Assembly (NCBI RefSeq): GCF_002163855.1
Contig: NZ_CP019332.1
Location: forward strand, 2,707,145-2,771,144
DNA length: 64,000 bases
Origin: Winogradskyella sp. PC-19
Lineage (GTDB): Bacteria > Bacteroidota > Bacteroidia > Flavobacteriales > Flavobacteriaceae
Direction: 5' to 3'
The notes beneath the pieces are model-generated. The model saw nothing but the letters and a program-made list of their open reading frames with translations, was not told the origin of the DNA and did not search any database. The position numbers and the translations under genes were made by a program. Shown here in pieces: positions 1 through 64,000 of this stretch. Each line of letters starts with the position of its first letter. Position 1 is the stretch's first letter.

Positions 1-19
1 CGCCGCAAAATCTAAAAGA

Positions 20-27
20 GAGGAGGT
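20..27 (+). promoter_or_regulatory. Strong Shine-Dalgarno of rpsU
   Basis: AGGAGGT at 21-27 lies 9 nt before the ATG at 36. It is nearly the full complement of the 16S 3' tail, whereas the other genes in the window begin after A/T-rich leaders without an SD. In Flavobacteria the anti-SD is sequestered by ribosomal proteins including bS21, and rpsU is known to carry an unusually strong SD linked to bS21 autoregulation. The site is seen directly; its feedback role is carried over from that work. Confidence 0.85.
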
Positions 28-35
28 TAAGACCT

Positions 36-230
36 ATGTTAAAAATTCAGATAAACTCAGGAGAAAATATAGAGAGAGCATTAAAACGCTATAAACAAAA
101 GTTCAATAGAACAGGCGTTAGACGAGAGCTTCAAACAAGAAAGCAATATGCCAAGCCTTCAATTGTTCGCAGAACAGAAATGCAAAAGGCAGAATATGTT
201 CAAAGTTTGAAAGATTCTGAACAGATTTAA
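36..230 (+). CDS. rpsU: 30S ribosomal protein bS21
   Basis: A 64-residue basic protein of the bS21 family, a component of the 30S platform near the 16S 3' end. The N-terminal NSGENIERALKRYKQKF stretch and the Arg/Lys-rich middle are family signatures, and the length is normal. The start at 36 is fixed by an AGGAGG SD 9 nt upstream, unique in this window. In Bacteroidota bS21 helps occlude the anti-SD, so low bS21 would expose it and favour this very mRNA. Two hairpins with T-runs follow the gene, so it is probably insulated from xerC downstream. Confidence 0.95.
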   Translation: MLKIQINSGENIERALKRYKQKFNRTGVRRELQTRKQYAKPSIVRRTEMQKAEYVQSLKDSEQI

Positions 231-252
231 AATAAAAGAAACTAAAGAGATT

Positions 253-288
253 AAAATCCCGTTACTATATTAGTAAACGGGATTTTTT
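253..288 (+). terminator. Rho-independent terminator after rpsU (first of two)
   Basis: AAAATCCCGTTACTA (253-267) pairs with 271-286 around a 3-nt loop with one bulged A, and a T-run follows. It sits 23 nt after the rpsU stop codon. Confidence 0.8.
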
Positions 289-293
289 ACTTC

Positions 294-327
294 TAGCTTT
301 TATCATAATCAAATAAAAGCTATTTTT
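294..327 (+). terminator. Second hairpin with T-run before xerC
   Basis: TAGCTTTTAT (294-303) is a perfect 10-bp inverted repeat with ATAAAAGCTA (313-322), followed by TTTTTAATTTT. It stands in tandem with the previous terminator and is A/T-rich, so weaker alone. It could also act in the xerC leader, whose ATG is at 346. Confidence 0.5.
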
Positions 328-345
328 AATTTTACATTTAAATAT

Positions 346-1236
346 ATGTCGTTAAATAAATTTTCAGATTATTTATTATTAGAAAAGAAGTATTCGGTTC
401 ATACGGCTACAGCTTATATAAAAGATCTTGAAAGTTTTCAACGCTTTTTGGATACAGATTATAATATAGAAGTAATCGATTCTACAGGCTATAATGTCAT
501 TAGACAATGGATAGTCAGTTTAGTCAATTCAGGTATAACTAACAGAAGTATTAACCGAAAAGTATCATCTTTAAATTCATATTACAAGTTTTTAATAAAA
601 ACTGGTAATCTAGAAATCAATCCATTAAAAAGTCATAAAGCATTAAAAATTGAAAAGAAAATTCAAGTTCCATTTTCTCAAAAAGAGTTAAGTGATGTAC
701 TAGCGGATTTTAACCATGTAACTGACTTCAAAAGAGCAAGAAATAAACTAATTGTTGAATTGTTTTACGCCACAGGAATTAGACGTATAGAGTTAATAGA
801 GATAAAAATTAATGACGTTGATGTTAATAATAAAACATTGAAGGTCTTAGGAAAACGTAATAAGGAGCGATACATACCTTTAATACCATCGGTTATTCAA
901 ACAATAAATGTCTACAAGGAGTATAGAACAGATTTAGAAGAAATAAAGGATAAAAATCACTTACTTTTAACCAATAAAGGTTTTAAAATTTATGAGACAC
1001 TTGTTTATAGAATAATAAATAAGTATTTTAGTAAAGCATCTTCAAAGCTAAAATGTAGTCCGCATGTGCTTAGGCATTCTTTTGCAACACATTTACTAAA
1101 TGAAGGTGCAGATATTAATGCAGTAAAAGAATTACTCGGACATTCAAGTCTGGCGGCAACACAAATATACACACATAATAGTATAGCAGAATTAAAAAAA
1201 GTTCACGCCAAATCTCATCCGAGAAATAATAACTAA
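346..1236 (+). CDS. xerC: Tyrosine recombinase XerC/D-like
   Basis: A 296-residue site-specific recombinase of the XerC/XerD type, which resolves chromosome dimers at dif. It has an N-terminal SAM-like core-binding domain (about 2-85) and a C-terminal catalytic domain (about 110-290). All catalytic residues are visible: R146 in ATGIRRIEL, K170 in LGKRNKERYIPL, H240 and R243 in HVLRHSFATHL, H266 in LLGHSS and the nucleophile Y275 in QIYTHN. Length is normal for Xer proteins. The next gene, hpf, starts 14 nt later and is probably co-transcribed. There is no neighbouring mobile DNA, so a housekeeping role fits better than an integrase; XerC versus XerD cannot be settled from this alone. Confidence 0.88.
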   Translation: MSLNKFSDYLLLEKKYSVHTATAYIKDLESFQRFLDTDYNIEVIDSTGYNVIRQWIVSLVNSGITNRSINRKVSSLNSYYKFLIKTGNLEINPLKSHKALKIEKKIQVPFSQKELSDVLADFNHVTDFKRARNKLIVELFYATGIRRIELIEIKINDVDVNNKTLKVLGKRNKERYIPLIPSVIQTINVYKEYRTDLEEIKDKNHLLLTNKGFKIYETLVYRIINKYFSKASSKLKCSPHVLRHSFATHLLNEGADINAVKELLGHSSLAATQIYTHNSIAELKKVHAKSHPRNNN

Positions 1237-1250
1237 AACCAAACTAGCTT

Positions 1251-1553
1251 ATGAATGTAAACACGCAATCCATCAATTTTGTAGCAGACGTTAAATTAAA
1301 GGATTTCATCCAGAGACGTTTTGAAAAGTTAAATCTTTATTATGATAAGATTATTCAGGCAGATGTATATTTAAAAGTTGAAAATACTAGTGATAAGGAA
1401 AATAAAGTATTTGAGGCAAAACTAAGTGTACCCGGTGACACCTTTGTAGTAAAAAAACACAGCAAGTCATTTGAAGAAGGAGCAGATTTAGTTGCATCGT
1501 CATTGATGAGACGATTAAAAAAAAGAAAAGAAAAATTAAGGTCACATTCTTGA
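1251..1553 (+). CDS. hpf: Ribosome hibernation promoting factor (short HPF/RaiA)
   Basis: A 100-residue protein matching the short HPF/YfiA fold (beta-alpha-beta-beta-beta-alpha). It opens MNVNTQSINFVADVKLKDFI and ends in a basic helix rich in RRLKKRKEK, as expected for a protein that binds the decoding centre of idle 30S subunits. It lacks the C-terminal dimerisation domain of long HPF. It follows xerC by 14 nt and precedes the tRNA-tuf block, whose own promoter begins 23 nt after the stop codon. Family assignment is firm; whether it promotes 100S dimers or only inactivates 70S is not visible. Confidence 0.88.
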   Translation: MNVNTQSINFVADVKLKDFIQRRFEKLNLYYDKIIQADVYLKVENTSDKENKVFEAKLSVPGDTFVVKKHSKSFEEGADLVASSLMRRLKKRKEKLRSHS

Positions 1554-1575
1554 TGAAAATTTTTTCAAAAATATT

Positions 1576-1604
1576 TTGAAAGAAAAAATAAAACATTACA
1601 TTTG
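1576..1604 (+). promoter_or_regulatory. Bacteroidota promoter of the tRNA-tuf cluster
   Basis: A TTG at 1576-1578 and TACATTTG at 1597-1604 (matching TAnnTTTG) are separated by 18 nt. This is the Bacteroidota housekeeping pattern, and transcription would start about 1610, some 58 nt before tRNA-Thr. A short hairpin and T-run at 1610-1632 may act as a weak attenuator. Confidence 0.75.
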
Positions 1605-1667
1605 CAGTCCGTTAGAAATAGCGGGCTTTTTTATGTCAAAAATTTGACTAAAAAAAGCAGTAAAAAA

Positions 1668-1741
1668 GCCGATGTAGCTCAGCTGGCTAGAGCAGCTGAT
1701 TTGTAATCAGCAGGTCGTGGGTTCGAGTCCCTCCATCGGCT
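1668..1741 (+). tRNA. tRNA-Thr (UGU)
   Basis: A 74-nt cloverleaf. Acceptor GCCGATG (1668-1674) pairs with CATCGGC (1734-1740), the T-arm has GGTTCGAGTCC, and the anticodon loop TTTGTAA gives anticodon TGT at 1702-1704. CCA is not encoded. An identical copy lies at 20119-20192. It is the first of four tRNAs before tuf. Confidence 0.97.
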
Positions 1742-1828
1742 CTTTTTTATTAAAAGAAAATAGTTCTTTATAAAGAATGAAATGTCAATAAAAAAAGCTG
1801 TATTTTTGCAGACTCAAAATTGATTATT

Positions 1829-1910
1829 GGGGAGATACTCAAGCGGCCAACGAGGACAGACTGTAACTCTGTTGTTTTTAACTTCGCAGGTTCGAATCCT
1901 GCTCTCCCCA
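1829..1910 (+). tRNA. tRNA-Tyr (GUA)
   Basis: An 82-nt class II tRNA with a long variable arm. Acceptor GGGGAGA (1829-1835) pairs with TCTCCCC (1903-1909), and the anticodon GTA is at 1863-1865. A TATTTTTG box at 1801-1808 suggests an additional promoter just upstream. CCA is not encoded. Confidence 0.96.
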
Positions 1911-1956
1911 CAAAATTGAAATATTGATACCATTAATTAGAAATTCTAATTAAAAA

Positions 1957-2029
1957 GCGAGAGTAGCTCAGTTGGTAGAGCGTCAGCCTTCCAAGCTGAA
2001 TGTCGCCGGTTCGAACCCGGTCTCTCGCT
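1957..2029 (+). tRNA. tRNA-Gly (UCC)
   Basis: A 73-nt cloverleaf. Acceptor GCGAGAG (1957-1963) pairs with CTCTCGC (2022-2028), and the loop CTTCCAA gives anticodon TCC at 1990-1992. It is third in the Thr-Tyr-Gly-Thr series. Confidence 0.97.
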
Positions 2030-2100
2030 CTAAATTTACTGGTTACGATTTACGCTTTGAAAAAATGTGTATATCAAAAGTCGGCAGTCATAAGTGATAA

Positions 2101-2172
2101 GCCGGTGTAGCTCAGGGGTAGAGCGTTTCCTTGGTAAGGAAGAGGTCACGAGTTCAAATCTCGTCATTGGCT
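2101..2172 (+). tRNA. tRNA-Thr (GGU)
   Basis: A 72-nt cloverleaf. Acceptor GCCGGTG pairs with CATTGGC with two G-U wobbles, and the loop TTGGTAA gives anticodon GGT at 2133-2135. It lies 105 nt upstream of tuf. Confidence 0.96.
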
Positions 2173-2277
2173 CTAAATTAAAATCGAAGTCATCATGTAA
2201 AGAGCATGAATAGTGACTTCATTTGTAGTAGAATTAAATTGAACACTAATAATAATTAAGATTAAAATAAATTAAAC

Positions 2278-3465
2278 ATGGCAAAGGCAACTTTCGATCG
2301 TTCAAAACCACACCTTAATATAGGTACAATTGGACACGTAGATCACGGTAAAACAACTTTAACTGCTGCTATTACTAAAGTATTAGCTGATGCAGGTTTA
2401 TCTGAAGCAAAAGACTTCGATCAAATTGATAACGCTCCTGAGGAAAAGGAAAGAGGTATCACAATTAACACATCTCACGTTGAGTACGCAACAGCAAACC
2501 GTCATTACGCACACGTTGACTGTCCAGGTCACGCCGATTACGTAAAGAACATGGTAACTGGTGCTGCACAAATGGATGGTGCTATCTTAGTAGTAGCTGC
2601 AACTGACGGTCCAATGCCACAAACTCGTGAGCACATCTTACTAGGACGTCAGGTAGGTATTCCTCGTATCGTTGTATTCATGAACAAAGTGGATATGGTT
2701 GATGATGAAGAGTTACTAGAATTAGTAGAGATGGAAATCAGAGATTTATTATCTTTCTATGAATATGATGGAGATAACGGACCTGTAATTGCTGGTTCTG
2801 CTCTAGGTGCACTTAACGGTGAGCAAAAGTGGGTTGATACAGTAATGGAATTAATGGAAGCTGTTGATAACTGGATTGAAGAGCCAACTCGTGAAGTTGA
2901 TAAGGACTTCTTAATGCCAATTGAAGATGTATTCTCAATTACTGGTCGTGGAACTGTAGCAACAGGTCGTATCGAAACTGGTATTGCTAACACTGGTGAT
3001 CCTGTTGAGATTATTGGTATGGGTGCTGAGAAGTTAACTTCTACAATCACAGGTATCGAGATGTTCCGACAGATATTAGATAGAGGTGAAGCTGGTGATA
3101 ACGCTGGTATCTTATTAAGAGGTATTGAGAAAACTCAAATCTCTAGAGGTATGGTAATTACTAAGCCTGGATCTGTAACACCACATGCTAAATTCAAAGC
3201 TGAGGTTTATATCCTTAAGAAAGAAGAAGGTGGACGTCACACACCATTCCATAACAACTACCGTCCACAGTTCTACGTTCGTACAACTGACGTAACTGGA
3301 AACATTGCGCTTCCTGATGGAGTTGAAATGGTAATGCCTGGAGATAACTTAACAATTACTGTTGAGCTTATTCAGCCAATCGCACTTAACATTGGATTAC
3401 GTTTCGCAATACGTGAAGGTGGTCGTACAGTAGGTGCAGGTCAGGTAACTGAAATTTTAGACTAA
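2278..3465 (+). CDS. tuf: Elongation factor Tu
   Basis: A 395-residue EF-Tu, the GTPase that delivers aminoacyl-tRNA to the ribosomal A site. The G domain carries the P-loop GHVDHGKT (19-26), DCPGH (81-85) and NKVD (about 136-139). Domains II and III follow, ending [10 protein letters not shown] as usual. Length is standard. It is placed between tRNA-Thr(GGU) and tRNA-Trp, and the order Thr-Tyr-Gly-Thr-tuf-(Trp)-secE-nusG is the same as in distant bacteria such as E. coli. Codon use is strongly biased, as for a highly expressed gene. No SD is seen before the ATG. Confidence 0.99.
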
Positions 3466-3486
3466 TAATAAGACTAAATATACATT

Positions 3487-3514
3487 AAGGTGTCCCGTTT
3501 TTTCGGGATACCTT
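3487..3514 (+). terminator. Hairpin after tuf (terminator or tRNA-processing element)
   Basis: AAGGTGTCCCG (3487-3497) pairs with CGGGATACCTT (3504-3514) with one G-U pair around a T6 loop. No T-run follows, so it may stabilise the tuf 3' end or act as a partial terminator rather than a full one; tRNA-Trp starts 12 nt later. Confidence 0.55.
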
Positions 3515-3525
3515 GATTTATGTTT

Positions 3526-3598
3526 ACGGGTTTAGCTCAGTTGGTAGAGCACTGGTCTCCAAAACCAGGTGTCGGGAGTTCGAGTCTCTCAACCCGTG
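3526..3598 (+). tRNA. tRNA-Trp (CCA)
   Basis: A 73-nt cloverleaf. Acceptor ACGGGTT (3526-3532) pairs with AACCCGT (3591-3597), and the loop CTCCAAA gives anticodon CCA at 3559-3561. It lies between tuf and secE. Confidence 0.97.
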
Positions 3599-3657
3599 CA
3601 AGCTAAGTATAGTAAGACAAAATCAATAGATTTGGTCTCAAAAAATATAGAAATCAA

Positions 3658-3855
3658 ATGGCAGGAATAGCAACATACGTTAAAGAATCGTTCGAAGAGC
3701 TTAAAAATAATGTGACATGGACACCTTGGTCAGAAGCACAAAGGTTAACTATTGTAGTAGCGGTTTTTTCCATATTGTTTTCTTTAGCGATTTGGGGAGT
3801 CGACACAGTATTCAGTAGAGTTATTAAAGCCTATTTTGGTCTAATAGCAAATTAA
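3658..3855 (+). CDS. secE: Preprotein translocase subunit SecE
   Basis: A 65-residue single-span SecE, the small essential subunit that clamps SecY in the inner-membrane translocon. An amphipathic helix (YVKESFEELKNNVTWTPWSE, about 7-26) is followed by one transmembrane helix (about 30-52). This short single-span form is normal outside gammaproteobacteria. It lies between tRNA-Trp and nusG, 19 nt before the latter, which is the near-universal secE-nusG pairing. Confidence 0.95.
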   Translation: MAGIATYVKESFEELKNNVTWTPWSEAQRLTIVVAVFSILFSLAIWGVDTVFSRVIKAYFGLIAN

Positions 3856-3874
3856 ACAACCATTAATCAATTAT

Positions 3875-4432
3875 ATGTCTGAAAAAAGCGGAAATAAAAA
3901 GTGGTATGTTGTTAGGGCTGTAAGTGGTCAAGAAAACAAAATCAAGACTTATATAGAAAATGAAATTTCTAGATTAGGTTTAGGTGATTTTGTTGACCAA
4001 GTTTTAGTACCGACTGAAAAAGTAATACAGATTCGTAACGGAAAGAAAATAAATAAAGAACGTACTTATTTTCCTGGTTACATTATGATACAAGCTAATC
4101 TCTCTGGGGAAGTCCCACATATCATAAAATCAATCACTAATGTAATTGGTTTTTTGGGTGAAACAAAAGGAGGAGAGCCGGTGCCATTAAGACAGTCAGA
4201 AGTAAACCGTATGTTAGGGAAAGTTGACGAATTAGCTTTAGAAGCTGATGCGAATGTTGCAATACCTTTCACAATCGGAGAAACTGTAAAAGTTATCGAC
4301 GGTCCATTTAATGGATTTGATGGTACGATTGAAAAGATTAATGAAGAGAAGCGTAAGCTTGAAGTAATGGTGAAGATTTTTGGAAGAAAAACACCATTAG
4401 AGTTAAGCTATATGCAAGTAGAAAAAGTATAA
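3875..4432 (+). CDS. nusG: Transcription termination/antitermination factor NusG
   Basis: A 185-residue NusG. The NGN domain (about 9-120, starting KKWYVVRAVSGQENKIKTYI) binds the RNA polymerase clamp, and the C-terminal KOW domain (about 131-183, with VKVIDGPFNGFDGTI) contacts NusE/S10 or Rho. Length is typical. It follows secE by 19 nt and is followed by the rplK leader. Confidence 0.97.
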   Translation: MSEKSGNKKWYVVRAVSGQENKIKTYIENEISRLGLGDFVDQVLVPTEKVIQIRNGKKINKERTYFPGYIMIQANLSGEVPHIIKSITNVIGFLGETKGGEPVPLRQSEVNRMLGKVDELALEADANVAIPFTIGETVKVIDGPFNGFDGTIEKINEEKRKLEVMVKIFGRKTPLELSYMQVEKV

Positions 4433-4450
4433 TAATTGTTACATTATATA

Positions 4451-4486
4451 GCGATTGTTTTTAGGCTTCCAATTTAAAAACAACGC
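4451..4486 (+). promoter_or_regulatory. Hairpin in the rplK-rplA leader (possible L1 site)
   Basis: The arm at 4451-4463 (GCGATTGTTTTTA) pairs with 4475-4486 (TAAAAACAACGC), perfect apart from one bulged A, with an 11-nt loop. It ends 17 nt before the rplK start. In many bacteria uL1 represses its own L11-L1 operon by binding the leader, so an autoregulatory site is plausible; sequence match to an L1 motif was not established. Confidence 0.45.
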
Positions 4487-4503
4487 ACAATTTTAAATTT
4501 AAA

Positions 4504-4944
4504 ATGGCAAAAGAACTAGACAAAGTAGTTAAATTACAAGTTCGGGGAGGTGCAGCGAATCCATCGCCACCGGTTGGACCCGCTTTAGGTGCCGCTGGAG
4601 TTAATATCATGGAGTTCTGTAAGCAGTTTAATGCTAGAACTCAAGATAAACCAGGTAAAGTTTTACCTGTGGTAATCTCTGTTTACAAAGACAAATCATT
4701 TGAATTTGTAATCAAGACTCCACCAGCAGCAGTACAATTATTAGAAGCGGCCAAAGTAAAGAAGGGATCTGGAGAACCAAACCGACGTAAAGTAGCAAAA
4801 GTAACTTGGGATCAAGTTAAGACTATTGCAGAAGACAAGATGGTAGATTTAAACGCATTCACGATTGAATCAGCTATGAAAATGGTAGCTGGTACAGCGA
4901 GATCGATGGGAATCACTGTTAAAGGAGGAGACGCTCCAAATTAA
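4504..4944 (+). CDS. rplK: 50S ribosomal protein uL11
   Basis: A 146-residue uL11, which forms the base of the L7/L12 stalk with 23S rRNA. The Pro-rich N-terminal domain ([20 protein letters not shown], about 15-34) and the C-terminal rRNA-binding domain are intact. rplA starts 10 nt after its stop, so the two are co-translated. A 36-nt hairpin precedes the start. Confidence 0.98.
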
Positions 4945-4954
4945 AATTTTTGAA

Positions 4955-5644
4955 ATGGCAAGATTAACAAAAAAGCAAAAAGAAGCTAGAGCTAAAGTTG
5001 ATAAGAACAAACTTTACTCAGTAGAAGAAGCTTCAGCTTTACTAAAAGAAATCACATACACAAAATTTGATGCCTCAGTAGATTTAGCCGTAAGATTAGG
5101 CGTAGATCCGCGTAAAGCAAATCAAATGGTACGTGGTGTAGTTTCATTACCACACGGTACAGGTAAAGACATGAAGGTTCTTGCATTAGTTACACCAGAC
5201 AAAGAAGACGAAGCTAAAGCAGCTGGCGCCGATTATGTAGGGTTAGACGAGTACTTACAAAAAATTAAAGATGGTTGGACAGATGTAGACGTTATCGTTA
5301 CTATGCCAAGTATTATGGGTAAGTTAGGACCATTAGGTAGAGTATTAGGACCAAGAGGTCTTATGCCTAACCCTAAGACAGGTACAGTAACTATGGATGT
5401 AGCTAAAGCAGTTACAGAAGTAAAAGCTGGTAAAATAGACTTTAAAGTAGACAAAACAGGTATCGTTCACGCTCCAATAGGTAAAGCATCATTTAGTGCA
5501 GATAAACTAGTTGGTAACGCAAATGAATTACTTACAACTTTAATGAAGTTAAAACCAACTGCATCAAAAGGTGTATATGTGAAGAGCATTTTTATGTCAA
5601 GCACAATGAGCCCAAGTATTGCAATTGATACAAAAATAGGATAG
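4955..5644 (+). CDS. rplA: 50S ribosomal protein uL1
   Basis: A 229-residue uL1 of standard length, forming the mobile L1 stalk by the E site. The central [14 protein letters not shown] segment (about 132-145) is the family signature. It is the likely translational repressor of its own rplK-rplA message. rplJ begins 19 nt downstream. Confidence 0.98.
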
Positions 5645-5663
5645 TAGTTAAACTTAGAATATT

Positions 5664-6185
5664 ATGACAAGAGAAGAAAAATCCCTAGTAATTGAAGAGT
5701 TAACTGCGCAATTGGCTGATAATACAAATATCTACTTAACAGATATCTCTGGATTAAATGCCGTTGACACTTCAAACCTACGTCGTGCTTGTTTTAAAGC
5801 AGATGTTAGGCTAGCAGTTGTAAAGAATACATTATTAGAAAAGGCAATGGAAGCTTCAGACAAAGAGTTTGGAGATTTACCAACGACCTTAAAAGGTAAC
5901 ACCTCTGTAATGTACTCTGAAACTGGTAACGGACCTGCAAAAGTAATCAAAGCTTTTCGTAAGAAATCAGAAAAACCTTTATTAAAAGGTGCTTTCATCG
6001 AAGAGTCTATTTACATAGGAGACGACCAATTAGATGCCTTAGTAGAAATCAAATCAAGAGAAGAATTACTTGGTGAGGTTATTGGATTATTACAATCTCC
6101 TGCTAAGAATGTTATTTCAGCACTTAAATCAAGTGGTGGAGCATTAGCAGGTATCTTAAAAACATTATCTGAAAAAGAAGGATAA
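5664..6185 (+). CDS. rplJ: 50S ribosomal protein uL10
   Basis: A 173-residue uL10, the scaffold that anchors L7/L12 dimers. It opens MTREEKSLVIEELTAQLADN and has the C-terminal helix that carries the L12 dimers. Only 19 nt separate it from rplA, so the long structured L10 leader known from other phyla has no room here. rplL follows after 58 nt of A-rich sequence. Confidence 0.97.
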   Translation: MTREEKSLVIEELTAQLADNTNIYLTDISGLNAVDTSNLRRACFKADVRLAVVKNTLLEKAMEASDKEFGDLPTTLKGNTSVMYSETGNGPAKVIKAFRKKSEKPLLKGAFIEESIYIGDDQLDALVEIKSREELLGEVIGLLQSPAKNVISALKSSGGALAGILKTLSEKEG

Positions 6186-6243
6186 TAAACGCTTACGCAC
6201 TTAAAAATTAAAATAAAAACACACACATTAAAACGATAGAAAA

Positions 6244-6621
6244 ATGGCAGATTTAAAAGATTTCGCAGAACAATTAGTTAATTTAACTGTAAAAGAGGTT
6301 AATGAATTAGCTGATATTTTAAAAGACGAATACGGTATCGAACCAGCAGCAGCAGCAGTAGCAGTAGCAGCAGGTGGCGGAGCAGCAGGTGGAGACGCCG
6401 CTGAAGAAAAAACTGAATTTGATGTAGTCCTTAAGGCAGCAGGTGGTTCTAAACTAGCAGTTGTAAAATTAGTTAAAGAATTAACTGGTTTAGGATTAAA
6501 AGAAGCAAAAGGTTTAGTTGATGACGCACCAAGCGCAATTAAAGAAGGCGTTTCTAAAGATGAGGCTGAAGGATTAAAAGCATCATTAGAAGAAGCTGGA
6601 GCTGAGGTTGAGCTTAAGTAA
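6244..6621 (+). CDS. rplL: 50S ribosomal protein bL12 (L7/L12)
   Basis: A 125-residue bL12 that recruits translational GTPases. It has an N-terminal dimerisation domain (about 1-33), an Ala/Gly hinge ([21 protein letters not shown]) and the C-terminal factor-binding domain with [15 protein letters not shown]. The hinge is encoded by a run of GCA/GTA codons. It precedes a hairpin and rpoB. Confidence 0.98.
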
Positions 6622-6654
6622 GCTCGGTTAATACCTACAATACAAGGTTTAGGT

Positions 6655-6679
6655 TTATCCCGCAAAAATTGCGGGATAA
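6655..6679 (+). promoter_or_regulatory. rplL-rpoB intercistronic hairpin
   Basis: A perfect 11-bp stem, TTATCCCGCAA (6655-6665) with TTGCGGGATAA (6669-6679), around an AAA loop, extended by TAGG/CCTA outside it. There is no T-run. Its place matches that of the attenuator and RNase III site between rplL and rpoB in enteric bacteria, so partial termination or processing is inferred. Confidence 0.6.
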
Positions 6680-6754
6680 TGCCTAGACCATTTTGTGTAT
6701 ATAAATAGTATGTACACTACATTACATTATTTTTAATCAAAAACGCGTTCATCG

Positions 6755-9700
6755 ATGTTAGCAAAAAAAGCTGAAAGATTAAATTTCTCCTCGATTGTAA
6801 ACAGAACTGAGTATCCAGATTTTCTGGACATTCAGATAAAATCCTTCCAGGATTTTTTCCAATTAGAGACAAAATCTGATCAAAGAGGTACAGAAGGTTT
6901 ATACAACACCTTCATGGAAAACTTTCCAATTACCGACACAAGAAATCAATTCGTATTAGAATTCTTGGACTATTTTATAGACCCACCAAGATATTCAATC
7001 GAAGAATGTATAGAAAGAGGACTAACATACAGTGTGCCATTAAAAGCACGTTTGAAATTGTACTGTACAGATCCTGAACACGAGGACTTCGAGACTATTG
7101 TTCAAGATGTATACTTAGGAACAATTCCTTACATGACACCAAGCGGTACATTTTGTATTAATGGAGCAGAACGAGTTGTTGTGTCTCAATTGCATAGATC
7201 ACCTGGTGTATTTTTTAGCCAGTCTTTCCATGCCAATGGTACTAAATTATATTCTGCAAGAGTAATTCCTTTTAAAGGATCTTGGATAGAATTTGCAACT
7301 GACATCAATCAAGTGATGTACGCATACATTGACAGAAAGAAAAAGCTTCCTGTTACAACATTATTTAGAGCCATCGGTTTTGAACGTGATAAAGATATCT
7401 TAGAGATATTTGATCTTGCCGAAGAAGTAAAGGTTTCTAAATCTGGATTAAAGAAAGTTATTGGTCGCAAACTTGCTGCACGTGTACTTAATACATGGCA
7501 CGAGGATTTCGTAGATGAAGATACTGGAGAAGTAGTTTCTATCGAGCGTAACGAAATTGTATTAGATCGTGATACAATCATAGACAAAGAAAATATAGAG
7601 GAAATCCTTGAAGCTGGAGTAAAAACTATTCTTTTACATAAAGAAAGTGGTCAGCAAGGAGATTATGCTATTATCCATAATACATTACAAAAAGATCCAA
7701 CAAATTCTGAAAAAGAAGCTGTTGAGCATATCTATCGTCAATTACGTAATGCTGAGCCGCCAGATGAGGAAACAGCACGTGGTATTATTGACAAATTATT
7801 CTTTTCTGACCAACGTTACTCTTTAGGTGAAGTAGGTCGTTACAGAATGAACAAAAAACTACAGTTAGATATCGGTATGGATAAGCAAGTGCTTACAAAA
7901 ATAGATATTATAACGATTATTAAATATTTAATAGAGCTTATCAACTCTAAAGCAGAGATTGATGATATCGATCACTTATCTAACCGTCGTGTACGTACAG
8001 TAGGTGAGCAGTTATCATCTCAGTTTGGTGTTGGTTTAGCACGTATGGCGCGTACCATTCGTGAGCGAATGAATGTTCGCGACAACGAGGTGTTTACACC
8101 GATTGATTTAATTAACGCTAAGACATTGTCTTCAGTTATTAATTCATTCTTTGGTACAAATCAATTGTCTCAGTTTATGGATCAAACCAATCCATTAGCA
8201 GAGATTACACACAAACGTCGTCTATCGGCTTTAGGACCTGGAGGTTTATCTAGAGAAAGAGCTGGTTTCGAGGTACGTGATGTTCACTATACTCACTACG
8301 GGCGTTTATGTCCTATTGAAACACCAGAAGGACCAAATATTGGACTTATCTCTTCTTTATCAGTATATGCAAAAGTGAACTCTATGGGATTCATCGAAAC
8401 ACCATACCGTAAAGTAGAAAAAGGTGTTGTAGATATTAAAAATGCACCAACATATCTAAGTGCCGAAGAGGAAGAAGATATGTTAATTGCACAAGCAACT
8501 ATTGAAGTTGATGGTAAAGGAAAAATACTTCCAGAGAAAATTATTTCTCGTCAAGAAGGTGATTTCCCAGTAATTGAACCATCAAACGTAAATTACACAG
8601 ATGTTGCTCCTAACCAAATTGCATCGATTTCTGCATCGTTAATTCCATTCTTGGAGCATGATGATGCCAACCGTGCATTAATGGGGTCTAACATGATGCG
8701 TCAGGCCGTACCATTATTACGTCCTGAAGCACCAATTGTTGGTACAGGTTTAGAGCGTCAGGTAGCTTCAGATTCTAGAGTATTAATTAACGCTGAAGGC
8801 GCTGGTACTGTAGAATATGTAGATGCAGAAAAAATAACAATTAAGTACGAGCGCACAAAAGAAGAAGGAATGGTAAGCTTCGATAGTGATACCAAAACTT
8901 ATCCTCTAGTAAAGTTCAGAAAAACAAACCAAGGTACGTCTATAAACTTAAAGCCTATTGTTCAGAAAGGTGATAAAGTTGCAAAAGGACAAGTGCTTTG
9001 TGAAGGTTATGCAACTCAAAAAGGAGAACTTGCTCTTGGTCGTAATATGAAAGTGGCCTTCATGCCATGGAAAGGTTACAACTTTGAGGATGCGATTGTA
9101 ATTTCTGAAAAAGTAGTTCGAGAAGATGTATTTACATCTATTCATATCGATGAGTATTCTTTAGAGGTAAGAGATACAAAATTAGGTAACGAAGAGTTAA
9201 CCAATGATATTCCTAACGTATCTGAAGAAGCTACAAAAGATTTGGATGAAAATGGTATGATTCGCGTTGGTGCAGAAATCAAACCAGGAGATATATTAAT
9301 TGGAAAAATTACGCCAAAAGGTGAGTCAGACCCAACTCCAGAAGAAAAACTTTTACGTGCTATCTTCGGCGATAAAGCAGGGGATGTAAAAGATGCTTCT
9401 TTAAAAGCTTCACCATCATTAAACGGTGTTGTTATTAACAAGAAGTTATTTGCAAGAGCAATAAAAGATAAGCGTAAAAGAGCACAAGACAAAGAGGATA
9501 TCGAAAAGCTAGAAGATGCTTACGATAACCGTTTTGATGATCTTAAAAACGTATTAGTTGAGAAGTTATTTGCTATCGTAAATGGTAAAACAGCGCAAGG
9601 TATTTATAACGATTTAGGAGAAGAAATTATACCTAAAGGAAAGAAGTATACCTTAAAGATGTTAAATGCTGTTGATGATTATGCTCACTTAACTTCAGGA

Positions 9701-10567
9701 AGATGGACAACTGATGACGCTACAAATGAAATGGTAGCAGATTTAATCCATAACTATAAGATTAAGGAAAATGACCTGCAAGGATCATTACGTCGCGAGA
9801 AATTTACAATTTCTGTGGGTGACGAATTGCCAGCCGGTATTATCAAATTAGCTAAGGTTTACATTGCTAAAAAGCGTAAACTAAAAGTTGGTGATAAGAT
9901 GGCAGGTCGTCACGGTAACAAAGGTATTGTTGCTCGTATTGTTCGTCAAGAAGATATGCCATTCTTAGAAGATGGAACTCCAGTAGATATTGTATTAAAT
10001 CCACTAGGTGTACCATCTCGTATGAATATCGGTCAGATTTATGAAACAGTTCTTGGATGGGCAGGTCAAAAATTAGGAAGAACTTATGCGACACCTATTT
10101 TTGATGGAGCTACTTTAGAGCAAATCAACGGATTTACAGATGAAGCTGGTGTACCACGTTTTGGTCATACTCACTTATATGATGGAGGAACAGGTGATCG
10201 TTTTGATCAAGCTGCTACCGTTGGCGTTATTTATATGATTAAGTTAGGTCACATGATTGACGATAAGATGCATGCACGTTCTATCGGACCATACTCATTA
10301 ATTACACAACAACCATTAGGTGGTAAAGCACAGTTTGGTGGTCAGCGTTTTGGAGAGATGGAAGTTTGGGCACTTGAAGCTTACGGAGCATCAAGTACAT
10401 TACGTGAAATCTTAACTGTAAAATCAGATGATGTAATTGGTAGAGCTAAAACTTACGAAGCAATCGTAAAAGGTGAACCAATGCCAGAACCAGGACTACC
10501 TGAATCTTTCAACGTACTTATGCACGAATTGAAAGGACTAGGATTAGATATTAGATTAGAAGAGTAA
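6755..10567 (+). CDS. rpoB: RNA polymerase beta subunit
   Basis: A 1270-residue RpoB of normal length for Bacteroidota, which forms half of the polymerase active-site cleft. The rifampicin region is wild type: [20 protein letters not shown] and [15 protein letters not shown] keep the residues equivalent to E. coli D516, H526 and S531, so sensitivity is predicted. [10 protein letters not shown] and the C-terminal [20 protein letters not shown] are also present. The start at 6755 follows 75 nt after the rplL-rpoB hairpin. It is followed by a strong stem-loop before rpoC. Confidence 0.99.
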
Positions 10568-10576
10568 AACTTAGGT

Positions 10577-10610
10577 ACATAATTTCAGTCTTTTTTATCT
10601 GAAATTATGT
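10577..10610 (+). promoter_or_regulatory. Perfect 12-bp stem-loop between rpoB and rpoC
   Basis: ACATAATTTCAG (10577-10588) is perfectly complementary to CTGAAATTATGT (10599-10610), with a 10-nt T-rich loop. Outward pairing continues through G-U and G-C pairs to about 15 bp. It fills most of the 62-nt rpoB-rpoC gap and ends 19 nt before the rpoC ATG. It is no canonical terminator, as nothing T-rich follows. Roles in processing, in setting the rpoC:rpoB ratio, or in shaping initiation are inferences. Confidence 0.65.
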
Positions 10611-10629
10611 GCTGAATACCATAAATAAA

Positions 10630-13600
10630 ATGGCAAGAAGACAAGATAAGAATACAGTACAGAAATTCAATAAAATTTCTATTGGTTTAGCATCACCTGA
10701 GTCTGTTTTAGCAGCATCTCGTGGTGAGGTATTAAAGCCAGAAACTATTAATTATCGAACACACAAACCTGAACGTGACGGTTTGTTTTGCGAGCGTATT
10801 TTTGGTCCTGTGAAGGATTTTGAATGTGCTTGTGGTAAATATAAAAGAATACGCTATAAAGGTATCGTTTGTGACCGTTGTGGTGTAGAAGTAACAGAAA
10901 AGAAAGTACGTAGAGATAGAGTAGGACACATAAACTTAGTTGTGCCAGTAGCTCATATTTGGTACTTCCGTTCGTTACCAAATAAAATAGGATATTTATT
11001 AGGTTTACCTTCTAAGAAATTAGACATGATTATTTACTACGAGAGATATGTAGTAATACAGCCAGGTATAGCTATGAATGCTGAAGGAGAACCATTGCAA
11101 AAGATGGATTTCTTAACTGAGGAAGAGTACCTAAATATTTTAGAATCTATTCCACAGGAGAATCAGTATTTAGATGATACAGATCCTAATAAATTTATCG
11201 CTAAAATGGGTGCAGAATGTTTAATAGACATTTTAGCACGTATAGATTTAGACCAGTTATCTTATGACTTACGTCATAAGGCAAATAACGAAACGTCTAA
11301 ACAGCGTAAAACAGAGGCTTTAAAGCGTCTTCAAGTTGTTGAGGCTTTTAGAGATTCTAACTTAAATAGAGAAAACAGACCTGAGTGGATGATTATGAAG
11401 GCTGTTCCTGTAATTCCACCAGAATTAAGACCTTTAGTGCCTTTAGATGGTGGTCGTTTTGCGACATCAGATTTAAATGATTTATACCGTCGAGTAATTA
11501 TCCGTAACAATCGTCTTAAAAGATTGGTTGAGATAAAAGCACCTGAAGTGATTTTACGTAACGAGAAGCGTATGCTTCAAGAATCCGTAGATTCTTTATT
11601 CGATAATACACGTAAGTCATCTGCAGTAAAAACAGATTCTAACAGACCATTAAAGTCTTTATCAGATTCTCTTAAAGGTAAGCAAGGACGTTTCCGTCAA
11701 AACTTACTAGGTAAGCGTGTTGATTATTCTGCACGTTCTGTAATTGTTGTTGGACCAGAATTAAAATTATTTGAATGTGGATTACCAAAGAACATGGCAG
11801 CAGAGCTATACAAACCTTTTATTATTAGAAAATTAATTGAAAGAGGAATTGTAAAGACTGTAAAATCTGCAAAGAAAATTATAGATAGAAAAGAGCCAGT
11901 AGTTTGGGATATCTTAGAGAATGTTCTTAAAGGACATCCAGTATTACTAAACCGAGCGCCTACGCTTCACCGTTTAGGTATCCAAGCATTTCAGCCAAAG
12001 CTTATCGAAGGAAAAGCAATTCAGTTACACCCATTAGTGTGTACTGCATTTAATGCCGATTTCGATGGTGATCAGATGGCTGTTCATTTACCATTAGGAC
12101 CAGAGGCAATATTAGAAGCGCAATTATTAATGCTAGCGTCTCATAATATTCTTAACCCTGCAAATGGTGCGCCAGTTACTGTACCCTCTCAGGATATGGT
12201 ACTTGGGTTATATTACATGACTAAGTTAAGAAAGTCAACGAAAGAAGTGCCAATTAAAGGTGAAGGTTTAACTTTCTATTCTCCAGAAGAAGTAACAATT
12301 GCTTACAATGAGAAGAAGGTAGACTTGAATGCTGGGATTAAGGTTCGAACTATTGACTTTAATGAAGAAGGAGAATTAACAAAGCAAATTATAGAAACCA
12401 CTGTTGGACGTGTACTTTTCAATGAAAAAGTACCTGAAGCAGCTGGATATATCAACGAAGTATTAACTAAGAAGTCTTTAAGAGATATCATTCATGGCAT
12501 CTTGAAGAAGACGAGTGTGCCAGAAACAGCTGCATTCCTTGATGAAATTAAAACACAAGGGTATAAGTTTGCATTCCAAGGTGGATTATCATTCTCTTTG
12601 GGAGATATAATTATTCCGCAGGAAAAGCATACTATGATTGCTGCTGCTAACAAGCAAGTAGATGGTATTATGGGTAACTATAATATGGGTCTTATTACCA
12701 ATAACGAACGTTATAACCAAGTTATTGATATTTGGACATCTACAAATGCCGAATTAACAGAGTTATCTATGAAGCGTATTCGTGAGGATCAGCAAGGATT
12801 TAACTCGGTATTTATGATGCTAGACTCTGGAGCTCGTGGATCTAAAGAACAGATTCGTCAGTTAACTGGTATGCGTGGATTAATGGCAAAGCCTAAAAAA
12901 TCTACTTCAGGCGGTGGTTCAATTATTGAGAATCCGATTCTTTCAAACTTTAAAGAAGGACTTTCAATTTTAGAATACTTTATTTCAACACACGGTGCAC
13001 GTAAAGGTCTTGCCGATACCGCACTTAAAACTGCCGATGCTGGTTATTTAACTCGTCGTTTAGTAGATGTATCTCAAGACGTAATTGTATATCAAGAAGA
13101 TTGTGGTACGTTAAGAGGAATCGAAGTTTCTGCATTGAAGAAGAATGAAGAAGTTGTCGAGAAACTTGAAGCTAGAATCGTTGGTCGTACATCTGTAAAT
13201 GATGTTTATAACCCTTTAACTGAAGAATTATTAGTTGAAGCTGGAGCTCATATTGATGATGTTATTGCTAAAAGAATTGGTGATTCTCCTGTAGAATCAA
13301 TCGAAGTACGTTCACCATTAACATGTGAGGCCAAAAAAGGTATCTGTGTTAAGTGTTACGGTCGTAATCTAGCAACTGGTAAAATGGTTCAACGTGGTGA
13401 AGCTGTTGGTGTAGTTGCTGCACAATCTATTGGTGAGCCAGGTACCCAGTTAACATTACGTACATTCCACGTAGGTGGTATTGCGGGTAACATTTCTGAA
13501 GAGAATAAGTTAATAGCTAAGTTTGCTGGTGTTGCAGAAATAGAAGATTTAAAAACTGTAAAATCTAAGGATAATGAAGGTAATGAAGTAGATGTTGTTA

Positions 13601-14931
13601 TATCTCGTACTTCTGAACTTAAGTTGACTGATGCAAAAACAGGTATTGTTTTAAGTACAAATAATATTCCTTACGGTTCTCATATTTATGTTAAGCCGGG
13701 AGCGAAGATTAAAAAGGATACAGTAGTTTGTCAATGGGATCCGTATAACGGTGTAATTATTTCAGAATTTGCTGGTAAAGTGAAGTATGAAAATATCGAA
13801 CAAGGTGTAACTTATCAAGTTGAAATTGATGAACAAACAGGTTTCCAAGAGAAAGTAATTTCTGAATCTAGAAACAAAAAGTTAATTCCAACATTACTGA
13901 TAGAAGATAAGAAAGGTGAAACAATCCGTTCTTACAATTTACCAGTAGGTGCACACATTATGATTGACGATGGTGAGAAAATTGAAATTGGTAAGATTTT
14001 GGTTAAGATACCTCGTAAATCTGCTAAAGCTGGTGATATTACAGGAGGTCTTCCTCGTGTAACTGAGTTATTTGAAGCGCGTAACCCATCTAATCCAGCT
14101 GTAGTAACAGAGATTGATGGTGTTGTGTCATTCGGTAAGATAAAGCGTGGTAATCGTGAGATTATCATCGAGTCTAAGTTAGGTGAGGTTAAAAAATACT
14201 TAGTTAAATTATCTAGTCAGATTCTTGTACAAGAGAACGATTATGTAAAAGCTGGTATGCCGTTATCTGATGGTTCAATTACACCAAACGATATATTAAA
14301 CATAAAAGGCCCATCAGCAGTACAACAGTACTTAGTTAATGAGGTACAAGAAGTTTATCGTTTACAAGGTGTAAAGATTAATGATAAGCATTTCGAAGTT
14401 GTTGTAAGACAGATGATGCGTAAGGTAAGAATCATAGATTCTGGTGATACTATTTTCTTAGAAAATCAATTAGTTCATAAATCAGATTTCATCGAAGAAA
14501 ATGATAAAATTTTCGGCATGAAAGTGATAGAAGAAGCTGGAGATTCTGAGAATTTAAAATCAGGACAGATTGTTACAACACGTCAGTTAAGAGATGAAAA
14601 CTCTATACTAAGAAGAGAAGATAAGGCTTTAGTTACTGCTCGTGATGCGAGTCCAGCAACGGCTACTCCAATCTTACAGGGTATAACAAGAGCATCTTTG
14701 CAGACTAAGTCATTTATTTCTGCAGCATCATTCCAAGAAACAACTAAAGTTCTTAACGAAGCCGCTGTTAATGGTAAGGTAGATACTTTAGAAGGTCTTA
14801 AAGAAAATGTAATTGTAGGTCACAGAATTCCTGCCGGAACAGGTGTTAGAGATTACGAAAATATTATCGTAGGTTCTAAATCGGAATTTGATGAAATGAT
14901 GAAGCAAAAAGAGGAAATGAATTACAACTAG
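10630..14931 (+). CDS. rpoC: RNA polymerase beta' subunit
   Basis: A 1433-residue RpoC, the polymerase subunit holding the catalytic Mg2+. NADFDGDQM is intact, the N-terminal zinc site has [19 protein letters not shown], and the second zinc cluster ([13 protein letters not shown]) is present. The start is taken at the ATG at 10630 ([20 protein letters not shown]); an in-frame GTG at 10609 would add seven residues but lies inside the intergenic stem-loop. A terminator follows at 14969. Confidence 0.98.
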
Positions 14932-14968
14932 TTTGTACTCAATCTCGCGAAGGCGAGAGTATAAATTT

Positions 14969-15010
14969 AAAGCCTTCATTCTATTAAGTTTGAAGGCTTT
15001 TTAAATTTTT
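14969..15010 (+). terminator. Terminator of the rpoBC operon
   Basis: AAAGCCTTCA (14969-14978) pairs with TGAAGGCTTT (14991-15000), followed by TTAAATTTTT. It lies 38 nt after the rpoC stop, so DUF3467 at 15036 is probably expressed from read-through or its own promoter. Confidence 0.8.
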
Positions 15011-15035
15011 GATAATAACTAAAATAATATAGAAA

Positions 15036-15353
15036 ATGGCAGACGATAAAAAACAACCAAAACAAGGACAAATAAATATAGAGTTAGACGCATCAGTTGC
15101 TGAAGGTACTTACTCTAATTTGGCAATAATAAATCACTCAGTTTCTGAGTTCGTAGTAGATTTTGTAAATATTATGCCAGGTGTACCAAAAAATAAAGTC
15201 AAATCTCGTATAATATTAACACCTCAACATGCCAAGCGTTTAGTAAAAGCCTTAAGTGAAAATGTTAAGCGTTTTGAAAAAGCACATGGTCCAATTAAAG
15301 ATTATGAGCAACCACAAATGCCAATTAATTTTGGTCCAACGGGACAAGCGTAA
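15036..15353 (+). CDS. DUF3467 domain protein
   Basis: A 105-residue soluble protein of the DUF3467 family, whose function is unknown. Recognisable segments are GTYSNLAIINHSVSEFVVDF, a central PGVPKNKVKSRIILTPQHAK and a basic helix LVKALSENVKRFEKAHG. There is no signal peptide or membrane span. Its place after rpoC is, from memory, common in Bacteroidota and suggests a link to growth, but this is weak evidence. It is bracketed by two terminators. Confidence 0.8.
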   Translation: MADDKKQPKQGQINIELDASVAEGTYSNLAIINHSVSEFVVDFVNIMPGVPKNKVKSRIILTPQHAKRLVKALSENVKRFEKAHGPIKDYEQPQMPINFGPTGQA

Positions 15354-15378
15354 TTTTTATATAAAAATAATTTTATCT

Positions 15379-15408
15379 AACAAATCCTTCAATTTTGAAG
15401 GATTTGTT
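15379..15408. terminator. Terminator after DUF3467 gene
   Basis: AACAAATCCTTCAA (15379-15392) and TTGAAGGATTTGTT (15395-15408) form a perfect 14-bp inverted repeat with a tiny loop. It separates the convergent DUF3467 and prfC genes. T-rich flanks are weak, so strength is uncertain. Confidence 0.65.
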
Positions 15409-15577
15409 AATTATTTATATATTGAATTGAATTAAAATTTATTATAAATATTATCTATAAAAAATTGATTATTTTAAGTTTAATCAAGGCTTTAATAAAA
15501 AAGTAGAATTACATGTTATTGAAAAAGTATTAAACGCTCTTAAATCGCTTAAAAAGAGTTTTAGCTACTTTTTATCT

Positions 15578-17167
15578 TTATTTATACTCAGAAGTATAAT
15601 GAAATTTAATACTAGGATATTTTTGTTCAGTCATTTGTAATGTGAACATAGAATCAGCTAAAAATACTAATTGGTCACTTTTATCTTTTGCTAAAAAACG
15701 TTGCTTGACACGTTTGAAATCTTTAAACTCTTCACTTTTTTCATTTTCAGGTTGTACCCAACAAGCTTTATGGACATTCAAGTTTTCATAGGTACATTTT
15801 GCACCATATTCATGCTCTAGTCTATACTGTATAACTTCATATTGTAAGGCGCCAACAGTTCCTATAACTTTTCGTCCATTGAGTTCTAAAGAAAATAACT
15901 GTGCAACACCTTCATCCATAAGTTGATCAATACCCTTGTAAAGTTGCTTAGATTTCATCGGGTCAGCATTATTAATATATCTAAAATGCTCGGGCGAAAA
16001 ACTTGGTACACCTTTGTAATTAATAATTTCACCTTCTGTTAAAGTGTCTCCGATTTTAAAATTCCCAGTATCTTGTAAACCGACAATATCACCTGGATAA
16101 GAGATATCTACAATCTCTTTTTTCTCAGCAAAAAATGCGTTTGGACTAGAGAATTTTAGCTTCTTATTATGGCGTACATGTAGGTAAGGTGTGTTACGCT
16201 TAAATTCTCCTGATACGACCTTTACAAATGCCAATCTATTGCGGTGATTTGGGTCCATATTGGCATGTATTTTAAATACAAATCCTGTAAATTTATCTTC
16301 GTCTGGTGCAACCAAGCGTTCTTCACTTTGTTTTGGTCTTGGCTTAGGTGCAATGTCTACAAAACAATCTAGTAATTCTCTTACCCCAAAATTATTTAAT
16401 GCCGAACCAAAAAATACAGGTTGTTGATTTCCGTTTAAGTAACTTTCTTTATTAAATTCTGGATAAATACCATCAACAAGTTCGATATTATCACGCAAAT
16501 CGTTAGCATGAGAGTCTCCTACCAAACGCTCTAATTCTGGCGATGATAAATCAGTAATTTCAACCGTATCTTCGATGTCTTTTTTTGGGTCTCCTGTAAA
16601 AATATTAACGTTCTTTTCCCACAAATTATAAATCCCCTTAAAGTCATAACCCATACCAATAGGAAAACTCATTGGACATACCTTAAGACCTAACTTTTGT
16701 TCGACTTCATCTAATAAATCAAAAGCATCTTTACCTTCGCGATCTAATTTGTTTATAAAAACAATCATAGGTATGTTTCGCATACGACAAACCTCTACCA
16801 ATTTTTTAGTCTGTTCCTCAACACCTTTTGCAACATCAATAACAACAATAACACTATCTACAGCAGTGAGTGTTCTAAAGGTATCTTCAGCAAAATCTTT
16901 GTGACCAGGTGTGTCTAATATATTTATCTTAATGCCATTATATTCAAAGGCTAAAACAGAGGTCGCAACCGATATACCACGTTGACGCTCAATTTCCATA
17001 AAATCACTTGTAGCACCTTTTTTTATTTTATTACTTTTTACGGCGCCAGCTTCTTGTATAGCACCACCAAAAAGTAAGAGTTTTTCGGTAAGTGTTGTTT
17101 TACCTGCATCTGGGTGTGATATAATACCAAAAGTGCGTCTTCTGTTAAGTTCTGAAATAAAGCTCAT
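15578..17167 (-). CDS. prfC: Peptide chain release factor 3
   Basis: A 529-residue RF3, the translational GTPase that ejects RF1/RF2 from terminated ribosomes. The G domain carries SHPDAGKT (17-24), DTPGHKDF and NKLD, followed by domain II and a C-terminal region with MTEQKYPSIKFHYTSEY. The start is set at MSFISELNRRRTFGI, the usual RF3 N-terminus; the reading frame opens 17 codons earlier but those residues look non-coding. It runs opposite to both neighbours. Confidence 0.95.
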   Translation of the reverse strand: MSFISELNRRRTFGIISHPDAGKTTLTEKLLLFGGAIQEAGAVKSNKIKKGATSDFMEIERQRGISVATSVLAFEYNGIKINILDTPGHKDFAEDTFRTLTAVDSVIVVIDVAKGVEEQTKKLVEVCRMRNIPMIVFINKLDREGKDAFDLLDEVEQKLGLKVCPMSFPIGMGYDFKGIYNLWEKNVNIFTGDPKKDIEDTVEITDLSSPELERLVGDSHANDLRDNIELVDGIYPEFNKESYLNGNQQPVFFGSALNNFGVRELLDCFVDIAPKPRPKQSEERLVAPDEDKFTGFVFKIHANMDPNHRNRLAFVKVVSGEFKRNTPYLHVRHNKKLKFSSPNAFFAEKKEIVDISYPGDIVGLQDTGNFKIGDTLTEGEIINYKGVPSFSPEHFRYINNADPMKSKQLYKGIDQLMDEGVAQLFSLELNGRKVIGTVGALQYEVIQYRLEHEYGAKCTYENLNVHKACWVQPENEKSEEFKDFKRVKQRFLAKDKSDQLVFLADSMFTLQMTEQKYPSIKFHYTSEYK

Positions 17168-17237
17168 AGATAATTTTATAATAATGCAAAAATATCGTTT
17201 TAAGACAAACGGATACAATTATTTTATAGTTTATTAA

Positions 17238-17717
17238 CCTTGTGAAGTACTGTTAAACAAAATATTTATATCAGATTTAAATTTACAGAAAGAAGAAATA
17301 GTACTAGAACCTTGTGACGATTTAGCGGTTGCTTTGAAAATACCAAAGATATTTTTTGACCTGGATAAATACGATATTAAGTATGTGGCAGAGATTCAGC
17401 TTCAAAAAGTCTTAGCTATACTTAACCAATATCCAACAATGTCTATAGATATTCGTAGTCATACAGATTGTAGAGCCTCTTATGCATACAATGAAAGGTT
17501 GTCAGACAATAGAGCAAAAGCAACAAGAATGTACTTAATAGATAAAGGGGTAGCACCAAATCGATTAACAGCAAAAGGTTATGGAGAATCACAACTGGTA
17601 AATGACTGTGGTTGTGAACCTACTAATGAATCTAGTTGTTCTGAGTTAGAGCACCAAAAGAATAGACGTAGTGAATTTATTATTACAAGTATTAATGGAA
17701 AAACTTGTAATGAATAA
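17238..17717 (+). pseudogene. 5'-truncated OmpA-family C-terminal domain remnant
   Basis: The frame is open from just after a TAA at 17235, but no ATG start exists before the OmpA domain; the first usable codon is a TTG at 17334. What remains is a complete OmpA/peptidoglycan-binding domain: IFFDLDKYDIKYVAEIQLQK, IRSHTDCRASYAYNERLSDN, RAKATRMYL, GYGESQLVNDCGC and NRRSEFII. Upstream residues IVLEPCDDLAVALKIPKIFF also read as genuine protein, typical of the linker before this domain in long flavobacterial OmpA-like proteins. The N-terminal secretion signal and repeats are missing. A decayed gene fits best; leaderless expression from TTG would give a cytoplasmic protein of doubtful use. Confidence 0.7.
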
Positions 17718-17740
17718 TTTTTAAGAAATTTCAAAAACTT

Positions 17741-17773
17741 AAAAAGTCGTTTTGTTAAAAAACGACTTTTTTT
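17741..17773 (+). terminator. Terminator after the OmpA remnant
   Basis: AAAAAGTCGTTTT (17741-17753) pairs with AAAACGACTTTTT (17759-17771) followed by more T. It indicates that this locus is, or was, transcribed on the plus strand. Confidence 0.8.
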
Positions 17774-17821
17774 ATGATATCATTATAGATTTTATTAACA
17801 TTTGATTGTAATTTTGCTTTT

Positions 17822-18343
17822 ATGATTGAAGAAAAAGTCATCTTAGTTAACGAGAAAGACGAGCAAATAGGCTTAATGCCAAAATTAGAAGCGCATGAAA
17901 AGGCGGTCTTGCATCGTGCATTTTCAGTTTTTGTATTTAATGATAAAAACGAATTAATGTTGCAGCAACGTGCTTTACACAAGTATCACTCGCCAGGATT
18001 GTGGACTAATACTTGTTGTAGTCATCAAAGAAATGGTGAAAGTAATCTACAAGCAGGAACAAGGCGATTACAAGAAGAAATGGGTTTTGTAACACCTTTA
18101 AAAGAGACGACATCTTTTATCTACAAAGCGCCATTTGATAACGGATTAACCGAGCACGAGCTAGACCATATCATGGTTGGTAATTACGAAGACGCCCCAA
18201 TAATAAATCCAGAAGAAGTCGCAGATTGGAAATGGATGCCTTTAGAAGGCGTTAAGCAAGATATTGCTGACAACCCTCAATTGTACACAGCTTGGTTCAA
18301 AATCATATTCGAAAAGTTCTACGAACACATAAACATAGCCTAA
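17822..18343 (+). CDS. idi: Isopentenyl-diphosphate delta-isomerase, type I
   Basis: A 173-residue Nudix-fold enzyme that interconverts IPP and DMAPP for isoprenoid synthesis in the cytoplasm. The catalytic Cys lies in TNTCCSHQR (C65/C66), the metal and acid residues in RRLQEEMGF (81-89), and the second acidic cluster is in the C-terminal half. It is preceded by a TAATTTTG -7-like box at 17809-17816, giving a very short leader. Its TAA overlaps the ATG of the next gene by one base (TAATG), so idi, queD-like and manA form an operon. Confidence 0.93.
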   Translation: MIEEKVILVNEKDEQIGLMPKLEAHEKAVLHRAFSVFVFNDKNELMLQQRALHKYHSPGLWTNTCCSHQRNGESNLQAGTRRLQEEMGFVTPLKETTSFIYKAPFDNGLTEHELDHIMVGNYEDAPIINPEEVADWKWMPLEGVKQDIADNPQLYTAWFKIIFEKFYEHINIA

Positions 18344-18753
18344 TGAAAGTAACCGTATGTAGACGTGCACATTTTAATGCAGCACATAGATTATATCGAA
18401 AAGATTGGAGTTTCGAAAAGAATGACCAAATATTCGGAAAGTGTAATAACCCAAACTTTCATGGACACAACTATGAATTAATAGCAGCTGTCACTGGAGA
18501 TATTGACCCAGAAACAGGTTATGTTATTGATGTAAAGATTTTAAAAGACCTAATTAAGTCTGAGGTAGAAGATGCATTTGATCATAAAAATCTAAATCTT
18601 GAAGTGCCAGAGTTTCAGGATTTAAATCCTACAGCCGAAAATATTGTTGTCGTTATTTATAATAAACTAAAAGCCAAATTAGACTCTAAATTTGATTTAG
18701 AAATCACACTTTACGAAACTCCTCGTAACTTTGTGAAATATTCAGGTGAATAA
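18343..18753 (+). CDS. queD: 6-pyruvoyl/6-carboxytetrahydropterin synthase family protein
   Basis: A 136-residue protein of the PTPS/QueD family, which converts dihydroneopterin triphosphate on the way to queuosine or to tetrahydropterins. Zinc ligands are H15 (HFNAAHRL) and H40/H42 (NFHGHNYEL), and the catalytic Cys is C34 in GKCNNPNFHGH. The start is the ATG overlapping the idi stop; the frame extends 17 codons into idi but those residues are not family-like. manA starts 2 nt later. QueD versus a pterin-specific role cannot be fixed from sequence. Confidence 0.88.
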   Translation: MKVTVCRRAHFNAAHRLYRKDWSFEKNDQIFGKCNNPNFHGHNYELIAAVTGDIDPETGYVIDVKILKDLIKSEVEDAFDHKNLNLEVPEFQDLNPTAENIVVVIYNKLKAKLDSKFDLEITLYETPRNFVKYSGE

Positions 18754-18755
18754 GA

Positions 18756-19727
18756 ATGCAACAAAATCTACATCCTTTAAAGTTTAGTCCTATCCTAAAA
18801 GATAAAATTTGGGGAGGCCAAAAAATTTCAAAATACCTTAACAAACCGTCTGACTCAAATCAGTTAGGAGAGAGTTGGGAGATTAGCGCTGTAGAAGGCG
18901 ACACTTCTGTAGTATTTAACGGAGAGTTAAAAGGAAAATCCCTAAAACAACTTCTTGAAGAATTTAAATCTGATTTAGTCGGACATAAAAATTATGCTCA
19001 GTTTGGTAACAAATTTCCATTACTTATCAAGTTTATTGATGCAAAACAAGACTTAAGCATACAATTACACCCAAACGATAGATTAGCTGCAGAACGCCAT
19101 AACTCTTTTGGTAAGACCGAAATGTGGCATGTTATGCAAGCAGATAATAATTCAAATCTAATTGTTGGTTTTAATCAAAAGGTAACACCTAAGAAATACC
19201 TTCAGCATTTAGAAAACAAAACACTTACTGAGATTTTAAATTTTGATAAAGTAAAAAAAGGAGACACTTATTTTATTGAGGTTGGTCGTGTTCACGCTAT
19301 TGGTGCTGGCGTTATGCTAGCCGAAATCCAGCAGACTAGTGATATCACATATCGTGTTTACGATTGGGATAGAGTAGATGACCATGGTAATGAACGAGAG
19401 TTACACAACGACTTGGCAATCGATGCAATAGATTTTGATATGCAAGACAATTTTAGAGTACAATACAGTACCTCTAAAAATCAGTCAAACAAAATGGTCA
19501 GTTGCCAATATTTTACGACTAATTATATTCACCTTAATACTGAAGTCAAAAAACAAAACACCTTAGATTCTTTTGTGATATACATTTGCACCGAAGGTTC
19601 TGCGAAGATTACGACTGATTTTGGTATAGAAATAATTAAAAAAGGAGAAACACTTCTTTTACCAGCGGTAATCAAAAACTACAGCATACAAAGTGACAAT
19701 GCCGAACTATTAGAAGTCTACGTTTAG
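18756..19727 (+). CDS. manA: Mannose-6-phosphate isomerase, type I
   Basis: A 323-residue type I phosphomannose isomerase, a zinc enzyme linking fructose-6-P to mannose-6-P for GDP-sugar and glycan synthesis. Zinc and active-site segments are visible: QLHPND (about 105-110), KTEMWHVM and VGRVHAIGAGVMLAEIQQ. The C-terminal cupin half is complete. It is the last gene of the idi-queD-manA operon, starting 2 nt after queD. Confidence 0.92.
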   Translation: MQQNLHPLKFSPILKDKIWGGQKISKYLNKPSDSNQLGESWEISAVEGDTSVVFNGELKGKSLKQLLEEFKSDLVGHKNYAQFGNKFPLLIKFIDAKQDLSIQLHPNDRLAAERHNSFGKTEMWHVMQADNNSNLIVGFNQKVTPKKYLQHLENKTLTEILNFDKVKKGDTYFIEVGRVHAIGAGVMLAEIQQTSDITYRVYDWDRVDDHGNERELHNDLAIDAIDFDMQDNFRVQYSTSKNQSNKMVSCQYFTTNYIHLNTEVKKQNTLDSFVIYICTEGSAKITTDFGIEIIKKGETLLLPAVIKNYSIQSDNAELLEVYV

Positions 19728-19799
19728 CAACATCTTATTCGTAAAAAATCGATTAAAAATTACAGGGATTTATTACTTTTGTCGCATAAATAAAATATT

Positions 19800-20069
19800 A
19801 TGGCAAATAAAAGAGATTTAAAGAAAGACATCAACTACGTATTAGGAGATATTATTGAAGCAGTTTACGTTTGGGAACTTGCAAATGCAGAAAAGCCAAC
19901 CAAAGAGAGCGATGCAATTATAGATGAGGCTATCGTAACTTTTGACTCATTAATAGCTAAGGTAAATGATAGAAGTGCAGAAGATAAAAAAACACATTTT
20001 AAAGCTATCAATACTGAGCTTGAAACTAAAGGGCGTGAGTTGATTGAAAAAATCAATAAATTAAAATAA
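19800..20069 (+). CDS. Small conserved alpha-helical protein, unknown function
   Basis: An 89-residue, charged, probably all-helical protein without signal peptide or membrane span. It opens MANKRDLKKDINYVLGDIIE and ends ELIEKINKLK. From memory similar proteins occur widely in Flavobacteriaceae, without a known role. A TACTTTTG -7 box at 19774-19781 and a 72-nt gap after manA point to its own promoter. tRNA-Thr with a further promoter follows. I do not recognise a named domain. Confidence 0.8.
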   Translation: MANKRDLKKDINYVLGDIIEAVYVWELANAEKPTKESDAIIDEAIVTFDSLIAKVNDRSAEDKKTHFKAINTELETKGRELIEKINKLK

Positions 20070-20077
20070 CAATAGGT

Positions 20078-20107
20078 TTGCAAATTTGAATATCTAATTT
20101 AAATTTG
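20078..20107 (+). promoter_or_regulatory. Promoter of the second tRNA-Thr
   Basis: TTG at 20078-20080 and TAAATTTG at 20100-20107 are spaced by 19 nt, fitting the Bacteroidota consensus; the tRNA begins 11 nt after the -7 box. Confidence 0.75.
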
Positions 20108-20118
20108 CGCTCTGTTTT

Positions 20119-20192
20119 GCCGATGTAGCTCAGCTGGCTAGAGCAGCTGATTTGTAATCAGCAGGTCGTGGGTTCGAGTCCCTCCATCGGCT
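20119..20192 (+). tRNA. tRNA-Thr (UGU), second copy
   Basis: Identical over all 74 nt to the tRNA at 1668-1741, with anticodon TGT at 20153-20155. The flanks are unrelated to those of the first copy, and it has its own promoter and terminator. Confidence 0.97.
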
Positions 20193-20200
20193 CTAAAATA

Positions 20201-20234
20201 AAAACTCCAATCGTAATTGATTGGAGTTTTTTTT
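20201..20234 (+). terminator. Terminator after tRNA-Thr
   Basis: AAAACTCCAATC (20201-20212) pairs with GATTGGAGTTTT (20219-20230), followed by further T residues. Confidence 0.85.
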
Positions 20235-20250
20235 ATTGAATTTTAGAGGT

Positions 20251-20332
20251 TTCGTTTAACGTCCACTGATAAAAAATCGTTTCAATACTTCGACTTTGCT
20301 CAGTAACAGTTTTTTATCAAGCGTTAAACGAA
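20251..20332. repeat. 82-bp palindromic element (REP/MITE-like)
   Basis: The outer arms TTCGTTTAACG (20251-20261) and CGTTAAACGAA (20322-20332) are perfect inverted repeats. Inner arms TGATAAAAAA (20267-20276) and TTTTTTATCA (20310-20319) pair as well. The loop carries CTTCGACTTTGCTCAGT, close to a short sequence that I recall as repeated in intergenic regions of many flavobacterial genomes. A further small hairpin (20337-20357) follows. No coding content is seen, and other copies lie outside this window if they exist. Confidence 0.65.
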
Positions 20333-20382
20333 GTTAGACTTTTAAAAATGAAAAGTCAAGCCAGTATTATGTAGAAGAAACC

Positions 20383-21105
20383 TTATTTAATACTATCCTG
20401 AGCTTTTTTAAAGTCAGATAATACTTTTCCTAACTTTTTACCGTAGTAGGATGCTCTGATATCTTCGGTAAGATTATTGTAGATGCTGTCTACATACTTT
20501 GCACTAGTATTTGGTATTTCGTAAAGCGCCAAGTATGGTGCGACTTCGCTATCCTTATGATTTAATGCAAAGTTAATCGTCGAGGCATATTTAAGTCTCA
20601 ATAAGCGTTCAGATTGTTTGTATAGCGAATTAGTTGTGGCAGTATCGTTTTTCTTAATAGCTTCGAAGTTAGCTTCGATAAGGTCTAGATTTTTGTTTTT
20701 AAAATCTGTCATTAACTCTTGGTAGTCTTCTAATACATCTTGTTGTTTAGAGCCTTTGATTTTTGCTTCGCCAGTAAATCCTTTTAATGTGGTATTGATT
20801 TCAGTAACGCCTTTGTCTGCAAAAAACGGAATGTAATGCTCTTGCCCATCATTTTTTTGAAGCTTTAAATACAATAATACTGGTTCTTTGATATTGGCTT
20901 TAAGTTCAAAATTTGGTTCGCCTTTTACAACTACAGAGTCTAAGTCAATAATTGTAGACTTGCCGTCTTTTTGTAGATATACGACTCCTTTTTTAAGATT
21001 TTTCACATAACCTTTTAGGGTGAAGTTAGTGTCACTATCGTTGTTACAAGAAAATAATAGAGAAGCTATAATAGCTGTATATAGTAGATTTTTAATCTTA
21101 GTCAT
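20383..21105 (-). CDS. Lipoprotein with DUF4369-like domain
   Basis: A 240-residue predicted lipoprotein. The N-terminus ends in a lipobox with C20 (LLFSCNNDSD). Residues 25-125 resemble DUF4369, the N-terminal domain found before thioredoxin-like domains in Bacteroidota: FTLKGYVKNLKKGVVYLQKD, then PVLLYLKLQ. The C-terminal half is helical and no CxxC thioredoxin motif follows, so this is the DUF4369 part without the usual redox domain. Cell-envelope location is likely; function unknown. Confidence 0.8.
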   Translation of the reverse strand: MTKIKNLLYTAIIASLLFSCNNDSDTNFTLKGYVKNLKKGVVYLQKDGKSTIIDLDSVVVKGEPNFELKANIKEPVLLYLKLQKNDGQEHYIPFFADKGVTEINTTLKGFTGEAKIKGSKQQDVLEDYQELMTDFKNKNLDLIEANFEAIKKNDTATTNSLYKQSERLLRLKYASTINFALNHKDSEVAPYLALYEIPNTSAKYVDSIYNNLTEDIRASYYGKKLGKVLSDFKKAQDSIK

Positions 21106-21156
21106 TGGTCAAAATTTTTAGCAAGGCAAATATCTCATTTTAGTTTAAAAAAACAA

Positions 21157-22905
21157 CTAACCGCCAGCAGCAATTTGCATTAAAATTGTACAGCCAATCG
21201 CTGCTATAGTTCCGACGGCATAACCAAACACTGCTAATAAAACACCTACTGTCGCCAATGAAGGATGAAAAGCAGATGCAACAATAGGAGCAGAGGCAGC
21301 ACCACCAACATTGGCTTGACTACCAACCGCCAAGAAAAAGTAAGGTGCTTTTATGATTTTTGCGACCACAATAAGTAATAACGCGTGAATGGTCATCCAT
21401 ATTATACCAATAAGAATAAGCCAACCGTTATCAAAAATTAAGGATAAATCCATTTTCATACCTATAGTTGCAACTAGTATATAAATAAAGACACTCCCGA
21501 ATTTACTAGCGCCAGCACCTTCGTAATTTTTGGCTTTGGTATATGATAAGCCTATAGCTAGTAAGGTCGCGATACTAATCATCCAAAAGAATTCTGAGCT
21601 TAAGAATGTAAATATATTTTTTGTGGTTGAGCTCTTAATACCATCAACTAGGATTTCAAAATAAGGACCTAAATATCCTGCGCACAAATGTGCAATACTG
21701 ACAGCACCAAACGCGAGCGCAGCAATAATCATAATATCTGTAAGAGAAGGATTCCTTTTTACACTTTCAGAAAATTGAGAAACTTTTTCTTTCAAATCTT
21801 CAATTGCTGAGGTGTCAGCTTTTAACCATTTATTGAAGCGATTTCTTTTTCCTATACCGATTAAAATTAATGCCATCCAAATATTTGCCACTACAATATC
21901 TACAAATACCATTCCTCCATATAGTTTTTGATTATACCCATAAATTTCGAGCATTGCGGTTTGGTTGGCACCACCACCTATCCAACTTCCAGCCAAAGTA
22001 GATAAGCCACGCCACACAGCATCTGGGCCTGTAACACCTATTAAATCTGGATTAAACAGCGCGATTAAAAGTAATGCGATTGGACCTCCAATTAAAATCC
22101 CAATTGTTCCTGCAAAAAACATAACTAAGGCTTTCCAGCCTAGATTAAATACTCCTTTTAAGTCAATACTTAGTGTCATTAATACCAAAGCTGCTGGTAA
22201 TAAATAACGACTTGATACATAGTAGAGATTAGTGCCATGTTTCACAATTGAATTGTCTTTTTCTATTGTTTCCCATTCTGGTGAGATTAGCCCCAATGTT
22301 GTCAACAGGGCAGGTAGCATATATGCAACAAATAGTCCAGGTACAATTTTGTAAAACTTTGACCAGAAACCAGTTTTGAAGGATTCAGAAAAGAATACTA
22401 TACCTAGAGCTAGCATTAAAAGGCCAAAAACTATTGAATCTTTTGTAAATAGAGGCGCTTTAACTATTGCTGTCGATTTTTTGCTAATAGAATTGATAAA
22501 TACTTTTTTATCTTCTTTCAAAAAATCTGCTTTTTCAATCTGAATAATTCTTTTGTCAACAAAACTTTCATCAGATTTGATTTCAATATTAAAAATTATG
22601 TCAGAATCAAATACAACTTCTTTTTTAGATTTAAATTTTATTGTAGCACTATAATTATTAACTTCTACTTTAAAATTATTTACGTATTTATTTAGATTGA
22701 TATCCTTAAACTTAGCAATGGAATCTAAAGTTCTTAATTCAATCTGAAACTCATTAGATTTTATGTCGTTAATCCTTACAGGTATTTCAAATTTTTTCGA
22801 ACTGTTTTTATATACGCTTTCTATTATCAATTCTTGTGCAATAGAAAAATTTGAAACAAAAAACATTATAAAAAATGGTAGGATAGTTTTAAAATTTCTG
22901 TTCAT
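21157..22905 (-). CDS. DUF819 family membrane protein with N-terminal extension
   Basis: A 582-residue protein in two parts. Residues 1-24 are a signal peptide (cleavage near SIAQ), 25-150 are a beta-rich extracytoplasmic segment, and 155-580 form a multi-span DUF819 (YjcL-like) domain with about ten helices and conserved glycine-rich stretches such as GGGANQTAMLEIYG and SQANVGGAASAPIVASAF. DUF819 proteins are usually about 400 residues and begin directly with the membrane part, so the extension is unusual. The DUF819 role is unknown, probably transport. It is preceded by TATTTTTG at about 22926-22937 (minus strand). Confidence 0.85.
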   Translation of the reverse strand: MNRNFKTILPFFIMFFVSNFSIAQELIIESVYKNSSKKFEIPVRINDIKSNEFQIELRTLDSIAKFKDINLNKYVNNFKVEVNNYSATIKFKSKKEVVFDSDIIFNIEIKSDESFVDKRIIQIEKADFLKEDKKVFINSISKKSTAIVKAPLFTKDSIVFGLLMLALGIVFFSESFKTGFWSKFYKIVPGLFVAYMLPALLTTLGLISPEWETIEKDNSIVKHGTNLYYVSSRYLLPAALVLMTLSIDLKGVFNLGWKALVMFFAGTIGILIGGPIALLLIALFNPDLIGVTGPDAVWRGLSTLAGSWIGGGANQTAMLEIYGYNQKLYGGMVFVDIVVANIWMALILIGIGKRNRFNKWLKADTSAIEDLKEKVSQFSESVKRNPSLTDIMIIAALAFGAVSIAHLCAGYLGPYFEILVDGIKSSTTKNIFTFLSSEFFWMISIATLLAIGLSYTKAKNYEGAGASKFGSVFIYILVATIGMKMDLSLIFDNGWLILIGIIWMTIHALLLIVVAKIIKAPYFFLAVGSQANVGGAASAPIVASAFHPSLATVGVLLAVFGYAVGTIAAIGCTILMQIAAGG

Positions 22906-22944
22906 AGTAGATGATTATGTATTGCAAAATACAAAAATAGAAGT

Positions 22945-22971
22945 ACAAAAAAAGTGACTGTTACAGTCACT
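22945..22971 (-). terminator. Terminator at the end of the SPFH operon
   Basis: On the minus strand AGTGACTG (22971-22964) pairs with CAGTCACT (22960-22953), followed by a T-run. The arms include the stop codon of the ribbon-helix-helix gene. Confidence 0.8.
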
Positions 22972-23134
22972 CTTTATCTTTTTGTTTGGGTTGGCGTTTG
23001 TGCTCTTTTAGGGTTTGCATTAACATCCACTCTAATTGACCATTAGTGCTGCGAAATTCGTCCGCAGCCCATTTTTCAATAGCTTTGAGCATATCTTCAT
23101 TAATCCGTAATGCAAATGCTTTTTTCTTAGCCAT
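22967..23134 (-). CDS. Arc-type ribbon-helix-helix protein
   Basis: A 55-residue ORF, MAKKKAFALRINEDMLKAIE at the start and ending KRQPKQKDKE, found by reading the minus strand between larger genes. The pattern (beta strand AFALRI, helix EDMLKAIEKWAADEF, RSTNGQLEWML helix) is that of Arc/MetJ-type DNA-binding proteins. Its ATG overlaps the stop of the upstream 163-residue gene by 8 nt, so it is translationally coupled as last gene of the SPFH operon. It may repress its own operon, but that is inference. Confidence 0.85.
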   Translation of the reverse strand: MAKKKAFALRINEDMLKAIEKWAADEFRSTNGQLEWMLMQTLKEHKRQPKQKDKE

Positions 23135-23618
23135 GATGTTTTGGGTTATAAGTTAAAAGCACATCTTGCGCTTGTTCTTTTTTTCTTGTACCGATTAGCA
23201 GCTTTTTTCCGTTTTTTAATTCGAGTTGAATGCCAATATCGCCAGAAACATTAATAGCTCTACCTTTTGATTTGTTCCATAAAGCACCACCTTTTAATCC
23301 CCAACCACCATATTCTCCGATTGGGTCATAGGTTCTTACATGAGCGTTTTCGATTTTATTCCATTCAATTATTTTGAATTTAAGATGAAACGGGAAGAAC
23401 TTATAATGGATGCCTTTTTCGTCTATTCTGGTTGTAAGTTTAAACAAGAAAATTAATCCAGAAGCCAAAATAATTCCACCAATCGTAAGAACAAATTCTG
23501 ATGTAGATAAATTATCAGCTTCTTTTACAGTAACGGTTATTGGAACAATAAGACTTATAATAATTATTAGTATAAGCCATGTCTGTGTAAAGCGTTGTTC
23601 TTCTTTAAAAATTCTCAT
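23127..23618 (-). CDS. Two-span membrane protein with PH-like domain
   Basis: A 163-residue protein with two N-terminal membrane helices (about 12-30 and 42-60) followed by a soluble domain (65-160). The soluble part has the beta-strand-plus-helix pattern of bacterial PH (bPH) domains: TTRIDEKGIHYKFFPFHLKF, IIEWNKIENAHVRTYDP, IQLELKNGKKLLIGTRKK and EQAQDVLLTY. Cytoplasmic membrane location is expected. It lies 1 nt from the DUF4177-like gene upstream and overlaps the RHH gene downstream. Family naming is inference from pattern; function unknown. Confidence 0.8.
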   Translation of the reverse strand: MRIFKEEQRFTQTWLILIIIISLIVPITVTVKEADNLSTSEFVLTIGGIILASGLIFLFKLTTRIDEKGIHYKFFPFHLKFKIIEWNKIENAHVRTYDPIGEYGGWGLKGGALWNKSKGRAINVSGDIGIQLELKNGKKLLIGTRKKEQAQDVLLTYNPKHHG

Positions 23619-23619
23619 C

Positions 23620-23772
23620 TTATCTATTTTTATCGCGTTCTAGAATTATTAAAGTTCCAACGACTTGCTTAACTATCCAGCCTTCTCTAGCATATTGATT
23701 TAATAAATCTTCATACTTCTGTATTCGATTTCTCATACCAAGTTTTGGTACTATTACTTTATATTCTTTCAT
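23620..23772 (-). CDS. Small DUF4177-like protein
   Basis: A 50-residue minus-strand ORF starting MKEYKVIVPKLGMRNRIQKY and ending GTLIILERDKNR. The layout, an YKV strand, helix, EGWIVKQVVGT and a final strand, matches DUF4177, a small fold of unknown function. It begins 1 nt after the stop of the upstream gene and ends 1 nt before the start of the next, so it is embedded in a tight operon. Confidence 0.8.
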   Translation of the reverse strand: MKEYKVIVPKLGMRNRIQKYEDLLNQYAREGWIVKQVVGTLIILERDKNR

Positions 23773-23773
23773 T

Positions 23774-24262
23774 TTATATTTTTTTTATAACGATTCTTGA
23801 ATTTCTTTTTTTAAGAGCTTCAATAAAAGGCTCAAGCTGATTTTCTAACTTTCTAAAGCTAATTATCTTTTCTCTTTTTGAATTTGTAATTAATGAGACC
23901 TCATGTTCAAATTCATCTTCACTATCAATTTCAATTTTTGAAATATCAATGATTTCAATATTGTTTTTCCATTTATGTCTAAATATTAAATACAGTATTA
24001 AGCAAATAATAAAAATTAAGCCTATACTTTGTAATCCAATCGAAATATAGTCAGATATAGTTTCGGAAAAGCCCTTGATAATTTTCCTTGTTAAATTCCC
24101 AGTCAAAACAACACCGATAACAATTAACCAGCCATTGTTTTTACTGAATAATTCATTTTTAATTCGCTTCCCTTTTTTGTCAATAATATTTATTTGGTTA
24201 TTCGATATTTCTAAATAACGGTCAGTTAATACAAAGCGTTCACTAGACTTATTCGTTTCCAT
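23774..24262 (-). CDS. Membrane protein of unknown function in SPFH operon
   Basis: A 162-residue protein with two central membrane helices (about 42-60 and 77-95) and a soluble C-terminal part ending RNSRIVIKKI. The C-terminal pattern (IEIIDISKIEIDS, VSLITNSKREKIISFRKLEN) is reminiscent of a PH-type domain, like the 163-residue neighbour. The start METNKSSERFVLTDRYLEIS overlaps the upstream gene by 14 nt; an earlier in-frame ATG at 24292 would overlap it by 44. Function not recognised. Confidence 0.75.
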   Translation of the reverse strand: METNKSSERFVLTDRYLEISNNQINIIDKKGKRIKNELFSKNNGWLIVIGVVLTGNLTRKIIKGFSETISDYISIGLQSIGLIFIICLILYLIFRHKWKNNIEIIDISKIEIDSEDEFEHEVSLITNSKREKIISFRKLENQLEPFIEALKKRNSRIVIKKI

Positions 24263-24434
24263 CTTCAAATCCTTTAAATACAACGAAGGCAATTACTACT
24301 CCTATAATTATTCCGATTAAAGAACCGTAAACTGTACCCATTGTGACATTACTTGTCACAGCACCAATGGTAGTGCCAACACTCGTGCCCATTGCACTAC
24401 CAATAGCAATGCTATATATTTGATTTTTATTCAT
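24249..24434 (-). CDS. Glycine-zipper small membrane protein
   Basis: A 61-residue protein with two hydrophobic helices containing regular small-residue spacing (IAIGSAMGTSVGTTIGAV, then GSLIGIIIGVVIAFVVF). Such glycine-zipper pairs pack tightly in membranes. It starts 3 nt after the stop of the SPFH gene. I do not recognise a named family. Confidence 0.75.
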   Translation of the reverse strand: MNKNQIYSIAIGSAMGTSVGTTIGAVTSNVTMGTVYGSLIGIIIGVVIAFVVFKGFEDGNE

Positions 24435-24437
24435 CTT

Positions 24438-25298
24438 TTAGTGACTTAAAGTTCCTGTATTTACTACTGGAGACGCGTCTTTGTCGCCGCATAACACTAC
24501 CATTAGGTTACTTACCATAGCAGCTTTGCGCTCTTCATCTAGATTGACAACATCTTTTTTGTTTAGTTCTTCAATAGCCATTTCGACCATACTTACTGCA
24601 CCTTCTACAATTTTGTGTCTTGCAGCTACAATAGCTGTAGCTTGTTGACGCTTAAGCATAGCATTTGCAATTTCTTGAGCATAAGCTAAGTATCCAATAC
24701 GAGCTTCGAGTACTTCGATACCTGCAATAGACAAGCGCTCATCTATTTCTTTTTCTAGAGCAGTACTCACTTCGTTAACACTAGAACGAAGTGTGATGTC
24801 TTCGTCATGACCTTCATCAGCGAAATTGTCATAAGGGTACATACTCGCTAACTTACGTACGGCAGCATCTGTTTGCACTCTAACAAAGTTTTCGTAGTTA
24901 TCGACATCAAAAGCTGCTTTATATGTATTTTCTACACGCCAAACTAAAATGGTACTTATCATTACTGGATTACCTAGTTTGTCATTTACCTTTAAACGCT
25001 CACTATCAAAGTTACTAGCACGTAATGATATTTTCTTTTTTGTATAAAAAGGATTCACCCAGTAGTAACCATTCTTTTTTACAGTGCCAACATACTTTCC
25101 GAATAAAAGAAGAACTCTAGATCCGTTAGGTTGTACCATTAAAAAACCAAAAGCAATGACTAAAGCTGCTACGATACCAAATGCAGGCCATGGAGTTTCG
25201 TAGATTGGGATAAGTGCAATACTCCCAAAAAATAATATTAGGAATACAAATAACATTAGGTAACCATTTGCTGGGACGATGATTTTCTCTTCTTTCAT
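24438..25298 (-). CDS. SPFH/band 7 domain membrane protein
   Basis: A 286-residue SPFH (stomatin/prohibitin/flotillin/HflK) protein that should assemble at the inner membrane. There are two N-terminal hydrophobic helices (about 9-29 and 31-50), then the SPFH domain (NPFYTKKKISLRASNF through EVLEARIGYLAYAQEIANAM, about 82-215), and a helical C-terminus with RQQATAIVAARHKIVEGAV. It heads the six-gene operon. The Arc-RHH gene at the far end supports the known association of this SPFH subtype with a small RHH protein. Confidence 0.9.
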   Translation of the reverse strand: MKEEKIIVPANGYLMLFVFLILFFGSIALIPIYETPWPAFGIVAALVIAFGFLMVQPNGSRVLLLFGKYVGTVKKNGYYWVNPFYTKKKISLRASNFDSERLKVNDKLGNPVMISTILVWRVENTYKAAFDVDNYENFVRVQTDAAVRKLASMYPYDNFADEGHDEDITLRSSVNEVSTALEKEIDERLSIAGIEVLEARIGYLAYAQEIANAMLKRQQATAIVAARHKIVEGAVSMVEMAIEELNKKDVVNLDEERKAAMVSNLMVVLCGDKDASPVVNTGTLSH

Positions 25299-25340
25299 AA
25301 TTTTAGATTTAATTGGTTAATCATTTATTTTGATATTAAA

Positions 25341-25380
25341 ATGATATCATAAAGATATAATATATTCTGTTAGTATACAA
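25341..25380 (-). promoter_or_regulatory. SPFH operon promoter with palindromic operator candidate
   Basis: Reading the minus strand, TTG (25380-25378) and TATCTTTA (25357-25350, one mismatch to TAnnTTTG) are spaced by 20 nt. A perfect palindrome ATGATATCAT occupies 25341-25350, at the expected start point. An operator for the operon's own RHH protein is a reasonable guess. Confidence 0.5.
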
Positions 25381-25429
25381 ATACATTCTTTTGTTACAAT
25401 TAAAAAAACTTTTTCAAGTAAAATAAAGT

Positions 25430-25446
25430 TTGGCACGCCATTTGCA
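25430..25446 (+). promoter_or_regulatory. Sigma-54 (-24/-12) promoter
   Basis: TTGGCACGCCATTTGCA matches the YTGGCACGRNNNTTGCW consensus at 13 of 14 defined positions, with the invariant GG (25432-25433) and GC (25444-25445) exactly 10 nt apart. The predicted start is about 25457. No gene follows on the plus strand before a terminator at 25534-25566, so it appears to drive a small RNA. Confidence 0.8.
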
Positions 25447-25456
25447 ATTATAGAAG

Positions 25457-25566
25457 TGTAATGATAAATGCGAGAGTCGGCTGGTTACCGACATACTACA
25501 AACGCTTTCATTACGATTGGTTGGTTAGTTAGTAAAAAAGCCGTTTCATTTGAAACGGCTTTTTTA
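25457..25566 (+). ncRNA. Predicted sigma-54-dependent structured small RNA
   Basis: About 110 nt from the predicted sigma-54 start to a strong terminator. GTAATGA (25458-25464) pairs with TCATTAC (25508-25514), GCG (25470-25472) with CGC (25503-25505), and an inner hairpin GTCGG/CCGAC (25476-25480, 25488-25492) sits within. The single-stranded linker GATTGGTTGGTTAGTTAG separates this from the terminator hairpin. An ORF of 23 codons (25461-25532) overlaps, but it would begin about 4 nt from the start point and its bases are constrained by pairing. Function unknown; trans-acting riboregulation is one inference. Confidence 0.6.
25534..25566. terminator. Bidirectional terminator (small RNA / alpha-beta hydrolase)
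   Basis: AAAAAAGCCGTTTCA (25534-25548) and TGAAACGGCTTTTTT (25551-25565) form a perfect stem with T-runs on both strands. It serves the small RNA on the plus strand and the hydrolase gene on the minus strand. Confidence 0.9.
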
Positions 25567-25590
25567 ATTGAAGATATTTTTTGAAAAGAA

Positions 25591-26526
25591 TTACTCTTGT
25601 TTTTTAATAAATCCGACTATGGAATTAATCAATTCTGGATTGATTTTTCTAAATGATTCACCATATGATTTAGAATTTTCTAATCTATCACCTTCTATTG
25701 TAAATAAAACATGATTCATGTTATCTATAATCTTTAATTCAGCATCTGGATTTGCATTTGCTAAAAGTTTGGCTTCTTCTACAGAAACCTGTAAGTCTTT
25801 TGTGCCATTAAGGATTAGGGTCGGTGTTTTTAATTCGTTTATTAAAGTACTTGGATTGTAAGCCATCCAGGAAATCATAAATGGTTGTGTGTCTAAATTA
25901 AACATTGAAGCAAGCTCAGGCGGAAAATCTGTTGTTGTCTTGCCTGCTTTTAAATTAGATATAACCTTCTTAGTTTGATCAACAAATTGTCTTGCGGTAT
26001 TATTTATTTGTTCCACAATGACATCTCCGATGTTTTGACCAGCACCAGCAATGGATATAAAACCCTTTACGCTACTATCAATTGCAAGTAGTCCGACCAA
26101 ACTACCTTGGCTATGACCAGCTATGTATATGTTTGAATATTCATTTTTATCCTTAAAATATTTGACGACATCTTTTGCATCATACACAAAATCTTCAAAA
26201 CGCATAGACTTAACATCGACCTTGCCAGTTTTGATTTGCTTGACGATGCGTTTATCATATCTAAAAGATGCAATATCATTTTTTGCTAATCCTTCAGCTA
26301 ATTTTTTAAGATTATTACTTTTTAAAAAGTTTTGATTGCCATTACGGTTGGTTGGACCAGAGCCAGCAATGATTATAACCAAATCATTTTTACTATAACT
26401 TTTTGGAATAATTAAGCTGCCATCGATTAATTCCGAAATTTCAATCTCAGTTTCAGTGTATGTTTTTTCCTGAGCAGAAGTAAAGCTTACAAGTAGAAAA
26501 GCTAATACGTATAATATGAATTTCAT
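25591..26526 (-). CDS. Secreted alpha/beta hydrolase
   Basis: A 311-residue protein with a signal peptide (1-19, ...FTSAQ) and an alpha/beta hydrolase fold. The nucleophile elbow GHSQG is at 137-141 with S139, the oxyanion region IIIAGSGPTNRNG at 51-63, and the acid and base are likely in LNGTKDLQV and NMNHVLF near the C-terminus. This is the dienelactone hydrolase/S9-like group often found in the periplasm. Substrate not predictable. On the minus strand a TATCTTTG -7 box (26558-26551) and a palindrome TAAACGTTTA (26571-26580) lie upstream. Confidence 0.85.
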   Translation of the reverse strand: MKFILYVLAFLLVSFTSAQEKTYTETEIEISELIDGSLIIPKSYSKNDLVIIIAGSGPTNRNGNQNFLKSNNLKKLAEGLAKNDIASFRYDKRIVKQIKTGKVDVKSMRFEDFVYDAKDVVKYFKDKNEYSNIYIAGHSQGSLVGLLAIDSSVKGFISIAGAGQNIGDVIVEQINNTARQFVDQTKKVISNLKAGKTTTDFPPELASMFNLDTQPFMISWMAYNPSTLINELKTPTLILNGTKDLQVSVEEAKLLANANPDAELKIIDNMNHVLFTIEGDRLENSKSYGESFRKINPELINSIVGFIKKQE

Positions 26527-26625
26527 GTTTTTGAATATACTTTAATAAAACAAAGATAGTTACATATTTATAAACGTTTAATGTTCGTAAAATTGTATAT
26601 GAGTGAGAATTGCTGTTTGTAAAAT

Positions 26626-26694
26626 GTGTATTTCATCGATAAAATAGTGTTTTTTACAGATAAATGTTAAAATTAAGTGTATTTCATCGATAAA
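26626..26694 (+). repeat. Tandem direct repeats upstream of an orphan promoter
   Basis: GTGTATTTCATCGATAAA occurs at 26626-26643 and again at 26677-26694, 51 bp apart. Similarity continues after each copy (AATAGTGTTTTTTA and TAGGGTTTTTA). Each copy centres on the ATCGAT palindrome. They lie 16-100 nt before the promoter at 26710, the place of activator sites; direct-repeat sites five helical turns apart suit a dimeric regulator such as a LytTR protein, but that is a guess. Confidence 0.65.
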
Positions 26695-26709
26695 TAGGGT
26701 TTTTAATCG

Positions 26710-26737
26710 TTGTAATTAAAATACGCTATTATATTTG
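26710..26737 (+). promoter_or_regulatory. Bacteroidota promoter of the orphan unit
   Basis: TTG at 26710-26712 and TATATTTG at 26730-26737 with a 17-nt spacer match the Bacteroidota pattern. The start would be near 26743. There is no plus-strand gene before the terminator at 26848. Confidence 0.65.
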
Positions 26738-26742
26738 TGGTG

Positions 26743-26880
26743 TACTAAATTAGTTTTAGTTCAATGGATTAATTAATTAAATATTTGCATTATGTTGTTG
26801 GCTTTAGAGACCCTGAATCTACTAGCATAAAATCAAAGCAAATTAGGAAAACCGAGATTGAGGGATCTCGGTTTTTCATT
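26743..26880 (+). ncRNA. Candidate small RNA or short-peptide mRNA
   Basis: The 374-nt gap 26527-26900 holds no large gene, yet has a promoter, upstream direct repeats and a terminator on the plus strand, delimiting a transcript of about 138 nt. It includes a 12-codon ORF (26792-26830, MLLALETLNLLA) that ends 18 nt before the terminator stem. Either a small RNA or a tiny Leu-rich peptide is possible. No match to a known family is claimed. Confidence 0.4.
26848..26878. terminator. Bidirectional terminator (orphan unit / alkB)
   Basis: AAAACCGAGAT (26848-26858) pairs with ATCTCGGTTTT (26865-26875) around TGAGGG, and a T-run follows on the plus strand. It lies 22 nt after the alkB stop on the minus strand. 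Confidence 0.8.
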
Positions 26881-26900
26881 TTTATAGACTTTTATAATTA

Positions 26901-27500
26901 TTAATTTATAGTCCTGAATGTTAGATTAATTCGCTCTCCTATTTCTTTTTTTGTTTTTGCTATTTGATGTAACCAATGTTCTTGCATAGCACCTTTCATA
27001 ATTAATAAACTACCGTGTTTAAGTGTAAGCTTATGTCTTTCATTTTTTATTCTTCGGTGTTTAAAATGGAATGGACGTTCTTCGCCAAAAGTAACAGAAG
27101 CAATTACAGGATGTTTACCCAATTCTTTCTCGTTATCTGCATGCCAACCGTTACTGTCATTTCCGTGGCGGTATAGATTTAATAAAACAGTATTAAAATG
27201 AGACTTTGCTAACTCTTCTACTTTATGTTTAATATTTGTAATTTCAGAAGTATAAGGTTCTGGATACATAGTAATACTAGAGTAAGAGTATGGTTTGTTA
27301 TTCTCACTATAAAGCGCTGTTAATCTTGGCTGTTTATAGGTTTTTCCAAATATAGTAATGTCGTCTTCTTGCCAATTTGTATTATGACGGAGCGACTTAA
27401 AATGTGTGTCAGCTTCAGTCTTTGAAAAACAATTTGGTACATAAATAAGATCTGCATCTGGTAAATGAAATTCTTGTTTTTCTTCAGAAAATAAATCCAT
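26901..27500 (-). CDS. alkB: AlkB-type 2-oxoglutarate/Fe(II) dioxygenase
   Basis: A 199-residue AlkB-family enzyme (closer in size to ALKBH2/3-type than to E. coli AlkB) that removes alkyl lesions from DNA or RNA bases. The iron triad is H120 and D122 in GWHADNE, with H178 in WLHQIAKT. The 2-oxoglutarate-binding arginines are in ERINLTFR (190-197). The RHGNDSNGWH and ASVTFGEERPF segments are typical. No Ada or other SOS partner is nearby. It is divergent from the VanX-like gene with only 26 nt between their starts, so their promoters overlap. Confidence 0.93.
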   Translation of the reverse strand: MDLFSEEKQEFHLPDADLIYVPNCFSKTEADTHFKSLRHNTNWQEDDITIFGKTYKQPRLTALYSENNKPYSYSSITMYPEPYTSEITNIKHKVEELAKSHFNTVLLNLYRHGNDSNGWHADNEKELGKHPVIASVTFGEERPFHFKHRRIKNERHKLTLKHGSLLIMKGAMQEHWLHQIAKTKKEIGERINLTFRTIN

Positions 27501-27526
27501 AAATATTTTTATCTAAATTAGCCAAT

Positions 27527-28213
27527 ATGAAGTTTTACAAAAATAGAGTATTTATCCTTTTTGTTGGATTAGTCTTTTTGGCAATGCAGCAAAAAAATGC
27601 GATTCCTGATAGTTTTGTAAAGGTTTCTGATGTAATTTCGGATTTAAATGTTGAGCTTAAATATTATTCAACTCATAATTTTGTTGGCGATACTATAGAT
27701 GGTTATAAATCCAATACGCTTTATCTCACTAAGGCATCTGCAAAGCGCCTAAAATTGGTTCAAGATGAGTTGCAAACGCAAAACTTATGTCTTAAAGTTT
27801 ATGACGGTTATAGACCGCAGCGTGCAGTCAATCATTTTGTGCGTTGGGCACGACAGATTAATGATACTTTAAAAAAGGCTGAATTTTATCCTCATGTAAA
27901 CAAGCGAGATCTATTTAGAGAAGGTTATATAGCTAGTAAATCAGGACACAGTCGCGGTAGTACCGTTGACTTAACAATCACTAATGGAGAAACTGGAATT
28001 CCTTTAGATATGGGAAGCCCTTTTGATTTTTTTGGTGAACAATCTTGGGTTGATTATCCCAATATTACTGAAGAACAAAAGAAAAATCGTCAGCTTTTAC
28101 AGTCAGTAATGATTAAGTATGGCTTTAGAAATTATCCCAAAGAATGGTGGCACTTTACGCTACGAGGAGAACCATTTCCAAGCACTTTTTTTGATTTTGA
28201 GATTGTGGATTAA
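27527..28213 (+). CDS. D-Ala-D-Ala dipeptidase, M15 family (VanX-like)
   Basis: A 228-residue M15D peptidase that hydrolyses D-Ala-D-Ala dipeptide. Zinc ligands H141 and D148 lie in GHSRGSTVDLTI and H209 in KEWWHFTL with catalytic E206; DGYRPQRA (93-100) is the substrate Arg loop. An N-terminal hydrophobic segment (about 7-20) indicates export, pointing to peptidoglycan turnover in the periplasm rather than vancomycin resistance, and no van genes are present. Its stop overlaps the stop of the convergent gene by 3 bases in TTAA. Confidence 0.9.
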   Translation: MKFYKNRVFILFVGLVFLAMQQKNAIPDSFVKVSDVISDLNVELKYYSTHNFVGDTIDGYKSNTLYLTKASAKRLKLVQDELQTQNLCLKVYDGYRPQRAVNHFVRWARQINDTLKKAEFYPHVNKRDLFREGYIASKSGHSRGSTVDLTITNGETGIPLDMGSPFDFFGEQSWVDYPNITEEQKKNRQLLQSVMIKYGFRNYPKEWWHFTLRGEPFPSTFFDFEIVD

Positions 28214-29193
28214 TCTTTATAAACATGTAGGTCTATACCAATACCGTAATTGTTAAGTCCTTTTTTAAATAACGAAGACTTTAAGCCATTTCCTTGTTTG
28301 AAAACTTGCCAGTTATTACCATTAATAAACACGCGTTTCACAAAAGTTTTGTGACCTTCGATTTCGTCTGTAAAAGGTAAAAGTGGTCTAAAATTAGTAG
28401 GTATTTTGACAATACCATCTCGACCCTTTATTTCTTTATATTTTTTGTTTGGCAATAGTTTGCCATTTTTATCTGTATAGCCTAAGACTTGTATCGAAAT
28501 AAAAATACCATTTTCTGGCATTAATATGTCTTGTTCGGTGATGTCTAATTCATGATAATCGCCATCTTTTTCTGTAGTTCTAAAAACAATAGTTTCGGTG
28601 TTCAGATTTTTACCAGGCTTACCATTAACACTTTCATATATGTTTACTTTAAACAAAGTTGAGAATCTTTTTTTATCCTTATTAGAACGTTTACGTTTTT
28701 TCCAATCTTTAGACTCTAAAGCAATCGGGAATTTTACCTTTGCTATGCGTTTTTGTTTGCTATCATTGTTAGAAAAAAACACAGCGATTTCCGACTCAAT
28801 TGTAGGTAGCCAACAATTGTAGTAATCATCGTCGAGAAAAGGCTTTATAGACTCAGTTTTATATTTTTTGTTCCTATTTACTCTAACTCCAATTATGATT
28901 TCATCGAGCTGGTCAGCTTGTGGTTGTAAGTATAACTGAGGTTTTATATCAGTCGAAGCAATAGCTAAATCTTTAAATCCCAAAGCCGAAATAAAAAGCG
29001 AGTCGATATCAGGATATAATTTTTTTGTAAATAAAAAAGTACCTGCGTCATCGGCAACAATGCCATTACCATTTCCGAAAGAAATAGAAGCATAAGATAC
29101 TTCTAGTTTAGATTCTGAATCTATAATTGAAATTTGAGATTCGGCTTTTAAAACAAACACAAGGCAAATAATAAGGCTAAGTCTTTTCAGCAT
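28210..29193 (-). CDS. Secreted carboxypeptidase-like regulatory domain protein
   Basis: A 327-residue protein with a signal peptide (about 1-19) and an N-terminal CarboxypepD_reg-like beta-sandwich (about 20-95), including the DAGTFLF and SALGFKDLAI strands common to this Bacteroidota family. The rest (about 100-327) is beta-rich and I do not recognise it. Envelope location is likely. It ends in a 4-nt overlap (TTAA, 28210-28213) with the convergent peptidase gene. Confidence 0.75.
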   Translation of the reverse strand: MLKRLSLIICLVFVLKAESQISIIDSESKLEVSYASISFGNGNGIVADDAGTFLFTKKLYPDIDSLFISALGFKDLAIASTDIKPQLYLQPQADQLDEIIIGVRVNRNKKYKTESIKPFLDDDYYNCWLPTIESEIAVFFSNNDSKQKRIAKVKFPIALESKDWKKRKRSNKDKKRFSTLFKVNIYESVNGKPGKNLNTETIVFRTTEKDGDYHELDITEQDILMPENGIFISIQVLGYTDKNGKLLPNKKYKEIKGRDGIVKIPTNFRPLLPFTDEIEGHKTFVKRVFINGNNWQVFKQGNGLKSSLFKKGLNNYGIGIDLHVYKD

Positions 29194-29220
29194 GAATTAA
29201 AGATACATTTTTTGCGATAT

Positions 29221-29258
29221 AAAAAAAGCCGTTATCAATAATTATGATAACGGCTTTT
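29221..29258 (-). terminator. Terminator of the DUF6249 gene
   Basis: AAAAGCCGTTATCA (29224-29237) and TGATAACGGCTTTT (29245-29258) form a perfect stem, with a T-run on the minus strand. It sits 18 nt after the stop of the DUF6249 gene. Confidence 0.85.
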
Positions 29259-29276
29259 AATTAGGTTGATTGATTG

Positions 29277-29648
29277 TTAATTGTCTAAGTCTTTTTTGGT
29301 TTGTGTGTAACCGACGTAAAGTCCAACACCAGCCATAAAAAATATCACGGCTGCCATAGCGCCTTCTTCCAGCTCAGTATAAGTATCAATAATTGCTGCG
29401 ATGAATGTGCCTAAGCCAATACCCATTAAAAGAAATGCAAAGTTGATGACGACAACTTTCCAAGAAGAACCTCTTTTACCAATATTAAAAATACTAGCGT
29501 CTGCTCCTTTTTCTATAAGTGCTAAGCGTTCTTTGTTACGTGTAGAGAAATACAAGTAAATAATTCCAAAAACGACGAGGAAAAAACTAATAGGTATTAA
29601 TAATTCTGCGGCGTCGTCTGATGTGCTCATAAGTAAACTGGTTGTCAT
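29277..29648 (-). CDS. DUF6249-like three-span membrane protein
   Basis: A 123-residue inner-membrane protein with helices at about 15-33, 65-85 and 96-112. The cytoplasmic loop TRNKERLALIEKGADASIFN after the first helix is a marker of a Bacteroidota family (DUF6249) adjacent to ECF sigma genes. The second Met (residue 7) is an alternative start. It is divergent from the ECF sigma gene at 29781, and a matching ECF-type promoter (TGTAACC, 16 nt, CGTC) faces it, so it probably belongs to that sigma factor's regulon and may act as its membrane partner. Confidence 0.75.
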   Translation of the reverse strand: MTTSLLMSTSDDAAELLIPISFFLVVFGIIYLYFSTRNKERLALIEKGADASIFNIGKRGSSWKVVVINFAFLLMGIGLGTFIAAIIDTYTELEEGAMAAVIFFMAGVGLYVGYTQTKKDLDN

Positions 29649-29694
29649 AATGTTTGTTTTTTAATTGATTAATTTTAATGCGTTCATAGCTTAT

Positions 29695-29721
29695 GACGAT
29701 AGCTTTGAGATTTAGGTTACA
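29695..29721 (-). promoter_or_regulatory. ECF-type promoter facing the DUF6249 gene
   Basis: On the minus strand TGTAACC (29721-29715), a 16-nt spacer and CGTC (29698-29695) form an ECF-type -35/-10 pair. It mirrors the promoter at 29744-29770. Confidence 0.6.
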
Positions 29722-29743
29722 AAAATTTTATTTTTTTTATTTC

Positions 29744-29770
29744 TGTAACCTAAATCAAGTATAAGTCGTC
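29744..29770 (+). promoter_or_regulatory. ECF-type promoter of the sigma factor gene
   Basis: TGTAACC (29744-29750), a 16-nt spacer and CGTC (29767-29770), 10 nt before the sigma gene ATG. The -35 element sits in a perfect 13-bp inverted repeat with 29709-29721. Positive autoregulation is inferred. Confidence 0.6.
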
Positions 29771-29780
29771 TTAGAATAAA

Positions 29781-30359
29781 ATGGCCACTAACGACAATCA
29801 ACTAATAACACGTGTCTTGGATGGAGACCATCATGCCTATGGGCAATTGGTTAACCGATACAAGGACTTGGTCTTTACTTTAGCTTTACGTATGTTAAAG
29901 CATAGAGAAGAAGCAGAGGAAGTAGCGCAAGATGCATTTATAAAGGTTTACAGGTCGTTAGATAAGTTTAAGGGCGATTCAAAGTTCTCGACATGGATAT
30001 ATAAGGTTACTTATAATACCTGTTTAGACAATATAAAAAAGAATAAGAAATACCTAAATAACGTGCCTATCGATGATTTTACATTTAATAAGCTAGAAAC
30101 CATTGATAACGCTTTAGAAGGAATGATCAAAGCAGAGAAAACAGCGGTGATTAAACAAAGTATTAATATGTTGCCGTCTGAGGACAGCTATATTTTAACA
30201 CTATATTATTTTGAAGAATTATCTTTAGAAGAAATGACAAAAATAATTGACGCTTCGTCAAATACAATAAAAGTGAAACTCTTTAGAGCTCGAAAAAAAT
30301 TAGCCGTAATTTTAGAAAAGCATTTAAAGACCGAAAATATGAGTAGTTATGGAAGATAG
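29781..30359 (+). CDS. ECF RNA polymerase sigma factor (RpoE-like)
   Basis: A 192-residue ECF sigma factor. Region 2 (about 22-90) includes FTLALRMLKHREEAEEVAQD and FKGDSKFSTWIYKVTYNTC for -10 recognition; region 4 (about 130-180) has ILTLYYFEELSLEEMTKI followed by the HTH SSNTIKVKLFRARKKL. Its last 11 nt overlap the next gene, a membrane protein that is the likely anti-sigma. The matched divergent promoters upstream suggest that it drives itself and the DUF6249 gene. Confidence 0.93.
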   Translation: MATNDNQLITRVLDGDHHAYGQLVNRYKDLVFTLALRMLKHREEAEEVAQDAFIKVYRSLDKFKGDSKFSTWIYKVTYNTCLDNIKKNKKYLNNVPIDDFTFNKLETIDNALEGMIKAEKTAVIKQSINMLPSEDSYILTLYYFEELSLEEMTKIIDASSNTIKVKLFRARKKLAVILEKHLKTENMSSYGR

Positions 30360-30747
30360 AAAGTTGGAAGCATTTGTAGATAAGGTGATGTCAAATGATA
30401 CGTTAGAAAAACCACCTATGAGTTTTACTAATGAGGTCTTAGGGAAGTTAGATATTAAGTCTAAGTCAATTACTTACGAACCATTAATTTCTAAATGGGT
30501 TTGGATTATTTTAGGTATATCGTTATCATTAATTGTAGCTTACGCCTTATTTAACCATGAAGGCTCAGATACTAGCTCAAGATTATCAGAGTTTTTGAGT
30601 TTTTCAAAAATTGAATTTAAGCCATTACAGGACATAGACTTTAATGTTTCTAAAACCTTAATTTATTCTGTAGTTGCTTTTTCTATAATGATTGGATTAC
30701 AAGTACCTCTATTAAAATCTTATTTTAATAGACGTTTACAATTTTAG
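30349..30747 (+). CDS. Membrane protein, probable anti-sigma partner
   Basis: A 132-residue protein overlapping the ECF sigma gene by 11 nt. The first 48 residues are soluble and charged (MEDRKLEAFVDKVMSNDTLE), suited to bind sigma; two helices follow (about 50-66 and 102-120). There is no zinc-binding HxxxCxxC motif, so it is not a ZAS-type anti-sigma. Assignment rests on gene order and topology only. Confidence 0.65.
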   Translation: MEDRKLEAFVDKVMSNDTLEKPPMSFTNEVLGKLDIKSKSITYEPLISKWVWIILGISLSLIVAYALFNHEGSDTSSRLSEFLSFSKIEFKPLQDIDFNVSKTLIYSVVAFSIMIGLQVPLLKSYFNRRLQF

Positions 30748-32069
30748 TTTGGGTAAAACCAGAACGGAATTCTAGAAACATATATTTCTGATGTATCTTT
30801 ATTCCTAGTAATTTGTTTTCGGGTAATATTCATTAGATGTTTACCTTCTGGTAGATTTTTAATATTGATATAAGTTTCAAAACCTTTTTGACGTTTCTTA
30901 TTTTTTGCTAATATAAATTCACTTTCATACAGAGTTGTATCAATTTTTACACGATATACTTCGTTTAATGTTTTCATGTATTCACGCTCTAAACTATCCA
31001 CTCTAGTAAATAAATAGTTGTCATTTGTAAAACTCATTTGTGAGGTTAAGCCGCGTTTATCTTTTTCTGGTTTTAATCCTTGGTTGAATGAGAAAATATC
31101 GTCTTCTATGACGTCTCTATAAACCATAAAAATTTTAAGGTATCTATCTGTTATTACTTTTGAAGGTAATGATGCACGTTTTATAAAATCTTTATCTTCG
31201 ATTGATAAATCTTCGTAGTTTGAAGAATTACCAATTATTGAATTAGAACTATAATTACGATTAAAGTAGTTCGAATTCATATTTGTAAAAGATGAGCTAA
31301 AAAGTATTAATATATATGCGGGTAGTAATGCTAGTATAATGCGTTTTCCAAACTTGTTATCCAAAAAATTATAGACAATTGGGCGATATAAAAACGAAAG
31401 TGTTACAAAACTAAACACCCAATAAAAAGGGAAATATATTTTGCTTAACCACTGTTTCTTCTTTAACCAACCTTGAGTAGCAAAGTCTATAAAAGTTAAA
31501 ATCATTCCAAAAGCTATAAAAACAATCAAGGGAATGCCTATTATTTTTGCAATTGTGCCACCAAATACCTCTCCATTAAGAAAGATGCGGATAATAGCCA
31601 TAATACAAATTATGGTAAAAGCTAGTGCTAAAACATAGAAAATTAATAAAAATGAAATAGCAAAAATAATACTACAGTAAGTCTCTAGTTTTGAAATGTA
31701 TTTGTCAAAAGAGCCAACTTTATTTTTAAGATGTTTAGTGAATTTTGGGCTGTATTTTAAATATTCATAATCTATATCCCCAGAAACATAACGCAACCCT
31801 AAAGCACCTATCCATAAACCTCTTAAAACAACATGGAGCAATAAATTAAATAATAAAATCAAACAAGAGATATAGCCAATCATTAATATGGCAAACGCAT
31901 ATGGATTATCGTTAATCTGTGTTTCGGTGAGCAGGACTTGAAACTTTGGATAAGCAGAAAATAAACCAAATATTGCAAAACCAGAAATTAGTAATTCTAA
32001 CTGCCAGCTTTCTTCTTGTAGTCTTTGCAGTAGCTTTTTAAAAGCAGGATTATTGTAGTCGTTGCTCAT
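30744..32069 (-). CDS. Multi-span membrane protein, unknown function
   Basis: A 441-residue integral membrane protein with about six helices in residues 20-275 and a soluble C-terminal part (about 275-441). It opens MSNDYNNPAFKKLLQRLQEE and contains LLISGFAIFGLFSAYPKF. I do not recognise the family. It is convergent with the previous gene (4-nt overlap, TTAG) and divergent from the second ECF sigma gene (121 nt gap). Confidence 0.75.
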   Translation of the reverse strand: MSNDYNNPAFKKLLQRLQEESWQLELLISGFAIFGLFSAYPKFQVLLTETQINDNPYAFAILMIGYISCLILLFNLLLHVVLRGLWIGALGLRYVSGDIDYEYLKYSPKFTKHLKNKVGSFDKYISKLETYCSIIFAISFLLIFYVLALAFTIICIMAIIRIFLNGEVFGGTIAKIIGIPLIVFIAFGMILTFIDFATQGWLKKKQWLSKIYFPFYWVFSFVTLSFLYRPIVYNFLDNKFGKRIILALLPAYILILFSSSFTNMNSNYFNRNYSSNSIIGNSSNYEDLSIEDKDFIKRASLPSKVITDRYLKIFMVYRDVIEDDIFSFNQGLKPEKDKRGLTSQMSFTNDNYLFTRVDSLEREYMKTLNEVYRVKIDTTLYESEFILAKNKKRQKGFETYINIKNLPEGKHLMNITRKQITRNKDTSEIYVSRIPFWFYPN

Positions 32070-32136
32070 TTGTAAAGGTATATTAGATCTTAAATTTAGT
32101 AATATTGAAATTAAAAATAGATTTTTTTAATCATTT

Positions 32137-32162
32137 TGAAACCTTCAAGAATTTTTCACGTT
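32137..32162 (+). promoter_or_regulatory. Possible ECF promoter of the second sigma locus
   Basis: TGAAACC (32137-32143), a 15-nt spacer and CGTT (32159-32162), 28 nt before the sigma gene. It resembles ECF promoters with an AAC core in the -35 element and CGT at -10; autoregulation is a guess. Confidence 0.4.
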
Positions 32163-32190
32163 TTTATAAGTAGACAAGCTAACCAAACTA

Positions 32191-32739
32191 ATGCAAAATA
32201 AAGTCAATCAATTAATTAAAAAATGTAAGCGCGGTAATCAAGTAGCCCAAATGCAGATTTATGATAGTTATTGTAATGCAATGTATAATGTGGCTTTACG
32301 GTATTTAAAAAACGAAGAAGACGCTAAGGATGTTATGCAAGAAGGGTTTTTAAAAGCGTTTTTAAATATTGAATACTATGAAGAAACTGCAACATTTGGG
32401 AGTTGGTTAAAGCGAATAATTATCAATAAATGTATCGATATGATACGGAAACATCAATTTGATACCAAATCCTTAGAAAACGAAAATTTGCACATTGTAG
32501 ATGACAATGATTGGCAATTTGAATCTTCAATAACAAAAGAACAAATTGTAAAAACGATAAAACAATTACCAGAAAAATACAGATTGGTCATTACGCTTTA
32601 CCTAATAGAAGGTTATGACCACGAAGAGATATCGCAAATACTAGATATCGCCATAAAAACATCAAGAACACAATTGCGTCGAGCAAAATTACAATTACAA
32701 GAGCAATTAAAAACACAATACAATGAAGCGAGATATTAG
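32191..32739 (+). CDS. ECF RNA polymerase sigma factor
   Basis: A 182-residue ECF sigma factor. Region 2 (about 12-78) contains YNVALRYLKNEEDAKDVMQE and TFGSWLKRIIINKCIDMIRK; region 4 (about 115-170) contains LPEKYRLVITLYLIEGYDHE and the HTH KTSRTQLRRAKLQLQE. Its end overlaps the start of the next gene by 17 nt, which fits a sigma/anti-sigma pair. Four genes run together to 35078. Confidence 0.93.
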   Translation: MQNKVNQLIKKCKRGNQVAQMQIYDSYCNAMYNVALRYLKNEEDAKDVMQEGFLKAFLNIEYYEETATFGSWLKRIIINKCIDMIRKHQFDTKSLENENLHIVDDNDWQFESSITKEQIVKTIKQLPEKYRLVITLYLIEGYDHEEISQILDIAIKTSRTQLRRAKLQLQEQLKTQYNEARY

Positions 32740-33247
32740 AGAGTTATTTGAAAAAGAAGATTTGGAAGCAACGCAGAGCCTAGCAAAAAATCACCGTAAA
32801 GAATTTTTACAAAAATTAGAATCTGAAGCATCTAATAAATCTCTCAAACCTAAAAATCTAATTTTAAAAATCGCAGCCATATTTATAATCGCATTAATGG
32901 TTGGATATTTCGTAATTAATAAAGACGAAGCTGAAGAAATCTCACCATTAGTCGCGCAAATTGAGGCAGTAGAAATGGAATATCTAGAAAGTATTCAGGC
33001 TGAGTGGATAAACTTCATTAAGCTTACTGATGATGAAAATTTGGTAAAACGCTACGAAAAAAGACTCAACGATTTAGATTATGATTATCAAGTAACTTCA
33101 GAAAACTTTAAAAAAGACCCTAATAATATTCTAGTAGTAGAGAGCTTAATAACCAATCTTCAAACAAGATTGCAATTACTCAAAGACATACAGAAGCATA
33201 TCAAGATATTAAATCAAAAAAACGAACAAAATGAGAATACTATTTAA
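32723..33247 (+). CDS. Single-span protein, probable anti-sigma factor
   Basis: A 174-residue protein overlapping the sigma gene by 17 nt. The N-terminal cytoplasmic part (1-47) is charged, one membrane helix lies at about 49-66, and the periplasmic part (about 70-174) is helical and coiled-coil-like (VAQIEAVEMEYLESIQAEWI). No zinc motif is seen. Anti-sigma function is inferred from order and topology. Confidence 0.7.
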   Translation: MKRDIRELFEKEDLEATQSLAKNHRKEFLQKLESEASNKSLKPKNLILKIAAIFIIALMVGYFVINKDEAEEISPLVAQIEAVEMEYLESIQAEWINFIKLTDDENLVKRYEKRLNDLDYDYQVTSENFKKDPNNILVVESLITNLQTRLQLLKDIQKHIKILNQKNEQNENTI

Positions 33248-34427
33248 AATGGCTTTACTGATGCTCATCACATCTGTAAACTTAAATGCACAAGATTTTA
33301 GAAAAATAAGTTCTAAATCTATACCTGCGACAAAGGATATGAGTGTCATATTTAACTTAAAGAATACTACCGTTAGGATTGAGGAGTCTACTGACGGTAA
33401 AATTCATTACAATTATTCAATGGAATTTACTGGCTACACAAAAAAACAAATAGCCGAAACATTAAAAAAAGTAACTATAAAAACAGCTCATTCTAAAAAC
33501 CATATGACTTTAGAAGTAGATAGTGATAAGGTGATACAGTTACTTAACTATTCAGTAGATGATGTTGATGAGTTGATGTTTAGACCAAAAAAATCGAGCT
33601 ATTTCAACAAGAGTTCAAGCGATACTATTGTTAGAGTGTCTAAAGATTCCATGTTACAAGCGGTTCGTCGAAATAGAAATTCCAATCCTAAGCAGTTTCT
33701 GCAGCAGTTTACTTTTTTCAAAGGAAATGACAGAAATAACATGTTCAATGAAGTAAGTAGTAAACGTGTTGATATTATGAAGAGTAAATTTGTAATAAAA
33801 ATTCCACCGTTTATTAAGCTAAATATTAATGCAGATAATTCTAATATCTACTTTAATGGAGAAATTCAGAATGAGTTATCTATAAACCAAACTAAAGGAA
33901 AGCTTAAAGTTGAAGAACTTAGAAATGCTTACAATAATATTATTTTGAATAATGTACTTTCTTTTGAGGCTCAAAATATAGTTGGTGGTAATTACAAACT
34001 TAAGAGCTTATATCATTCTAATATAGTAGCAATATCTAGTGTAAAAGTAGAATCAGAATTCTCTAAAATTAAGTTTGGAGAAATAGGAAGAGCTACAACT
34101 ATCACAGATTTTAATAGCGAATATTGGTTTTACAATTGGTCTAATGATTTTGAGCGTTTCAATTTGTATTCAGAATATTCTAAAATTCACCTTTTTTATC
34201 CAAAAGCTAACCATAGTCTAAGTGCTATAGGAAACAATACCAAAATGTTGTTGGGTAATGGTGATTTTGAAGTCGAAATGCAACCAACACGCAACGGTGA
34301 AAAATTTACAATGATGACAAAAGGTGCCAAAGACGAAACCAAGCCAGTTAATGAAATCTATTTCGATATTGTACATGGCATCATCTTCACTCACGAGGAT
34401 TCGATCAAACAAATAAATAAAGACTAA
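33231..34427 (+). CDS. Secreted protein of the ECF operon, unknown function
   Basis: A 398-residue protein with a signal peptide (1-21, ...VNLNAQD). The rest alternates beta strands, and the C-terminal half (about 180-370) reads like a beta-helix or adhesin-type domain similar to DUF4097/DUF2807 proteins (LNINADNSNIYFNGEI, LSINQTKGKLKVEEL). It overlaps the anti-sigma gene by 17 nt. An envelope target or sensor of the sigma system is likely but unproven. Confidence 0.7.
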   Translation: MRILFKMALLMLITSVNLNAQDFRKISSKSIPATKDMSVIFNLKNTTVRIEESTDGKIHYNYSMEFTGYTKKQIAETLKKVTIKTAHSKNHMTLEVDSDKVIQLLNYSVDDVDELMFRPKKSSYFNKSSSDTIVRVSKDSMLQAVRRNRNSNPKQFLQQFTFFKGNDRNNMFNEVSSKRVDIMKSKFVIKIPPFIKLNINADNSNIYFNGEIQNELSINQTKGKLKVEELRNAYNNIILNNVLSFEAQNIVGGNYKLKSLYHSNIVAISSVKVESEFSKIKFGEIGRATTITDFNSEYWFYNWSNDFERFNLYSEYSKIHLFYPKANHSLSAIGNNTKMLLGNGDFEVEMQPTRNGEKFTMMTKGAKDETKPVNEIYFDIVHGIIFTHEDSIKQINKD

Positions 34428-34430
34428 ATC

Positions 34431-35078
34431 ATGAAAAAATTACAAGTATTAGCTGTCGCATTAATTTGCTTCAGCGGTTTAAAAGCACAAGAAAGTCAAA
34501 CTCTTCAAGTCGATTTTAATTCTGCATCAGACCTAAAAATGGAAACTGAATATTCTTCGGATAATTATGAACTTAGTGATATTCTCGATTTTGAGGGAAT
34601 TGATTATATGAAAGTAAATTTTACAGGAAAGCAGTTAAAAGGGAAAGCATATAAAATCACTGTTAAGGAAATATGGAATGGAAAAGTAAAGTCTGAATCT
34701 GTGGTTGTTGATAGTAAAAACTTAGGATTACCTCAATTTGCAACTCTTAAAACGGAGGAATTTAAAATGCGAGTACTATCAAAACATACTAAAGACAATA
34801 AGCTACAAATGAAATTTAAATTTCCACGCTTTAGTACTAATGTAGAATATAAGGCCATTAAGTCAAATGACTACAGTCTTAGAAACATAGCTGATGAAAG
34901 TGAGTTAGAATTAAAATATAATGAAGCTTTCTATCTACTAGCATACATTTTACCATACGAACGAGAAGACGGTTCAAAGTCTTGGTGCGAAGTCGGCACC
35001 TCAGGAAAGAATTTAGAAAATTGGGGTAAAAAATTTGGTATTAAACACTACCTACTTTTTGAAATGAAGTTTGAGTAA
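34431..35078 (+). CDS. Secreted protein, unknown function
   Basis: A 215-residue protein with a signal peptide (about 1-19, ending LKAQE) and a beta-rich body. It starts 3 nt after the previous gene, as the last gene of the ECF operon. Segments such as FNSASDLKMETEYSSDNYEL and KAYKITVKEIWNGKVKS are not known to me. Co-occurrence with the 398-residue protein suggests a common envelope function. Confidence 0.7.
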   Translation: MKKLQVLAVALICFSGLKAQESQTLQVDFNSASDLKMETEYSSDNYELSDILDFEGIDYMKVNFTGKQLKGKAYKITVKEIWNGKVKSESVVVDSKNLGLPQFATLKTEEFKMRVLSKHTKDNKLQMKFKFPRFSTNVEYKAIKSNDYSLRNIADESELELKYNEAFYLLAYILPYEREDGSKSWCEVGTSGKNLENWGKKFGIKHYLLFEMKFE

Positions 35079-35101
35079 TTATACTTAAATGTTTTATTAA
35101 T

Positions 35102-35136
35102 AAAAGAAGCATTGAATTAATACCAACGCTTCTTTT
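35102..35136. terminator. Hairpin between convergent genes
   Basis: AAAAGAAGC (35102-35110) pairs with GCTTCTTTT (35128-35136) over a 17-nt loop. The right arm lies in the last codons of the helicase gene. A modest terminator for the plus-strand ECF operon. Confidence 0.5.
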
Positions 35137-36352
35137 TCTTTTTAGCGCCAGCGCCTTTTCGACCTTTTTTATACTTGCTGCCTTGTTTTTTGTGAACAAT
35201 TGGTTTTGCTTTTGGGTCTAGAGGATATGGATGTTCTTCTTCGATAGGTATTTGAACATTTATTGATGACTGAATATTTTTAATATAGTTTTTTTCATCT
35301 GCAGAGCATAGTGAATATGCTGTTCCGATATTACCAGCACGACCCGTACGACCGATGCGATGTACATAGGTTTCTGGTACATTAGGTAAATCAAAATTTA
35401 CAACAGCATCAAGTTCGTTAATATCAATGCCACGAGCGGCAACATCAGTAGCTATAAGGATATTTACATAACCGTTTTTAAATTTGTTAAGTGCATTTTG
35501 TCGGTCAGTTTGTGATTTGTCGCCATGAATACTATCTACTTTATAACCGTTTTTGAGTAATGTTTTTTCAAGCTTATCAACACCAAATTTAGTACGCCTA
35601 AAAATTAGAATACTTCCTTTGATAGTATTTCTCAATAAGTGCAAACACAACTCAATCTTGTTACGCTTAGGTACGTAGTATAAAATCTGACTAATATCAC
35701 TTGCAATAGATTTATTTGGTGTGACGTCAATACGCTGAGGTTCATTTAAGATTGAGCTTGCTAACTGTTCAACTTTATAGGGTATTGTAGCAGAAAAAAG
35801 TAATACTTGTTTGGTCTCAGGACACAAACGTTCAATTTTTTTGACATCATCAATAAATCCCATGTCTAGCATTAAGTCGGCTTCGTCTAATACAAAAGTT
35901 TCTATATAGTCAAGATTAACGTAATCCTGTTTGTGTAAATCTAACAAACGTCCAGGTGTAGCTATCAAAATATCAATGCCCTTCTTTAAGATGTCAATTT
36001 GTGGTTCAATTGATGTACCTCCAAATAATACTGCTGTGCGTAAGTTGGTGTATTTGGCGTAAGTTTTAAAATTTTCGTTAATCTGTACAGCCAATTCTCT
36101 TGTTGGACTTACGATTAAAGCACGTATTTTTTTACCACGTTTTGGAGCATCTTGTTTATCAAATAGTAATTGTAAAATGGGTAAAGCAAAACCAGCTGTT
36201 TTTCCTGTACCAGTTTGCGCGGATGCTATGACATCTTTTCTTTCTAATATAGCAGGAATACAACGTTGCTGAATTAGCGTTGGCTCATCATAACCAGAAT
36301 CTGCAACGGCTCTTAAAAGCGGCTTAATAATTTGTAAGTCTTTGAATGACAT
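35117..36352 (-). CDS. rhlE: DEAD-box RNA helicase, RhlE type
   Basis: A 411-residue ATP-dependent RNA helicase, probably acting in ribosome assembly or mRNA decay at low temperature. Motifs in order: Q motif (about 21-29), AQTGTGKT (45-52), PTRELA, VLDEADLML, FSATIP, HGDKSQ, VAARGIDI and HRIGRTGR. A Lys-rich tail (GAGAKKKKKRWY) follows the core. Length and tail match RhlE-like proteins. On the minus strand a TACCTTTG -7 box lies 15 nt before the ATG. Confidence 0.93.
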   Translation of the reverse strand: MSFKDLQIIKPLLRAVADSGYDEPTLIQQRCIPAILERKDVIASAQTGTGKTAGFALPILQLLFDKQDAPKRGKKIRALIVSPTRELAVQINENFKTYAKYTNLRTAVLFGGTSIEPQIDILKKGIDILIATPGRLLDLHKQDYVNLDYIETFVLDEADLMLDMGFIDDVKKIERLCPETKQVLLFSATIPYKVEQLASSILNEPQRIDVTPNKSIASDISQILYYVPKRNKIELCLHLLRNTIKGSILIFRRTKFGVDKLEKTLLKNGYKVDSIHGDKSQTDRQNALNKFKNGYVNILIATDVAARGIDINELDAVVNFDLPNVPETYVHRIGRTGRAGNIGTAYSLCSADEKNYIKNIQSSINVQIPIEEEHPYPLDPKAKPIVHKKQGSKYKKGRKGAGAKKKKKRWY

Positions 36353-36403
36353 TTATAAATATTTGCCACAAAGGTAGTTTAAAAATATTGAGATGTTTTT
36401 TGT

Positions 36404-36877
36404 TTATTTTGAAGAAATGTCATCTTTAGTTTCGAATTTTCCATCCTTACCAGCAGAAAATAATTCAAAGCTAGTGTTAGTAGAGTCAATGGAATAAAAA
36501 TAAGGTCTTTTCCATTCATCTGTTAACCATTTTTTGTGAAGAGGTTTTGACTTAATCATTATTTCTATTGTTCTAGGAAGTGAATTGTATTCAGATTTCC
36601 ATTGTATTATGTATTCTGAAATTTCGATTATTTCTTTTTTTGTCTTTTTAGGTTTTGAGTAATTGTCTGAATACCAGAGATATCCAAAAAAGAGAATTAT
36701 AAGAGTTATAAATACTTTGAAAATAGTTTTTATAGATGGGCTTAAAAAATATTTTCGGAAGGTGCGTGATTTTCCATCTGCTTTTTCTAGTTTTTCTATT
36801 TTTCTTTGATGTTTAAAGTCAGAAAAATCAAGACCAAACCAAACTAAAATTTCAAGAAAAAATTCAAGTATTTTCAT
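36404..36877 (-). CDS. Single-span protein with GspG-like C-terminal motif
   Basis: A 157-residue protein: a basic cytoplasmic N-terminus (1-47), one membrane helix (about 50-68) and a periplasmic domain. The C-terminal stretch LPRTIEIMIKSKPLHKKWL, DEWKRPYFYSI, FELFSAGKDGKFETKDDISS follows the pattern of the type II secretion major pseudopilin GspG, including the Ca-site-like GKDGKFETKDD. The class III prepilin leader is missing, so it is not a pseudopilin itself. Its ATG overlaps the RskA-type gene's stop by 1-3 nt, so it is third in the sigma operon. Confidence 0.7.
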   Translation of the reverse strand: MKILEFFLEILVWFGLDFSDFKHQRKIEKLEKADGKSRTFRKYFLSPSIKTIFKVFITLIILFFGYLWYSDNYSKPKKTKKEIIEISEYIIQWKSEYNSLPRTIEIMIKSKPLHKKWLTDEWKRPYFYSIDSTNTSFELFSAGKDGKFETKDDISSK

Positions 36878-37656
36878 TAATCCAAATAAACATTACTAAT
36901 CAAACGTTCAACTGTCGGGTGGTCATTTCCTCCAGCAGGCTCGATAGTAATATTTAGAGATTCAGCATTATTAATATAGGTCATTGCAATAAGTTCCTTA
37001 TTTTTTGGAATAACGCCCATATCAATCATTTCGCCATCGACATCTGCCCACATTTGGTAGTCATGGTCAGCATCTAGTTGAGGTAATTTTTTTGTGTTAA
37101 TTACTACTGATTTATTTTCGTGATTAACAAAACTTACAATTTTTGCTTCAGGAGATAATTTATTTCCCGTTAAAATATATTGCTCTGCATCTGGATTGGA
37201 TAAAGCTGCATACCATTTACTAGCTTCATCATAATTTTTAGAGATTCCATTTAAATCTTCCTTCAATGCTTTATTCTGCTCACTAACTATTTGTAAATCA
37301 TCTTTAACACTATTTAGTTCAGAATATAACCAAATTGAACCCAGTAAAAAGAAAGCGGCAAAACTGGCAGCAATACCTAGCCAAAATTTATTACTATTCG
37401 TAGATTCAGAAATAGTTTTATTATTTGAAGTCTTGATTTTAGATAATAACTGAGTTTTTAAATGACTTGGCAGATTTATAGCATTTTCAATACCCAAATT
37501 TTCAAAATCAGATTCTATTTCATCTAATCTTACTTTGATTTCAGTATCTGATACCAGTAACTTCTCGATGGATCCAACCTGTGTTGCATCGAGTTCGCCG
37601 AGCACATATTGCTCTAATAATCCATTTTCTAATAGTTCTTTCTTTGTCATCATCAC
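36877..37656 (-). CDS. RskA-type anti-sigma factor
   Basis: A 259-residue membrane anti-sigma factor. The cytoplasmic N-terminus (1-85) carries EQYVLGELDATQ, the short anti-sigma segment of this family; one membrane helix lies at about 92-111; a coiled coil (about 114-140) and the periplasmic RskA domain (about 150-259) follow, with YQMWADVDGEMIDMGVIP, LNITIEPAGG and PTVERLI. It binds the adjacent sigma factor, with which it overlaps by 4 nt (ATGA). Release probably requires regulated proteolysis, as for RskA. Confidence 0.88.
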   Translation of the reverse strand: MMMTKKELLENGLLEQYVLGELDATQVGSIEKLLVSDTEIKVRLDEIESDFENLGIENAINLPSHLKTQLLSKIKTSNNKTISESTNSNKFWLGIAASFAAFFLLGSIWLYSELNSVKDDLQIVSEQNKALKEDLNGISKNYDEASKWYAALSNPDAEQYILTGNKLSPEAKIVSFVNHENKSVVINTKKLPQLDADHDYQMWADVDGEMIDMGVIPKNKELIAMTYINNAESLNITIEPAGGNDHPTVERLISNVYLD

Positions 37657-38207
37657 ATTACATCTATCATTAGTAACAAAAACACTACAATTCTAACATA
37701 TGTTTTTCGAAGCTGTTTTAGAGCTTGCTGAACATAAGATTTAAATGTACCTAATGGAACATCCATTTCGATATGAGCTTCTCGATGAGTTAACCCATTA
37801 AAATAAACTAGTTCTATTGCCTTTTGGTGATGAGCTTCTAGTTTAGTTATAGCACCATTCAATTCTAAAAAATTGCGATTTACTGTTTCTGATTCTTCTT
37901 TATTATCATATACACTTAAATCATCGGTTTGGATGAGTATATTGTTCTTTCTCAGATAATTTAACACTTTGTTTTTCGCAATTCTGTATGCCCAAGTGTA
38001 AAAACGCCCTTTTTTGTTGTTATACTGATGCGATTTATCCCAAATAGTTATAAAGGTTTCTTGTAATAAATCTTGTGATAGTGCTTCATCACGAGTCATT
38101 TTAATAATTACACTATATAATGCACCCGAGTATTTATCATATAGTAATGATAATGCACGTTCTTCCTTAGCTTGAAGTTGTTTAATAAGTAGTGCGTCGT
38201 CTTGCAT
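37653..38207 (-). CDS. ECF sigma factor, SigK-like
   Basis: A 184-residue ECF sigma factor. Region 2 (about 15-82) includes LLYDKYSGALYSVIIKMTRD and RFYTWAYRIAKNKVLNYLRK; region 4 (about 120-175) includes AIELVYFNGLTHREAHIEMD and the HTH PLGTFKSYVQQALKQL. The start is set at MQDDALLIKQLQ because a housekeeping promoter (38225-38254, minus strand) would start transcription at about 38219; the upstream in-frame Met at 38258 lies before it. It forms an operon with an RskA-type anti-sigma and is divergent from a fasciclin gene. Confidence 0.92.
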   Translation of the reverse strand: MQDDALLIKQLQAKEERALSLLYDKYSGALYSVIIKMTRDEALSQDLLQETFITIWDKSHQYNNKKGRFYTWAYRIAKNKVLNYLRKNNILIQTDDLSVYDNKEESETVNRNFLELNGAITKLEAHHQKAIELVYFNGLTHREAHIEMDVPLGTFKSYVQQALKQLRKTYVRIVVFLLLMIDVM

Positions 38208-38224
38208 TAGTGTTAAAGATTTGC

Positions 38225-38254
38225 CAAAAGTATAGACTTGCTCATCCAGAGCAA
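38225..38254 (-). promoter_or_regulatory. Housekeeping promoter of the SigK-like operon
   Basis: On the minus strand TTG (38254-38252) and TACTTTTG (38232-38225) are spaced by 19 nt, putting the start about 12 nt before the ATG at 38207. Confidence 0.65.
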
Positions 38255-38342
38255 ACAAGGCTGTGTAAATATAAATGAAAGCACATCAAAACAAAAACAT
38301 GTGCTCTAACATTTAACCAAAAAAATTTAAAACAAAAAAATT

Positions 38343-38855
38343 ATGAAAAAGTTAGTATTCATTTTTAGTATGGTAGCAGCATTAACATTTAACACTGCCG
38401 CAACAGCACAAAAAACAATTGTAGATGTAGCTGTCGGTAACAAAGATTTCTCAACATTAGTAACTGCTTTGAAAGCAGCAGATTTGGTATCTGCCTTACA
38501 AGGAGATGGACCATTTACAGTATTTGCTCCAACAAATGCGGCATTCGGTAAAATTGATAAAGCAACATTAGGTAGTTTATTAGAACCAAAAAACAAGAAG
38601 GCATTAGCAAACATCTTAACTTATCATGTAGTTCCAGCTAAATTAATGGCTAGTGATGTAGTAGCGGCATTAAAAAAAGGTAATGGCAAAGTTGAAGTAA
38701 AAGGACTTAATGGACAAGTATTAACTGTTATGTCAAAAGATGGAAAGATTTGGATTAAAGACCAAAAAGGTAATTACAGTGAGATTGTAGCGACAGATGT
38801 AAAGGCAGATAATGGAGTAATCCACGTAATTAACACAGTAGTTATGCCTAACTAA
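38343..38855 (+). CDS. Secreted fasciclin (FAS1) domain protein
   Basis: A 170-residue protein with a signal peptide (1-23, TATAQ) and one FAS1 domain (about 30-170). H1 and H2 motifs are visible: GPFTVFAPTNAAFGKI and NGVIHVINTVVMP, with ILTYHVVPAKLMASD between. FAS1 proteins mediate adhesion or matrix binding. It is divergent from the SigK/RskA-like pair, 135 nt away; in mycobacteria SigK and RskA control fasciclin genes mpt70 and mpt83. A small inverted repeat (AGCACAT/ATGTGCT, 38280-38305) lies in its leader. Confidence 0.92.
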   Translation: MKKLVFIFSMVAALTFNTAATAQKTIVDVAVGNKDFSTLVTALKAADLVSALQGDGPFTVFAPTNAAFGKIDKATLGSLLEPKNKKALANILTYHVVPAKLMASDVVAALKKGNGKVEVKGLNGQVLTVMSKDGKIWIKDQKGNYSEIVATDVKADNGVIHVINTVVMPN

Positions 38856-38886
38856 TATTTAGGAAAAACTGCTATGAAAAAGGAGA

Positions 38887-38917
38887 AGCACTTGCTGAAA
38901 AGCAGGTGCTTTTTTTT
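38887..38917 (+). terminator. Terminator after the fasciclin gene
   Basis: AGCACTTGCT (38887-38896) pairs with AGCAGGTGCT (38901-38910) around a GAAA tetraloop, followed by T7. Confidence 0.9.
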
Positions 38918-38953
38918 ATGCTAGATATTTTGGAGAAAAAATATCTGTGACAT

Positions 38954-38988
38954 TTTGACATTTTCTGAATATTGGCAGTACTTTTGCC
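38954..38988 (+). promoter_or_regulatory. grpE promoter region with overlapping sigma-54-like motif
   Basis: TTTG (38954-38957) and TACTTTTG (38979-38986), 21 nt apart, give a Bacteroidota promoter. In the same bases TTGGCAGTACTTTTGCC (38972-38988) has GG and GC exactly 10 nt apart and matches 11 of 14 defined sigma-54 positions. Which polymerase uses it is open. The start of grpE is at 39027. Confidence 0.55.
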
Positions 38989-39026
38989 ATCTGTAAATCG
39001 AAGATTTAAAATTTAGTCTAAAAGCA

Positions 39027-39563
39027 ATGGGCAAAAAAGATAAAAACCAAGAGGTCGAAGAACCTCAAATTGAAGCAACTGAAACAGAAACTGCTGAAGA
39101 AGAAGTACTAACTGTTGAAGAGCAATTACAAGAAGATTTAGCAAAAGAAAAAGATAAGTTTATGCGTCTTTTTGCTGAGTTCGAAAACTATAAAAAACGA
39201 ACTACAAAAGAGCGTATTGAATTGTTTAAAACAGCCAGTCAGGACGTTATGGTGTCTATGCTACCGGTATTGGATGATTTTGAGCGTGCATTAATGCATA
39301 TCGAAGAAGATAAAGAAGCTGAAGAATTACGTAAAGGTGTATTGTTAATTTACAATAAGTTGATTTCAACGTTAGAGCAAAAAGGTCTATCAAAAATTGA
39401 AATTAATCAAGGCGATGTGTTTAATGCTGATAATCACGAGGCAGTAACGCAAATACCAGCGCCAACTGAAGACTTAAAAGGAAAGATTATTGATGTAGTA
39501 GAGCGTGGATACAAACTGGGCGATAAAGTTATTCGCTTCCCGAAGGTAGTTATTGGTCAATAA
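39027..39563 (+). CDS. grpE: Nucleotide exchange factor GrpE
   Basis: A 178-residue GrpE, the nucleotide exchange factor of DnaK. An acidic N-terminus (1-35) leads into a long coiled coil (about 35-95, with FMRLFAEFENYKKRTTKER) and the C-terminal beta domain (VVERGYKLGDKVIRFPKVVI). Length is normal. dnaJ follows after 32 nt; dnaK is not in the window. Confidence 0.96.
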   Translation: MGKKDKNQEVEEPQIEATETETAEEEVLTVEEQLQEDLAKEKDKFMRLFAEFENYKKRTTKERIELFKTASQDVMVSMLPVLDDFERALMHIEEDKEAEELRKGVLLIYNKLISTLEQKGLSKIEINQGDVFNADNHEAVTQIPAPTEDLKGKIIDVVERGYKLGDKVIRFPKVVIGQ

Positions 39564-39595
39564 TTAAAACAATTTTGTTTTACTGAAAATACATT

Positions 39596-40708
39596 ATGAA
39601 AGAAGATTATTACGACATATTAGGCGTTAACAAAAGTGCCTCAGCTGCAGAAATTAAAAAAGCATATCGAAAGATGGCTTTAAAATATCATCCAGATAAA
39701 AACCCTGATAATAAAGAAGCAGAAGAAAAGTTTAAAAAAGCTGCTGAAGCATATGAAGTTTTAAGTGATGCTGACAAAAAATCACGTTATGACCAATTTG
39801 GACACCAAGCTTTCGAAGGTGGTGCCGGTGGTTTCGGTGGTGGCGGTATGAATATGGATGATATATTCAGTCAGTTTGGCGATATTTTTGGAGGCGGCTT
39901 TGGTGGTGGTTTCGGCGGCTTTGGTGGCGGCGGACGTCGTGTTGTAAAAGGAAGTAATCTTCGTATACGTGTTACACTTACTTTAGAAGACATAGCTAAC
40001 GGTGTCGAAAAAAAGATAAAAGTTAAGCGAAAAGTCCAAGCAGATGGTGTAACCTATAAAACATGTAGTACATGTAACGGACAAGGTCAAGTGACTAGAG
40101 TTACAAATACAATCCTGGGAAGAATGCAAACAGCCTCAGCTTGTCCAACATGTGGTGGAGCTGGTCAAAGTATAGACAAAAAACCTTCTGAAGCAGACGC
40201 TCAAGGATTAGTAGCTAAAGAGGAAACTGTAAGTGTCAAAATACCTGCTGGTGTTGTAGATGGAATGCAGCTTAAAGTTACAGGGAAAGGAAATGCAGCT
40301 CCAGGTGATGGAATGGCGGGTGATTTATTAGTCGCTATACAAGAAGAAAATCATGAGACTTTAAAGCGAGAAGGCGATAATTTACATTACGATTTGTATG
40401 TAAGCTTACCTGACGCAGTTTTAGGTTCTTCAATGGAAATAGATACAGTAACAGGTAAGGTACGTATCAAAATAGAACCAGGAGTTCAGTCTGGAAAGAT
40501 TTTACGACTAAGAGGTAAAGGTATACCGAGTATTAATGGTTATGGTAAAGGAGATTTACTAGTTCATGTTAACGTTTGGACGCCAAAAACATTAAACAAA
40601 AAACAAAAAGATTTTTTTGAAGGTATGAGAGAAGATGAGCATTTTCAGCCAAAACCTGAAAGTTCAGATAAGTCCTTTTTCGAAAAAGTGAAGGATATGT
40701 TTTCTTAA
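39596..40708 (+). CDS. dnaJ: Chaperone DnaJ with a reduced zinc-finger region
   Basis: A 370-residue DnaJ that stimulates DnaK and binds unfolded protein. The J domain (4-67) has HPD at 32-34; a Gly/Phe-rich linker (74-113) follows, then the cysteine region and two C-terminal substrate domains. Only two zinc motifs are present, CSTCNGQG (157-164) and CPTCGGAG (183-190), instead of the canonical four CxxCxGxG, so at most one zinc site can form. I recall the same reduced form from other flavobacterial DnaJ proteins. The C-terminus ends [10 protein letters not shown]. Confidence 0.95.
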
Positions 40709-40743
40709 AATTTAATCCTATATCATAAAAAATAGTATATTTG

Positions 40744-40780
40744 AATTATCGCTTGTGCTAACAGGCGATAATTTTTCTTT
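40744..40780 (+). terminator. Terminator after dnaJ (first of two)
   Basis: AATTATCGC (40744-40752) pairs with GCGATAATT (40765-40773), an inner TGT/ACA stem extends it, and TTTTTCTTTTT follows. Confidence 0.85.
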
Positions 40781-40796
40781 TTCATAGCAATTTTTT

Positions 40797-40836
40797 CCCA
40801 TCCTTATTTAGTTATAAGGGTGGGTTTTGTTTTTTT
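40797..40836 (+). terminator. Second tandem terminator after dnaJ
   Basis: CCCATCCTTAT (40797-40807) pairs with ATAAGGGTGGG (40814-40824) with a G-U pair, followed by TTTTGTTTTTTT. It lies 89 nt before the ABC transporter gene. Confidence 0.85.
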
Positions 40837-40924
40837 ATGCCTTTCTGTAATAGTTTATATTACTTTTAGTATTCCGTCTTACATTTAATATATTTACGTT
40901 TCTAAGAAAAATTCAAATTTATAT

Positions 40925-41851
40925 ATGAGTGATTTGTTGGTAGCTGATTCAGTTTCTAAAAATTTTGGAGATTTTAAAGCACTTAATAACGTATCCATTT
41001 CCGTTCCGAAAGGAAGTATTTTTGGGCTTCTTGGTCCTAATGGTGCAGGTAAAACCACCTTAATACGCATTATTAACCAAATAACTATGCCAGATGAAGG
41101 TAAAGTATTGTTAGATGGACAAGCTTTAAAACCGGAGCATATTAAGGATATTGGCTATTTGCCAGAAGAGCGAGGTTTGTACAAATCAATGAAAGTAGGT
41201 GAGCAAGCATTGTACCTAGCTCAGCTTAAAGGTATGTCTAAATCTGAAGCAAAAGCACAACTAAAATATTGGTTCGATAAGTTTGGGATTGGTGCTTGGT
41301 GGAACAAAAAAATTCAAGAATTAAGTAAAGGACAAGCACAAAAAATTCAATTTATAGTTACTGTTTTGCACCGTCCAAAATTGCTGATTTTTGATGAACC
41401 CTTTTCAGGATTTGACCCTATAAATGCAAATCTAATAAAAGATGAAATCCTAAAACTACGTGAAGATGGAGCTACTGTGATTTTTTCAACGCACCGTATG
41501 GAATCTGTAGAAGAGTTGTGTGACCACATTGCATTGATTCATAAATCTAATAAAGTATTAGATGGAAACCTTGTTGATATTAAACGACAATTTAAATCCA
41601 ATACATTTGAGATTGGTTTACAATCAAATAATAAAGAAGCAGTTATCAAAGAAATCGAAAATATGTTTGAAGTTGCACCAGCGACCTTCAAGAATGTATA
41701 TGATGATGTGAAGTTGAATGTAACAATTAAACCTGAAACTTCTCCTAACGAACTTTTGTCGTTCTTGACCTCAAAAGCAGAGGTCCATCATTTTGTAGAA
41801 GTCATTCCGTCTGCTAGTGATATTTTTATTCAAACTGTAAAAAACAATTAA
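40925..41851 (+). CDS. ABC transporter ATP-binding protein (NatA-like)
   Basis: A 308-residue ATPase with a nucleotide-binding domain (1-220) and a C-terminal DUF4162-like domain (about 225-305). Walker A is GPNGAGKT (37-44), the signature LSKGQ (about 134-138), Walker B LLIFDEPFSGFDP, and the switch His is in FSTHRMES. With the next gene, starting 4 nt later, it makes a two-gene exporter of the NatA-NatB class (sodium or drug/lipid efflux); substrate unknown. Confidence 0.9.
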   Translation: MSDLLVADSVSKNFGDFKALNNVSISVPKGSIFGLLGPNGAGKTTLIRIINQITMPDEGKVLLDGQALKPEHIKDIGYLPEERGLYKSMKVGEQALYLAQLKGMSKSEAKAQLKYWFDKFGIGAWWNKKIQELSKGQAQKIQFIVTVLHRPKLLIFDEPFSGFDPINANLIKDEILKLREDGATVIFSTHRMESVEELCDHIALIHKSNKVLDGNLVDIKRQFKSNTFEIGLQSNNKEAVIKEIENMFEVAPATFKNVYDDVKLNVTIKPETSPNELLSFLTSKAEVHHFVEVIPSASDIFIQTVKNN

Positions 41852-41855
41852 GAGT

Positions 41856-43166
41856 ATGAATCATCTTCCTCTTATCATAAAACGCGAGTATTTGACAAAG
41901 GTCAAGAATAAATCATTTATTATTATGACTTTTTTAAGTCCACTAATTATGATTGCTTTAATTAGCGTCGTGGCATATCTATCTCAATTAAATAAGGATA
42001 AAAAAAGAACGATTTCTATCCTTGATGAATCTGGACTTTTTTCCGAAATCTTTAAGGATACAGATAATACAACTTATAATTATATAATGGATTCTTCGGT
42101 TGAGGAAGCCAAAATAGTCGTTAAGGAAAAAGAACAATATGGTTTACTATATATATCTAATGGCGATTTAGAGACTGTTTCGAAGTCTGTCAAGTTTTAT
42201 TCTGAAGACTCGCCTTCATTAACAATCATGTCTGGTTTGGAGAATAAGATAGAACGAAAACTACGAGAAGTAAAACTTATTTCTAATGGATTGGACATAC
42301 AGCAAGTAGAAAACTCTAGAGCAAATATTAGTATTGCTCAAGAGAGTTTTGAAGGTTTGAAAAGTTCAAAAATTGATAATATTTTCAAATTAGCTTTTGG
42401 AGGAATTGCGGGTTATTTACTCTTTATGTTTATCATAATTTATGGTAATATGATAATGCGTAGTGTTATTGAGGAAAAAACAAGCCGAATAATTGAAGTT
42501 ATCATATCTTCTGTAAAACCCATTCAATTAATGATGGGTAAAATTATTGGTACATCCTTAGCTGGTATTACTCAGTTTGCTATTTGGATAATTTTGTTGG
42601 GTGTTTTGACAACAATTTTGAGTGTTGTATTTAATATAGATTTAATGGCTGTGCAAACGCCACAGCAAGAAGTAATGCAACAAGCAATAGATAATCCTGC
42701 TTTGCAAAATGAAATAGCTTTAGCAGTACAATCTTTTCAGAATTTGCCTATTGCTAATTTAGTTATAGCATTTTTGTTATTTTTTATTGGTGGCTATTTG
42801 CTTTACAGTTCTTTGTATGCTGCGGTTGGAGCTGCTGTAGATAGTGAGACAGATACACAACAATTTATGCTTCCTATATTAATGCCACTAATTTTAGCGG
42901 TTTATGTTGGGGTCTTTACAGTCATTGATGATCCACACGGAACAGTATCAACGGTATTTTCTTTTGTACCTTTTACATCACCAGTAGTAATGCTTATGCG
43001 TATACCATTTGGGGTACCAATTTGGCAACAAATAGTTAGTTTATTAATCTTGATTGGTACATTTACATTCACCGTTTGGTTTGCAGCAAAAATATATCGT
43101 GTTGGTATATTGATGTACGGCAAGAAAGCGAGTTATAAAGAACTTTTTAAATGGTTAAGATATTAA
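41856..43166 (+). CDS. ABC transporter permease (NatB-like)
   Basis: A 436-residue ABC-2 type permease. One N-terminal helix (about 22-42) is followed by a large extracytoplasmic domain (about 45-170) and five to six helices (about 175-425). IEEKTSRIIEVIISSVKPIQ (about 201-220) is the cytoplasmic coupling segment of this family. It pairs with the ATPase upstream. Its TAA overlaps the next ATG (TAATG). Confidence 0.9.
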   Translation: MNHLPLIIKREYLTKVKNKSFIIMTFLSPLIMIALISVVAYLSQLNKDKKRTISILDESGLFSEIFKDTDNTTYNYIMDSSVEEAKIVVKEKEQYGLLYISNGDLETVSKSVKFYSEDSPSLTIMSGLENKIERKLREVKLISNGLDIQQVENSRANISIAQESFEGLKSSKIDNIFKLAFGGIAGYLLFMFIIIYGNMIMRSVIEEKTSRIIEVIISSVKPIQLMMGKIIGTSLAGITQFAIWIILLGVLTTILSVVFNIDLMAVQTPQQEVMQQAIDNPALQNEIALAVQSFQNLPIANLVIAFLLFFIGGYLLYSSLYAAVGAAVDSETDTQQFMLPILMPLILAVYVGVFTVIDDPHGTVSTVFSFVPFTSPVVMLMRIPFGVPIWQQIVSLLILIGTFTFTVWFAAKIYRVGILMYGKKASYKELFKWLRY

Positions 43167-44041
43167 TGGTTGCTTTTAATCTTTTATTATCATTGACATC
43201 TATTTGGGATTCAATAAAATCTATATTAGATTTTGTTCTATATCATAATGATGAAAAAACAGTAACCATCACAGTCGGTTTTACTCTTTTTATTATCGGT
43301 CTGTTAGTATTGGCACGACTGGCTTTAATTTTCTTAAAACGTATAGTAACACGTAAGCTAAAAGCAGAGGATAAGCTTAAGTTTGTAAGTGTATTTTTAT
43401 TTGCGCGATGGGTTATTTATGTTATAATTTTACTAATCGCATTTGATTCAATAGGCGTAAATGTTACTGCTATTTTTGCCGCTTCCGCAGCATTACTAGT
43501 AGGTGTTGGTTTGGCGCTTCAAACGTTTTTTCAAGATGTTATTTCTGGAATATTTATCCTCATAGATCAGTCTATTAATGTTGGTGATATTGTAGAGATA
43601 GATGGGAAAGTTGGTCGAGTTGAAGAAATTAAAATTCGTACGACAAGAGCAGTAACTATAGACAATAAAGTATTAGTTATTCCTAATCATAAATATTTGA
43701 GTTCTATTTTATATAATTGGACAGAAAATGGTTCTCTAACTAGAGAAAATATTGATATTGGTGTGGCGTATGGTAGTGATGTTAAATTAGTTAAGTCATT
43801 GCTTTTAGAAGTAGCGAAAAATCATGAGTCTATTTTAGATTATCCGGAACCTTTAGTGTTATTTACAGATTTTGGAGATAGTGCTTTGAAATTTAAATTA
43901 ATTTTTACCCTAAATGATAGTTTTATAGCAGCAATACCTAAAAGTGATTTGCGATTCGAGATAGATAAAGTTTTTAGAGAAAACAATATTAGTATACCTT
44001 TTCCTCAACGAGACATTCATATTAAACAAAATAATAAATGA
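43166..44041 (+). CDS. Small-conductance mechanosensitive channel (MscS family)
   Basis: A 291-residue MscS-type channel that opens on hypo-osmotic shock. Three N-terminal membrane helices end in the pore helix (FAASAALLVGVGLALQTFFQ), then the Sm-like beta domain (INVGDIVEIDGKVGRVEEIK, PNHKYLSS) and the C-terminal alpha/beta domain ending ISIPFPQRDIHI. The start is taken at the ATG overlapping the permease stop (TAATG); an ATG 15 nt earlier (43151) is possible. The next gene overlaps by 4 nt. Confidence 0.9.
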   Translation: MVAFNLLLSLTSIWDSIKSILDFVLYHNDEKTVTITVGFTLFIIGLLVLARLALIFLKRIVTRKLKAEDKLKFVSVFLFARWVIYVIILLIAFDSIGVNVTAIFAASAALLVGVGLALQTFFQDVISGIFILIDQSINVGDIVEIDGKVGRVEEIKIRTTRAVTIDNKVLVIPNHKYLSSILYNWTENGSLTRENIDIGVAYGSDVKLVKSLLLEVAKNHESILDYPEPLVLFTDFGDSALKFKLIFTLNDSFIAAIPKSDLRFEIDKVFRENNISIPFPQRDIHIKQNNK

Positions 44042-44937
44042 ACTTAAAAAAGCTATCATTTAATTTTACAAAGTTCGTTTTAGTATGTTTCTTAGGATTT
44101 AGTTATTGTACTGTGAGTGCTCAACTTACAGATTTAGCAAGACTTGAGTATTCTTTTATACCAAGTAGTCAATCTGAAGATCAATATACTAGATTAAGAG
44201 CTTTATTAAATTATCCTATTAAAATTAAAGATGATAATTACCTTATAGTTGGTGCAGAGTACAATAGAATTTTACTAAACTTAGAGGAAGATTATCCATT
44301 TGATACATCGGCTTTAAATATTTTAAATATTATTGATTTTAACTTAGGTTATACGTTTAAGGTTAGTGAAAATTGGCGCTTTGGGCTAAAAATTAACCCT
44401 CGAATAGCTTCAACTTTAAATGGTAAAATTACAGGAGATGATTTATTTCTAAATGGTGGTGTTTTTGTTATAAATGATAGAACTGACGCCAAAGATATTA
44501 AGAGGCCATATAGACTTATTTTAGGGTTAACATATAACACCACAGTAGGTTTACCAATACCATTACCTTTTGTTAATTATTATAGACGTATTAATGATAA
44601 TTGGTCTTTTGTAGCTGGTGTTCCAAAATCTAATCTAAAATACTATTTTACAGAAGACAGTATTTTACAAATATTTGCCTCATTAGATGGCTATTTTGCT
44701 AACTTACAGGAGCCTACAACCATTGCTGGCCAACAAGCAGACAATATATCACTATCGGTAGCTGTTGGAGGAATTGGTTACGAATATTGCTTTACAAAAC
44801 ATTTGGTAGGATATTTGTATTCTGGTTATACGTTTAGACTAGACAATAGATTTAGAAATGCAGATAGAGATGAAATTTTTCAATTGAATCAGCGTAATGC
44901 TTTTTATCTAAGAACAGGAATAAAATTTAAAATATAA
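44038..44937 (+). CDS. DUF6268-like outer-membrane beta-barrel protein
   Basis: A 299-residue protein with a signal peptide (about 1-29, ending VSAQ) and amphipathic beta strands to the end (RTGIKFKI, with a charged-hydrophobic alternating terminus). The LARLEYSFIPSS opening and the FVNYYRRINDNWSFVAGVPKS segment fit DUF6268, a Bacteroidota family thought to be outer-membrane barrels. It overlaps the MscS gene by 4 nt and the response regulator starts 1 nt after it, which is a tight operon. Confidence 0.8.
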   Translation: MNLKKLSFNFTKFVLVCFLGFSYCTVSAQLTDLARLEYSFIPSSQSEDQYTRLRALLNYPIKIKDDNYLIVGAEYNRILLNLEEDYPFDTSALNILNIIDFNLGYTFKVSENWRFGLKINPRIASTLNGKITGDDLFLNGGVFVINDRTDAKDIKRPYRLILGLTYNTTVGLPIPLPFVNYYRRINDNWSFVAGVPKSNLKYYFTEDSILQIFASLDGYFANLQEPTTIAGQQADNISLSVAVGGIGYEYCFTKHLVGYLYSGYTFRLDNRFRNADRDEIFQLNQRNAFYLRTGIKFKI

Positions 44938-44938
44938 T

Positions 44939-46102
44939 ATGCAACATATACTAATTATAGAAGATGAAGCGGCGATTCGCCGAGTTTTGGTAAAGATTCT
45001 CTCTGAAGAAAGTGATACCTATGCTGTCGAAGAAGCTGAAGACGGTTTGGTAGGTATAGAAAAAATAAAAAAGAAGGATTACGACCTAGTACTTTGTGAT
45101 ATCAAAATGCCAAAAATGGATGGTGTAGAGGTTTTAGAAGCTGCTAAAAAGATTAAACCTGAAACTCCGATGGTTATGATTTCAGGTCATGGTGATTTAG
45201 ATACTGCTGTAAATACAATGCGTTTAGGTGCTTTTGATTATATATCAAAACCACCAGATTTAAATAGATTACTAAATACAGTACGTATTGCATTAGACAG
45301 AAAAGAATTGGTTGTAGAGAATAAACGCCTAAAAAAGAAAGTATATAAAAAATATGAAATGATAGGCGATAGCCCAGCTATTGAACGTATAAAAGATATG
45401 ATTGATAAGGTTGCGCCAACCGATGCGCGTGTATTAATTACTGGTCCAAACGGAACAGGAAAAGAATTGGTTGCGCATTGGTTACATCAAAAAAGTGAGC
45501 GTAGTAAAGGTCCAATGATAGAGGTTAATTGTGCTGCAATACCTAGTGAGTTGATTGAGAGTGAATTATTTGGGCATGTAAAAGGTGCATTTACATCAGC
45601 AGCAAAAGACCGTGCTGGTAAATTTGAAGCTGCAAATGGTGGAACAATTTTCTTAGATGAAATCGGGGATATGAGTCTTTCGGCGCAAGCCAAAGTATTA
45701 CGTGCTTTACAAGAAAGTCGTATACAACGTGTTGGTAGTGATAAGGATATAAAAGTAGACGTTCGCGTTGTAGCTGCAACGAATAAAGATTTAAAAAAGG
45801 AAATTGCTGACGGAAAATTCAGAGAAGATTTATACCATAGACTTGCTGTAATTCTTATTGAAGTGCCAGCGCTAAATGATAGACGAGAAGATATTCCATT
45901 ATTGATTTCTCATTTTGCTAAAAAGATATCTGAAGAGCAAGGTAATGCTGGTAAAACATTCTCTGACAAAGCAGTAAAATTACTTCAGAATTACGATTGG
46001 ACAGGGAATATTAGAGAGCTCCGTAATGTAGTTGAGCGACTTATAATTCTTGGAGAAAAAGAAGTTAGCGAATCAGATGTAAAATCGTTTGCTTCAAAAT
46101 AA
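44939..46102 (+). CDS. NtrC-family sigma-54 response regulator without HTH
   Basis: A 387-residue regulator: receiver domain (1-120, phosphoacceptor D54 in LVLCDIKMPKMDG, S82, K104) and AAA+ domain (about 140-375). Walker A is GPNGTGKE (169-176), Walker B TIFLDE (236-241), and the sigma-54-contacting loop reads GAFTSA (216-221) rather than GAFTGA. It ends just after NIRELRNVVERLIILGEKEV with no Fis-type HTH, so it cannot bind enhancers in the usual way and may activate sigma-54 polymerase from solution. No histidine kinase is adjacent. It lies in an operon with a DUF6268 protein and PPK2. Confidence 0.92.
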   Translation: MQHILIIEDEAAIRRVLVKILSEESDTYAVEEAEDGLVGIEKIKKKDYDLVLCDIKMPKMDGVEVLEAAKKIKPETPMVMISGHGDLDTAVNTMRLGAFDYISKPPDLNRLLNTVRIALDRKELVVENKRLKKKVYKKYEMIGDSPAIERIKDMIDKVAPTDARVLITGPNGTGKELVAHWLHQKSERSKGPMIEVNCAAIPSELIESELFGHVKGAFTSAAKDRAGKFEAANGGTIFLDEIGDMSLSAQAKVLRALQESRIQRVGSDKDIKVDVRVVAATNKDLKKEIADGKFREDLYHRLAVILIEVPALNDRREDIPLLISHFAKKISEEQGNAGKTFSDKAVKLLQNYDWTGNIRELRNVVERLIILGEKEVSESDVKSFASK

Positions 46103-46114
46103 AAGTTTATTATC

Positions 46115-46993
46115 ATGAGAGACATATCCATAGACGAATTTAAAGTTTCACCTCAGATTAAGATTAAAAATCTTCCAACTGCATATGATTTAGAGGCAGA
46201 AGAAAAAGAGATTGAGAAAAAGATGAATAAACTCAGCAAAAAGTTGGGTGACATTCAGAACACCATGTATGCTCATGGAAAATATTCAGTTTTGATGTGT
46301 ATTCAAGGTATGGATACTGCAGGAAAAGACAGTCTTATACGAGAGGTTTTTAAAGAGTTTAATGTTAGGGGAATTGAGTCTCATAGCTTTAAAAAACCTA
46401 CAGATATTGAACTTAAGCATGACTATTTATGGAGGCACTATATTGCTTTACCTGCTCGTGGTAAGTTTGGGATATTTAATAGAACGCATTATGAAAATGT
46501 ACTGGTGACTCGAGTTCATCCTAATTACTTAATGTATGAGAATATGCCTGATATCCAGTCTGTAGATGATGTTACTGATGCCTTTTGGGAACGCCGTTTT
46601 CAAGAAATCAATAATTTCGAAAAACACATTGCAGATAATGGTACTATTATTTTCAAATTCTTTTTAAACTTGTCTAAAGATGAACAAAAAAACAGGTTGT
46701 TACGTCGTCTGAATAGGCCTGATAAAAACTGGAAATTTGAAGCAGGCGATTTAAAAGAGCGAAAGCTTTGGGATAAATATCAAGATTGTTATGAAGCTGT
46801 TTTAAACAACAGCTCAAAAGAACATGCGCCTTGGTTTAATATTCCTGCAGATGATAAACCAACAGCAAGATATATAGTAGCCAAAATATTATATGATACA
46901 CTAAAGCAATACAATGATATTGTAGAGCCTGTAATGCCATCTGACGAAAAAGAAAATATAAATCTTTATAAATCTCAATTAGAAAATGAATAA
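46115..46993 (+). CDS. ppk2: Polyphosphate kinase 2 family protein
   Basis: A 292-residue PPK2-type kinase that moves phosphate between polyphosphate and nucleotides (polyP-driven ADP/AMP phosphorylation is usual for this branch). Walker A GMDTAGKD (65-72), lid Arg/His segments FNRTHYENVLVTRVHP and the WERRFQEINNFEKHI motif are present. Length is that of single-domain class I or III PPK2. It starts 12 nt after the response regulator and overlaps the M28 peptidase gene by 8 nt. Class assignment is uncertain. Confidence 0.9.
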   Translation: MRDISIDEFKVSPQIKIKNLPTAYDLEAEEKEIEKKMNKLSKKLGDIQNTMYAHGKYSVLMCIQGMDTAGKDSLIREVFKEFNVRGIESHSFKKPTDIELKHDYLWRHYIALPARGKFGIFNRTHYENVLVTRVHPNYLMYENMPDIQSVDDVTDAFWERRFQEINNFEKHIADNGTIIFKFFLNLSKDEQKNRLLRRLNRPDKNWKFEAGDLKERKLWDKYQDCYEAVLNNSSKEHAPWFNIPADDKPTARYIVAKILYDTLKQYNDIVEPVMPSDEKENINLYKSQLENE

Positions 46994-48386
46994 AGTATTA
47001 GTGCTATTAATATCTGTGTTTTGTGTTTCAATTTACGCTCAAAACGACGAGGCCACAATCAAAAATATCTACAAGCAATCACTAACTAATGGACAAAGCT
47101 ACACATGGCTCGATTATTTATCTAACAACATTGGAGGTCGTTTATCAGGTTCTCAAAATGCAGCGTTAGCGGTTGAGTATACTAAAAATGAACTTGAAAA
47201 ATTAGGTTTAGATAAAGTCTGGTTACAACCTGTAATGGTGCCAAAATGGGTTAGAGGTAACAAAGAAATGGCATATTTCGAAACTGAATCAGGTATTAAG
47301 AAAGTAAATATTTGTGCTTTAGGAGGTTCTGTAGCTACACCAAATGGAGGTACAAAAGCAAAAGTAATTGAAGTAGCTACTTTTGAAGATTTAGCCGGTT
47401 TAGGAGAAGCACAGATAAAAGGTAAAATTGTATTTATAAATAGAGCACTTCAAGCAGATCTTATTAATACGTTTGAAGCTTACGGCGGTTGCTCTGCTGA
47501 GCGCTATCGTGGTGCTTCAGAAGCAGCAAAATATGGAGCTGTTGGTACTATTGTACGTTCACTAAGTTCAAAGCAAGATGATTACCCACATACAGGTAGT
47601 ATGGGCTATGGAGATTTACCAGTTTCTCAACGTATTCCATCTGCTGCAATTAGTACTAATGATGCTGTAGCATTAAGCGAAGCCTTGAAAGAGAATCCTG
47701 ATTTAGAGTTTTACTTTGAACAAAGTTGTCAGCAATTTGATGACGTTCTATCTCATAATGTTATAGGAGAAATTATTGGAAGTGAGTTCCCGGACGAGTA
47801 TATGATTGTTGGCGGCCATCTAGATTCTTGGGATTTAGGTGATGGTTCTCACGATGATGGTGCTGGTGTAGTACAATCTATGGAAGTATTACGTTTGCTT
47901 AAAGAAAGCGGTATAAAACCAAAACGTAGTATAAGAGTTGTATTATTTATGAATGAAGAAAATGGCTTACGTGGTGGTAGAAAATATGCAGAGGTAGCTG
48001 CTGAGAAAGGTGAGAATCACATTTTTGCACTAGAAAGTGATTCCGGTGGATTTACACCAAGAGGTTTTAGTTTCGATTGTAGTGAAGGTAATTTAGCACA
48101 AATAGAGCAGTGGAGAAGTTTGTTTAAACCTTATTTAATTCACTTTTTTGAAAAAGGATATAGTGGTGCTGATATTAGACCTTTAAAAAATGATAATATT
48201 GTTTTGGCAGGTTTACGACCAGATTCTCAACGTTATTTTGACCACCATCATGCGGCAAATGATACTTTTGAACATGTCAATAAGCGAGAGCTCGAACTTG
48301 GTGCTGCAACCATGACATCACTTGTGTATTTTTTTGATAAGTACGGTGTTAATCAAATACAGAATGAGAAACAAATAAAAGATTAG
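46986..48386 (+). CDS. Secreted M28 family metallopeptidase
   Basis: A 466-residue exported aminopeptidase-like enzyme with a signal peptide (about 1-18, SIYAQ). A PA-like inserted domain (about 115-225) is followed by the M28 zinc domain. Ligands are in GGHLDSWDLGDGSHDDGAG (H, D and catalytic D), FMNEENGLRG (catalytic E and ligand E), the ESDSGG strand and HHHAANDT. It resembles carboxypeptidase Q-like M28 proteins. Probably it digests peptides in the periplasm or outside the cell. Confidence 0.88.
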   Translation: MNKVLVLLISVFCVSIYAQNDEATIKNIYKQSLTNGQSYTWLDYLSNNIGGRLSGSQNAALAVEYTKNELEKLGLDKVWLQPVMVPKWVRGNKEMAYFETESGIKKVNICALGGSVATPNGGTKAKVIEVATFEDLAGLGEAQIKGKIVFINRALQADLINTFEAYGGCSAERYRGASEAAKYGAVGTIVRSLSSKQDDYPHTGSMGYGDLPVSQRIPSAAISTNDAVALSEALKENPDLEFYFEQSCQQFDDVLSHNVIGEIIGSEFPDEYMIVGGHLDSWDLGDGSHDDGAGVVQSMEVLRLLKESGIKPKRSIRVVLFMNEENGLRGGRKYAEVAAEKGENHIFALESDSGGFTPRGFSFDCSEGNLAQIEQWRSLFKPYLIHFFEKGYSGADIRPLKNDNIVLAGLRPDSQRYFDHHHAANDTFEHVNKRELELGAATMTSLVYFFDKYGVNQIQNEKQIKD

Positions 48387-48387
48387 T

Positions 48388-48963
48388 ATGAAAAAATATT
48401 TCATTTTAATAGCTTTAGTATTCTGTTCTTTCGTCTATTCTCAAGAAGATCTAAAAGATAGTTTACCCTATTTTGAAGTTCCAGAATACGCTAAAGAATT
48501 TACAGCAGGTACAATGGCGGCACGTATGGTTGATGCTTTAGGTTTTCGTTTTTATTGGGCGTCTAAGGATTTGACCGAAAAGGATTTAGTCTATAAGCTT
48601 AATACTGATGGACGTTCCACCGAGGAAACTATCAATCATATTTACGATTTGTCTAAAATCATTGTTAATTCTACTTTAAAAAAAGCAAACTCAAGGGACG
48701 ATGAATCTGAAATGACTTATAACGAAAAACGAGTTGCCACCTTAAAAAATCTAAAAAAAGCTGCAGATATTTTACGAATTAGTGACGATATTTCTGAATT
48801 CAAAATTATTTTTGGAGAACAAAAAATTCCGTTTTGGAATCAAGTAAATGGACCTATTGCTGATGCCATTTGGCATTGTGGGCAGATTGCAGTTTATAGA
48901 AGAGCAACAGAAAATCCAATTAACTCAAAAGTGAATCATTTTACAGGTAAGGTTGGAAATTAA
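48388..48963 (+). CDS. Exported DinB-like protein
   Basis: A 191-residue protein with a signal peptide (about 1-18, FVYSQ) and a helical body. Features such as FTAGTMAARMVDALGFRFYW, STEETINHIYDLSKIIV and DAIWHCGQIAVYRRATENP, with spaced His residues, fit the DinB/YfiT four-helix metal-binding fold, though most DinB proteins are cytoplasmic. It starts 1 nt after the M28 gene. Its stop overlaps the lysA stop (TTAA). Assignment is by pattern only. Confidence 0.7.
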   Translation: MKKYFILIALVFCSFVYSQEDLKDSLPYFEVPEYAKEFTAGTMAARMVDALGFRFYWASKDLTEKDLVYKLNTDGRSTEETINHIYDLSKIIVNSTLKKANSRDDESEMTYNEKRVATLKNLKKAADILRISDDISEFKIIFGEQKIPFWNQVNGPIADAIWHCGQIAVYRRATENPINSKVNHFTGKVGN

Positions 48964-50162
48964 AATTCAATTTCTACTTGATTATTTATAATGTCATTGA
49001 AAGTTTCACGCTTTCTAATCAAATTAGCTTTTCCTTTATGGATTAATACCTCAGCTGGTCTGTAGCGTGAATTATAATTACTGGCCATTGTAAAGCAATA
49101 TGCACCTGCATTTTTAAAACATAGAATATCACCTTCATTTATTTCGGATATACGCCTGTTGTTTGCAAATGTATCCGTCTCGCAGATATAACCAACAATG
49201 GAGTAAAAGCGCTCACGGCCATCAGGGTTTGAAATATTAATTATTTCGTGTTGTGAGCCATATAACATAGGTCTAATCAGATGATTAAAACCAGAGTCGA
49301 TTTGCGCAAATACAGTGGATGTTGTTTGTTTCACAACATTTACTTTTGCTAAAAAGACTCCAGCTTCACTCACTAAAAATTTCCCAGGCTCAAAAGCCAA
49401 GGTTAATTCTCTTCCATAGCTAGTGCAAAACTCATTAAAGCGTTTAGATAATTTTTCACCTAATTCTTCTATGTTTGTTTCTATATCTCCTTCTTTATAA
49501 GGTACTTTAAATCCAGATCCAAAATCTATAAATTCTAAGTTCCTAAAATTTTGTGAAGTTTCAAATAATATTTCACTTGCATAGAGAAATACGTCAATAT
49601 CTAAAATATCACTACCGGTATGCATGTGAATACCATTAATATTCATTCCTGTATTTTCAACGATACGCAACAAAAGTGGTATTTGATGGATAGAAATACC
49701 AAATTTACTATCGATATGTCCTACAGATATATTTGTATTACCTCCAGCCATCACATGAGGATTGATTCGAATACAAACAGGAACATTTGGATGCTTTGTT
49801 CCAAACTGTTCTAGGATAGAGAGATTGTCAATATTGATTTGAACACCAAGTTCTGCAACGGTTTCTATTTCTTGTAAAGAAACTCCGTTTGGGGTAAATA
49901 TTATAGATTCTGGCTTAAATCCAGCTTTTAATCCTAATTGTACCTCTTGTATCGAAACAGTATCTAAACCAGAGTTTAGAGAGTTAAACAATTTAAGTAT
50001 CGAAATATTTGAAAGGGCTTTCGCTGCATAGTTTAATTTTAAATTATTTACGCTTGCAAATGCATTTTTAAGTCTATTGTATTGACTGATTATTTTTTCA
50101 GAATCATATACGTAGATTGGACTACCAAATTTCTCGACTATTTCTATTTGTTTTTTTTGCAT
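48960..50162 (-). CDS. lysA: Diaminopimelate decarboxylase
   Basis: A 400-residue PLP enzyme of the alanine-racemase-like fold (type III) that makes lysine from meso-diaminopimelate. K48 in NYAAKALSN is the PLP lysine; HMHTGSDI, DFGSGFKVPY and the C-terminal CETDTFANNR (catalytic Cys from the partner chain) and NAGAYCFTMASNYNSR are present. Length is normal. It is the last step of lysine synthesis; no other dap genes are here. Confidence 0.95.
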   Translation of the reverse strand: MQKKQIEIVEKFGSPIYVYDSEKIISQYNRLKNAFASVNNLKLNYAAKALSNISILKLFNSLNSGLDTVSIQEVQLGLKAGFKPESIIFTPNGVSLQEIETVAELGVQINIDNLSILEQFGTKHPNVPVCIRINPHVMAGGNTNISVGHIDSKFGISIHQIPLLLRIVENTGMNINGIHMHTGSDILDIDVFLYASEILFETSQNFRNLEFIDFGSGFKVPYKEGDIETNIEELGEKLSKRFNEFCTSYGRELTLAFEPGKFLVSEAGVFLAKVNVVKQTTSTVFAQIDSGFNHLIRPMLYGSQHEIINISNPDGRERFYSIVGYICETDTFANNRRISEINEGDILCFKNAGAYCFTMASNYNSRYRPAEVLIHKGKANLIRKRETFNDIINNQVEIEF

Positions 50163-50324
50163 TATAGATAAACTTCTTCTCCCAAAAATATTTTATCTTT
50201 TTAGTTTCTCTCATTTTTTTAATCAAAAAATCATATTTTAAACAATATGTAAATTATTTAACAAATGATTTTGGTGTGATTTTTGATGTGTATTATATGT
50301 ATTTTCTTTCGAACAAACCATCAT

Positions 50325-51917
50325 ATGCAAAAAAAAATTGTTTTAACCGTACTGTATTTTTTAACCATATTCTTAAGCTTTTCGCAGCAAGAATTAAAAA
50401 TTGAAATAGTAGATGCTGATACAAAAGAACCTATTTCCTTTGCGACTGCATTGTTTAAAGAGACCTCTAGAGGTGTTATTGCAGATTATGATGGCGGTAT
50501 TAGAATTCCATTTATAAATATCGAAAACACACCTGATTTAATTATTACGGCATTAGGTTATACTGATTTAGAAGTGTCCTGTAAGACTCTAAATATTAAT
50601 GAAATTAATAGAATAGAAATGATGCCTCAGGCTGAGTCGTTAGATGTTGTTATTTTGAATGTGACAAAAAAGGATAGGCAAAAAGCATTCAATGTCAATA
50701 GATTAATAAAGGATAATAAAAAAATATTGGGTAAAAAAATTGTTGAAAAAGCAATTAACAGAATAACCTATAACCTAGATGATAAACCTCATTCCATTAT
50801 TGGTTATTACAGAGATTACCAAATAGTCAATGACGAATATTTTAACCTAATCGAGGGTATTGTCGAACAATATGATGCTGGTATAAAGACAAATAAAATT
50901 ACTGATGTAAATAATAAAAATGCTATTTACTCGCTTAAAAAAAATCCTGAATTTAAATCAAGTAACAGGTATGCTAAGGCTTATGATGGCGAAAGTAAGT
51001 ATGTGCAAAATGCAGATTTATTAGGTTTTGGTGGTAATGAATTAAGCATACTAAATGTACATAATCCGATACGTAATTTTAATCTGAATAGCTTTTCTTA
51101 TGTATACAAATTCATAGAAAATTTTATTCCAAATCATGAGTTTGCAAAAGAAGGTTTTGTGTTTGACGAAGATAATCCGATTGTAAATATTTCTTTTACT
51201 ACCCTAACTAATCAACGAAAAGGAGTCCAACAAAGAATACAAGGTACCACCAAAGCCGAAAAATTTAAAGTTTCTGGTATTATTTCAATTTCGCTTAGAG
51301 ATTATGCTATTCATGGATTTAGTTACACCATGTTTGATTATAAGCAGAGAAATCCTTTGTTCACCGTTAAGATAGAATACAAGAAAATGCAGGATAAAAT
51401 GTATTTAAATTACATATCGTTTAATAATAGATTTGTTGTCACAGATGAGTTTGTTTTTAAAGAAGAAAAAGTAACATATGATAAAGAAAATGAGTGCTTC
51501 GAAGTTTTATTTAATAATGACGTAAATAATCAAAAAATTAATAAACGAAATTTTAAAATAAGGTACAAAAACAAAAAAGTCATAATAAAATCGGTTGAAC
51601 AAATGAGTTCCAAAAAAGTAAAGGTATTTATTAACGATTTTGATAAATCCCTATCAGAATTGTATGATGATGATATGAGTGAGATAACTTTTATAATAAA
51701 AAATATAGAAGATGTTGATGGGAGAGATATTTATAAATCAAGAGAGGTTGCTGCGTATCAGTTTCGAGAGTTTTTTTCACAAGAAATTTTTAAAGATAAA
51801 AAGATAGATGCTAATTTAAAATTCACTTCAAAAGTAGAGCCTTTGCTTTATGCACCCTCAAATACTTTAAAAAACACTAAACCCTACATTGTAAACACAC
51901 CATTGAAAAACAAATAA
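50325..51917 (+). CDS. Secreted carboxypeptidase-like regulatory domain protein
   Basis: A 530-residue protein with a signal peptide (about 1-20, FLSFSQQ) and an N-terminal CarboxypepD_reg-like domain (about 22-105: FATALFKETSRGVIADYDGG, then ALGYTDLEV). The long remainder (about 115-530) is beta-rich with a conserved KAINRITYNLDDKPHSIIGY stretch and is unrecognised. The start at MQKKIVLTVLYF is preferred over a Met 14 codons upstream because it leaves a clean signal sequence. The next gene begins 4 nt later. Confidence 0.75.
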   Translation: MQKKIVLTVLYFLTIFLSFSQQELKIEIVDADTKEPISFATALFKETSRGVIADYDGGIRIPFINIENTPDLIITALGYTDLEVSCKTLNINEINRIEMMPQAESLDVVILNVTKKDRQKAFNVNRLIKDNKKILGKKIVEKAINRITYNLDDKPHSIIGYYRDYQIVNDEYFNLIEGIVEQYDAGIKTNKITDVNNKNAIYSLKKNPEFKSSNRYAKAYDGESKYVQNADLLGFGGNELSILNVHNPIRNFNLNSFSYVYKFIENFIPNHEFAKEGFVFDEDNPIVNISFTTLTNQRKGVQQRIQGTTKAEKFKVSGIISISLRDYAIHGFSYTMFDYKQRNPLFTVKIEYKKMQDKMYLNYISFNNRFVVTDEFVFKEEKVTYDKENECFEVLFNNDVNNQKINKRNFKIRYKNKKVIIKSVEQMSSKKVKVFINDFDKSLSELYDDDMSEITFIIKNIEDVDGRDIYKSREVAAYQFREFFSQEIFKDKKIDANLKFTSKVEPLLYAPSNTLKNTKPYIVNTPLKNK

Positions 51918-51921
51918 AAAT

Positions 51922-54279
51922 ATGAGGTTATTTATTCTATTTTTTCTACTTATTTCTTCGGTAAATGCACAGTCCACTTTTCAGAATATAGAATATAATT
52001 TTGAAGATTTTGCTGAATTACCTAGGGAGCAGATTTATACGCATATTAATAAGTCAACTTTTATCACTGGCGAATATATTTGGTTTAAAACTTATGCAAT
52101 ATCAAGGGACACAAAGGAAACCTCAACACGCACATCTAATATTTATTGTGTCTTAACTGATAATGAAGATAAAGTGATTTCGCAAAAAATGATAATGGGT
52201 ATAAATGGTGTATCTAATGGTCAAATAGCTACGGATAGTACTTTTAAATCTGGAGATTATACATTAAAAACATATACCAATTGGACTAATAATTTTAAAG
52301 ATGAATATGTTCATTACCAAGCCAAAATAAAGATTATAAATCCGCTTGAAAAAAGCTTTGATAAATCCTTAAAATCTAATAAAACTATCGATCTGCAACT
52401 GTTACCTGAAAGTGGGCACTTTTTGGCAAATGTAAATAATAAGGTAGGCATAATAGCCAAAGATAGCTTGGGAAGAGCAGTATCAGATCTACGTGTTAGA
52501 TTGTTCAAAAATGAAACGCAAATTTCAGAAATAACGCTAAACGACAAGGGAATTAATATATTTGAAGTTACACCTGATAAAAGCAGCAATTATAGTGCAA
52601 AATATAGCTATGGTGGTACTGATTTCATTGTTGGGTTTCCTGAAACTGATTTTCAAGGAGTTTTGCTACATTTTGATAATAAAGAAGAGTTGAAAGTAGA
52701 AATTAAAACAAATCCTAATACACTTTCAATTATAAAGAGACAACCTTTTAAACTTACTATTCATAATAGCGTAGATCTTATTAGCTATGAATTTAATTTT
52801 CAAGATAATTTGAATCAACAGTTTAAATTATCCAAAGCGGATTTATTTTCAGGAATTAATATCATTACACTTTTTGATTCACAAGGTAAGGCTATTGCTG
52901 AACGTATGATTTTTAATTATGATGGATTAGACATTTCAACGATTGAAAACAAAATTATTAACAAAAAGAATGATAGTATAGAAATAAAACTACCTTTTAA
53001 AAAATTGATAAATACAGACTTTAGTAGTCTAAGCGCTTCGGTTTTACCATCAGAAACTAAATCATATAATCATCATGAGAATTTATTATCCTCAATTCTA
53101 TTAAGTCCTTATATAAGAGGCGCTATAGAAAATGCTAATTATTATTTCAATGATATAAGCAAAGAGAAAAAAATTGAGTTGGATAACTTATTATTAACTC
53201 AAGGTTGGAGTAGATATGACTGGCAAACTATTTTTAATAATCCACCCGAAATGACTGAAGAGTTCGAATACGGAATTAATTATAGATTATCATCGAATTC
53301 TGATAAGAATGAAACATTTTTAATCTATCCTAACTTCAATACAAAGTCAGAGATATTAGAGATTCCTCCAAATCAGTTTGTGGAAAAAGTTGGTTTCTTT
53401 CCAATAAATGACGAGAAACTAAGAATCGGTAAACGAGAAAAGAATAGTTTAATAGGTAAGTCTAATCTCGTTGTTGATTTTTATCCAAACAGAATTCCTG
53501 AATTAAACTCTACAGAAGAGTCAATATCTACCTTTAATTCAAATCAGCTCACAAATCAAATAGCTTACGAGCCTCTTACCAGCTTAGATAATCTACAGAA
53601 GTTAGATGAAGTCAAGATTGTAAAAACTAAAGAGTACACACGTATTGAGAAACTACAAAATAAGACGCTAGGAAAGATATTCGATTTTGACGAAGATATG
53701 AAACGCAGCTATAGAACTTTTGCTCAGTTTATAAGTTCACACGGTTATTATGTTGAGAATATTAAAGGCGTAAGAGGAGAAAATACACCGGGTATAACTA
53801 CATTTATTATAGAAACAAGAAATCCAGTATCTATAAATGGCACCAAAGAGCCAAGGATTTTTTTAAATGGCGCTTACTTGGTTGACTATAACTTTTTAAA
53901 TGAGTTTAGTATGCGAGATGTTGATTATGTAGAGGTCAATAAAGGAGGAATTGGTGAAGGTATAAGAGCAGGAGCAGGTGTTATTAGAATATATACAGAT
54001 ACAAACAAAAAGCCACCACTTACTCCAAAAATTTCTTTCTCTGAATATAATATTCCTTTAAGTTATAATCAGCCAAAACAATATTATGCTCCAAAATTTA
54101 AATCAAACCAAAGTCAGTTCTTTAAAGAATATGGAGTTATAGACTGGCAACCAAATCTAAAAGTCAAAAATGGCTTTATAACGTTCAAAATACCAACTCA
54201 AAATTATCCCATTAAGATTTTTATTGAAGGTGTAGTAAAGACAAAATCTTTAGTTTCTGAGATAATTGAGATTAATTAG
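51922..54279 (+). CDS. Large secreted protein with MG2-like and TonB-plug-like regions
   Basis: A 785-residue exported protein (signal peptide about 1-16, VNAQS). The early segment EQIYTHINKSTFITGEYIWF (about 36-55) resembles the MG2 start of alpha-2-macroglobulin-type proteins. A C-terminal region (about 600-695) ending EVNKGGIGEGIRAGAGVIRI resembles a TonB receptor plug, but no beta-barrel follows, so it is not a transporter. It pairs with the upstream CarboxypepD_reg protein, 4 nt away, suggesting an outer-membrane or surface complex. Confidence 0.75.
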   Translation: MRLFILFFLLISSVNAQSTFQNIEYNFEDFAELPREQIYTHINKSTFITGEYIWFKTYAISRDTKETSTRTSNIYCVLTDNEDKVISQKMIMGINGVSNGQIATDSTFKSGDYTLKTYTNWTNNFKDEYVHYQAKIKIINPLEKSFDKSLKSNKTIDLQLLPESGHFLANVNNKVGIIAKDSLGRAVSDLRVRLFKNETQISEITLNDKGINIFEVTPDKSSNYSAKYSYGGTDFIVGFPETDFQGVLLHFDNKEELKVEIKTNPNTLSIIKRQPFKLTIHNSVDLISYEFNFQDNLNQQFKLSKADLFSGINIITLFDSQGKAIAERMIFNYDGLDISTIENKIINKKNDSIEIKLPFKKLINTDFSSLSASVLPSETKSYNHHENLLSSILLSPYIRGAIENANYYFNDISKEKKIELDNLLLTQGWSRYDWQTIFNNPPEMTEEFEYGINYRLSSNSDKNETFLIYPNFNTKSEILEIPPNQFVEKVGFFPINDEKLRIGKREKNSLIGKSNLVVDFYPNRIPELNSTEESISTFNSNQLTNQIAYEPLTSLDNLQKLDEVKIVKTKEYTRIEKLQNKTLGKIFDFDEDMKRSYRTFAQFISSHGYYVENIKGVRGENTPGITTFIIETRNPVSINGTKEPRIFLNGAYLVDYNFLNEFSMRDVDYVEVNKGGIGEGIRAGAGVIRIYTDTNKKPPLTPKISFSEYNIPLSYNQPKQYYAPKFKSNQSQFFKEYGVIDWQPNLKVKNGFITFKIPTQNYPIKIFIEGVVKTKSLVSEIIEIN

Positions 54280-54328
54280 TTATTTACTTTTTGATGATTA
54301 ATAATCATAAATCTTAATTAAAAACAAT

Positions 54329-54358
54329 TTGAGAAACGTATAACTATCCTTATTTTTG
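54329..54358 (+). promoter_or_regulatory. Promoter of sucC
   Basis: TTG at 54329-54331 and TATTTTTG at 54351-54358, with a 19-nt spacer, 26 nt before the sucC ATG. Confidence 0.75.
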
Positions 54359-54384
54359 CGCAACGAATAAATTTCTGACAACAA

Positions 54385-55575
54385 ATGAATTTACACGAAT
54401 ATCAAGGAAAAGAATTATTGAGTAGTTTCGGCGTACGTATCCAACGTGGTATAGTAGCACAAACTGCTGACGAAGCAGTTGATGCTGCAAAAAAATTAAC
54501 TGAAGAAACTGGTACAGGATGGCACGTTATCAAGGCGCAAGTTCATGCTGGTGGACGTGGAAAAGGTGGTGGCGTAAAGCTGGCTAAAAATCTTGACGAA
54601 GTTAAAAGTATCGCTGGAGATATTATCGGTATGGATTTGGTAACACCTCAAACTTCGGCAGAAGGAAAGCGTGTACACCAAGTTCTCGTTGCAGAAGATG
54701 TGTATTACCCAGGTGATAACGAACCAGAAGAATATTACATGTCAGTACTTTTAAATAGAGGTACAGGTAAGAATATGATTATGTATTCTACTGAAGGTGG
54801 TATGGATATCGAAACTGTAGCAGAAGAAACACCTCATTTAATTTTTACAGAAGAAATAGACCCTGCATTAGGGTTATTAGGTTTTCAAGCTAGACGTGTA
54901 GCATTTAACTTAGGTTTATCAGGTACAGCTTTTAAGGAAATGACAAAGTTTGTTTCTGCACTGTATACAGCTTATGTAAAGTCAGATGCTGCTTTATTTG
55001 AAATTAATCCAGTTTTAAAAACTAGTGATGATAAAATAATGGCTGTAGATTCTAAAGTTACTTTAGATGGTAATGCTTTATTTAGACACAAGGATTTAGC
55101 TGCTTTAAGAGATAAACGAGAAGAAAACCCAGTAGAGGTTGAAGCTGGAGAACATGGTTTAAATTATGTTGATCTTGACGGAAACGTTGGTTGTATGGTT
55201 AACGGTGCTGGTTTAGCAATGGCAACCATGGATTTAATTAAGCAAGCAGGCGGAGAACCAGCTAACTTCTTAGATGTTGGTGGTACTGCAGATGCAGCTC
55301 GTGTAGAAATTGCTTTTGAACTTATTTTAAGAGATCCAGCTGTAAAAGCTATTTTAATCAATATTTTTGGTGGTATCGTACGTTGTGATCGTGTAGCACA
55401 AGGTGTAATTGATGCTTATAAAAATATGGGTAATATCAATGTGCCAATAATTGTACGCTTACAAGGTACAAATGCAGATATCGCTAAGAAACTAATTGAT
55501 GACTCTGGCTTAGACGTTATGAGTGCAACTGAGTTCCAAGAAGCTGCAGATAAAGTACAGAAAGTTTTAGGTTAA
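54385..55575 (+). CDS. sucC: Succinyl-CoA synthetase beta subunit
   Basis: A 396-residue ADP-forming succinyl-CoA ligase beta subunit of the TCA cycle. The ATP-grasp domain (MNLHEYQGKELLSSFGV at the start, AQVHAGGRGKGGGVKL about 50-65) and the C-terminal ligase domain (FLDVGGTADAARVEIAF, INIFGGIVRCDRVAQGV) are complete. sucD is not adjacent; a terminator follows within 20 nt, so the alpha subunit must be elsewhere. Confidence 0.97.
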   Translation: MNLHEYQGKELLSSFGVRIQRGIVAQTADEAVDAAKKLTEETGTGWHVIKAQVHAGGRGKGGGVKLAKNLDEVKSIAGDIIGMDLVTPQTSAEGKRVHQVLVAEDVYYPGDNEPEEYYMSVLLNRGTGKNMIMYSTEGGMDIETVAEETPHLIFTEEIDPALGLLGFQARRVAFNLGLSGTAFKEMTKFVSALYTAYVKSDAALFEINPVLKTSDDKIMAVDSKVTLDGNALFRHKDLAALRDKREENPVEVEAGEHGLNYVDLDGNVGCMVNGAGLAMATMDLIKQAGGEPANFLDVGGTADAARVEIAFELILRDPAVKAILINIFGGIVRCDRVAQGVIDAYKNMGNINVPIIVRLQGTNADIAKKLIDDSGLDVMSATEFQEAADKVQKVLG

Positions 55576-55594
55576 GCTAAATATTATACATTTT

Positions 55595-55624
55595 AAAAAG
55601 AGCAACTTAATCGTTGCTCTTTTT
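55595..55624. terminator. Bidirectional terminator (sucC / DUF1456)
   Basis: AAAAAGAGCAAC (55595-55606) pairs with GTTGCTCTTTTT (55613-55624). The stop codon of the minus-strand DUF1456 gene lies in the loop. Confidence 0.85.
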
Positions 55625-55885
55625 ATTTGGTTTATTTTGAGATTTCTTCTCTCCTTTCTTAGGCATTGGACCTCTTAGATGAATAATAAGTCCATTAAGA
55701 AAGTTTCTGAGAATTTGATCGCCGCATTCCATATACTTTGGATGGTCTTCATTTCTGAAAAAAGCGTTAAGCTCACTTTTAGAGATTCTAAAATCTACAA
55801 GAGCTAAAATTTTGACCATATCATCATCTCTTAATTTATGAGCAACTCTTATCTTTTTAAATATATCGTTATTAGTTAAAGCCAT
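55607..55885 (-). CDS. DUF1456 (YehS-like) single-domain protein
   Basis: A 92-residue protein opening MALTNNDIFKKIRVAHKLRD, the DUF1456 repeat (helix-turn-helix-like) that occurs twice in E. coli YehS (about 150 residues). Here only one copy is present, with the FFRNEDHPKYMECGDQILRN segment, and a Lys-rich tail (KKGEKKSQNKPNKKSND) replaces the second. Function unknown. It is downstream of the esterase gene by 3 nt on the minus strand. Confidence 0.82.
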   Translation of the reverse strand: MALTNNDIFKKIRVAHKLRDDDMVKILALVDFRISKSELNAFFRNEDHPKYMECGDQILRNFLNGLIIHLRGPMPKKGEKKSQNKPNKKSND

Positions 55886-55888
55886 AGT

Positions 55889-56692
55889 TTAATTATTTAT
55901 CCAAAGATAGGCATCTCCAAAATGAGAACCCCAAAATTCTTCATTATGTTTTCCACCTTCAATGATAATATTTTTAATCTGATTATCTTTGATTCCTTTG
56001 TTTTTAAGTAGCCTAACCATTCGTTTTTGATTAGGCACCATACTTTCTCCTTCTTCTGTACCTACAAGGAAATAAAACTTTTTAGTATCAGAAATCTCAG
56101 ATGTTTCTACAAGACTATAAATCTCCTCGTTTATCCAAAAAGACGGAGAGAAAACACCTGCTTTACCAAAGGTATCTGGAAACTTAATGACACCATAAAA
56201 AGAGATTAATCCACCTAGTGAAGCTCCAAAAAGAGTGGTGTTTTCTGCGTTTTTGATAGTTCGGTAGGTAATATCGATATGAGGCTTTAAGGTATTTTTT
56301 ATAAAAGTTAAATATTTATCACCTTGACCACCACCGTATTTTTCATGGGTGTAAGGTGTTAGTTCATCAATACGCTTTTCATTACCATGTTCGATACCAA
56401 CTATAATACTTTGATTACTGATTAGTCCATCAAGAAACTCATCTACTTTCCATTCACCAACGTAAGAGGTTTCATTATCAAATAAATTTTGAGCATCATG
56501 CATATATATGACAGGATAGGATTTATTCGATTTTTGATAATCTTTAGGTAAATAAATCCATATTTTCCTTGACGTTTCAAGTTGAGGACATGCAATGGTG
56601 AAACTTTCAACTTGCTTTGAGGCAGTACTTTGAGCTTTAATATCTTTTGATAAAATAATCAGCAACACTACATAAATAAGCTTGTATTTCAT
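55889..56692 (-). CDS. Secreted alpha/beta hydrolase, esterase D/Fes-like
   Basis: A 267-residue exported esterase-like protein (signal peptide about 1-20, DIKAQS). SYPVIYMHDAQNLFD (about 59-73), the nucleophile GASLGG (about 158-163) and GGKHNEEFWG (catalytic His) fit the putative esterase family that includes siderophore esterases and feruloyl/polysaccharide deacetylating enzymes. Substrate unknown. It shares an operon with the DUF1456 gene. Confidence 0.88.
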   Translation of the reverse strand: MKYKLIYVVLLIILSKDIKAQSTASKQVESFTIACPQLETSRKIWIYLPKDYQKSNKSYPVIYMHDAQNLFDNETSYVGEWKVDEFLDGLISNQSIIVGIEHGNEKRIDELTPYTHEKYGGGQGDKYLTFIKNTLKPHIDITYRTIKNAENTTLFGASLGGLISFYGVIKFPDTFGKAGVFSPSFWINEEIYSLVETSEISDTKKFYFLVGTEEGESMVPNQKRMVRLLKNKGIKDNQIKNIIIEGGKHNEEFWGSHFGDAYLWINN

Positions 56693-56840
56693 ACAATTTT
56701 AAAAGACCAAAGTTGATAAACGTGGAAAATTACCGATAAATTACGTATTTATTTTCGACAAGATACATCATATAGACGACAATAAAATAATGTGCCTTCT
56801 TAACTTTGTGATATTCAAAAAACCCTCGGAATATCCATTA

Positions 56841-57242
56841 ATGATTAATCGCGTTGAAAAATTAAGCTTACTATCAGAAATGATAGCATTTGCGCAAAAA
56901 GACGAAAATATAAAGTCTATTGAGCACAAATTTTTATTAAGTATAGCTCGACAGTTAGAAATCTCTGACTCAGATTTTAATTATCTTTTTCAGCATCCAG
57001 TTACCTATGTGAATTTAAAGTCACACAGTGAGCGTATTGTTCAATTTCATAGATTAATTTTATTAATGAACCTTGACCACAAGATGTCTTCAAAGCAGCT
57101 TGTCAAAATTCATAATTTTGGATTAAGAATGGGTTTGAGTCAAGAGGCAATAAATCGAGTATTGGATTTAATGGATAGTTTTCCTAACAAGATAGTACCA
57201 CCGGATTTTTTAATAGATATTTTTAAGGTACAGTATAACTAA
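56841..57242 (+). CDS. TerB-like helical protein
   Basis: A 133-residue all-helical protein. It opens MINRVEKLSLLSEMIAFAQK, and the two-half pattern of acidic helices (DENIKSIEHKFLLSIARQLE, IHNFGLRMGLSQEAINRVLD) fits the TerB fold. The frame extends 17 codons upstream to 56790, but the later Met gives a TerB-like N-terminus. Convergent with uvrB, with 2 nt between the stops. Function unknown; a tellurite role should not be assumed. Confidence 0.68.
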   Translation: MINRVEKLSLLSEMIAFAQKDENIKSIEHKFLLSIARQLEISDSDFNYLFQHPVTYVNLKSHSERIVQFHRLILLMNLDHKMSSKQLVKIHNFGLRMGLSQEAINRVLDLMDSFPNKIVPPDFLIDIFKVQYN

Positions 57243-57244
57243 TT

Positions 57245-59251
57245 CTATTTTACTTTTAGTTTTTCAAGACGCTCTTGGTATGCAGTAATTTCATCTCTAA
57301 AACGCGCCGCTTCCATGAAGTCTAGAGCTTTTGCAGCTTGTTCCATTAATTTTCGAGTTTCTCTTACTTTCTTTTCTAATTCGCCTTTAGTCAAATATTT
57401 ACTTTCTGGTTCAGCTGCTAGTTTAGCGTCTAATTCTGTTTTATATGTGCTCACTGAGTTTTTTGCAAGTGCACTATCCAAACTTTTATTTAAGGCTTTA
57501 GGAACTAAATTATGCTTTGTATTATAAGCAATTTGTTTTTCGCGACGATACTCGGTTTCATCAATAGTTTTTTGCATACTTTTTGTTATAACATCTGCAT
57601 ACATTATCGCTTTTCCATTGAGATTTCTTGCAGCTCTACCAACAGTTTGGGTTAATGAACGATTACTACGTAAAAAGCCTTCTTTATCAGCATCTAAAAT
57701 TGCTACAAGAGATACTTCTGGTAAATCTAAACCTTCACGAAGTAGGTTAACACCAACTAAAACATCAAAAATACCTTTGCGTAAGTCTTGCATAATCTCA
57801 ACACGCTCAAGCGTATCTACATCACTGTGGATGTAGCGACATCTAATAGCAATCCGGCTTAAATATTTCACTAATTCTTCAGCCATTCTTTTGGTTAGAG
57901 TAGTGACTAAAGTACGTTCATCTTTTTCTACCCGAGTTTGAATTTCTTCAATTAAGTCATCAATCTGATTTAAGCTTGGGCGAACCTCTATAATAGGATC
58001 TAATAGACCTGTTGGTCTTATAACTTGCTCGACATAAACGCCATCTGTTTTTTGCATTTCGTAATCTGCTGGTGTAGCAGAAACATAAATAACTTGGTTT
58101 TGAAGCGCTTCAAATTCCTCAAACTTTAACGGTCTATTATCCATAGCTGCAGGTAATCGAAAACCGTAATCCACCAAGTTTACTTTTCGACTTCTATCAC
58201 CGCCATACATGGCATGTACTTGAGAAATGGTAACATGACTTTCATCAACAACCATCAAGTAGTCTTCTGGGAAATAATCTAACAAGCAGAAAGGTCTTGT
58301 ACCTGGAGCACGCCCATCTAAGTATCGCGAATAGTTTTCTATCCCAGAACAATACCCTAATTCTCTAATCATCTCTAAATCAAACTCGGTACGCTCTTTA
58401 AGACGTTTTGCTTCAAGATGTTTACCTATATCCTTGAAATAGTCATGCTGCTTTACTAAGTCATCCTGAATGTTATGTATTGCATTTTGAAGCACGTCTG
58501 GCGATGTTACAAACATGTTTGCTGGATAGATATTTAGTCGATCGTACTTTTCAATGATGTCTTGTGAGTGTGGGTTAAAAGCTTCTATTTCTTCAATTTC
58601 ATCTCCAAAAAAGTGAACGCGAAATGCATTATCAGAATAACCAGGAAAAATATCTACAGTATCACCTTTAATCCTGAAATTTCCGTTTTTAAAATCCGCT
58701 TCAGTTCTAGAATACAAACTTTGCACCAGTTGATGTAATAGTTTAGTTCTAGAAATAACTTGGTCACGCTCTAGCGTAATAACATTTTTCTGAAATTCTA
58801 CAGGGTTTCCGATACCATATAAACACGATACAGAAGCAACTACTAAAACATCGCGTCGACCAGAAAGTAGAGAAGAGGTTGTGCTTAATCGCATCTTTTC
58901 AATCTCTTCATTTATAGATAAATCTTTTTCGATATAAACACCAGATACCGGAATGTAAGCCTCGGGCTGGTAATAATCGTAATAAGACACAAAATACTCT
59001 ACGGCATTGTCAGGAAAAAACTGCTTGAATTCTGAATATAATTGAGCCGCTAGAGTTTTGTTATGCGCTAAAACCAAAGTTGGTCGTTGCACTTCTTCAA
59101 TGACATTAGCCACTGTGAAAGTTTTACCAGAGCCAGTCACACCTAGTAGGGTCTGATAGCGTTCGTCATTTTCAATGCCTTGTGATAGTTGCTTTATAGC
59201 TTGTGGCTGGTCACCAGTAGGTTTAAATTCGGATTCAATCTTAAAACGCAT
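57245..59251 (-). CDS. uvrB: Excinuclease ABC subunit B
   Basis: A 668-residue UvrB, the damage-verifying helicase of nucleotide excision repair. Walker A GVTGSGKT (37-44), the beta-hairpin region YYDYYQPEAYIP (about 92-103), DESH (about 338), VNLLREGLDLPE and QTVGRAARN are present, and the C-terminal UVR motif (about 630-665) that binds UvrC ends AYQERLEKLKVK. Length and layout are standard. uvrA and uvrC are not nearby. On the minus strand a TAACTTTG -7-like box lies just before the ATG. Confidence 0.97.
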   Translation of the reverse strand: MRFKIESEFKPTGDQPQAIKQLSQGIENDERYQTLLGVTGSGKTFTVANVIEEVQRPTLVLAHNKTLAAQLYSEFKQFFPDNAVEYFVSYYDYYQPEAYIPVSGVYIEKDLSINEEIEKMRLSTTSSLLSGRRDVLVVASVSCLYGIGNPVEFQKNVITLERDQVISRTKLLHQLVQSLYSRTEADFKNGNFRIKGDTVDIFPGYSDNAFRVHFFGDEIEEIEAFNPHSQDIIEKYDRLNIYPANMFVTSPDVLQNAIHNIQDDLVKQHDYFKDIGKHLEAKRLKERTEFDLEMIRELGYCSGIENYSRYLDGRAPGTRPFCLLDYFPEDYLMVVDESHVTISQVHAMYGGDRSRKVNLVDYGFRLPAAMDNRPLKFEEFEALQNQVIYVSATPADYEMQKTDGVYVEQVIRPTGLLDPIIEVRPSLNQIDDLIEEIQTRVEKDERTLVTTLTKRMAEELVKYLSRIAIRCRYIHSDVDTLERVEIMQDLRKGIFDVLVGVNLLREGLDLPEVSLVAILDADKEGFLRSNRSLTQTVGRAARNLNGKAIMYADVITKSMQKTIDETEYRREKQIAYNTKHNLVPKALNKSLDSALAKNSVSTYKTELDAKLAAEPESKYLTKGELEKKVRETRKLMEQAAKALDFMEAARFRDEITAYQERLEKLKVK

Positions 59252-59294
59252 AGAGCAAAGTTACGACAAAGAATAGCGTAATGAAAGTTAACAA

Positions 59295-61676
59295 TTAGCG
59301 TTTAAGAGCAAAATGTCCTGTAAACGTTCTGCCATCTCCAAAATCTGCTGTGAACCAATAGTCAGTGCTAGGCATTTTATTGTTGTTGTAAGTGCCATCC
59401 CAACCCGAACTAGTAGCATTTTGTGTAGTCATTATTTTACCAAAACGATTATAGATTACAACTTGCAATGTTGGATAAAGTTGAAAATTAATGCCATCTA
59501 ATTGCCAAAAATCATTTTGAGTATCTCCATTTGGTGTAAAGAATTTTGGAAACCCTAAAACCGAAAATAGTTCTGAAGTGATGCCACAACCATTTCTATC
59601 TCTTACGAAGACTGTGTGAAATCCTGGAAGGATATTATTAAAAATATTTTGGTCTTGATAAGGCCCATTTTCATCGTCTAGAGTAAACTCATAATCTCCA
59701 GTTCCAGAAACATCAATAGTAATGGAATTTAAAGTATCTGTTCCTACAACATCGATATCATTTATTTCTGCTATTTCTGATGGATTTACTGTGATATCTC
59801 TCGTGCCACTACAACCATTAGGGTCAGTAATGATTACGGTATAAACTCCAGTTTCATTAATATCTATTGAAATGGTGTTCTGAGCTAGTGTAACACCGTT
59901 AAGTTGCCATTCGTAAGAATAATTATTAGGTAAATCGTTAAGTACACCACCAGTTAGTCGTATAGTGTCAGGGAAAGTATTTGTACAATAGAATATAGTT
60001 TCATCTGCAGAAACTTCTGGTGTAAATTTGACCATAAGGTTAACTGGAGATGCGGCATAACAATTGTTATTGTTTTCAACTTTTACAAAAATAGTTTGTG
60101 CATCTGCAATTGTGTTATCATAGTTAATCGATAATGGATTATTTCCTGTAAATACATCCATCTCGTTTTCATAAAAAGTGACAACAGAACCCATTGGGAT
60201 TTGATTGGCAATTGCCATATTAACTTCGTCTAAGTCAAAAGTTGTGAATCCATCAAGTTCATCTAGGTCACAAGCTTCTATTATAGGAATGTTTAAAATA
60301 TTATTTGAAATCCGAAGTTCTAGTTCTGTAATATCAAAACAACCGAAGGGATTTAGTACGCGGGCATAAACGATTTGATTAGGTGTTGTATTCTGGAAAC
60401 TTGTAGGATTATCTATAGCATTTATATTATCAATGGCATCCATTTCCGTTAAAAAGAAATTACTGACTGATAGGTTGGGGTCGTTATTGCGAATATCTGC
60501 GGCACGTTCTAATAAGTTATATGTTGTCAATCCATCTTGATTAATATCACATTCAGTTTGAATAATATCTACACCAACAGGATTTGTAGCGTATTCTATA
60601 ATGATTTCGCCGTTGGCAATACATGTTCCATCGAGATTAACCTCTAATGTATATGTTCCGTCTTGTGTAACTTCATAAGTCCCACAATCATTACATCCAA
60701 TAGGTTCTGACTGCACTAAAACACCATTTCTGAACCAGTCATAACCGTTATTGCCATCTATTGTGCCATCAAGTGTCAGAGTTTCTCCTTCACACAAAGG
60801 ATTACCTGTGGCCAATAATCGGCTTTGTCCTAAGTCTCTTGAGGCTTGAAAACTCCCAGCTTCTAGAAATACCGCGGAATCGAATAGACCATTAAATTCA
60901 TCTGCAATGACCAATTTTACATGATAAGTAGTATTTGGTTCAAGATTAATAGCTGTAGCAGTTAATGTGGCAGTTTGCCCCTCAAAATTTATAGGAGCAG
61001 TAATAGGATTAAAAGAGCCAAAATATGTTTCATTAATAGCGTCGCATCCTCCTGGAATATCTGGGTGTACTGTAGTTACTTTTATTGGAACAGGAGGTTC
61101 TGTCCCAGGAACGACAGCAATATTGGTATAAGCATAATTTGGACTAGTGCTTTCTTCTGCTATTAAGAAACCAAATAAATCTGAAAAACGACAACTACTA
61201 TCTCCGGTTGGTTGATATTCTTCTGATGCAAAAATATAATTGAAGCTTATTTGACTTGTTATAGTTTCAAAGTTAAATTCTATTACAGTTGAATTGAATG
61301 TATCTTCTCCATTATCTAATAAGATAGTTTCCAAATCATTATCTCCAAACCATGGAGTAACAGTATCATTTGAATCATCGCTAAGTATTGAATTATTTGG
61401 ACCAGGAACATTACTTAACCTTCCAGTACTTAAGACAATACCAGATTGAATAGGGAAGTTTGTTCCTGTAGCATCAAAAAAGCCATAACTTTGGTCACCA
61501 TCCGCAAAATTACCACCACTTACATTAGTTACAACAACATTACTAATACAGTTACTGTCTATTAAAATATCTTCAATAAGTTGCTGTGCATTAAGAGATT
61601 GACTATCTACAGTTATATTTTGAGCAGTTGCACCTATGAAAAATAGTAGAAAAAAACCTAATAAAAAATACTTCAT
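59295..61676 (-). CDS. T9SS type B cell-surface protein with choice-of-anchor L domain
   Basis: A 793-residue secreted protein. After a signal peptide (about 1-18, GATAQN) comes a choice-of-anchor L domain (about 30-260; GIVLSTGRLSNVPGPN, YIFASEEYQPTGDSSC), then Ig/PKD-like modules (about 280-690; two share the FQNTTPNQIVYARV-type strand) and the gliding-motility-associated T9SS type B domain (about 705-793; FFTPNGDTQNDFWQLDGI, VIYNRFGK, GWDGTYNN, TGHFALKR). The C-terminal domain directs export across the outer membrane by the type IX system. The start is placed at MKYFLLGFFLLFFIG. On the minus strand a TATATTTG box lies just upstream. Confidence 0.9.
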   Translation of the reverse strand: MKYFLLGFFLLFFIGATAQNITVDSQSLNAQQLIEDILIDSNCISNVVVTNVSGGNFADGDQSYGFFDATGTNFPIQSGIVLSTGRLSNVPGPNNSILSDDSNDTVTPWFGDNDLETILLDNGEDTFNSTVIEFNFETITSQISFNYIFASEEYQPTGDSSCRFSDLFGFLIAEESTSPNYAYTNIAVVPGTEPPVPIKVTTVHPDIPGGCDAINETYFGSFNPITAPINFEGQTATLTATAINLEPNTTYHVKLVIADEFNGLFDSAVFLEAGSFQASRDLGQSRLLATGNPLCEGETLTLDGTIDGNNGYDWFRNGVLVQSEPIGCNDCGTYEVTQDGTYTLEVNLDGTCIANGEIIIEYATNPVGVDIIQTECDINQDGLTTYNLLERAADIRNNDPNLSVSNFFLTEMDAIDNINAIDNPTSFQNTTPNQIVYARVLNPFGCFDITELELRISNNILNIPIIEACDLDELDGFTTFDLDEVNMAIANQIPMGSVVTFYENEMDVFTGNNPLSINYDNTIADAQTIFVKVENNNNCYAASPVNLMVKFTPEVSADETIFYCTNTFPDTIRLTGGVLNDLPNNYSYEWQLNGVTLAQNTISIDINETGVYTVIITDPNGCSGTRDITVNPSEIAEINDIDVVGTDTLNSITIDVSGTGDYEFTLDDENGPYQDQNIFNNILPGFHTVFVRDRNGCGITSELFSVLGFPKFFTPNGDTQNDFWQLDGINFQLYPTLQVVIYNRFGKIMTTQNATSSGWDGTYNNNKMPSTDYWFTADFGDGRTFTGHFALKR

Positions 61677-61753
61677 CATTGCATTTGAAAAGGTATGCAA
61701 ATATAACAATAGCTAAAGCTAGGATTTTTTATAAGTTGTTAAAATTTATAATG

Positions 61754-64000
61754 CTAACGTCTTAATGAGAAATGACCAGTAGCTGTAAATTCCATGTCGC
61801 CTCTTTTGACATCTGCAGACCACCAATAATCACTTGATGGCATTAAGTTACCATTATAAGTACCATTCCAACCAGGTGAAGTATGACTAAGTTGTTTTAG
61901 CAATTTTCCATATCTATCAAAGATATTAACAACAGTTCCTGGTAATGTCTCTACACCAATTATATGCCAAGTATCAAAATCACCATCGTTATTAGGCGTC
62001 ATAAATTTAGGTGCATCAATAACTAAAACTTCTTTAGTGACTGAAGAACACCCATTTTGGTCAATAATCGTTAATGTATGATAGCCAAGGTTAACATTTT
62101 CGAAAAGACCTGATGTTTGAGGTTCACCACCATCAAGTTGAAACAAATAATCTCCAATACCAGAAACAGTAATGGTTATATTATTTGGGTCTGAAAAATC
62201 AACAGTTTCTACAACTTCAATATTTGCAGGTTCAGATATAATAACATCAAATTCACTTGTAGCAGTACAACCACTTGGTGTCGTAACAGTTACGCTGTAG
62301 GTACCCGTGACAGTAATCTCAATCTCTGAGGTTGTTTCACCAGTTGACCATAAATACTCATCGTTTTCAAAACCTGTGTCAGCATCTGCTCGAAGCGGAA
62401 AGCTTTCAGGACAAATCGTTTGGTCTTCAAAATCAACGATAGGTAATGGATTGACAATAATATCGAATTGTGTAATACTGTAACATTCTGTATCTGTATT
62501 TGTAACTCGTGCGAAAATAGTTTCACCACTTGTGGCATTGTATAAATTTTGAATTGAATTAGTATTTTCAATAGCTTCACTCTCAGAGTTATGGTAAGTT
62601 ATATCAATGAACGTATCATCTTGATTACCTAATATTGATGCAGTTTGACTTTCTAAATCAAAAAATAACATTTCGTCTGTGTCATCATCACAATCTTCTA
62701 GATTATCTGGCATATTTGCTATAGGACGGTCATTGACAATAAGCATGAAAGGATATATGTAAAAACAACCAGTAGAAATATTTTCTATCCGAGCATATAT
62801 TATATCGCTATTGGTCTGATATGCGTAGTTTGTGTCTAAATCATTAATACCATCAATTGCATTCTGCTCATCGTCATAATAAGTGATTGATACATTACTT
62901 GGGTCATTAGAAACCAACTGGTCTATGTTACTTAAATCATAACTATTTTCATCGTTATCACAAATAACAGTAGAGCCAAAATCATTAAATGGAGGTGGAG
63001 GTGTAACTATTAATTCTATTGGTAAAATTAATGGGCAATCAAAAACCGTATTTACAATTTTTACATAAACTGTTTGCGGATTTGAAGTGTTTTCAAAATT
63101 TTCTGGATCCGGAATAGGATTAATCTCATCATCAGCATCATCTTCAGATAAATAATATGAGGTAACGATGTTATCTTGTCTGATATCTAAAATATTAATC
63201 TCAGCTTCAGTTAAATCCCATAATATACTTTCGTCATAGTCAACATCGCAGTCTTCGAATGGGTCTATTTCGTTGACAGATGGTACTGGAATTACATTTA
63301 CTGTAAAAGATGTATTTGAAGCACAAATTGTACCGTTAGATATTACAACAAAAATTTCTTGTGGATTACTGATATTAGTATATGTGCTGCCAGAAATAGC
63401 ATTAGTTTCTGCTTCATAATCTTCAAAAGATGGATAGTATGTAACATCTAAATTTTCTGAAATATTCTCGCTAATCTGAGCTGTTTTTTCGTCTAAATCT
63501 ATAGTTACAAAAGTATCGTTAGAGCCATCATCACAAACAAACATATCGGATGGTTCATTGAAACTTGGATTTGTGCCAACATTTAATGTAAATGAATCTA
63601 CACCATAACAGTTAACATCGGTAATATTCTGAACACGAACATGTATTACTTGCGGATTTATTGAATTTTGAAAGTCACTATTCTTATCAATTGGATTATT
63701 ACCAGAATTGGCATCATCGGCATTTAAAAAATACAAAACTTCTTTACCAGTCTGTCCATTAAGAATTTCGTTGTCTTTAGTTCTTAAAAGAAATTCACCA
63801 ATATCATCAGAGTTATTCTCACAAAAACTAAAATCGCTTATATCATCAAAAACAGGAAGCGTATTAACTATGATTGCAATGTTTTCTAAAGAAACGCAAC
63901 CAGTCAGTGTATTTTCAACTCGTGCCGTAATTGTAGTTGTTTGAGTATTAAAATTTATTGGATCAGTAATTACATTGGTTTCATTGTTTGCATTTGCTAC
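61754..64000 (-). CDS. T9SS type B multi-repeat surface protein (5' end outside window)
   Basis: The frame is open from the window edge at 64000 to the stop at 61754, so at least 748 residues are visible and the N-terminus is missing. It consists of repeats of about 85-110 residues, each with an acidic xCDxDxD-like start, a FDLxxxxxxI strand and an NPQxxYVRVxN strand, at least six copies. It ends in a T9SS type B domain: FMTPNNDGDFDTWHIIGV, NIFDRYGKLLKQL, GWNGTYNGNLMPSSDYWW and TGHFSLRR. It lies head to tail with the previous gene. An adhesin or gliding-associated protein is likely. An apparent start at 63736 is an internal TTG codon. Confidence 0.9.
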   Translation of the reverse strand, partial: VANANNETNVITDPINFNTQTTTITARVENTLTGCVSLENIAIIVNTLPVFDDISDFSFCENNSDDIGEFLLRTKDNEILNGQTGKEVLYFLNADDANSGNNPIDKNSDFQNSINPQVIHVRVQNITDVNCYGVDSFTLNVGTNPSFNEPSDMFVCDDGSNDTFVTIDLDEKTAQISENISENLDVTYYPSFEDYEAETNAISGSTYTNISNPQEIFVVISNGTICASNTSFTVNVIPVPSVNEIDPFEDCDVDYDESILWDLTEAEINILDIRQDNIVTSYYLSEDDADDEINPIPDPENFENTSNPQTVYVKIVNTVFDCPLILPIELIVTPPPPFNDFGSTVICDNDENSYDLSNIDQLVSNDPSNVSITYYDDEQNAIDGINDLDTNYAYQTNSDIIYARIENISTGCFYIYPFMLIVNDRPIANMPDNLEDCDDDTDEMLFFDLESQTASILGNQDDTFIDITYHNSESEAIENTNSIQNLYNATSGETIFARVTNTDTECYSITQFDIIVNPLPIVDFEDQTICPESFPLRADADTGFENDEYLWSTGETTSEIEITVTGTYSVTVTTPSGCTATSEFDVIISEPANIEVVETVDFSDPNNITITVSGIGDYLFQLDGGEPQTSGLFENVNLGYHTLTIIDQNGCSSVTKEVLVIDAPKFMTPNNDGDFDTWHIIGVETLPGTVVNIFDRYGKLLKQLSHTSPGWNGTYNGNLMPSSDYWWSADVKRGDMEFTATGHFSLRR

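Follow-up and report, generated by a model that had tools for sequence, protein, structure and literature searches.

The locus and its predicted RNA

On the forward strand of the window (the whole 64-kb stretch of DNA that was analysed), positions 25429 to 25565 hold, in this order, a sigma-54-type promoter box, a short A/T-rich gap, a folded RNA, a tail and an intrinsic terminator (Table 1). The predicted small RNA (sRNA) lies between a divergent Band_7/SPFH gene and a convergent alpha/beta hydrolase gene, a relative of the latter being present in 35 of 68 fetched stretches, some of which represent one place fetched twice. The ORF list of the window contains no + strand ORF of at least 80 aa between those at 21965-22207 and 27527-28213, which bears out the claim of an earlier, sequence-only reading of this DNA that no gene of annotated size lies on the strand of the RNA. 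Adjoining the start of the Band_7 gene, at 25325-25362 in the window and also in relatives, is a conserved GATATTAAAATGATATCATAAAGATATA block, possibly the promoter or operator of that gene.

Table 1. Coordinates of the features discussed in the text
Feature	Position	Strand	Remarks
Sigma-54-type box TTTGGCACGCCATTTGCA	25429..25446	+	0 mismatches to TGGCACN5TTGCA; GGCA and TTG constant in relatives
Predicted sRNA	25457..25565	+	Inferred +1 to end of terminator; about 109 nt
Outer stem, 5' arm TGTAATG	25457..25463	+	Pairs with 25509-25515 in the fold
Inner stem GCG/CGC around the hairpin	25470..25505	+	Sequence and fold
Hairpin	GTCGG 25476-25480, loop CTGGTTA 25481-25487, CCGAC 25488-25492	+	Sequence and fold
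Outer stem, 3' arm CATTACG	25509..25515	+	Minimum-energy fold
Single-stranded tail TTGGTTGGTTAGTTAGT	25517..25533	+	Unpaired in the fold; proposed seed or protein site
Intrinsic terminator	25534..25565	+	14-bp stem, 4-nt loop, T run
Band_7/SPFH protein, divergent neighbour	24438..25298	-	PF01145, E 3.1e-23; context, outside the RNA
Alpha/beta hydrolase, convergent neighbour	25591..26526	-	PF12146, E 1.8e-13; context
Response regulator with sigma-54 interaction domain, candidate activator	44939..46102	+	PF00072; PF00158, E 1.4e-71

The minimum-energy fold of 25457-25565 reaches -33.8 kcal/mol, compared with -20.5 +/- 3.1 kcal/mol for shuffled sequences (z -4.33; 0 of 200 shuffles as good). It contains the nested pairing that the sequence-only reading had described by eye (outer stem, GCG/CGC and GTCGG/CCGAC), and the segment does end in a terminator; the observation of a promoter, a structured segment and a terminator is thus confirmed. 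What that reading had missed is the tail TTGGTTGGTTAGTTAGT between the outer stem and the terminator.

Conservation and covariation among relatives

Related loci were gathered by a search with the Band_7 protein, of which the best 80 of 547 were taken; they are mostly from Winogradskyella, with Psychroserpens, Kordia, Bizionia, Formosa, Xanthomarina and others also represented. Box, RNA body and tail were found by script (up to 3 box mismatches) at the same place upstream of the Band_7 gene in 73 of these 80 loci, the loci without a match being L011, L027, L032, L062, L066, L069 and L068, the last with only 18 nt of upstream sequence. Of the 73, 71 have a strict terminator behind the tail according to the script; in L035 one was recognised by eye, and L060 is cut by the end of its contig. 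Retention of box, body and tail at one position in so many of the loci shows that the RNA locus is not a product of chance.

Covariation was counted on a hand-set structure (outer stem, inner stem, hairpin and terminator) in 43 of 53 aligned Winogradskyella-type sequences; the ten dropped were the window's own type, L001, L002, L003, L008, L013, L014, L024, L030 and L046, the window's own sub-type, which has a hairpin of another length, being among those left out, so that it is the equivalent hairpin in relatives that covaries. In these 43 sequences, 94.2% of the cells are paired, as against 31-47% when the structure is slid by 1-3 columns, with values of 97.3% for the outer helix and 100% for the terminator. 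Changes on both sides are seen in nine pairs, a number that 1 of 500 shuffles attains. None of the 500 shuffles reaches the covariation score of 0.139, whereas the number of additional pair types does not stand out from them (266/500). In a second clade, with the core GTTTATTGAGTGGTTACTTTAAAC, 91.0% of the cells are paired versus 28-52% when slid (16 of 28 aligned sequences), and the shuffle tests are weak (23/500 for covariation and 60/500 for the percentage paired). Single-sequence folds of nine distant members, terminator omitted, are no better than shuffles in seven cases (z -1 to 0.5), and RNAalifold returned only 10 pairs on a mixed alignment, a low count that we attribute to the misalignment of two hairpin lengths. 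The helices therefore covary clearly in one clade and weakly in the second, and the lack of compensatory changes that the sequence-only reading had named as speaking against it did not occur.

In the alignments, the tail TTGGTTGGTTAG stands 3' of the outer stem and 5' of the terminator. It is the longest conserved block in four alignments (A1-A4), the body varying far more by eye.

It might be asked whether the segment encodes a small protein instead of a functional RNA, as an ATG in the window's outer stem opens a 23-codon frame that ends in the tail. When the first ATG is taken in each of 61 sequences, the window's among them, just 23 have a frame that runs on into the tail without a stop, and these fall into three registers. 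The compensatory changes favour structure; we rejected the small ORF for its lack of conservation and hold this explanation to be highly improbable.

The promoter box and putative sigma-54 regulation

The sequence TGGCACGCCATTTGCA at 25431-25446 (+) is the sole match without mismatch to TGGCACN5TTGCA within the window. Its -24 GG (25432-25433) and -12 GC (25444-25445) are separated by N10 and place the +1 near 25457, in agreement with the exact GG-N10-GC element and the start initially proposed. Matches with up to 2 mismatches number 16 in the window versus 12.0 expected in shuffles, the weaker ones being at chance level. In a set of 74 promoter sequences (window included; 58 distinct promoter segments), picked with up to 3 box mismatches and the GG fixed, GGCA and TTG are identical at fixed spacing in all 74, and the base after TTG, the -12 C, is not conserved (T 40, C 22, A 11, G 1). 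Together with the 73 of 80 loci that carry the box, this goes against the outcome of an unconserved box, on which the sequence-only reading had also staked its proposal. The rpoN domain PF04552 was found in 199 of 199 family genomes, a set to which the window's own genome does not belong. A housekeeping-promoter reading of the box was discarded, since TAnnTTTG is not at the right place in the relatives (by eye). Judged from this box, the RNA would be transcribed in an rpoN-dependent manner.

The sequence-only reading had also pointed to a sigma-54 activator 19 kb away. The protein is real and comprises a receiver and a PF00158 domain (Table 1). Its AAA lid ends at residue 376 of 387 and no DNA-binding domain (HTH_8) was detected in it; it might act without an enhancer site. 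Among 37 distant upstream regions of the RNA, no clear shared activator site emerged, the top enriched 7-mer being TCCAAAA, in 11 of 37. With neither a DNA-binding domain nor a clear shared upstream site, the link between this activator and the sRNA is unsupported.

Sigma-54-type promoters with mapped transcription start sites exist in Flavobacteriaceae: for F. psychrophilum, a table of selected start sites with such promoters lists genes for chaperones, motility and exported proteins as well as the sRNA Rfp36 (PMC9723704). A sigma-54 sRNA had been put forward as new to Flavobacteriaceae, which, in view of the entry for Rfp36 in that table, was too strong. Rfp36, named there as a putative regulatory RNA and known from strain THC02-90 with its start site at 840245, is like the present RNA a small RNA of a member of the Flavobacteriaceae with a -24/-12 promoter (SM4, sigma-54-type; PMC9723704), the likeness being so far one of description. 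In the window, grpE-dnaJ (39027-40708) is preceded by a box-like TGGCAGTACTTTTGCC at 38973-38988, with two mismatches (a chance-level count) and located after GACATTTTGACA; as a sequence match, this site would agree in part with the chaperone sigma-54 group of F. psychrophilum.

Distribution in the family and a second class of RNA

A covariance-model search gave many weak matches, apparently driven by the terminator, and patterns were used in its place. A pattern of the box, 41-101 nt and the tail was found in 129 of 397 family genomes and its reversed control in 0 of 397. At least five of the 129 genomes (G067, G087, G098, G204 and G299) have, by eye, matches other than the sRNA: the one in G067 (L193) is coding and has no strong terminator, and those in the other four look like a WHDDW gene. 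Several genomes carry more than one copy, namely G359 (four tandem copies plus one), G185 (three close copies plus one), G352 (three) and Kordia (three neighbouring copies plus one next to Band_7). In an order-level sample of 296 genomes, there were seven matches, six of them in genomes already counted in the family set, and a plasmid search with the RNA as query returned five short matches, none spanning 80% of the query. In a wider sense this RNA, described as isolated in the sequence-only reading, is not so: it is one member of a set that extends across the family and is in some genomes arranged in tandem.

In genomes without this box form (class I), we met a class II RNA, which consists of a hairpin with a GUGGUU loop, a second hairpin and the tail GGTTGGTTATTTAG. 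By eye, four of the seven distinct loci viewed show a TAAATTTG box of housekeeping type in the upstream region, where GTTAA repeats are also present. At L294, L298, L302, L308, L309, L315, L326 and L327, the class II sequences are near-identical across genomes; the DNA upstream of these loci has the GTTAA direct repeats and shows, by eye, no sigma-54 box. A loop-plus-tail pattern covering both classes matched 61 of 199 genomes, versus 1 of 199 for the reversed control; reading of the sequences assigned 33 of the 61 to class II.

In Rfam scans, tRNA alone reached the gathering threshold in the window, nothing but tRNA did so in 20 class I loci, and no family did in eight class II loci, among which one place is counted twice. 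The best match below threshold was BTnc231 (RF04180; 29.2 bits versus a gathering score of 80.4); membership was rejected, the similarity residing mainly in the terminator and in A/T-rich sequence. The Qrr sRNAs of Vibrio, which depend on sigma-54 and LuxO as well as on Hfq, resemble the predicted RNA in being sigma-54-driven, in having several paralogous copies per genome and in ending at an intrinsic terminator. They belong to another phylum, and the likeness was checked only via the Rfam scan, in which tRNA alone attained the gathering score.

The tail at mRNA 3' ends

The tail 13-mer TTGGTTGGTTAGT occurs in 135 of 199 family genomes, often several times in each. When one locus was fetched from each of 30 genomes, a strict terminator lay directly 3' of the 13-mer in 17, roughly half of these being the sRNA itself, as against 93 of 6000 random positions. 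The mRNA tails lie after the stop codons of ClpB, exported RS-rich, WHDDW, DUF350, YHS-like, LuxE-like and other genes, where ClpB was identified by Pfam in one copy and by eye in the rest, and the YHS-like assignment is below the Pfam cut-off. For tail-bearing genes with a complete 5' end, a sigma-54 box (up to 1 mismatch) is present in 8 and absent in 9 of the 17 genes of a first set; in a second set, in which L244 runs off its stretch, it is present in 7 of 7 RS-rich genes and absent in seven ClpB genes and L245. The background rate at the same tolerance is 13 of 514 ORFs.

The RS-rich genes (L108, L109, L139, L143 and L237-L243) encode an exported protein with an arginine/serine-rich C terminus and combine a sigma-54-type box with the tail in the 3'UTR; the one protein tested (L109) had no Pfam match. 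In 5 of 7 ClpB leaders, inspection by eye picked out a GACATTTTGTC repeat followed by a weaker GG-N10-GA site. Upstream of clpB in L230-L234, the repeat is an inverted one and lies about 12 nt upstream of GG-N10-GA. Judged from its sequence and position, it is a possible activator site of a heat-shock sigma-54 group; no such repeat was seen by eye upstream of the sRNA.

The association of the tail with terminators, and its presence behind genes as diverse as those listed, would also be expected if it were a mere element of transcript 3' ends, acting in termination, processing or stability, with the structured body as the regulatory part. The window sits ill with such a role, as its only exact 13-mer is that of this RNA, with no second copy, and so does the body, which is far more variable than the tail by eye; we consider this explanation unlikely.

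The main rival to a pairing function of the tail is that the GGUU-containing tail and loops form a protein-binding motif, the sRNA serving as a decoy that titrates an RNA-binding protein off the 3'UTRs of tail-bearing mRNAs. A protein-binding site would account equally well for a tail common to sRNAs and mRNA 3'UTRs. In class II RNAs, GGUU recurs at three places: the hairpin 1 loop, the top of hairpin 2 and the tail. Of 104 RNAs, 50 contain UGGUU in the body and 29 in the terminator part, where shuffles lead one to expect 6.6 and 8.9, respectively; four rows were dropped beforehand, and related sequences inflate both the body and the terminator figures. However, GGUU outside the tail is absent from 29 of 104 RNAs, GGUU itself is near expectation in the terminators (31 versus 25.7), and hairpin 2 of the class II fold has its GG base-paired. 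Decoy RNAs such as CsrB and RsmZ, which titrate CsrA, resemble class II in repeating a short motif in loops and single strands; their motif is GGA, in contrast to GGUU in class II, and the partner protein of class II is only hypothetical. We regard titration of a protein as less likely than pairing; the 5'UTRs have an excess of sites complementary to the tail, which a decoy does not need.

Sites complementary to the tail near start codons

An initial anti-tail pattern was confounded by the RNAs' own reverse complements, and octamers with matched controls were substituted. The anti-tail octamer AACCAACC, located 3-20 nt before ATGAAAAA, gave 104 matches in 54 of 80 genomes, of which about 20 are reverse complements of tail-bearing RNAs themselves, compared with 34 matches (30/80 genomes) and 42 matches (33/80) for two control octamers of equal dinucleotide content. 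Sampled matches proved to be starts of ORFs of at least 80 aa in 17 of 30 cases for the real octamer and in 9 of 20 and 10 of 20 for the controls, the real sample being drawn one locus per genome and the control samples being the first 20 rows. Scaled up, this corresponds to about 59 ORF starts for the real octamer versus 15 and 21 for the controls, a 3.9- and 2.8-fold excess over two control octamers only. Homologous genes recur with anti-tail sites across genomes (L154/L307, L289/L301 and L251/L311/L312, in a comparison of 36 genes, one of them fetched twice).

In the 40 genomes that carry the box form there were 42 anti-tail matches versus 16 and 16 for the controls, and in the 40 that lack it 62 (45 after subtraction of 17 class II reverse complements) versus 18 and 26. 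Class II RNAs are carried by 18 of the latter 40 genomes; the other 22 still have 25 matches versus 10 and 16. Because of this excess in genomes without either form, part of the anti-tail signal may be unrelated to the RNA, unless diverged copies are present there, and our confidence in a trans-acting sRNA is lowered accordingly. Overall, the anti-tail excess supports pairing at start regions to a moderate degree and without specificity. The tail itself, G/U-rich, conserved and unpaired next to a terminator, is suggestive of a seed.

Discussion

Our preferred reading, to which we assign a probability of roughly one half, is that the locus encodes a trans-acting sRNA under sigma-54 control, the tail of which would pair near start codons and most likely repress translation. 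Sigma-54 RNA polymerase would occupy the -24/-12 box, and transcription, started near 25457 by an activated bEBP, would yield an RNA of about 109 nt with its 3' end at the intrinsic terminator. Folding of the first two thirds of this RNA into the outer stem and the inner hairpin would leave the tail UUGGUUGGUUAGUUAG single-stranded before the terminator and available to AACCAACC-type sites close to the start codons of mRNAs, many of these putative targets having signal peptides (by eye). By analogy with FopS and GibS of Bacteroides, pairing would most likely repress translation, and several mRNAs with the same tail before their terminators may release 3'UTR sRNAs that share the seed. The sequences themselves display the box, the fold with its covariation, the terminator and the conserved tail, as well as the multiple copies and the sharing of the tail with mRNAs; transcription, rpoN dependence, pairing, repression and targets are what we infer from them.

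The Bacteroides sRNAs are, on the account given in PMC11697453, a precedent in the phylum: FopS sRNAs pair near start codons and one member is derived from a 3'UTR, and FopS/GibS share with the present RNA the multicopy occurrence in Bacteroidota, a single-stranded seed along with a terminator and a 3'UTR-derived member. FopS sRNAs differ in their housekeeping sigma-ABfr promoter and in a seed placed at the 5' end (PMC11697453).

The interpretation of the sequence-only reading is supported with two corrections: there is a precedent in the family, and the tail UUGGUUGGUUAG, not the promoter alone, is the most telling element of this RNA. None of the published titles among our literature search results describes it, and we found little literature on post-transcriptional control in Flavobacteriaceae, where accounts of the sigma-54 group have dealt mostly with mRNAs. 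Being conserved and, in some genomes, tandem, the sRNA family with its sigma-54-type promoter and its short conserved tail offers a defined entry point: a single promoter, a single motif and a set of candidate targets. The mRNA 3' ends that share the tail suggest that one signal may travel on several transcripts. We tentatively propose, as a possibility that we rate well below an even chance, that the sigma-54 stress response of Flavobacteriaceae has a second, RNA-level arm, in which one tag, UUGGUUGGUUAG, is common to dedicated sRNAs and to the 3' ends of mRNAs under sigma-54 control. If this were true, promoter induction would release many RNAs with a common seed or decoy site, which would jointly reset the translation of exported proteins.
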